The position numbers and the translations under genes were made by a program. Positions 1 through 27,010 of a DNA stretch of 27,010 bases are shown here, piece after piece. Within the stretch, counting starts at the first letter, position 1; each line of letters starts with the position of its first letter. Under the pieces are notes generated by a model. The model worked only from the letters and a program-made list of their open reading frames with translations, ran no database searches and had not been told where the DNA came from. The DNA comes from a virus. The stretch spans positions 1 through 27,010 of IMG/VR virus record IMGVR_UViG_3300006789_000125; one strand, written 5' to 3'.

Positions 1-1
1 A

Positions 2-355
2 GACTTGTGGTATGACGGCACAAAAACTATCACGGGTAACGCTACAGCACCCACTGATGACTCAATAACTATTAATGAAACAGGTGCGGCATTGGCGGCG
101 GTGGGCATCACTGCTCCTGTCGGACCCATAGTTGTATCAGGTGACTGTGAGCTAATATCTGGGCAGGTTGATCTTAGTGTCATACCCGGATTTTCAGGTG
201 TTGCAGCTTCTATTACTAGCAGTGGCACGTTTAGCTTTGACCTAGATTCTCAGGGTTTTGTAGGGTTCAAACGGTCATTTAGCAGTGGCGCTGTAGCTAA
301 TATAACTAATATTAAGGTCGATATTCGTTACGACTATGAGACAGGTGCCATCTGA
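2..355 (+). CDS. C-terminal part of an unidentified, beta-rich phage protein (cut by window edge)
   Basis: The frame is open from the first complete codon at position 2 to a TGA at 353-355, so the 5' end lies outside the window. A TTG at position 5 could be read as a start, but no ribosome binding site can be seen before it, so I treat the gene as partial. The visible 117 residues are rich in Gly, Ser, Thr, Val and Ile with alternating polar and hydrophobic residues. This suggests beta structure, as in a virion surface or fibre protein. The stop overlaps the next start by one base (TGATG), so it is translationally coupled to the small genes leading into terminase. I do not recognise a family. 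Being a real coding region is fairly sure; the role is unknown. Confidence 0.6.
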   Translation, partial: DLWYDGTKTITGNATAPTDDSITINETGAALAAVGITAPVGPIVVSGDCELISGQVDLSVIPGFSGVAASITSSGTFSFDLDSQGFVGFKRSFSSGAVANITNIKVDIRYDYETGAI

Positions 356-675
356 TGCAAGTAAACTACAGAACATTCCTACACAAAGATTGTGATAAAG
401 GGGTTTTCGGACCTCTTTACACACGAAGTCCGTACCACTTAAAAGTAGGTACAGGTGGACATAGTTTCCATACAGGTACTCTTCGTCAGCTTGTAGATAC
501 CGACTATGAGCATAAGGATCTGTCGCTGTATGACTGGACAGGACGAGAGCTTTACGAGTTTGTTAGTACCGAAATAGGTGATAACAGCTACATGGGGGCA
601 ATAGAAACCACAGAAGACCAGGCCAGTCTTATGCAGGAGTATGTGGAGACTATCTCTCCACCCATTAATATATAG
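355..675 (+). CDS. Hypothetical protein, 106 residues
   Basis: The ATG at 355 overlaps the previous stop by one base, and the frame ends nine bases before the next gene. The protein is soluble-looking, with many aromatic residues (Tyr, Phe, Trp) and His. It has no membrane segment, signal peptide or motif that I can assign. The C-terminal half contains an acidic stretch with a probable helix (about residues 62-98). Its place just upstream of the terminase genes fits a small packaging-module or late-gene accessory protein, but nothing in the sequence shows a function. The coupling on both sides supports it as a real gene. Confidence 0.6.
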   Translation: MQVNYRTFLHKDCDKGVFGPLYTRSPYHLKVGTGGHSFHTGTLRQLVDTDYEHKDLSLYDWTGRELYEFVSTEIGDNSYMGAIETTEDQASLMQEYVETISPPINI

Positions 676-684
676 GAGAAACTT

Positions 685-870
685 ATGAGTTCTTGGATAC
701 AAGAAACTATAGATGAACTGGGATCAGACGATCCCTTAGAAGTCCAGGGAAGTCAATACGAACCTAGCTTTGAAGACTTCACAGATGCTGATGAAAGCAC
801 TAAGGCACTCTTCGATAACTATGATGAGGAGCTTGATGATGTCTCAGGAGCTGGTGACTTCAGCGACTGA
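685..870 (+). CDS. Small acidic hypothetical protein, 61 residues
   Basis: The ATG at 685 follows a good ribosome binding site (AGGAGAAACTT). The product is strongly acidic, dominated by Asp and Glu with almost no Lys or Arg, and has no predicted membrane segment. Its last 32 bases overlap the start of the probable terminase small subunit, which begins at 839 in another frame, so the two are probably coupled. Small acidic proteins in such positions sometimes bind DNA-binding proteins or mimic DNA, but that is speculation. The family is not recognised. Confidence 0.6.
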   Translation: MSSWIQETIDELGSDDPLEVQGSQYEPSFEDFTDADESTKALFDNYDEELDDVSGAGDFSD

Positions 871-1270
871 TATCGAACTGATTGCTACAGCCATGCTTGC
901 CGAACACGGTGACTTGGCTAAAGCATCTAGGCATGATACAGTCCAGTACAATGCAATGGCCTTAAGAAAGCTAGTAGCATCTGAGCCAGCTATCCGAAGC
1001 CGCTACCAAGAACTATTGGCAGCAGAGCTGGAGAGTTCTGGTTTACATATTGCCGAGCGCATTCTAGTAATTAAGAAGTTACAGGACCAAGCCTTCGGTG
1101 ACTTAGACAAGATGATACCAGCAGATCCTAAGGTTATTATTGATTGCTCAAAAGAAATATCACGGCTCATTGCAGAAAGCAAGGGCACTAACATATCTGG
1201 CAAAGCAGCTATTGCTATTGTCAGTAAGGAAGATGCCTCAGAGATCTTAGGAGCTTTCTTAGATTCCTAA
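839..1270 (+). CDS. terS: Probable terminase small subunit
   Basis: This protein of 143 residues lies directly before the large terminase subunit, the usual place of the small subunit that recognises the packaging site and hands DNA to the motor. The sequence is almost wholly helical in character: an N-terminal charged helical region, a segment around residues 60-90 that could oligomerise, and a helical C-terminus. I chose the ATG at 839, not the in-frame one at 770. It follows a GAGGAG-type site (about 826-831), and the extra 23 residues from the earlier start would lie inside the preceding gene with a composition unlike the rest. Small terminase subunits are poorly conserved, so the call rests mainly on position, size and helical content. 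Confidence 0.6.
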   Translation: MSQELVTSATDIELIATAMLAEHGDLAKASRHDTVQYNAMALRKLVASEPAIRSRYQELLAAELESSGLHIAERILVIKKLQDQAFGDLDKMIPADPKVIIDCSKEISRLIAESKGTNISGKAAIAIVSKEDASEILGAFLDS

Positions 1271-1280
1271 GGAGAAACCC

Positions 1281-2873
1281 TTGAGCTATTTCTCAGGCAA
1301 AGATGCGCATGAGATAGATGCCTTACGTAAGTACTTATTACAAGACTTTGAAGCATTTTCTAAGTTCTGTTTTAAGATACTTACAGGCACTAAGCTGTTG
1401 CATGTAGACTACTACGAGGTACTGTTCCAGGCCATTCAGAAAATGATTGACCAAGACAGCACCCGTATGATAATTAATATCCCACCTAGAGCTGGTAAAA
1501 CTTTGATTGTATCTCAGTTGCTCCCACTCTTTGCATGGGCCCGTAACCCTTCTGGACATACCATCTTGACTGGGTTCAACTCTGATGTACTCGCTGAATC
1601 TTCAGGCTACATTAGAACTATTATGACAGATCCAGACTTTCAACTTGTCTTCCCTGACGTTAAGCTAGACTTAAATAAGAAGTCAGTTGAAAAATTGGGT
1701 ACGATGTCTGCTGGAGTTGTGCATGCTATCCCTACTACTGGTAAACTTACTGGTAAGGGTGCAGGTACATTAGCACCAGACTTCGCAGGCATTCTGTGCA
1801 TTGATGATGTTATTAAGCCTGATGACGCTAACAGTCCTACTGAGCGTGACAAGGTAAATAACAGATTCCAGAATACTATTTTAAGTCGCTTGGCTTCTGA
1901 GACTACTCCGCTAGTTGTGATTATGCAACGGCTACATGCTGATGACCTTTGTGGTTTTATCATGAAAGGGAACACCTCAGACACTTACGACTGGCTAAAC
2001 ATACCGGGTATTGTCACTCCTGAGACAGGATCAGCTGCTTGGTATCAGAAACAGATTGATGAATACGGATACACTTCTGTTAACCCTATCTTGTACAACC
2101 TACCTGAGTCTGACATGCGTAAGTATGAGACTCATATGTTTGAAGGTAAGGAACAGTTGGTGTCTAGCTTCTGGTCAGTCCGTAAGAACCTTAAGAGTTT
2201 GCTTGGCTTGTATGCTAAAGATGCCTATACCTTCTTCTCTCAGTACATGGGAATGCCTATTGGCAAGGGTAAGGCTGCTCTAAAGGCAGAGGATATTTAC
2301 TCTTATAACAGCCTAGAAGACTTCCGTATACGTTATACCTTTATAACAGCCGATACTGCTGCAACTACTCAGACTTATTCTGACTACTCAGTTGCATGTT
2401 ACTGGGGAGTGACACAGAACAAGGAACTATTGTTAATAGATTGTATTATTGACAAATGGGAAGTGCCAGAACTTATCCCAGCTATGAGGGATTTCTGGAG
2501 GAAGCATAGTGAGTTTGATATGTCTAGGCCAACTATGCAGCCTCAAGCTTTCTATATGGAAGATAAGTCATCAGGTTTGTTCCTAAACCAGCAGTTCCTG
2601 AAGGACGGCACAGTAAATGTTAGGCCAGTTCCCAGAGATGGTACGGTTAACAACGATAAATTTTCACGCTTTCTGAATACATTACCCTACTTTAAGGCAG
2701 GACGTATTCGACTTCCTAGAAGTCACGAGCATTATGATTACATAAAAAGAGAACTCCTTGGCCAATCCGAGTATGGAAGTGCAACTGGACACGATGATGC
2801 AGCTGATAACGTATCAGATGCTGTGGCTATTGCATTCGCTAACGAAGGTATGTCTTACGGAGACTGGAGTTAA
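1281..2873 (+). CDS. terL: Terminase large subunit (packaging ATPase and headful nuclease)
   Basis: The protein has 530 residues, normal for TerL, and would power DNA translocation into the procapsid through the portal and cut the concatemer. The N-terminal ATPase domain shows a Walker A motif PPRAGKT at residues 68-74 and a Walker B motif ILCIDD at 171-176, followed by QRLHADD at 216-222. The C-terminal RNase H-like nuclease domain shows the three expected acidic positions: D358 in TADTA, E427 in YMEDKSSG and D505/D506 in GHDDAADNVSDA. Translation starts at a TTG at 1281, preceded at the right distance by AAGGAGAAA; no ATG lies close by in frame. It follows terS by 10 bases. Function is certain at family level. 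The packaging mode (cos or pac) cannot be read from it. Confidence 0.95.
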   Translation: MSYFSGKDAHEIDALRKYLLQDFEAFSKFCFKILTGTKLLHVDYYEVLFQAIQKMIDQDSTRMIINIPPRAGKTLIVSQLLPLFAWARNPSGHTILTGFNSDVLAESSGYIRTIMTDPDFQLVFPDVKLDLNKKSVEKLGTMSAGVVHAIPTTGKLTGKGAGTLAPDFAGILCIDDVIKPDDANSPTERDKVNNRFQNTILSRLASETTPLVVIMQRLHADDLCGFIMKGNTSDTYDWLNIPGIVTPETGSAAWYQKQIDEYGYTSVNPILYNLPESDMRKYETHMFEGKEQLVSSFWSVRKNLKSLLGLYAKDAYTFFSQYMGMPIGKGKAALKAEDIYSYNSLEDFRIRYTFITADTAATTQTYSDYSVACYWGVTQNKELLLIDCIIDKWEVPELIPAMRDFWRKHSEFDMSRPTMQPQAFYMEDKSSGLFLNQQFLKDGTVNVRPVPRDGTVNNDKFSRFLNTLPYFKAGRIRLPRSHEHYDYIKRELLGQSEYGSATGHDDAADNVSDAVAIAFANEGMSYGDWS

Positions 2874-2875
2874 AT

Positions 2876-3052
2876 ATGTTAAGAACACGGCTAGACGGTC
2901 GATCTGAGAAGAATGACACAATACTAATAATGGACCAAGACGGCAATGTTGTAGGCAAGATTAAAATAGCCAATAACTCAAAAGTCGAACTTGAAATTGA
3001 AACTGACCCTTCTTATTACGTTACTAAACCAAATGGATGGTCTTCTAAATAG
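2876..3052 (+). CDS. Small protein, 58 residues, weakly CsrA-like
   Basis: A short frame starts with ATG two bases after the terL stop, with GGAG at 2866-2869 as ribosome binding site. It ends 12 bases before the giant fibre gene, so it fills the gap exactly. The protein begins MLRTRLDG and has strand-like segments DTILIMD, GNVVGKIKI and KVELEIE. The order (short N-terminal strand, then I-x-I-x-D, then D-G-N-x-V and alternating hydrophobics) recalls the small RNA-binding regulator CsrA/RsmA and its phage relatives. However, the conserved GE and the C-terminal VHRxE of true CsrA are not evident. The coding call is good; the family suggestion is weak. Confidence 0.55.
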   Translation: MLRTRLDGRSEKNDTILIMDQDGNVVGKIKIANNSKVELEIETDPSYYVTKPNGWSSK

Positions 3053-3064
3053 GATATAATAGTA

Positions 3065-6000
3065 ATGCAGCTAACTACAGATTGGACTGAGATCTCTACT
3101 TCCTCTATCATACTTCAGAAACATGGTAATAATTCAGTAGCACTTGTCTATTCAGCAACAACCCCAGCTGCAGATGAAGGTAATTTATTCACCTTAGTGG
3201 AAGGGAATACAGCACAGCTTTTCCCTGCTGTTGCTGGAGAGTCTTTGTGGGCTAAGGCCTCAAAGGACACCTCTGAAATATCTGTAGTAGAGTACAATGC
3301 AAGTGGGTATGATGCAGAAGGCATAGAAACTCTAAGGCACTTCACATACAACCCGGGAACAGACAAGCTAGAAGCTGACAAAGCAATTGAGACTACACTT
3401 AACTCACTGTTCTTAGGTGAGCAGCATAAGATGTCTTCTGGGGCATCAAATATATACTTTACAGACCTGACTAAGGAGGCTAACTATCATCCGGTGTGGG
3501 GAGGTATTAAGGACCAATCTTTAGTATCTAACCAGCAAGCAGGTGAAGGTATTGAAGCACCTAAAGCAAGAGTATTTGGGGATTATGAAGTACTTGCACT
3601 GGGTGGAAATCCTGTTGACAATACATCCATACCTTATGATGGAGATAACTTCTTTCCTTTCAATATCTCTGGCTTGGGTATTACAACTAGGGTTGCAGAG
3701 GCTGTAAGTGCCTCTCACAAACTAAAGTACGAACTGTCTGTAGATGGCACTGCTGTTTACGTGCAATACCTGGACCATAGCGGGTTAGCAATTAACCAAG
3801 ACTTAACCTGGTACTTTGACCATCCCTTGGATATTGAGGCAGGCTCAACTAACCATGCATCTATTACAAAAGTAGCTGTGGACGCAGATGGAGTAGAAAG
3901 TGACATTGGATTATTACTTGTCTGTGAGGGCGATGAGTTAGATGGAGGTTCTGAGAGATACCAAACCACAGTAAAGAACAGAAGATTTGAAGATAAAGAG
4001 ATAGCGTACAAAGATGACGTCAACTCTATTGTATCTGGCTCAGTGTACAAAGGACAGTATAATGCAAGTACTGACGTACCCTCACTGCCTACAGGCTCTG
4101 ACTCCTTAGGAGATCACTACAGAGTATCTGTTGATGGTAATGGATTTGAGACTGGAGATCTTCGTATATTTAACGGAACTTCTTACGATCATATTCCTGT
4201 AAAAGCTGTAACATTAAATGAAATAGAGACATCTACCTTAAAGGTATATGATGTATATGTTAAGGCCAATTACTTGGGTGAAACAAGCAATGGCACCGCC
4301 TTATATCCTTATAGCTCTATACAAGCATCAATAGATAACGCAGCTGACGGGGACTCTATTTACCTAGATGGGATATTTAATATTACTTCTGAGGTGTCAA
4401 TTCCCAGTACTAAGTCATTGTCCTTCTATGGTAATGATAAGACTTGCATTCAATACTCCACATTCAATCCAGCTAACGGAGATGTCATATCTTTTGACGG
4501 AGATGGAACTAAGATCCTTAAGTTCACAAACATAAAGTTTAAGAATGCTGGTGGATATGGTCTTTACTTGAAGAAGACTTTTAAGACTGTAATTGAAAAT
4601 TGTGGCTTTGAAAATAACGGATGGAATGGACAAGGGCTTCATACAGTACTTGACAGCACCTCTTCCGGTGTACTGGGTTACGACTCTACTAGCTCAGAAT
4701 TGCAGGCATTCTACGCAGGTCCTAATGCTTCAAATGGTGGGGCAATGCGGGTGCAAGAGGCTACTCAAGTAGAGGTGGTTGGAAATAATGTTAAGAATAA
4801 TCTAAGAGGAATAAGGCTTCAGGATTGTGGTATAAATGGGTACGGTTTTATTACTCGTAATGTATCTTCACAAAACATTGAAAGTGGAATATACCTAGCT
4901 GCGGGATCTCTATATGGATGCCAAAACATTGTTGTAACCATTAACAGCTCTGCGTACAATGCCAATAACGGACTTCTTTGTGTTGGAGGAATTAATAATA
5001 AGTTCTCCCAGAATGAGGTCACTGGTAACTGGAATGCAGGGTGTTACAACTGGGCTTCTACAAACTTTACTCTAAGAGATTGTGGACTGTATGACAACAA
5101 CCGATCAGAGTTCAACGGTATTGGAAATACAGGTGATGCTAAGGGCAGTATCGCAATAGGTGATGCCTATAGTTCACTGGGTACGACAATCAGTATGAAT
5201 CCAAATGCTAGATTTATAGCTGAGATATTAGATACTCAAGTACACTACACAGGACTAGGTTCTAATATTAGTAGGATTGGTATTTTCTTAACCCCAGAAC
5301 TGAGTGCCTTACCTTCAAGCAGTAAGAACTTAATAAAGATTGATGATGTAGGTTTTATAGGCCAGGATCATTGCTTCGATTTTAGTGAAGTTGACCTGAC
5401 TAATATTGACTTGTTACTAGGAGACAACTCGTACCAGAATGTAGGTGATACTATAATTAACCCGGCTTTAGATGGGGACTACTATGAGTTGCCTTATAGC
5501 AACCACATCACTAATCTTACAAAAGCTGACTTCACCTTAAATAGTACTGGAGGTATTTCCATCAAGGAAGGTGTTGGAGGGGCTGTTTTAAACCCTTATC
5601 AAGTTAATGAAATACAAGCTATTGCTCATGGAGCTGAAGTAAAAATAGTACTGAAAGGCAGTAATAAGATTCAATTCACTGTACCTGTATCTGGCTGCTC
5701 TATTGACGGAACTATGGTAAACTCAGTTTTATCTCAGGCCCTAGTTCAGCTTAACGACTTATTTACCAACACTACTGGTTTCGCTAGTGGCGGCAATCCT
5801 GTCACTGATTTTACTCTTAGTGGGGATAACCTTACACTGACTCTACAGGACAGTACTTCATATACAGTTGATGTTACTACCTTGGGTGTAGACGAGAATA
5901 AGTTTGTATCAAGCGGTGCCTTAAATGGATCTGACTTAGAGCTGACTATGAATGATTCTAGTATCATAACTATTGATGCAGTGAACATGATTAATGGGTC

Positions 6001-8101
6001 TAGTCTTCCTGCGAGATCTGAGGATTGGTATATAGCTTATGGCAATAACTCTGGAGATGTAGTTACGTATGCATCAGTAGTTTCTGCAATTAAAGGTAAG
6101 CAGCCATTTTATAATGGGGACTTCCTAGAGAAAGGTGAAGAGTATGTGTGGACTCATGAAGTTGGTGGATCTTATATACTAGGCATATACTCTGGTACTG
6201 AAGAGACTTCTGATGAAGTTGACATAATGTTCAACAATAAGTGGTCTACCAACTTCAAGTTCAGCTCCACTAACAATACAGTAAGGGAAACCTCTGTAGG
6301 TGTGGATGTAGGATCTAGGTATGCTTCAGGGTATAATATAAGCAACTCAACACTTCTTGCACTGTCTTATGACACTGACAACTACTTAAGACTTTGGGAT
6401 ATCTCTTCAGGAAGTAGAGTACTGATAGGAGAGTCAAATACTGGCTTAGTGGGTGATAGTCAAACTATCTTCTTTGGTGGAGACAACCAGCCTAATGCTA
6501 AGTTTCCTGTAGTGGTTAAGAGATTTTCAGAGTGGACTTTGGTTCATGACTTTGATAGCTCTGAAACTTCTGTTGTGACTGGTTTGGAAGCTGACTCAAT
6601 AGTAAGATCTAATATATCTATTGAAGCTGGCGAAAAGCTTATGGTTAACTTAGACTTCGCAGGTAGGACTCAAAGGTTTGGTATTGAGTACTCTGGAGCA
6701 TCTAGTGGTGTTAATAATGCTCAGGTCTACATAGATGGAGGTGAAGGTTTTGCCTATGGTACTCAAGAGCAATTAGTTAAGAGTGGCACTTTCTGGACTT
6801 GGAATACTAGCGCATCCAACTACGATCCATCAGGACCGCGTTGGACTAAGGGAGTTAGTGTTAACCTTGGCATGATATCATTAGTATACAACAATGATAA
6901 CAGTCTGGACTTATACAGTGAGGACACAGGAGAGGTCATAGCTACCAAGACAGTTGATTTGGATGGCAGTCCTATAAACTTCTTCTACGGAGTAAATGAA
7001 GCCACAACTCCGAGCTATATGCCTAGCATATCTAAGCAGGCAATAGGTGCAGGCTCTCAGCCAATCACAACATTTGCACCTGATATTAGCAACCAATCCT
7101 TTGATATAACTGAAGGTGAGGCTTTTAATATCCAGATACTACTAGATGCAAACAGTGATATAGCCAATGTCTTTGGTGAGGAAGATGCTCCAAGCTGGGC
7201 CGTAATGAAGCAGGACACCGGTAATCTCTTTGGTACTGCACCTGCATGGTCTAATAATGGGGATACTTATGTCATTAATTGTAAGGCAGCAAATGCTTTA
7301 GGTGGCATAACATCTTTCCAAGTTACCTTGAATGTACTGGAGCAAACGTATACCAATACCAAATCCTTGAACTTTGAAGATGGTGTTTCCTCCTACTTAG
7401 GCGGTAATGCTGCCTTGATTACCTCATTAGAAAGAGCCAGCAATGGTTCAGGTGCTGGTGATGCTTGGTCGTTTGGTCTGTGGTTTAAAGGATCTACGGC
7501 AAGCTCTGGGCAGACTGTGTTTTACTTCGGCAGTAATGATGTAGGTAACAATGGACATATCGAGCTAAGGCAAACAAACCACAACGGTCTAAAACGCCTA
7601 AGACTTAGGTATGGTACTAATGGTAACTACATACAAATAACTACTCCATCAGGTTCCATAGATCCCACTAAATTCCAACACATCTTAGTTACTTATAACG
7701 GAGATGAGACTGGGGTAGCTAGCGGAGATACATCTAACTACTATGGTGCTTTCAATATTTATATTGATGGAGTTCTACAATCAACAAGCAACACACACTC
7801 TAACTATGGGTACAGTGGGGCTCTTGTAGGCCAGAACTTTAGATTTGGTAGATTCGCTAGTGGTACTTACGCTAAGGATATGCTATATAATCAGATGGCT
7901 ATTTGGGGAAGTGATCAGTCTGCTAATGTCGCTGACATATATAATGGAGGGGTTACACAAGACTTAAGCTTACTATCTGATACGCCTGAGCACTACTATG
8001 AGATAGAGACATCTACGAGTACTGTTCAAGATTTAATTGGAAACGCGCATCTAGTTGGTTACAACTTCTCAAGTAATGATCTTGTAGATGATGCACCTTA
8101 A
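3065..8101 (+). CDS. Giant multidomain fibre/tailspike-like protein with beta-helix and LamG-like C-terminus
   Basis: The protein has 1678 residues and a modular virion-adhesin architecture. Residues 1-78 form an N-terminal domain shared with the next gene. Around 333-380 is a fibre-type YNASTDVPSLPTG...GDHYRVS segment. Residues about 396-800 show short strands, Asn ladders and repeated GxxI/NNG turns of a right-handed parallel beta-helix, as in pectate-lyase-like tailspikes. Residues about 905-980 have two short beta repeats. Two related domains lie at about 1018-1154 and 1186-1325. Residues about 1338-1428 look like a cadherin/Ig-type domain, and about 1430-1670 look like a LamG/concanavalin-A-type carbohydrate-binding domain. 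No catalytic residues can be assigned by eye. Its place between terL and portal is unusual for a tail fibre, so it may be a head-attached fibre. Host-surface or polysaccharide binding is inferred from the folds. The start has AGGAT at 3051-3055. Confidence 0.8.
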   Translation: MQLTTDWTEISTSSIILQKHGNNSVALVYSATTPAADEGNLFTLVEGNTAQLFPAVAGESLWAKASKDTSEISVVEYNASGYDAEGIETLRHFTYNPGTDKLEADKAIETTLNSLFLGEQHKMSSGASNIYFTDLTKEANYHPVWGGIKDQSLVSNQQAGEGIEAPKARVFGDYEVLALGGNPVDNTSIPYDGDNFFPFNISGLGITTRVAEAVSASHKLKYELSVDGTAVYVQYLDHSGLAINQDLTWYFDHPLDIEAGSTNHASITKVAVDADGVESDIGLLLVCEGDELDGGSERYQTTVKNRRFEDKEIAYKDDVNSIVSGSVYKGQYNASTDVPSLPTGSDSLGDHYRVSVDGNGFETGDLRIFNGTSYDHIPVKAVTLNEIETSTLKVYDVYVKANYLGETSNGTALYPYSSIQASIDNAADGDSIYLDGIFNITSEVSIPSTKSLSFYGNDKTCIQYSTFNPANGDVISFDGDGTKILKFTNIKFKNAGGYGLYLKKTFKTVIENCGFENNGWNGQGLHTVLDSTSSGVLGYDSTSSELQAFYAGPNASNGGAMRVQEATQVEVVGNNVKNNLRGIRLQDCGINGYGFITRNVSSQNIESGIYLAAGSLYGCQNIVVTINSSAYNANNGLLCVGGINNKFSQNEVTGNWNAGCYNWASTNFTLRDCGLYDNNRSEFNGIGNTGDAKGSIAIGDAYSSLGTTISMNPNARFIAEILDTQVHYTGLGSNISRIGIFLTPELSALPSSSKNLIKIDDVGFIGQDHCFDFSEVDLTNIDLLLGDNSYQNVGDTIINPALDGDYYELPYSNHITNLTKADFTLNSTGGISIKEGVGGAVLNPYQVNEIQAIAHGAEVKIVLKGSNKIQFTVPVSGCSIDGTMVNSVLSQALVQLNDLFTNTTGFASGGNPVTDFTLSGDNLTLTLQDSTSYTVDVTTLGVDENKFVSSGALNGSDLELTMNDSSIITIDAVNMINGSSLPARSEDWYIAYGNNSGDVVTYASVVSAIKGKQPFYNGDFLEKGEEYVWTHEVGGSYILGIYSGTEETSDEVDIMFNNKWSTNFKFSSTNNTVRETSVGVDVGSRYASGYNISNSTLLALSYDTDNYLRLWDISSGSRVLIGESNTGLVGDSQTIFFGGDNQPNAKFPVVVKRFSEWTLVHDFDSSETSVVTGLEADSIVRSNISIEAGEKLMVNLDFAGRTQRFGIEYSGASSGVNNAQVYIDGGEGFAYGTQEQLVKSGTFWTWNTSASNYDPSGPRWTKGVSVNLGMISLVYNNDNSLDLYSEDTGEVIATKTVDLDGSPINFFYGVNEATTPSYMPSISKQAIGAGSQPITTFAPDISNQSFDITEGEAFNIQILLDANSDIANVFGEEDAPSWAVMKQDTGNLFGTAPAWSNNGDTYVINCKAANALGGITSFQVTLNVLEQTYTNTKSLNFEDGVSSYLGGNAALITSLERASNGSGAGDAWSFGLWFKGSTASSGQTVFYFGSNDVGNNGHIELRQTNHNGLKRLRLRYGTNGNYIQITTPSGSIDPTKFQHILVTYNGDETGVASGDTSNYYGAFNIYIDGVLQSTSNTHSNYGYSGALVGQNFRFGRFASGTYAKDMLYNQMAIWGSDQSANVADIYNGGVTQDLSLLSDTPEHYYEIETSTSTVQDLIGNAHLVGYNFSSNDLVDDAP

Positions 8102-8113
8102 TAGGAGAACTAA

Positions 8114-8350
8114 ATGTTACTAAACGAAACTTGGGTGGAAGTATCTACTTCCGCCACAGTTCTACAAAAGTTAGGCAACTATGCAGTTAAGTTAGTGTAT
8201 TCAGCAGGGTCCCCTAGCGGCCCTGTTGGTAGCTCTTTTACTTTGCCAGACAACAGCCCTCATTACTTTCCAAAAGTTACTGGAGAGTCCTTGTGGGCTA
8301 TGGCTGCAAATTCAGCAGGGGCTAATATTTCCGTGAAAGAAGTATCTTAA
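8114..8350 (+). CDS. Small protein duplicating the N-terminal domain of the giant fibre
   Basis: The 78 residues align end to end with residues 1-78 of the preceding fibre. Both read W-(T/V)-E-(I/V)-S-T-S, then LQK-x-GN, (A/V)-x-LVYSA, a central gap-prone loop, FP-x-V-x-GESLWA, and end I-S-V-(V/K)-E. The ribosome binding site is AGGAGAA. It is 12 bases after the fibre stop and 16 bases before the portal start, so the pair sits as a block between terL and portal. A free copy of a fibre's anchoring domain could cap or compete for the same docking sites on the virion, or act as a small decoration protein. This is inference. It is complete, not a broken remnant, since it has its own start and stop and full-length homology to the domain. 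Confidence 0.75.
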   Translation: MLLNETWVEVSTSATVLQKLGNYAVKLVYSAGSPSGPVGSSFTLPDNSPHYFPKVTGESLWAMAANSAGANISVKEVS

Positions 8351-8366
8351 CTAATAAGGACTAATC

Positions 8367-9680
8367 ATGACTGAGACAATTATCAACGATGATACTAAGT
8401 CTGTCTCTATGTTTGATGGTCTATCCAATCTTGCAACTGGATTAGGAACGGCGAAGGATAAGGGTACATATAATAGATGGGATCATAGTGGCAAGAACTA
8501 TGACCATGTTGCCTTATCCGCACGTTACCGGGAAGACTGGCTATCTCAAAAGGTATGCCAGATCATCCCACAAGACCTGACAAGAGAGTGGCGAAAGCTT
8601 AGCTCGGATTCTGCACAAGAGGCTGACAGACAATTTGAAGTCTCCAACATATTCCGTGAAGCTCACAAATGGGCAAGGCTGTATGGTACATCATTTATTG
8701 TTTTAGACATTGATGATGGCCGCACTACAGACAAGCCAGTAAACTGGAAGAATCTCAAACCTGGATGCTTACGTTCAATGCATGTTGTTGACCGTACCCG
8801 TATTGTAACCTTGGGTGAGATTGATCAACGACCAATGAGTGTTACCTTTGGTATGCCTGATCACTACCAGTTCGTAAATACTACTTCACCTATACATAAA
8901 GATCGGTTGATAAGATTTGAAGGTACAGAGTTACCTATCTATGAACGTCAACGTAACTTGTGGTATAGTGATAGTGTTCTGATACCTTTGATGACCCAGA
9001 TGGATGACTTCCACACTACTAGCCGGGCAGCTGCCCAAATGGTACAGGAGTCTAACACTGACATCATAAAGGTAGAGGGGCTAAGAAACATTCTACAGTC
9101 TGACGCTGGCACTAATGCTATGCTGAATCGCTTTACAGAATGGAAAAGTATTAAGTCAGTCTTTGGTGTATCAATCCTGGACTCCAATGAAGAGTACGAG
9201 CAGAAGAAGATACAGTTGTCTGGAGTAAAGGATTTGATATGGGAATACCTGAAGATGGTATCTGCCTCTGTATCTATTCCAGCCACAAGATTCTTATCTG
9301 CTTCACCTGATGGCATGAACGCTACAGGTGAGTCTGACTTAGTAAACTATATAGAAACACTCCAAGGACAGCACAAGTCTGTTTATGATCCTCGACTAAT
9401 AGTTGTAGATCAATTACTGGCTGCACATTTCGGACTAGGTGAGGAAGAATTCAAATATGAATGGAATTGTATCTTCCCTGAGTCTGCTGCACAAAAGGCT
9501 GAACGACTACGCCTAAAGTCTGAGGAGATGTTAAACTATACTTCAGCGGGTATCCTAAGTCCTGAGTCTGCATTAGCAGAACTTAAAGACTATGGAGCAG
9601 TACTACCAACTGCCAAAGTAGGAATTGACCCGAATAAACTACCACCAACCACAGGAAAACCTAATGGCGATTCTAAGTGA
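8367..9680 (+). CDS. Portal protein (DUF1073-type)
   Basis: At 437 residues this matches the DUF1073 portal family, the dodecameric ring at one capsid vertex through which DNA is packaged and ejected. Family-like features are the N-terminal YNRWDHSGKNYDHVALSARY region, ARLYGTSFIVLDIDDG in the clip/stem-leading part, the RLIRFEGTELP segment, the long helical stem DDFHTTSRAAAQMVQESN, and SIPATRFLSASPDGMNATGESDL towards the C-terminus, a characteristic portal segment. The start has AAGGA upstream. Its end overlaps the next gene by 17 bases in another frame, as is common for portal followed by protease/scaffold. Confidence is high from both sequence pattern and position. Confidence 0.88.
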   Translation: MTETIINDDTKSVSMFDGLSNLATGLGTAKDKGTYNRWDHSGKNYDHVALSARYREDWLSQKVCQIIPQDLTREWRKLSSDSAQEADRQFEVSNIFREAHKWARLYGTSFIVLDIDDGRTTDKPVNWKNLKPGCLRSMHVVDRTRIVTLGEIDQRPMSVTFGMPDHYQFVNTTSPIHKDRLIRFEGTELPIYERQRNLWYSDSVLIPLMTQMDDFHTTSRAAAQMVQESNTDIIKVEGLRNILQSDAGTNAMLNRFTEWKSIKSVFGVSILDSNEEYEQKKIQLSGVKDLIWEYLKMVSASVSIPATRFLSASPDGMNATGESDLVNYIETLQGQHKSVYDPRLIVVDQLLAAHFGLGEEEFKYEWNCIFPESAAQKAERLRLKSEEMLNYTSAGILSPESALAELKDYGAVLPTAKVGIDPNKLPPTTGKPNGDSK

Positions 9681-10716
9681 TGTAAAACTCGCTGACCGTA
9701 TTGAAGTGCCTACGGAGCGAAAGCTTACCGACTCTGGACAGATGCATGTACCTTGTGCATTTGCCCGTACTGGTTCGCAACTATACTCAGCTAAACAGCT
9801 GGGACTGCAAGATGAAGATCCTAATAAAGTTATCACAGTATGGCGTGACGAAGCTGATGTGTTTGCTGAAGACTCTATGAGTACTTTCCGCTCTGCACCA
9901 GTTACTATCGGACACCCTAAAGATGCTGAAGGTAAGGCTATTGCAGTTACTGCAAAGAATGCTTCTGACCTTCAGGTAGGTATGCTTGAGGGCATGCCAG
10001 TTCGTGATGAGGACACCTTGACAGGTACATTGATCCTAACTGATCAAGCTGCTATTGACGTAATTGAAGGCGGCACTCAAGAGCTCTCGGCAGGCTATCT
10101 ATGTGATATCGAAGAAGTAGATGGCAAGTATTACCAACGCAATATTCGTGCAAACCATATTGCAATCGTTGCTAAAGGTCGTGCTGGTTCAAGCTGCCGT
10201 GTTGCAGATGAGGATGAGCCTGCCATGGTTACTGATGAAGCTCATCAATTAGTAGTGGATGAGTTAGCTAAGGTTACAGCCGAACTAGAAACACAGAAGC
10301 AGCTTGTAACAGACTTCAAAGAGTCTGCCGAAAAAGCTGAGCTTACTGTAGAAAGTCTTAAAGTAGAGTTAGCTGATGCTGTGACTGCTGCGAGTGAGGG
10401 CGTAATTGAGCGCTGTCAAACTATCGAGAATGCTCGTCTAATTGCTGACATGCGTGACCTTGGTAGTAAATCTATTGCTGACATCCATCGTCTAGTAGTA
10501 GAAGACCAAATGCCTGAGAAGGATTTTAAAGATAAGAGTGAGGCTTATATTGCAGCCATGTTCGAAATCTTAGTAGATTCCTCTAAGGGCGAAACACCAA
10601 TGGGCAAACTACTTAAGCAACAGGAGACTCACATTACTGTGGATTCTAAGCCTGTGCAGAAAGTGGCAGATGCTCGTGCCCGTATGATCGCTCGCCAGAA
10701 AAAAGCTGGCAAGTAA
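9664..10716 (+). CDS. DUF2213 protein: probable prohead protease fused to scaffold-like region
   Basis: The product has 350 residues. The N-terminal 180 residues follow the DUF2213 pattern: TIGHP with H84, ELSAGY with S142, and NHIAIVAKGRAG with H165. In related U35/S78-type prohead proteases the first His and the Ser of an (S/L)-S-x-G-(F/Y) motif are catalytic, so H84 and S142 are likely active-site residues, by family analogy. Residues about 205-275 are a charged coiled-coil-like helix, as in internal scaffolds, and the C-terminus is basic. The position between portal and capsid genes fits assembly and maturation of the head. I chose the ATG at 9664, which has AGGAAA before it, over an in-frame TTG at 9625 that lies inside the portal gene. 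Protease activity is inferred, not shown. Confidence 0.78.
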   Translation: MAILSDVKLADRIEVPTERKLTDSGQMHVPCAFARTGSQLYSAKQLGLQDEDPNKVITVWRDEADVFAEDSMSTFRSAPVTIGHPKDAEGKAIAVTAKNASDLQVGMLEGMPVRDEDTLTGTLILTDQAAIDVIEGGTQELSAGYLCDIEEVDGKYYQRNIRANHIAIVAKGRAGSSCRVADEDEPAMVTDEAHQLVVDELAKVTAELETQKQLVTDFKESAEKAELTVESLKVELADAVTAASEGVIERCQTIENARLIADMRDLGSKSIADIHRLVVEDQMPEKDFKDKSEAYIAAMFEILVDSSKGETPMGKLLKQQETHITVDSKPVQKVADARARMIARQKKAGK

Positions 10717-10745
10717 TAACTCAATAATTACTAAGGAAATATATT

Positions 10746-11279
10746 ATGCCTATTCAAGATTTTAACTTATACACCAAGAACGGTTACGCTGGCGATCTCG
10801 TAGATTCAGGTCCTCGCGTTGTCCAGACTGGTATCCTGACTGATGCCACTCTAGGCTTTGGTAAGGCTGTATCCCGTGATGCATCTGTTGACAACCCTCG
10901 TGGTGTGAAAGGTGGTACTGCTGATACTGCTAATGTAAAAGTATTCGCCATCTCACAGCGTGAATATAACCATGAAGCAAGTGTACGTCCTTCTGATGGC
11001 TCAACTGCTTACCTTGAAACTGAGTCAGTATCACTTATCCGTCAAGGTTATTTGTACATCCGTCTAGTAGGTACAACTGCTGTTACTGATTTGTCAGTAC
11101 CTTTGAATGTTGTTACTACTGGCTCTAGTGGTATCTCTCCAGGCCCAGATGGTAAGGCCATCGTATTGGGTGACTTCACAGCTGTTACCCCTGGTACTGG
11201 TATTAAGGCGACCTCTAACGTCTACCCAGACGAGCTAGGCGGTGAAGGTGATATCATTAAGGTACGTATCGACATCTAA
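10746..11279 (+). CDS. Capsid cement/decoration-like structural protein
   Basis: This protein of 177 residues lies between the protease/scaffold gene and the major capsid gene, where myophages with a DUF2184 capsid encode a cement protein that stabilises the shell. The sequence is beta-rich with Gly- and Thr-containing turns and no Cys. It contains a region typical of such proteins (SVSLIRQGYLYIRLVG), and it ends in a strand, IIKVRIDI. The start is preceded by AAGGAAAT. No enzyme motif is present. The assignment rests on position, size and general look; a minor capsid role is the main alternative. Confidence 0.65.
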   Translation: MPIQDFNLYTKNGYAGDLVDSGPRVVQTGILTDATLGFGKAVSRDASVDNPRGVKGGTADTANVKVFAISQREYNHEASVRPSDGSTAYLETESVSLIRQGYLYIRLVGTTAVTDLSVPLNVVTTGSSGISPGPDGKAIVLGDFTAVTPGTGIKATSNVYPDELGGEGDIIKVRIDI

Positions 11280-11302
11280 AGTCGGACTAACCGAACTCTT
11301 AA

Positions 11303-11322
11303 GGCCTGAGAATTCTCGGGCC
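11303..11322 (+). promoter_or_regulatory. GC-rich hairpin between cement and capsid genes
   Basis: An inverted repeat GGCCTGAG / CTCGGGCC (one T-G pair) encloses AATT, giving an 8-bp stem in RNA. It lies 23 bases after the stop of the cement-like gene and 26 bases before the major capsid start. No run of T follows, so it is not a standard intrinsic terminator. It may protect or define the 5' end of a capsid mRNA, or act as a weak terminator. Confidence 0.45.
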
Positions 11323-11348
11323 AAATTAAATATCTATAAGGATCTATT

Positions 11349-12464
11349 ATGTCTAAAGTAGTAAAAGCTTACGCAATTGATGAAGTATCTGGTAATCTGA
11401 TGGAAGATCAGCCTATGGTTGACTACACACTTGACGATGCCACCTTGCACCTAATTAGTACTGGCATGCTTGCTAACGATGATGAAGGTGTATTCTTTCA
11501 GCGTCAGCTTGAATATATTCAGGCGGGAAGCTTCGACATTCTCTACCCTAATCTCAAGGGCCGTGAGTTGTTCGCACTTAATACTGAAGGTGGTGAGGGT
11601 ATTAACTCTATCACTTACCGCAGCTATGACAAGCGTGGTGAGACTCAGGTAATTGCTGGTAAAGCAACTGACCTACCTCGTGGTGACATCCACGGTATCG
11701 AGAATACCATCTCTGTTAAGACCTTAGGTAACGCCTTTGGTTTCTCCCGTCAGGAACTTGCTTCTGCTAAGTTGACTGGCCTTCCTCTTGAAGCTCAGAA
11801 GGCTAATGCATCTCGTCTTTCTTATGAAGAGAAAGTAAACCAGTTGATCTTCTTTGGTGATCGTGCCAACAAGCTTCACGGTTTCTATGATGGTCCTGCC
11901 GATGCACCTTGCCTTACTGTTGATCGTAACGTAGTAGCTCAAGCCTCTGCTGGTTCTAATGTTCGCTGGCGTGGTCTTAAGACCCCTGATGAGATCATTG
12001 CAGATTTGAACACTGCACTGACTAAGATGTACTCTGACACCAAGCAGATATTCAGTCCTGATATGATCATCATGTCTGTTGCTAATAAGAAGTTGTTGCA
12101 GAACACTCCACGTTCTTTGCAGAGTGATGTATCTATCCTCAACTGGTTCTTGGCCAATAACGACTTCATTACTTCTGCGGATCAGATCAAAGACGTAAAC
12201 GAAGTTGCTGGCATCTACCCAGCTACTAATGATGCAGGTTCTCCTACTGGTGCTTTGTCTGACCAGATCAAGCCTGGTAATGGTGGTGAAGGTTTCACTG
12301 TAGTTGCTTCAGGTGCAGATAACATGCGCGTTCGTGAGCCTTTCCCTTACATGCACTTGCCAGTACAGTACAAAGGCCTGGAGTTTGAAGTAAACTGCTA
12401 TGGTCGCTTCGCTGGTCTTGAGATGATACGTCCAGCTGCCGTAAGCCATTGGGTTGGTATCTAA
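11349..12464 (+). CDS. Major capsid protein (DUF2184-type)
   Basis: The protein has 371 residues and follows the DUF2184 capsid pattern, a variant of the HK97 fold. An N-terminal helical arm with FFQRQLEYIQ is followed by ILYPNLKGRELFAL, a region GINSITYRSYDKRGE and then GNAFGFSRQELASAKLTG. Also present are EEKVNQLIFFGD, the conserved turn LHGFYD, the region IIADLNTAL and a late PFPYMHLPVQYKGLEF segment. Codon use favours GCT, GGT, CGT and other codons typical of strongly expressed genes more than the neighbours do. The start has AAGGATC upstream. Hairpins lie on both sides (11303-11322 and 12484-12510). This is the shell protein, made in hundreds of copies per virion. Confidence 0.85.
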   Translation: MSKVVKAYAIDEVSGNLMEDQPMVDYTLDDATLHLISTGMLANDDEGVFFQRQLEYIQAGSFDILYPNLKGRELFALNTEGGEGINSITYRSYDKRGETQVIAGKATDLPRGDIHGIENTISVKTLGNAFGFSRQELASAKLTGLPLEAQKANASRLSYEEKVNQLIFFGDRANKLHGFYDGPADAPCLTVDRNVVAQASAGSNVRWRGLKTPDEIIADLNTALTKMYSDTKQIFSPDMIIMSVANKKLLQNTPRSLQSDVSILNWFLANNDFITSADQIKDVNEVAGIYPATNDAGSPTGALSDQIKPGNGGEGFTVVASGADNMRVREPFPYMHLPVQYKGLEFEVNCYGRFAGLEMIRPAAVSHWVGI

Positions 12465-12483
12465 TACTCCTTATTAAATAACC

Positions 12484-12510
12484 CCAGGGCCTATAAAGCG
12501 TAGGCCCTGG
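12484..12510 (+). terminator. Strong hairpin after the capsid gene (possible terminator or mRNA-stabilising stem)
   Basis: CCAGGGCCTA and TAGGCCCTGG form a perfect 10-bp stem with a 7-base loop, starting 19 bases after the capsid stop. The 3' flank is TAGTGGG, so there is no U tract and factor-independent termination would be poor. A role as a processing or decay barrier for the capsid mRNA, or a leaky terminator reducing downstream expression, fits better. Confidence 0.55.
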
Positions 12511-12526
12511 TAGTGGGAGATAGTGT

Positions 12527-12778
12527 ATGACAATTAAACCCGCAAAACTTCTTTGCTTAGAGAACATCGTAGGGGCGACCTTGCTTTCGTTCTTTACGTG
12601 GGTAGTTCTATCCCTGTTCGAAATTGAACAGGCTGTTGCTGTTATTCAGTCAGAGCAGGTAATTGATAAGCAGGTAAATAAAGAAGTACGCGAGATGCGT
12701 GATATCATCATCAGAATTGACAGCAATGTTCATTACATACGTGAGGACATTGTTAGGTCACAGAACAAAACCAAATAA
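12527..12778 (+). CDS. Small single-span membrane protein with charged helical tail
   Basis: The protein has 83 residues. Residues about 14-31 form one hydrophobic segment (IVGATLLSFFTWVVLSLF) after a short N-terminal stretch with two Lys. The rest is a heptad-like, highly charged helix (IDKQVNKEVREMRDIIIRID) ending in KTK. Topology is probably N-in or N-out with a soluble coiled coil. The start has GGGAG upstream, and it directly follows the capsid hairpin. A membrane protein is odd within a head module. Possible roles are a holin/antiholin-like protein, a superinfection or host-membrane factor, or a helper of head assembly. Nothing allows a choice. Confidence 0.65.
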   Translation: MTIKPAKLLCLENIVGATLLSFFTWVVLSLFEIEQAVAVIQSEQVIDKQVNKEVREMRDIIIRIDSNVHYIREDIVRSQNKTK

Positions 12779-12796
12779 CTTAAAGAGGAATCTATT

Positions 12797-13150
12797 GTGA
12801 AAATTCAATCCAAACTAGCCTTCAAAACTTCTATCCTAGCTCGTCATAAGATTGTTGACAAAGAAGCTGAAGCTGTAGTAATTGGTGGTCTTGTGCCAGA
12901 GTACTTAAACATTCCTGCCGGGTCTACTATTGAGTTGCCTGATAATGAATGGAAGAAGTTTGCAACTGCTGCTGAAGGCATGATCGAGAATGGCGAGCTA
13001 GTGTTACTAGTTGCTCCCAAGCTTTCAGATAAGGAAGCTAAGGCTGCTCGTGCTGCTAAAGTTGCTGCTGCTAAGGCATTACTTGCCGAAGAAGATGAAG
13101 CTACTAATAAGTCAGCCACTACTAAGTCTGCCACTAAGAAGGCTAAGTGA
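12797..13150 (+). CDS. Hypothetical head/connector-region protein with Ala/Lys-rich tail
   Basis: The 117-residue product starts at GTG (12797) with AGAGGAA upstream; no ATG fits. The first 75 residues look like a compact domain with strands AEAVVIGG, STIELP and GELVLLV. From about residue 76 the protein becomes a low-complexity helix of Ala, Lys and Glu, and ends in alternating Ser/Ala/Thr/Lys resembling basic histone-like tails. The last base overlaps the next start (TGATG). I know of small proteins of this shape between capsid and connector genes in myophages, but no function is established. The basic tail could contact DNA or a negatively charged partner. Confidence 0.6.
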   Translation: MKIQSKLAFKTSILARHKIVDKEAEAVVIGGLVPEYLNIPAGSTIELPDNEWKKFATAAEGMIENGELVLLVAPKLSDKEAKAARAAKVAAAKALLAEEDEATNKSATTKSATKKAK

Positions 13151-13509
13151 TGGCTACTCTGGCAGACTTCCGCGCAAGACTTCCAGAGTTCAATGATGTA
13201 CTAGATGCTCGTGTGCAGTTATTCCTAGATGATGCTGCACTGGTTATGTACTCTCCTGGGAAGTGGAGAGACGTTTACGACATTGCACAGGTGTACTTAG
13301 CAGCCCACTGGCTTTACGCAGCTAATAGGACAGAGGCAGGGGATGCAGGGGCACTAGCACCTGTAGCTCATAAAGAGACTAATGATGTAGTAATCAAAAG
13401 AGCTGTTGGTGCATCCAAGTCATCTTCTGATGACTTCGGATCAACCTCTTACGGGAAGCGGTATATGTTCTATCGTGACATGATGTTCGCAGGACCAGTA
13501 GGTATTTAG
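13150..13509 (+). CDS. Head-tail connector/adaptor (DUF4054-like)
   Basis: The protein has 119 residues. The opening ADFRARLPEFNDVLDARVQLFLDDA is split by a short loop from the helical DIAQVYLAAHWLYA. This is the pattern of DUF4054 and related gp6/gp15-type connectors, which form a ring below the portal. A glycine- and serine-rich part and the aromatic YGKRYMFYRDMMF end follow, as in family members. I chose the ATG at 13150, which overlaps the previous stop by one base, and not the adjoining in-frame GTG at 13147. It is followed after one base by the next neck gene. Confidence 0.75.
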   Translation: MATLADFRARLPEFNDVLDARVQLFLDDAALVMYSPGKWRDVYDIAQVYLAAHWLYAANRTEAGDAGALAPVAHKETNDVVIKRAVGASKSSSDDFGSTSYGKRYMFYRDMMFAGPVGI

Positions 13510-13510
13510 T

Positions 13511-13888
13511 ATGACCATGCAAATGACAGAAGCCTTTGATGCTGACATGCTGACAAGGCTGACTAAGTACACAATATCCGCAGGTACTTATGATGCTAAT
13601 AACGACTGGGTAGAAGGGGCTCAAGTAGCCTCCACTATCTTTGGAGTTATCATAGCAGGTAACAAGTTCTCCCAACTGGAAGAGGGTATTTCTGTAGATG
13701 CTACTCCTGGAGGGGAAAGGCTTCGTGACTACCTTAGTATGAGTTGCATTGATAAGTATAAGCTCGACCATGGGGACATGGTTGGTTATAAAAGTAAGTA
13801 CTACCGAGTCATACAAATGAGTGATGAGGATACTTACGGGTATCGTGAATACTTGCTTGAGAAGGACAAGAACTGGAGCCCAGACTAA
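13511..13888 (+). CDS. Probable head-closure / neck protein
   Basis: The protein has 125 residues and lies between the DUF4054-like connector and the gp12-like neck protein, where myophages and siphophages encode the head-completion or stopper protein that closes the DNA channel. The sequence is mainly beta: TIFGVIIAG, a middle loop with VDATPGGERL, then HGDMVGYKSKYYRVIQM, a beta-hairpin arrangement typical of head-closure proteins with an SPP1 gp16-like fold. Its stop overlaps the next start (TAATG). The function is inferred from position and fold type; specific homologues cannot be named. Confidence 0.6.
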   Translation: MTMQMTEAFDADMLTRLTKYTISAGTYDANNDWVEGAQVASTIFGVIIAGNKFSQLEEGISVDATPGGERLRDYLSMSCIDKYKLDHGDMVGYKSKYYRVIQMSDEDTYGYREYLLEKDKNWSPD

Positions 13889-14439
13889 TGAGATCAGATG
13901 TTCAGATTATGCAGTACTTCATAGACTTAATGGTAGGTATTCCTAAGTTTTCTTATCCAGCTAATAAGCAAGGTAAGCGGCCCAGTGGGGACTTCTGCTC
14001 TATTAAGTTAATTGAAGAGTATCAAGAAAGTATCCCGGCTCAATTCATTAAGTCACAAACTGATGAAACTACTACATACCTGACAAGATCATTATCCAGA
14101 TTACGGTTCCGTATAGGTTTAGTGGATGAGGAAGGGACAGCCGGAATTAAAATCATGCATGGTTGGACTAGCCATGCTATGCGGTCATTGATGCATGAGA
14201 CAGGCTTCGGGTTTATACGATGCACTCCTCTAGGTAACGAAGCTGCGAAGCTTGAGCATACTGAGTGGGAACCTAGACAAGGATTTAGCCTTGATGTCTA
14301 TGCCGAGCGTAACTTTGAAGAGACTGTAAATAATATGCAGAAAGTCATAGTGGCAGGCAAGTTCATTACCCAAGGACTAGAAGAAGTAAACTTACCAGAC
14401 ATCGTTGTAAACCCTTACGACATTGACTATCCAAACTAA
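13888..14439 (+). CDS. Phage neck terminator protein (gp12-like, LIC_12616-type)
   Basis: The product has 183 residues and resembles the gp12-like neck/tail terminator family. It has an N-terminal helix (QIMQYFIDLMVGIP), a strand region with KLIEEYQESIP, and the RLRFRIGLVDEEG strand. These are followed by helix MHGWTSHAMRSLMHETGFGFIRC and the SLDVYAERNFEE strand near the end. Such proteins cap the tail tube and join it to the head. Placement just before the sheath gene is what the family shows in contractile-tail phages. The start overlaps the previous stop by one base. The call is good at family level. Confidence 0.72.
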   Translation: MRSDVQIMQYFIDLMVGIPKFSYPANKQGKRPSGDFCSIKLIEEYQESIPAQFIKSQTDETTTYLTRSLSRLRFRIGLVDEEGTAGIKIMHGWTSHAMRSLMHETGFGFIRCTPLGNEAAKLEHTEWEPRQGFSLDVYAERNFEETVNNMQKVIVAGKFITQGLEEVNLPDIVVNPYDIDYPN

Positions 14440-14453
14440 CAAGGACCATATAT

Positions 14454-15974
14454 ATGGCTATTGAAATAACAGAATTCGCTAATGTCTCTATCTCTGTATC
14501 CCCTACGGGCGTACAAGGTGGTAACTTTGGCATCTTAGGATTCCTAGCAAGTGACGGTGATTCGGTACTTGCAGGTAAACAAATACTCCCAGCAGAGCGT
14601 TACCGTTCTTATACAAGCCTGGCTGGAGTAGCTGCTGATTGGGCCGCTACATCTGAAGTATACAAAGCGGCTACTGCCTTCTATGGACAGACCCCTACAC
14701 CTACTGACTTTGTTGTTCAGATGTGTTATGAGTCTGCACAGCCTGCTACATTAACTGGTGGCGGTACTGGAACTGCTGATGAGCTTAAAGCGGCTATCCT
14801 AGGATCTGGTGATAGTGCTAACTTTACCATTGAGATGGATGCCTTAGGTGAAATTGTAGTAAGTGACTTAGATCTTACTAGTGTTCCAGCTCCTGCTACC
14901 TTTGATGCAATTGCATCTGAAGTTACTTTGCAGTTGATTGCTGGAGGACTAACAGGTATCAGTGTAACTCACAATGGATATCAATTCGTTGTAAAAGGTG
15001 TTGCAACAGGTGCTGGCGTAGGTTTGCTAACTGCTGCCACTGGCGGTGCTGCTGAGCTACTAGGACTACAGGTACATCAGGCTAAACTATCTCAAGGCAT
15101 AGATTCAGAAACTGCACTAGATGCCTTAGCTGCTGCTGATGTAGCCGGTATTGATGCAGTAGGTCTAGTCACTGATAAGAAGTGGCGTGATAATAACTCT
15201 GCCGTACAGCCTGCCAATGTTACTGAGGCCATAGCTGTATACGCCGAAGGTGCTAAGCGTATCTTCTGCAATACTTCTAATGACACTACTTGCATTAGTG
15301 CTTTCGATGATAACAACCCAACTGATGTAATTCATAAGTTGAAGAACCGCACACTACGGTTTACTTTATCTACGTTTAGTAAGGATGCATCAGCGTACCC
15401 ATCTGCTTCAGTATTTGGTCGTGCTGCCTCTGTAAACTTCTCAGCTGTTGACAGTACTATTACTTTGAACCTAAAGCAGATGCCCGGTATTTCTGCCGAG
15501 AATCTTACACCTAACGAACTGGCTAACCTACGTGCTCGTTTCGGTTCAGCTATTGTTCAGATTGGTACAGGTATTAATGCCCGTACTGGCTTTGTAGACT
15601 CACGCATGTCTTCTGGCTCATGGCTAGATACTACACATGGCCTGCTGTGGTTAGAGAATCGCTGTGAAGTTGATATCTTTAACTTACTGTACCAGAGTAA
15701 TACTAAGATACCTTACACTCAGGAAGGTATTAATACTGTTGTATCTAAGTTAGATGGATCTCTTCAGGCTGCTGTTCGTAACGGACTATGCGCCCCTGGG
15801 TACTTGCCAAATGATGATAGATTCTTGCCTAAGGGATATCGTATCAATGCAGTATCTCTTGAAGACACTCCTAGCTCAGACAAATCAAACCGAGTGTACA
15901 TGGGCATCTCTTTCGAGATGGTTGGTGCTGGTGCATTGCATGCAGTCGAGATCTCTGGCAGCTTCGCAGAGTAA
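14454..15974 (+). CDS. Tail sheath protein (DUF3383-type)
   Basis: The protein has 506 residues and follows the DUF3383 contractile sheath pattern: the N-terminal ITEFANVSISVSPTGVQ with FGILGFLAS, the segment AERYRSYTSLAGVAADW followed by YKAATAFYGQTPTP, and the C-terminal domain TKIPYTQEGINTVVSKLDGSLQAAVRNG. About residues 100-205 form an inserted, small-residue-rich domain that would project outward from the sheath. Sheath monomers hold the extended state and contract to drive the tube through the envelope. The start has AAGGACC upstream. It is followed by a stable hairpin and then the tube gene. Codon choice is of the highly expressed type, as for the capsid gene. This gene establishes myovirus morphology. 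Confidence 0.88.
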   Translation: MAIEITEFANVSISVSPTGVQGGNFGILGFLASDGDSVLAGKQILPAERYRSYTSLAGVAADWAATSEVYKAATAFYGQTPTPTDFVVQMCYESAQPATLTGGGTGTADELKAAILGSGDSANFTIEMDALGEIVVSDLDLTSVPAPATFDAIASEVTLQLIAGGLTGISVTHNGYQFVVKGVATGAGVGLLTAATGGAAELLGLQVHQAKLSQGIDSETALDALAAADVAGIDAVGLVTDKKWRDNNSAVQPANVTEAIAVYAEGAKRIFCNTSNDTTCISAFDDNNPTDVIHKLKNRTLRFTLSTFSKDASAYPSASVFGRAASVNFSAVDSTITLNLKQMPGISAENLTPNELANLRARFGSAIVQIGTGINARTGFVDSRMSSGSWLDTTHGLLWLENRCEVDIFNLLYQSNTKIPYTQEGINTVVSKLDGSLQAAVRNGLCAPGYLPNDDRFLPKGYRINAVSLEDTPSSDKSNRVYMGISFEMVGAGALHAVEISGSFAE

Positions 15975-15984
15975 ATTTTAATAA

Positions 15985-15998
15985 GGGGCTACGGCCCC
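15985..15998 (+). promoter_or_regulatory. Short stable hairpin between sheath and tube genes
   Basis: GGGGC and GCCCC pair around TACG. The closing C-UACG-G belongs to the exceptionally stable UNCG tetraloop class. It lies 10 bases after the sheath stop and 17 bases before the tube start, with no T run after it. It could set different levels or stabilities for the sheath and tube messages. Confidence 0.5.
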
Positions 15999-16015
15999 AC
16001 TAATGAGGGTACTAT

Positions 16016-16501
16016 ATGTATCAGTACAGCTTTGCAAATACTGACCTAATCGTAACAGCAGACTACCCAGGGAATCAAAACCCAGCCACATTTAAGATTC
16101 GTGGCTATGCTGCTGGTGAGGGTCTGATTAATATCCAACGCCGTTCTCCTATTGCTACCACCATGTTCGGTGCATACGGTGATATGGTTGTCTCCATGCT
16201 ACGTATTAAAGGTGGTGATGTAGCCTTCCCAGTTCTTATGAATGCTCCCGAGAACAAGTACCTGCAAGACTGGGCCAACTGGTTCCAAGAGCAGGCTATG
16301 GCTGGTGGTGAACTTATTCAGCCTATTCAAGTTGCCTTCCGAGACAACATGGGCAAAGACCAAGCACAATGTACTAATGGTGTGATCTTGGCTATGCCTG
16401 GTATGGTTCGTGGACAGACTATGAACACTGTTACTTGGGTTCTGTCGTTCGAGAAAATCGAATACGAGCGTAACTCAGGTGCAGATGCGAATAACCTTTA
16501 A
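16016..16501 (+). CDS. Tail tube protein (DUF3277-type)
   Basis: The 161-residue protein directly follows the sheath gene. It fits the DUF3277 tail tube family in size and pattern: N-terminal YSFANTDLIVTADYPG, then MFGAYGDMVVSMLRIKGGDV, then DWANWFQEQAMAGGE and a late VTWVLSFEKIEYERNSGADANN. Tube proteins stack as hexameric rings around the tape measure and form the DNA conduit. The start has GAGGGT upstream. A genuine intrinsic terminator follows 10 bases after the stop, so the sheath-tube transcripts probably end partly there. It is among the most abundant virion proteins. Confidence 0.85.
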   Translation: MYQYSFANTDLIVTADYPGNQNPATFKIRGYAAGEGLINIQRRSPIATTMFGAYGDMVVSMLRIKGGDVAFPVLMNAPENKYLQDWANWFQEQAMAGGELIQPIQVAFRDNMGKDQAQCTNGVILAMPGMVRGQTMNTVTWVLSFEKIEYERNSGADANNL

Positions 16502-16511
16502 GTAATACCTA

Positions 16512-16540
16512 GCCCTATCTCTTTTTGAGGTAGGGCTTTT
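16512..16540 (+). terminator. Intrinsic terminator after the tail tube gene
   Basis: GCCCTATCTC and GAGGTAGGGC form a 10-bp stem (one T-G pair) with a TTTTT loop, followed directly by TTTT. This is the only hairpin in the window with a standard U tract. It separates the abundant sheath/tube genes from the chaperone and tape measure genes, which are needed in far fewer copies. Since downstream genes have no obvious promoter, it probably terminates only partly. Confidence 0.75.
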
Positions 16541-16564
16541 ACGTTAAACTATTTGGAGAAACTT

Positions 16565-16954
16565 ATGAAAGATTACCATGCCGTACTTAAAGACGGACAA
16601 GAAATTTATATTGCTCAATGGAGTGCTTCCGTTGCGTACCAGAACTTAACACAAGTATGTAAAGCGTTTGGCCCAGCTCGGGTTGAAGCTATAGCAAAGC
16701 TTGATGAACACAGCATGGCCAACGCTCGTGCTAGTTTTATGGATAGAGAAGATGGCAAGCTCTTGTACGATGCTATGTGTCACTTCGTATGTACTGTAGG
16801 TATGGATGGCAAGCGTATTCTACCTAACAACTTTGACCAGATGTTTTCAGAGGACATCAACCTACCTCTTGAGATTTTCACTCATGTAGTGCATGCGGTC
16901 TACGCTAAGTTTTTCGGACACGGCTCAGTAGAGGACAGCTCCCTAGCCAGCTAA
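16565..16954 (+). CDS. Tail assembly chaperone, short (zero-frame) product
   Basis: The protein has 129 residues. It lies between the tube and tape measure genes, the classic place of the lambda gpG-type chaperone. The sequence is mostly helical (VAYQNLTQVCKAFGPARVEAIAKL; LLYDAMCHFVCTVGM; LEIFTHVVHAVYAKFFG). I chose the ATG at 16565, with GGAGAA at 16555-16560, over an in-frame TTG at 16553 that overlaps that binding site. Near its 3' end a slippery sequence at 16909-16915 can move ribosomes into the -1 frame to give a longer form. The short form would coat the tape measure during tail assembly and be absent from the mature virion, by analogy with lambda. Confidence 0.8.
   Translation: MKDYHAVLKDGQEIYIAQWSASVAYQNLTQVCKAFGPARVEAIAKLDEHSMANARASFMDREDGKLLYDAMCHFVCTVGMDGKRILPNNFDQMFSEDINLPLEIFTHVVHAVYAKFFGHGSVEDSSLAS
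16909..16915 (+). promoter_or_regulatory. Probable -1 programmed frameshift site (GTTTTTC)
   Basis: In the zero frame the codons are AAG TTT TTC GGA. Slipping back one base on TTT TTC gives GTT TTT, so the second tRNA pairs fully and the first mismatches at one codon position. The -1 frame has a TAA at 16906-16908, just before this heptamer, and then stays open to 17169. The zero frame ends at 16952-16954. The slip must therefore occur between 16909 and 16954, and this is the only good slippery run there. Partly complementary GGCT...AGCC and GAG...CTC segments downstream could form a stimulatory stem. Confidence 0.65.
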
Positions 16955-17169
16955 ATACTGCTCAGGAAGGTGGAGGTGTCGGACTAGATTACTCTGAGAT
17001 CTTCCCTGAACTGAATGGTTATCTACTGAAGCCAGTACTGAATGATCCACCCCTTTGTTCCTTGAGAGAGCTTGATGATGGTACATATAATCTATACGAC
17101 ATAGAACGTATGCATCATATCATGGAACTACAAAAACACATGAACCCACCAGCACCGCCTCCTGAATAG
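16909..17169 (+). CDS. Tail assembly chaperone, -1 frameshift extension (gpT-like part)
   Basis: This frame is open between the TAA at 16906-16908 and the TAG at 17167-17169 and has no usable start codon with a ribosome binding site. It is therefore expected only as the C-terminal part of a fusion made by -1 frameshifting from the 16565 gene. The fusion would be about 201 residues: 117 from the zero frame and 84 from this one, starting with RTRLSRG. The extension contains YSEIFPELNGYLL, the segment LRELDDGTYNLYDIERMHHIMELQKH, and a proline-rich end. The helical, acidic segment is like the T part of lambda gpGT, which binds the tube protein and recruits it to the tape measure-chaperone complex. 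This accounts for the otherwise empty 240 bases before the tape measure gene. Confidence 0.72.
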   Translation, partial: VFRTRLSRGQLPSQLNTAQEGGGVGLDYSEIFPELNGYLLKPVLNDPPLCSLRELDDGTYNLYDIERMHHIMELQKHMNPPAPPPE

Positions 17170-17193
17170 TCATGGGGCTGACGAGGCCCTACT

Positions 17194-20100
17194 ATGGATG
17201 ACTTTAATAGCCGCGATAACTTTAACGATAGCACAAGAGCTTTTGTTAAAGTAGATAGCGATGTAGAAGAAATAGAAAGACAGGATGAGTCCTACACACC
17301 AGATATGGATGGCCAACATACAAGTTCTTATGATGGACCTATCATTACTTCTGACCAAGCTGCTGAAGCAAGACGAGGGTTGGAGAACTTACAAGGTATG
17401 AACCTAGCTCCTGAGATCTTAGCAGCAGCTAGTGTAAAACTTACGGGAGTTTTAGATAACTACCAAGCACAGCGTAATGAAGTGCAAGATGAAAGAGATT
17501 TTGAGCATACCTCCCTTGAGGAGGCTTACGGTGGAATGACGGCTGCGGATTTGCAGCTTCGTCGTCTTCAAGGTGACAGCCCTAGCGACGTGACAGGATA
17601 CTCAATGGGTACTCGCATGGCTATCAAGGACTTAGCCTCTGATCAGTTCCGTAGTATGAACACTTATGGTGTGGCCAGTATTGCTGAGCTTGATGCAGTA
17701 CGTGCCCGAGCTGGCAATGCTATGGAGATCTCACCACACAAGTTCTCACAAGGTCTAAACATTGATGCTTCCCAAATAGCAAGTAAGGTGACTACTAAGA
17801 GTGGACGGACTTCTAGGGAGCAACAGAACTATGGCCGTAAGGAAGTAATACAGGCTGTTAAGTTCTTCGAAGGTATCGGAACAAACTTAGACCTTGGTCC
17901 TGGAGGTCGTTTAAATCTCCATAGTGGTAATGAAGAAACTGACAGCAAACAAAGAGATGACTTAGAATGGGCCATAAACTACACAGCCCGTTTTGCTGAT
18001 AAAGTTATTCATCAGGACACCAAAGACTCTTCAATATATGAAGTACGTAAAGAGGCAACTCAACAGGCTGTACTTAATCGTATGCTGGAAGGTAAGAGAT
18101 ACAACAAACCTACCAAGGATGGTAAGTATTTCATGTTTGACGAAAAGACCCAACTACCTGTACCTTTAGACTTTGGTGTTCCAGGGTTGATTGACAACCT
18201 ATCTAGGGGTGGCATAGTCAATGGCGAGTTCGAAGGTGATTCTGAGTTTAGTCAGAGAGAGTTTCAGCAAGCTGTACTAACTGGCAGTCACTCAGAAGGC
18301 TACTTGGCAGCAGCTGAGCCTAGTGTGGAAAGGTCACTTTGGCCTAAGCCTAGAGGAATTAAGAAGGGCTCTCCAGAAGAAACAGCATACTACCAAGAAC
18401 GTAGGGCAGCTTACGAGCAAGAGAAAGAGGACTGGAAGAGAGCCTCAGCAATCTTGAATGCTCAGATGACTACTAACCAGAACGAGACTGACCCACAAAA
18501 CAAAGGAAAGCGCTGGACAGGCTACGATGTAGATCCTGAGCAAGAGAAGAGGAATGCCTTGTTTGAGGAGGCCGCCATGCTAGACATAGACATGGTAGGA
18601 AGGAAGTCTTCAGGTAAAGTATCAAGATCATTCACTGTGGTTGCAACAGATACAGGGTTTGAGAGAAAGTATTCTGAAGTAGTTCAGAAAGGGTCTGATA
18701 GGGCAGGCAGGTACCGAGGAGGTGAAGACAGATCAGATCGTGATGACTTCATAGAAGCTGGCATGGAGTATGATCCAGTTAAGTCTTTCGTAGGTCCTAT
18801 GCCGATTAAGCAAGGTACTGATGCATGGAAAGCACAACGTAAAGGTAACATCACTGCATCTGTAATTGGCCGCACTACTGAGGAGCTGGCTATAAACTTA
18901 GCCAACGAGCGTCTTGGTAATGAGGAGGAGTTCCTATCTTCTGGACATGTAAAAGAAGGTAACTTATACGAGGACAATGTAGGCAGAAGCTTCATGCACG
19001 AGCATGGGGAAAGACTTGGCCTAACAATGAAAGAAGCCTTCTTTGAAACTAATGCAGACTTACCCGGCTTTGGAGTATCTCCAGATGCTAACCTGTATGA
19101 TAAGGATGGTAAACGATCTCTATTGGAACTGAAGTATCTGGCCTCTGATGGTACGATGGATAAGTCAATGAAGACTTACAAGGAGCAGTTGCAACTTCAA
19201 ATGGCTGTAACAGGAGCTAAGGAAGCACACTTTTACAGACAGAACAAACGCACTGGTGAGAGCGCCTATGATTTAGTCAAGGCTGATCCAGAACTACAGG
19301 CAGAGCTAATCAAGCGTGGTCAGGACGCACATGAACTTGCCTCTACACTTGACGCTATAGGAGTGGATGATTTGAAAAAGAAACTCGCAAGTAGAAAGGA
19401 TAGAGCTGCTGATAAAGAAGCTGGTCCTGCTACTGTAATGAAGACTGAAGAAAAGGCACAGGCTGCTAAAGCTACTGTCATGGATCTAAGCAAGGCTGCA
19501 ACTAATGTACTGTCCGATGCTATTTCAAATGCAAATGGTCCTGTATCAGGTGACGGCTCAGGAGTTACTTCTATATCCAAGAAGGAATTCGGAGAACGCT
19601 TAGAGCGAGAAAAGAATATTGCCAACATGAAAACCTATACCGAAAATGTTGTTGGTATGAAGATGGCTCAAGATGCGGAAGATGCGGAACAGGCCAATGA
19701 AGCTGCTAAGGATGCTGCTAAGGCTAATAAGGATATGGCCAGAGCCTCTAAAGAAGCTTCAGCAAACTTAAAGAGGTTCGGATCATCTTTACTTCAGGTT
19801 GCTGGTGCTGTTGCAGGAGTCGCACTAGAAGGTAATGACACTGAGATGGCAACTCAACGGATTGCTTCTGAGACTGGTATGGATGCACAGCGTACAGAAG
19901 GAATGCGTAGGATGCTTGCTGAGGGTGGGGTTAAATATGAAGATACTGCGGGTATAATGCAGCAATTTGGTAGTCTATCTGGTGAGGCAGCAAGCTTTGA
20001 CACATCCCCTATGCTACTCCGCATTAACGATAGGATGGGAAAGTACGGATCATTGCATGGCCTGCCAAAGCTCACCCACTCTGATGTCTATAATAAGTCT

Positions 20101-20964
20101 GGTGAAGCGCTTGCTGAGATGATTACTAAAAGAACTAACCAGCTTGAGAGTCCTGAGGCAAGACGAGACTACCTAAGAGGGTGGGGGCTAAGCAAGATGG
20201 CTCCTGCATTTGATAGAGATAATCCTAATAGGATAACTGCCGAGGGCATGTCCAATGTAATAGGGGACATTGACCCAACGGAAAGATTCAGTATTAACTC
20301 AGCTATTGAGTCAGCTGCTGATGTAGTACGCCAAGGAAAGGAAGGTTTCTCTTCATTCCTTGGAGAGACAGGTAACTCTCTTGCTAAGTACACCACTGAT
20401 GCTATTGTGCCAGGTGCTGCGATTGCAGGAGGAGTAGTTACAGCCGTAGGAGGAGGTAAGCTTGCTGTCAAGGCCCTTAAAGCTGGAGGACCTCGCTCTG
20501 TTGCTTTAGGCAATACCTTAGGTAAAGCTGGGTCTGTCTTAGGTAAAGGAATAGTCAGGGGAGGAGGTGCTGGATTGGCTATCGCTGGAACTAGGGCGGT
20601 TACTGGAGTGGAAGACGATGGAGGCATAGCAGACTCTCTTATGGATATTGGAGAGTTCACAGCAATGGGAGCCGCTGTAGGCTCAATGGTTACTCCTGGA
20701 CTAGGTACAGCAATAGGTGCCGGTGTTGGTGCCGTTATAGGTGCAGGTAATGAAATATACGAATGGGCCTCACAGCCATCGCCTGATACTATACCAAGCA
20801 CTAGCTTAGGAGTAGCCTCACCTCAGTCCTCATCAAACGCTGGAGCAAGCCTAAACAGTAACGTAACTGTGAATGTTGAGGTATCTCCCGATGGAGTACA
20901 AACTACCGTAAATGACAATGGTAATGAGTACATCGACACAAGCACAACCTACAGCCAAGACTAG
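17194..20964 (+). CDS. Tape measure protein with embedded YqaJ/lambda-exonuclease-type nuclease domain
   Basis: The protein has 1256 residues. It follows the frameshifted chaperone and precedes the baseplate genes, as tape measures do. Residues about 740-900 are long Ala/Lys/Glu helices. Gly/Ala-rich hydrophobic segments at about 1070-1086 and 1155-1187 could cross a membrane. In the middle, about 535-720, is a nuclease domain: QGTDAWKAQRKGNITAS (540-556), GNLYEDN with E593, GFGVSPDANL with D631, LLELKYL with E645 and K647, and YKEQLQLQMAVTG with Q667. These match the PD-(D/E)XK pattern of YqaJ/lambda exonuclease enzymes, with every expected residue present. Residues 1-530 are charged and unassigned. 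No peptidoglycan hydrolase motif is seen. The tape measure fills the tail lumen and sets its length; on infection it would carry the nuclease into or across the envelope. The start ATG at 17194 has a GAGG upstream. Confidence 0.85.
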   Translation: MDDFNSRDNFNDSTRAFVKVDSDVEEIERQDESYTPDMDGQHTSSYDGPIITSDQAAEARRGLENLQGMNLAPEILAAASVKLTGVLDNYQAQRNEVQDERDFEHTSLEEAYGGMTAADLQLRRLQGDSPSDVTGYSMGTRMAIKDLASDQFRSMNTYGVASIAELDAVRARAGNAMEISPHKFSQGLNIDASQIASKVTTKSGRTSREQQNYGRKEVIQAVKFFEGIGTNLDLGPGGRLNLHSGNEETDSKQRDDLEWAINYTARFADKVIHQDTKDSSIYEVRKEATQQAVLNRMLEGKRYNKPTKDGKYFMFDEKTQLPVPLDFGVPGLIDNLSRGGIVNGEFEGDSEFSQREFQQAVLTGSHSEGYLAAAEPSVERSLWPKPRGIKKGSPEETAYYQERRAAYEQEKEDWKRASAILNAQMTTNQNETDPQNKGKRWTGYDVDPEQEKRNALFEEAAMLDIDMVGRKSSGKVSRSFTVVATDTGFERKYSEVVQKGSDRAGRYRGGEDRSDRDDFIEAGMEYDPVKSFVGPMPIKQGTDAWKAQRKGNITASVIGRTTEELAINLANERLGNEEEFLSSGHVKEGNLYEDNVGRSFMHEHGERLGLTMKEAFFETNADLPGFGVSPDANLYDKDGKRSLLELKYLASDGTMDKSMKTYKEQLQLQMAVTGAKEAHFYRQNKRTGESAYDLVKADPELQAELIKRGQDAHELASTLDAIGVDDLKKKLASRKDRAADKEAGPATVMKTEEKAQAAKATVMDLSKAATNVLSDAISNANGPVSGDGSGVTSISKKEFGERLEREKNIANMKTYTENVVGMKMAQDAEDAEQANEAAKDAAKANKDMARASKEASANLKRFGSSLLQVAGAVAGVALEGNDTEMATQRIASETGMDAQRTEGMRRMLAEGGVKYEDTAGIMQQFGSLSGEAASFDTSPMLLRINDRMGKYGSLHGLPKLTHSDVYNKSGEALAEMITKRTNQLESPEARRDYLRGWGLSKMAPAFDRDNPNRITAEGMSNVIGDIDPTERFSINSAIESAADVVRQGKEGFSSFLGETGNSLAKYTTDAIVPGAAIAGGVVTAVGGGKLAVKALKAGGPRSVALGNTLGKAGSVLGKGIVRGGGAGLAIAGTRAVTGVEDDGGIADSLMDIGEFTAMGAAVGSMVTPGLGTAIGAGVGAVIGAGNEIYEWASQPSPDTIPSTSLGVASPQSSSNAGASLNSNVTVNVEVSPDGVQTTVNDNGNEYIDTSTTYSQD

Positions 20965-20972
20965 GAGGCCGT

Positions 20973-21947
20973 ATGACTATTAAAAGATTTGGCCAAGCAG
21001 TTAAGTTGGAAGTGTTTGGCCCGGATAGAGAGACAGTATTATTTGACTCAGATGGGTTGAGAGTAGACTTTGACATTGTAAACATTCCAGGTTTTTCAAG
21101 AGCCACTTTCAAAGTATGGAACATGGATGAGAAAATGATTAAGCAAGTACAGCATGGTGAGCGCTATTGCAGGCTCACCTGTACTTTGCATGATGATGCT
21201 CCCATGGTAATAGCGGATGGGTTCTACATCTCGAATGCTTATGAGCAGACTATAGTACCAGATAGTGTGACAAATATCTTCGGGTACTCTGCCCTAAGAA
21301 AGGACTTCCTTAACAAGCAGATTAAGTTAACTGTTAAGGATCCTTCACTTAGGAATATAATGACTCAAATATCTCAAGAAATTAAATCTAGACCTGATAA
21401 TAAGTTCAGGGGTAAGGTTATATACAGAAACTTCCCTGGAGCTGACCTGGATTATATACCTCCTAGAACTTATAAATCTAGGACAGGGTCAGTAGAGGGA
21501 CTTCTTGAAAATATAAGCAAACCTAGATTTAAGTACTTTACGATAGGTGAAGATATTGTTTTAATGTACCAGCCTACTGCCGACAACCTTGACCAAACTG
21601 ATCTAGCAACCCGAAAGGATACAATAGAAATAGATCCTAACAACCTAAGCTCAGCCCCTAAGATTGGGCCTGGTCAGTTAGTCCTTGAATGTAATTTAGA
21701 CTCAGGAATCTACCCTACATCTATTTTAGATATTTCTAATATAGTGACAGCAGTAGTAGATGCCGAGGATAAGACCTTACAATTAGCTCCTAAGTATTTA
21801 AAAGAGGCAATAGCAGGGTTTACTAAATACCAAGCACTTACTGTACAACATCGTGGATCAAACTTCACTAGACAGTGGGATACCATTGTAACAGCGTCTA
21901 GCCCTACTAAGGGCAAAGACTCACCAATAAGAGGATGGAATGTGTAA
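20973..21947 (+). CDS. Baseplate hub-type protein
   Basis: The 324-residue protein starts after a strong AGGAGG and directly follows the tape measure gene. The N-terminal domain has the layout of myophage hub proteins: RFGQAVKLEVFGP, then LRVDFDIVNIPGFSRATFKVWNM, then ADGFYISNAYEQT and a helix in DPSLRNIMTQISQEI. The second half contains TGSVEGLLENI, FKYFTIGEDIVLMY and a region of strands near VLECNLDSGIYP. Hub proteins sit beneath the tube and hold the spike. The stop overlaps the next start (TAATG). The role is inferred from order and pattern; a tail distal-tube protein is the alternative. Confidence 0.65.
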   Translation: MTIKRFGQAVKLEVFGPDRETVLFDSDGLRVDFDIVNIPGFSRATFKVWNMDEKMIKQVQHGERYCRLTCTLHDDAPMVIADGFYISNAYEQTIVPDSVTNIFGYSALRKDFLNKQIKLTVKDPSLRNIMTQISQEIKSRPDNKFRGKVIYRNFPGADLDYIPPRTYKSRTGSVEGLLENISKPRFKYFTIGEDIVLMYQPTADNLDQTDLATRKDTIEIDPNNLSSAPKIGPGQLVLECNLDSGIYPTSILDISNIVTAVVDAEDKTLQLAPKYLKEAIAGFTKYQALTVQHRGSNFTRQWDTIVTASSPTKGKDSPIRGWNV

Positions 21948-22945
21948 TGGCTAAACCAACACCATGCCGCATAACCTTCACAGATGCAGACACTGGGATC
22001 GAGCAACAAATTCGGTTCCATGCTGTGATGGTAGAGCAACACGCAGCAAAGAGCGTCATTACCAAGTTCCCGGTCATGACAGGCTATGAGGTATCTCGTA
22101 ATGCTATTAAAAAGAATAGGGAGTTTACTGTAACGGCTGTGATTAGTAATACAGTACTGGAAGATGCCAACAACTATGATGTAATGACAGGGGATATTAG
22201 CAAAACCATGCATAAAGCTTGTTCTGAATTAGTGGACAACGCACAGGTATGCCAAGTAGTCTCCAACCTTGGAAACTACGACCCGGTAGTATTTAATAGC
22301 TATACAACTAAGACTGACAAAGATTGGTCCAATGCTATAATGATAATCCTAAAGGGAGAGCAGCTTCAGGTAAAAGGTAATTTGAACAAGACTGCACCTA
22401 CTGAGTTGGCATTTAAAGTATTATCAGATGCTGAGGCAGAGGTCCGTAGAGATGAACTGTACGCACAAGGTTATGATATTAGTTTAGAAACATCCTTGCA
22501 TGAGTGTACTATGCCTCTCGGTACTGACTTTGTAGTAGAGAACCATACTGAGCAAGGTGTTCCTAAGAAGACCACCTTCATAAATACTGGACAGGACAAC
22601 ACCACAGATGCGTATAATTACCAAGTGCATCGGGAGCTTGATACTGTAGCAGGAGATAGTGGACAGACAGAGCAAGGGGAGCTAACCAGATCTATTTACG
22701 GATCTTACTTCGAGGATATCTATATCTCTGATGTGGGAGGTCCCTTAGATACAGAAGGTACAAGCAACTTCATAGTAGCCCCTAGTGCCGACTCAGCCAC
22801 TAGTACTAGTCCTGACAGCTTTCAAGATCTGCCCTCCGCTGATGATGTAGTGGGATCTGCTTCTAAGAAGTCCAGTAACCCTATAACTACTATTACTAAA
22901 GTAGTCCCTAACGAGGATGCTATTGAGTCAGGTAACGTACTATGA
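21947..22945 (+). CDS. Dit-like baseplate/tail protein
   Basis: This 332-residue protein resembles the Dit-like N-terminal domain family of small myophages: FHAVMVEQHAAKSVITKFPV, MTGYEVS, then REFTVTAVISNTVLED, the family's strand run ending in a G/A-x-(I/V)-S-N motif. The helical part (SKTMHKACSELVDNAQVCQVV) and strand AMIMILKGEQ follow. The C-terminal 100 residues are Ser/Asp/Thr-rich and probably flexible. Dit-like proteins form the ring that links tube and hub. I chose the ATG at 21947, which has AGAGG upstream and overlaps the hub stop, over the ATG four codons earlier that has no spacing to that site. It overlaps the next gene by four bases (ATGA). Confidence 0.68.
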   Translation: MAKPTPCRITFTDADTGIEQQIRFHAVMVEQHAAKSVITKFPVMTGYEVSRNAIKKNREFTVTAVISNTVLEDANNYDVMTGDISKTMHKACSELVDNAQVCQVVSNLGNYDPVVFNSYTTKTDKDWSNAIMIILKGEQLQVKGNLNKTAPTELAFKVLSDAEAEVRRDELYAQGYDISLETSLHECTMPLGTDFVVENHTEQGVPKKTTFINTGQDNTTDAYNYQVHRELDTVAGDSGQTEQGELTRSIYGSYFEDIYISDVGGPLDTEGTSNFIVAPSADSATSTSPDSFQDLPSADDVVGSASKKSSNPITTITKVVPNEDAIESGNVL

Positions 22946-23625
22946 TAAGCCCTGACAGATATTGCTATAACCTACCTGGCCGAATCGTAGAGTACTTTCC
23001 AGACACTCAGACAGCTACTGTTAAGATCTGTGTGGAGAAGACTTACGGTGATACTGAGGTAGAGGCCAGTAAGGTAACTCGTGAGGACTTGAGAGATGTT
23101 CCAGTACATACCCCTGGTGGTGGTGGATGGCATGTAACCTTTCCTATAAAAGAAGGAGATACTTGTCAACTAACCTTTAGCCAGATCGGATATGACTACT
23201 GGCTGTTCAATGACAAGGATGAGTCAGGCACCCTCTCAGGGCTCCCTAAACCTCATCTGTACCGTCAATTCTCTGAAGAGGATGGATATGCCTTAGTAGG
23301 ATATAACACGCTACCACGGGCCGTACAGGACTACTCAGAGGTACATAGTCAATGGAGGAACGAAGATGCCTCACAGAAGATCAGTCTAAATGAGGATCTG
23401 TCCATAGACATCAAAGCCGGTACTACTACCATAAACATTACTAAGGATGGTACAATAGCCATAGCAGCCCCTCTAGTGACCGTGACAGGAGATCTGACAG
23501 TAGATGGTACTATCACATCAAATACATCTGTCGTGTCTCCTAGCATGGTTACAGGCGGTAAGGAGCTTACTAACCACAATCATCCGGCTGGCACACCTCC
23601 AGGAACCACAGGAGCTAATAATTAA
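22942..23625 (+). CDS. Baseplate spike protein (gp138/gpV-like)
   Basis: The 227-residue protein has an N-terminal OB-fold pattern of the Gp138/gpV type (LPGRIVEYFPDTQTATVKI; VPVHTPGGGGWHVTFPIKEGDTCQLTF). A repetitive beta stalk follows (DLSIDIKAGTTTINITKDGTIAI then VTVTGDLTVDGTITSN). The C-terminal tip contains NHNHP, with H212 and H214. In membrane-piercing spikes of P2, phi92 and relatives, a trimer with such an HxH motif binds an iron ion at the apex, so the same is expected here. It sits at the centre of the baseplate and punctures the outer membrane, which points to a Gram-negative host. It overlaps its neighbours by four bases and one base. Confidence 0.82.
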   Translation: MISPDRYCYNLPGRIVEYFPDTQTATVKICVEKTYGDTEVEASKVTREDLRDVPVHTPGGGGWHVTFPIKEGDTCQLTFSQIGYDYWLFNDKDESGTLSGLPKPHLYRQFSEEDGYALVGYNTLPRAVQDYSEVHSQWRNEDASQKISLNEDLSIDIKAGTTTINITKDGTIAIAAPLVTVTGDLTVDGTITSNTSVVSPSMVTGGKELTNHNHPAGTPPGTTGANN

Positions 23626-23978
23626 TGGCTAATCTAGCACTAGACAAAGCCACCAACGATTTGATCAAACCCTCCCAAGGCCAGTCCAGAGTCTCCGAAG
23701 GTCGTTACACTGTCCAGCAGTGTCGATCTCGGTTACAGGTCTGGCTAGGTGAGTGGCAACTTGATACAAATCAAGGGTGGATCAACTACGATGACTTTGG
23801 CAAGAACTTTGACCAATTCGATATTGAGACACGGGCCCGTCAAGTGATACTTGGAACTAAGGGAGTCCAATCTATTGACTCAATGGATGTAGCCTACAGT
23901 AATCGCAATCTATCTATAACCTTCACCGCCACTACTATATATGGCGAGATTTCAACCACTGTCCCTTGGGGCATTTAA
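23625..23978 (+). CDS. Baseplate wedge protein, gp25/gpW-like
   Basis: The 117-residue protein lies between the spike and J genes, where the GPW/gp25 family wedge subunit is encoded. The size is right. The segment VQQCRSRLQVWLGEWQLDTNQGWINYDDFG is in the family style, with the short loop regions and the late strand TFTATTIYGEISTTVPWGI. Family members bind the sheath's first ring and help start its contraction. The start overlaps the spike stop by one base (TAATG). Recognition rests on motif style and order. Confidence 0.75.
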   Translation: MANLALDKATNDLIKPSQGQSRVSEGRYTVQQCRSRLQVWLGEWQLDTNQGWINYDDFGKNFDQFDIETRARQVILGTKGVQSIDSMDVAYSNRNLSITFTATTIYGEISTTVPWGI

Positions 23979-23987
23979 GGAGGCCAT

Positions 23988-25178
23988 ATGGCTGGCTTAA
24001 CAGACGAAGGCTTCACAGCCGATACCTTGAGTGAGATACAGGCACGTATCGAGGGCAGGTTAAAAGTATACGATCCAGAGATAGATTTGGATCCAGCATC
24101 ACCTGACGGGCAGAATGTATCTATCTTTTCTTTTGAGGTAGCTACCTTGTGGCAACAGTTAGGGATGGTATACAACAGCTATAACCCGGACATTGCATCT
24201 GGTAAAGGACTTAGAAATGTGGGACTGTTAACAGGCATTCCCTTTGGCTCTGCAAGTAGATCTTCTGTAAACCTTGCATTAGGAGGTACAGGAGGTACAG
24301 TAATCCCAAAAGGGTCTATAGTTGCTGACCAGGATGGTAATGAGTACAGTACTTCCTTTGCAGTTACATTGCCAGGGTCTACTGAGTGCGTGGCATTGCA
24401 AGCTGGACCTATTCCAGTAACCGCAGCCAATACCTATACAATCAAGACAGTTGTACCAGGGTGGACAACGGCCACTCAGTCAGTTGATGGAACCTTGGGA
24501 GGTATAGCACAAACTCCCCAGCAGTACCGCAACCTTCGCAACCGTACAGTAATGAGGAACTCTTCATCTGTCGCAGACGTTGTCGCTTCGCGCCTCTACG
24601 AACTAGGACTTGAACAGGCCTCAGTTGTTAATAACGATTCTTCAGTAGATACCTTACCAGATGGAACTCCTCCTAATAACCTGCACATAACCTTAGGAGA
24701 GTATTCAGGAGTAACTCAAGAACAAATAGCCCTCACCATCCTAGAAGCAAAAGGACTAGCCTGCCCTACATGGTCAGTTGGTAAAGATGCAAGCAACGGT
24801 GGTACATGGAAGGAAGTAGAAGACAATCAAGGAGTAACTCACAGAATCTACTTTGATGAAGCACAGCCTGTAGAAATTCATGTAGGTATGAGTATTACAT
24901 TCCTGGACGAGGACTATGCAGGGGCTGTGGAGCAAATCAAACAAGCTGTAGCAGACGACATTAACTCTTACCTTACTGGTGAGGACGTTGACTGGTCTAG
25001 GCTGTTCGGAGTAATAACACAGTTCGGAAAGGCCTCGATAGATATTGCTACCTTCGTACCTCAGTTATTTATTAGTAATACAGCAACACTGCCCACTACC
25101 CCAGGCAATGTCTCTATTAGTTCTTTTGAGTACGCTACTTGCTCTGTAGATGACATTGACATAACTGTGAGTAACTGA
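23988..25178 (+). CDS. Baseplate J-like wedge protein
   Basis: The protein has 396 residues and a strong ribosome binding site (AAGGAGG). Its N-terminal half has the Baseplate_J pattern: an acidic LDPASPDGQ segment, the helix FEVATLWQQLGMVYNSYNP, and GKGLRNVGLLTGIPFGSASRSSVNLALGGTGGTVIPKGSIVAD. The next part contains GNEYSTSFAVTLPG and the gpJ-like RTVMRNSSSVADVVASRLYELG. The C-terminal half has the strands and helix EQIKQAVADDINSYLTGEDVDWSRLFGVI typical of the domain that contacts DUF2612/gpI-type proteins. It forms the wedges of the baseplate. It is followed one base later by the next gene. Confidence 0.85.
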   Translation: MAGLTDEGFTADTLSEIQARIEGRLKVYDPEIDLDPASPDGQNVSIFSFEVATLWQQLGMVYNSYNPDIASGKGLRNVGLLTGIPFGSASRSSVNLALGGTGGTVIPKGSIVADQDGNEYSTSFAVTLPGSTECVALQAGPIPVTAANTYTIKTVVPGWTTATQSVDGTLGGIAQTPQQYRNLRNRTVMRNSSSVADVVASRLYELGLEQASVVNNDSSVDTLPDGTPPNNLHITLGEYSGVTQEQIALTILEAKGLACPTWSVGKDASNGGTWKEVEDNQGVTHRIYFDEAQPVEIHVGMSITFLDEDYAGAVEQIKQAVADDINSYLTGEDVDWSRLFGVITQFGKASIDIATFVPQLFISNTATLPTTPGNVSISSFEYATCSVDDIDITVSN

Positions 25179-25179
25179 T

Positions 25180-25884
25180 ATGAATAGTATGTATTTCACG
25201 CCTCAGGCAATACCTAAGGTAGAGGAAGATCTAATACCTCCTGAAGCTACTAAAGGCACTGATATTATGGAATCACTATTGCTTCAGCAGTATCAGAATA
25301 GTCCTAACTTGAAACAGTACATGGGGGCCTTTATAGCAGAACTGGACATACTCTTTGAAGAAACTAATAAAGTATACCTTGGCAGGTTTCTTGAGTATGC
25401 TACAGGCGCACAACTAGATGTCATAGGTATCATACTAGGGCAATCAAGATCTGTAGAACTTCCTACTTCCTGGTTCGGGTTTAAGAAGCCTGATGGCTCT
25501 AACCCAGCCGGAGCAGACCAGATGGCTGATGAAGCTACTCCTGCTGAGGGTGGTAGGTTTAGGGGCGAGGGTAGTGAAAACTTTACTACTACTCCTTTAG
25601 ACGACTTCACATATAGAAAAGTACTGCTGGCCAAGGCTTTGTGTAATAATAGCCCCACCATGGATGTAAACACTCAGTACTTTATAATACAAGTGTTGTT
25701 AGGCAAAGTACCTGCCTTACTCGAATTAGTTAGTGAAGATACTCCAGGGGCGGCTGTAATTAGTAGTACCATACAGCTTAACTGTGACAGGTCAGAAGTG
25801 TCAATAGAAGACGCAGCATTAGTTGATTACATGTCACAGTACTTCATACCAACAGGTATTACATTTAATGTTAATAGAACTTAG
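25180..25884 (+). CDS. DUF2612-type baseplate/tail protein
   Basis: The 234-residue protein follows J immediately and matches the DUF2612 pattern: LLLQQYQNSPNLKQYMGAFI, the segment RFLEYATGAQLDVIGIILGQSR, then LDDFTYRKVLLAKALCNNSP and the second-half helix TQYFIIQVLLGKVPALL. This family occupies the place of gpI in P2-like gene order and probably connects the wedge to the fibres. Residues about 100-127 form a low-complexity Gly/Ala/Glu/Asp loop. An ATG three codons in (25189) is an alternative start. No clear ribosome binding site is seen, so coupling to J is likely. Confidence 0.72.
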   Translation: MNSMYFTPQAIPKVEEDLIPPEATKGTDIMESLLLQQYQNSPNLKQYMGAFIAELDILFEETNKVYLGRFLEYATGAQLDVIGIILGQSRSVELPTSWFGFKKPDGSNPAGADQMADEATPAEGGRFRGEGSENFTTTPLDDFTYRKVLLAKALCNNSPTMDVNTQYFIIQVLLGKVPALLELVSEDTPGAAVISSTIQLNCDRSEVSIEDAALVDYMSQYFIPTGITFNVNRT

Positions 25885-25898
25885 ATAAGGATCTAAAT

Positions 25899-27010
25899 AT
25901 GACAACTCAATCAGACCTATCCTTAGTATGGGCATCAGGTGGCGGACAGACCGATCCTGGGCCTGATAAGTATGCACTAGGCTGGGAAGCAGAGATACCT
26001 ACTTTTCAGAACTTCAACTATGTACTGGCTAATTGTACTAAGAACATCTTAGTAGGAGCAGAACAAGGAAGCTATACTTGGGACACCAATGTAAGTTACA
26101 AGAAAGGTGTTACTGTATATAAAGGTGGTGTCACATATACGGCAATCAGCGACAACACAGGACAAGACCCTGCAACAGATGTATCACATAGTTACTGGAC
26201 TACGGGAGCGATACTATCTAGTTCCTCTAACTGGGGCCTATCCTATAAAGATGGGTTCAAGCTAGGTACAGTAAACATACGTTCATCAGATAATGTGTGG
26301 GGCGGTAATGATATTACTATCCAGAATGGAGCTCCTAATGTATTCTTTCGTACTGCTAGTGGCTCTAATAAGAACTGGCTACTAGGTAATATTAGTGGCG
26401 AGATGGTATTAGTCGATGTAGGTACTACTAACGTGCCTGATGACCGGGATATTTCTTTATCGGCTAGTACTACATACAAGCTATACCATGAAGGTAATAA
26501 GCCTAATCAGGTAGATGTGTCAGGAACAATTCCTGATGCACCTGCTGATGGAACTATATACGGAAGAAGGTCAGGTAACTGGATTAAGGTTACTAGCACC
26601 ACAGTATCCACAGCACCTCCACCGCCTTTATCAGGATCCGGGGCTGGCTGGTATAACCTTGATGATGGTACTACTTATATAGATATAGATGATGGTGATA
26701 GTTCTCAATGGGTGCCTCAAAGTCCTCCTGTATTATCTGATCTGGCCACATCTGCTGAGGTTAACACTGGTACTAATGATAAGAGTATCGGGCCAGCAGC
26801 CTTGGCAGGTTCTGATTATGTTAAGGATCAGCACTATGGAACATACAGCTACTATGAAGATAATGAACCTGACAGTAATGTATCTGGCAGATTATCTGGT
26901 GATACAACACTAGAGGCAGGGGCTGCTGACCTTCATGCTATGCGTATGGGGAGGATGGTTATGCTGACTGGATCTCTTATCGTACTTCTTACTGATGCAG
27001 ACAGTTTGCC
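25899..27010 (+). CDS. Tail fibre protein, N-terminal part (runs off the window)
   Basis: The ATG at 25899 has AAGGATC upstream, and the frame stays open to the window end, giving at least 370 residues. The opening SLVWASGGGQTDPGPDKYALGWEAEIPTFQNFNYVL is the type of N-terminal anchor used in myophage tail fibres, followed by helix NCTKNILVGAEQ. Residues about 60-110 look like a small carbohydrate-binding-type module (VSYKKGVTVYKGGVTYTAI, then a P-x-x-D loop and SYWTTG). A later NDKSIGPAAL motif and repeated Gly/Ser/Asp beta segments are usual in fibre shafts. Position after the DUF2612 gene supports the call. The receptor-binding tip lies outside the window. Confidence 0.78.
   Translation, partial: MTTQSDLSLVWASGGGQTDPGPDKYALGWEAEIPTFQNFNYVLANCTKNILVGAEQGSYTWDTNVSYKKGVTVYKGGVTYTAISDNTGQDPATDVSHSYWTTGAILSSSSNWGLSYKDGFKLGTVNIRSSDNVWGGNDITIQNGAPNVFFRTASGSNKNWLLGNISGEMVLVDVGTTNVPDDRDISLSASTTYKLYHEGNKPNQVDVSGTIPDAPADGTIYGRRSGNWIKVTSTTVSTAPPPPLSGSGAGWYNLDDGTTYIDIDDGDSSQWVPQSPPVLSDLATSAEVNTGTNDKSIGPAALAGSDYVKDQHYGTYSYYEDNEPDSNVSGRLSGDTTLEAGAADLHAMRMGRMVMLTGSLIVLLTDADSL

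Follow-up and report, generated by a model that had tools for sequence, protein, structure and literature searches.

Tape measure proteins (TMPs) are usually regarded as the rulers and channel formers of phage tails. Enzyme-carrying tape measures are already known and include a fused RNA polymerase in phage P23-45, peptidoglycan hydrolases, and the endonuclease of Tme. In Thermus phage P23-45, gp96 is a TMP-fused virion RNA polymerase (PMC10770324). Tme is a tape-measure-related effector of the Streptomyces davawensis contractile injection system (PMC11126660). Here we describe a TMP with an embedded nuclease from the IMG/VR virus contig IMGVR_UViG_3300006789_000125, whose 27,010 nt (hereafter "the window") represent only a 27-kb genome fragment. 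The nuclease has the fold of the lambda exonuclease/LHK-Exo/YqaJ family (PF09588; Z ~20), together with its active site and the residues of its 5'-phosphate pocket. Unlike members of that family, it is embedded in a 1256-aa tail protein and has no adjoining gene for an annealing protein. As in P23-45 gp96, a nucleic-acid enzyme lies within a TMP and is proposed to act on entering DNA; the enzyme of gp96 is an RNA polymerase, placed N-terminally in a giant TMP of an extremely long tail, whereas the window has a predicted exonuclease in the middle of the TMP of a contractile tail. Similarity to Tme lies in a TMP-like protein with a nuclease domain and in delivery through a contractile tube, which we infer for the window. 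Tme has a C-terminal, EndA-type endonuclease and belongs to a bacterial injection system, in contrast to a mid-chain exonuclease in a phage. Phage polyvalent proteins (Iyer et al. 2017, as cited in later work) are large proteins of several domains that are injected and include effector enzymes; to our knowledge, they are not tape measure proteins.

Close counterparts are TMPs of the Chaseviridae. Those of phiEcoM-GJ1 (gp62), ST32 (ORF66), 4HA13, and VPs20 resemble the window TMP in slot, length, and embedded YqaJ domain, but no homology is detectable between their flanks and the flanks of the window TMP, and the tested Cleopatravirinae TMPs also have a transglycosylase domain. Our searches of open literature turned up no account of a phage tape measure that contains an exonuclease. 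An earlier note on this DNA was not aware of a described system with this layout; the TMP-fused RNA polymerase of P23-45 is a close precedent in kind.

Genomic setting of the tape measure gene

Judging from its genes, the window appears to be a fragment of a Chaseviridae-like phage with a contractile tail. The nearest relatives of its sheath and portal are Chaseviridae, and its tail genes (sheath, tube, chaperone, hub, spike-position, and wedge) are collinear with those of phiEcoM-GJ1, Vibrio phage VPs20, and Aeromonas phage BUCT696. The tail genes are as follows.

14454..15974, + strand: tail sheath (phrog_205, E 9e-87; Chaseviridae are the best relatives)
16016..16501, + strand: tail tube-type structural protein, KPP10_Orf10 family (Pfam E 5.5e-9; phrog_280)
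16553..16954, + strand: tail assembly chaperone (phrog_11820, E 4e-13)
16909..17169, + strand: -1 frame ORF overlapping the chaperone end (stop-to-stop ORF, with a GTTTTTC run in the overlap)
17194..20964, + strand: TMP gene with embedded nuclease (open frame, 1256 aa; Chaseviridae-like order)
20973..21947, + strand: baseplate hub (phrog_196, E 1e-9)
21935..22945, + strand: tail protein at the GJ1 gp64 position (phrog_817, E 1e-16; gene order)
22942..23625, + strand: tail protein at the baseplate spike position (PF18352 N-terminal domain, E 5e-17; gene order)
23625..23978, + strand: baseplate wedge subunit (phrog_120, E 5e-24)
23988..25178, + strand: baseplate wedge subunit (phrog_6, E 2e-42)

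The frame at 17194-20964 is continuous, as had been claimed from the sequence, and lies between the tail assembly chaperone and the baseplate hub, which matches the Chaseviridae TMP slot. Because the tail gene order is that of Chaseviridae, this ORF fills the tape measure slot. A -1 frame ORF that overlaps the chaperone gene is common upstream of tape measures, and the ORF at 16909..17169 is likely a frameshifted chaperone extension. Curated TMP domain models (TMP_3 and PhageMin_Tail) had no match in the window or in Chaseviridae TMPs, and a tblastn search of phage records with the whole window TMP returned none; TMP sequences diverge quickly, so a missing match to a TMP model says little. Elsewhere in the window, between terminase and portal, a 1678-aa ORF with a right-handed beta-helix (3065-8101) has no counterpart there in phiEcoM-GJ1.

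An independent 52.5-kb contig (G001) provides a close relative. Its length and phrog_414 RNA polymerase fit the Chaseviridae, which have genomes of ~52-56 kb and a single-subunit RNA polymerase. The family is described as having one such polymerase; G001 has two single-subunit RNA polymerase-like ORFs, at L009:13676-15505 (-) and L008:4130-6121 (-), with phrog_414 E-values of 6e-72 and 2e-25.

The embedded nuclease domain

Several approaches show that the resemblance to YqaJ nucleases exceeds chance. Pfam YqaJ (PF09588) matches TMP residues 545-675 (E 5.9e-6; score 27.1 bits, cut-off 22). A profile of 12 TMP nuclease domains matches LHK-Exo (1.1e-26) and lambda Exo (1.1e-16) among PDB sequences, while the single domain sequence had no real match there in a phmmer search. 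AlphaFold gave a pLDDT of 42 from an input of two sequences; when metagenomic relatives were added, the resulting 24 sequences gave a domain model with pLDDT 89.1 and pTM 0.85. The best solved matches of this model in Foldseek are LHK-Exo (E 5.8e-11) and lambda exonuclease, and VIA-align gives Z-scores of 20.2 to 6m9k and 20.1 to 3syy (LHK-Exo/lambda Exo, Z ~20).

A PD-(D/E)XK core with E, D, ExK, and Q motifs is present. The active-site set of the window domain comprises W545, R549, E593, D631, E645, K647, Q665, and Q667; the residues that the earlier note named are all at the stated positions. These map to lambda Exo as W545 to W24, R549 to R28, E593 to E85, D631 to D119, E645 to E129, K647 to K131, and Q665 to Q157. 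The 5' phosphate is bound in lambda Exo by W24 and R28, and E85, D119, and K131 belong to the active site (PMC7496540). The window domain does not keep the residues that line the lambda Exo channel (R45, K49, K76, and R137), so that a trimeric ring is without sequence support in the TMP nuclease; most of these residues are likewise absent from LHK-Exo. From profile and model evidence together, residues ~534-735 (18793..19398) constitute a complete lambda-exonuclease/LHK-Exo (YqaJ) domain with predicted catalytic and 5'-phosphate-pocket residues intact. The note's proposal of a complete YqaJ/lambda-exonuclease-like nuclease inside a tape measure is therefore borne out by domain homology, gene slot, and predicted structure; the interval that it gave, 18799-19350 (residues 536-719), covers the domain, which we place slightly wider, at ~18793-19398.

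Distribution in Chaseviridae and beyond

The nuclease is a family-wide TMP component. Mid-chain YqaJ matches occur in the TMPs of phiEcoM-GJ1, VPs20, BUCT696, PVN03, Myduc, Fifi44, and ZPAH140 (those of VPs20 and PVN03 slightly under the Pfam cut-off), and our own HMM detects the nuclease in all Chaseviridae-type TMPs gathered, whether from isolates or metagenomes, and in both subfamilies. Where complete, these ORFs are ~1190-1346 aa long. The domain is thus not peculiar to one phage, and its carriers include the coliphage phiEcoM-GJ1; another family member, flopper, is listed on E. coli K-12 MG1655. No YqaJ domain was found in six TMPs (459-784 aa) from more distant sheath relatives, namely Felixounavirus EC6, Rosemountvirus BP63, Pseudomonas KIL4, Ab105-1phi, PSTCR3, and Vibrio K195.

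A 7-kb contig carries the same region as the window at 100% identity, and the G001 TMP, which is 61% identical to that of the window, has the nuclease domain (YqaJ E 1.9e-7). That the gene is an assembly chimera or was wrongly joined has a negligible probability: no supporting point was found, and the same architecture in independent contigs and many isolate genomes rules it out. None of the 16 near-complete Chaseviridae-type genomes has a free YqaJ exonuclease gene, which would have pointed to a chimera according to the note. Each of these genomes has at most one YqaJ domain, always within the TMP; a looser first scan missed it in 4 of the 16, in which our own HMM finds it. A separate phrog_107 5'-3' exonuclease is present in all 16, and RecT in none. 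In G001, a gp2.5-like ssDNA-binding/annealing protein is encoded at L010:3094-3771 (-) (phrog_112, E 7e-7); it was not detected in the 15 other genomes.

Among Cleopatravirinae, the TMPs of GJ1, Myduc, and Fifi44 have a transglycosylase domain (an SLT domain in GJ1), which was not found in TMPs of the window, G001, or Nefertitivirinae. Since only some TMPs carry it, the nuclease is the more constant cargo.

Conservation and selection along the protein

In a 12-row domain alignment, identity to the window is ~20-27%, apart from G001 (79%). Strictly invariant columns are W13, R17, T22, G57, E61, D99, E113, K115, Q133, Q135, M138, and D166, which by sequence comparison are mostly the active-site set. 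Of 33 distinct long-ORF copies, all but one keep the full motif string W-R-E-D-E-K-Q-Q; the exception is pAh6-C, a frameshifted record in which the first two motif residues fall in another ORF. In two Nefertitivirinae-type records, pAh6-C and one other, the TMP gene is divided into two ORFs (L030:4608-7741 and L053:3321-6970), with the break in or just after the nuclease; these may be either real frameshifts or sequencing errors.

Region-wise identity and dN/dS were obtained by comparing the window TMP with that of G001 (on L003). The regions are as follows.

17341..18573, + strand: N-terminal TMP part, residues 50-460 (76% identity to L003, dN/dS 0.17)
18574..18786, + strand: variable linker, residues 461-531 (28% identity, dN/dS 0.60)
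18793..19398, + strand: lambda-exonuclease/YqaJ nuclease domain, residues ~534-735 (Pfam, own HMM, PDB profile, AlphaFold, Foldseek, VIA-align)
20392..20478, + strand: hydrophobic, membrane-like segment, residues 1067-1095 (Kyte-Doolittle)
20683..20745, + strand: second hydrophobic segment, residues 1164-1184 (Kyte-Doolittle)
20794..20961, + strand: conserved C-terminal tip, residues 1201-1256 (82% identity, dN/dS 0.11)

The nuclease domain is 79% identical between window and G001, with dN/dS ~0.12, compared with 33% identity and dN/dS 0.39 for the C-terminal region (residues 840-1200); these sequence comparisons indicate strong purifying selection on the nuclease. On a rival reading, the domain would be vestigial or a purely structural DNA-binding element devoid of catalysis, as length determination needs no enzyme. 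We reject this reading as very improbable because the active-site residues are kept in all copies while the rest drops to ~20% identity and because the dN/dS of 0.12 is far under that of the C-terminal TMP region.

Residues 50-460 have no known fold and no Pfam match, and this part has no detectable homology to the N-terminal parts of other Chaseviridae TMPs. In G001, the stretch before the nuclease (L003:9255-9700; TMP residues ~420-570) is 37 aa longer and mostly unrelated to that of the window, so that a hypervariable joint adjoins a highly conserved nuclease domain. The hydrophobic segments (Kyte-Doolittle, 19-residue windows > 1.3) have comparable counterparts in the G001 TMP. By analogy, the C-terminal tip is probably the baseplate-proximal end of the TMP. 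A fully helical TMP of ~1250 aa would extend over ~188 nm. Tails of 110-130 nm have been reported (PMC8472413), and the ICTV profile gives 116-166 nm for Chaseviridae. The excess length fits, as a consistency argument only, with some of the chain serving as cargo and not as a ruler.

Origin of the fusion

In a tree of nucleases, the TMP copies form three well-supported clades (window type, Nefertitivirinae, and Cleopatravirinae). The tree does not support a single TMP clade apart from stand-alone phage exonucleases, nor does the AU test reject one (p 0.12). Profile comparisons of TMP flanks gave nothing significant between the window lineage and other Chaseviridae or with Felixounavirus-type TMPs, and a scan of bacterial genomes yielded stand-alone YqaJ proteins only, with no TMP fusion. 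On these sequence data, the TMP nucleases may go back to a single ancient fusion or to repeated capture.

Probable delivery and proposed role at infection

Lambda-exo-type enzymes require free 5'-phosphorylated dsDNA ends, and host DNA is circular. In Chaseviridae phage 4HA13, mass spectrometry of virions places the protein annotated as tail tape measure among those of high abundance (PMC9699118). TMPs of other phages are ejected with the DNA (PMC11661146, PMC13190303, PMC10770324), and three TMP copies have been seen in phage 80alpha (PMC11661146). From sequence and by analogy, the Chaseviridae virion very probably contains an active nuclease. Since TMPs are ejected in other phages, the nuclease would be delivered at the entry point; the earlier suggestion of delivery at injection is plausible on this analogy, and we consider entry into the cell along with the DNA probable.

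The nuclease would be packed in the tail lumen as a mid-chain part of the TMP, and the two would leave the tail ahead of or with the genome, which would place the nuclease at the host entry point. There it would most likely resect the 5' strand at each end of the linear genome as it enters. Direct terminal repeats of ~3 kb are stated for the Chaseviridae at the family level (PMC12842549). Once resected, these repeats would present 3' tails complementary to each other, through which annealing, circularisation, or recombination could take place before phage gene expression. An end-dependent enzyme in few copies should be better matched to a genome with two ends than to a host chromosome that is circular, and end processing is favored because the incoming phage genome is the first linear DNA met. 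Our best explanation, to which we give close to an even chance, is that the TMP nuclease is a catalytically intact 5'-3' dsDNA exonuclease cargo that is delivered at injection and acts likeliest on the phage's own genome ends. That processing of these ends is its main role has slightly less than an even chance. Against this explanation, the tail lumen would leave little room for a folded domain this large, the lambda Exo channel residues are not kept, RecT was not found in the 16 genomes and the gp2.5-like protein only in G001, and another 5'-3' exonuclease occurs in every one of these genomes.

Of the roles listed in the note, trimming of the entering genome ends fits better than degradation of host or plasmid DNA, which is disfavored by the need for free ends and the few copies. 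A delivered nuclease could clear the cell by attacking resident DNA (plasmids, prophages, and broken or restricted host DNA) or rival phage DNA. Arrival with the virion before gene expression would suit such a role, and the HNH and endonuclease VII-type enzymes of Chaseviridae could create ends. We nevertheless regard it as unlikely: free 5'-phosphorylated dsDNA ends are needed and host DNA is circular, each virion would bring very few enzyme copies, the first linear DNA encountered is that of the incoming phage, and every genome examined encodes a separate soluble exonuclease.

Counter-defence is improbable. In this reading, the nuclease would work where DNA is injected, degrading or blocking the nucleic acids or DNA ends on which host immunity relies. 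A TMP-tethered enzyme would be well placed for this, since the TMP and the injected DNA are where host systems, SNIPE among them, act (PMC13190303). It has no known defence target, however, and its retention in all of these phages, with their many hosts, points to a core function and not to an accessory one tied to particular hosts. At least as improbable is a role in morphogenesis, in which the nuclease would trim the end of DNA protruding into the tail or clear nucleic acid from the lumen. There is a parallel in the T4 head completion protein gp4, a virion-associated nuclease required for packaging (PMC7824862), but the TMP nuclease lies mid-chain, distant from the DNA end in the neck, and the six TMPs of more distant relatives are without it.

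Implications for annotation and phage biology

Database labels already reflect the nuclease: PHROG 149 is named 'exonuclease' and the SKA49 protein 'putative endonuclease'. The profile of PHROG 149 is 1242 positions long and matches Nefertitivirinae tape measures as a whole, and pipelines may therefore name tape measures exonuclease. The present analysis corrects the annotation of Chaseviridae TMPs, which are now named tail fibre, exonuclease, endonuclease, or hypothetical. A conserved exonuclease in every examined Chaseviridae tape measure would imply, on comparative sequence grounds, that the virion delivers a DNA-processing enzyme at infection. More tentatively, it may be that an entire phage family injects a TMP-tethered exonuclease that resects its own genome ends at the entry pore, in which case circularisation or repair would precede phage gene expression.
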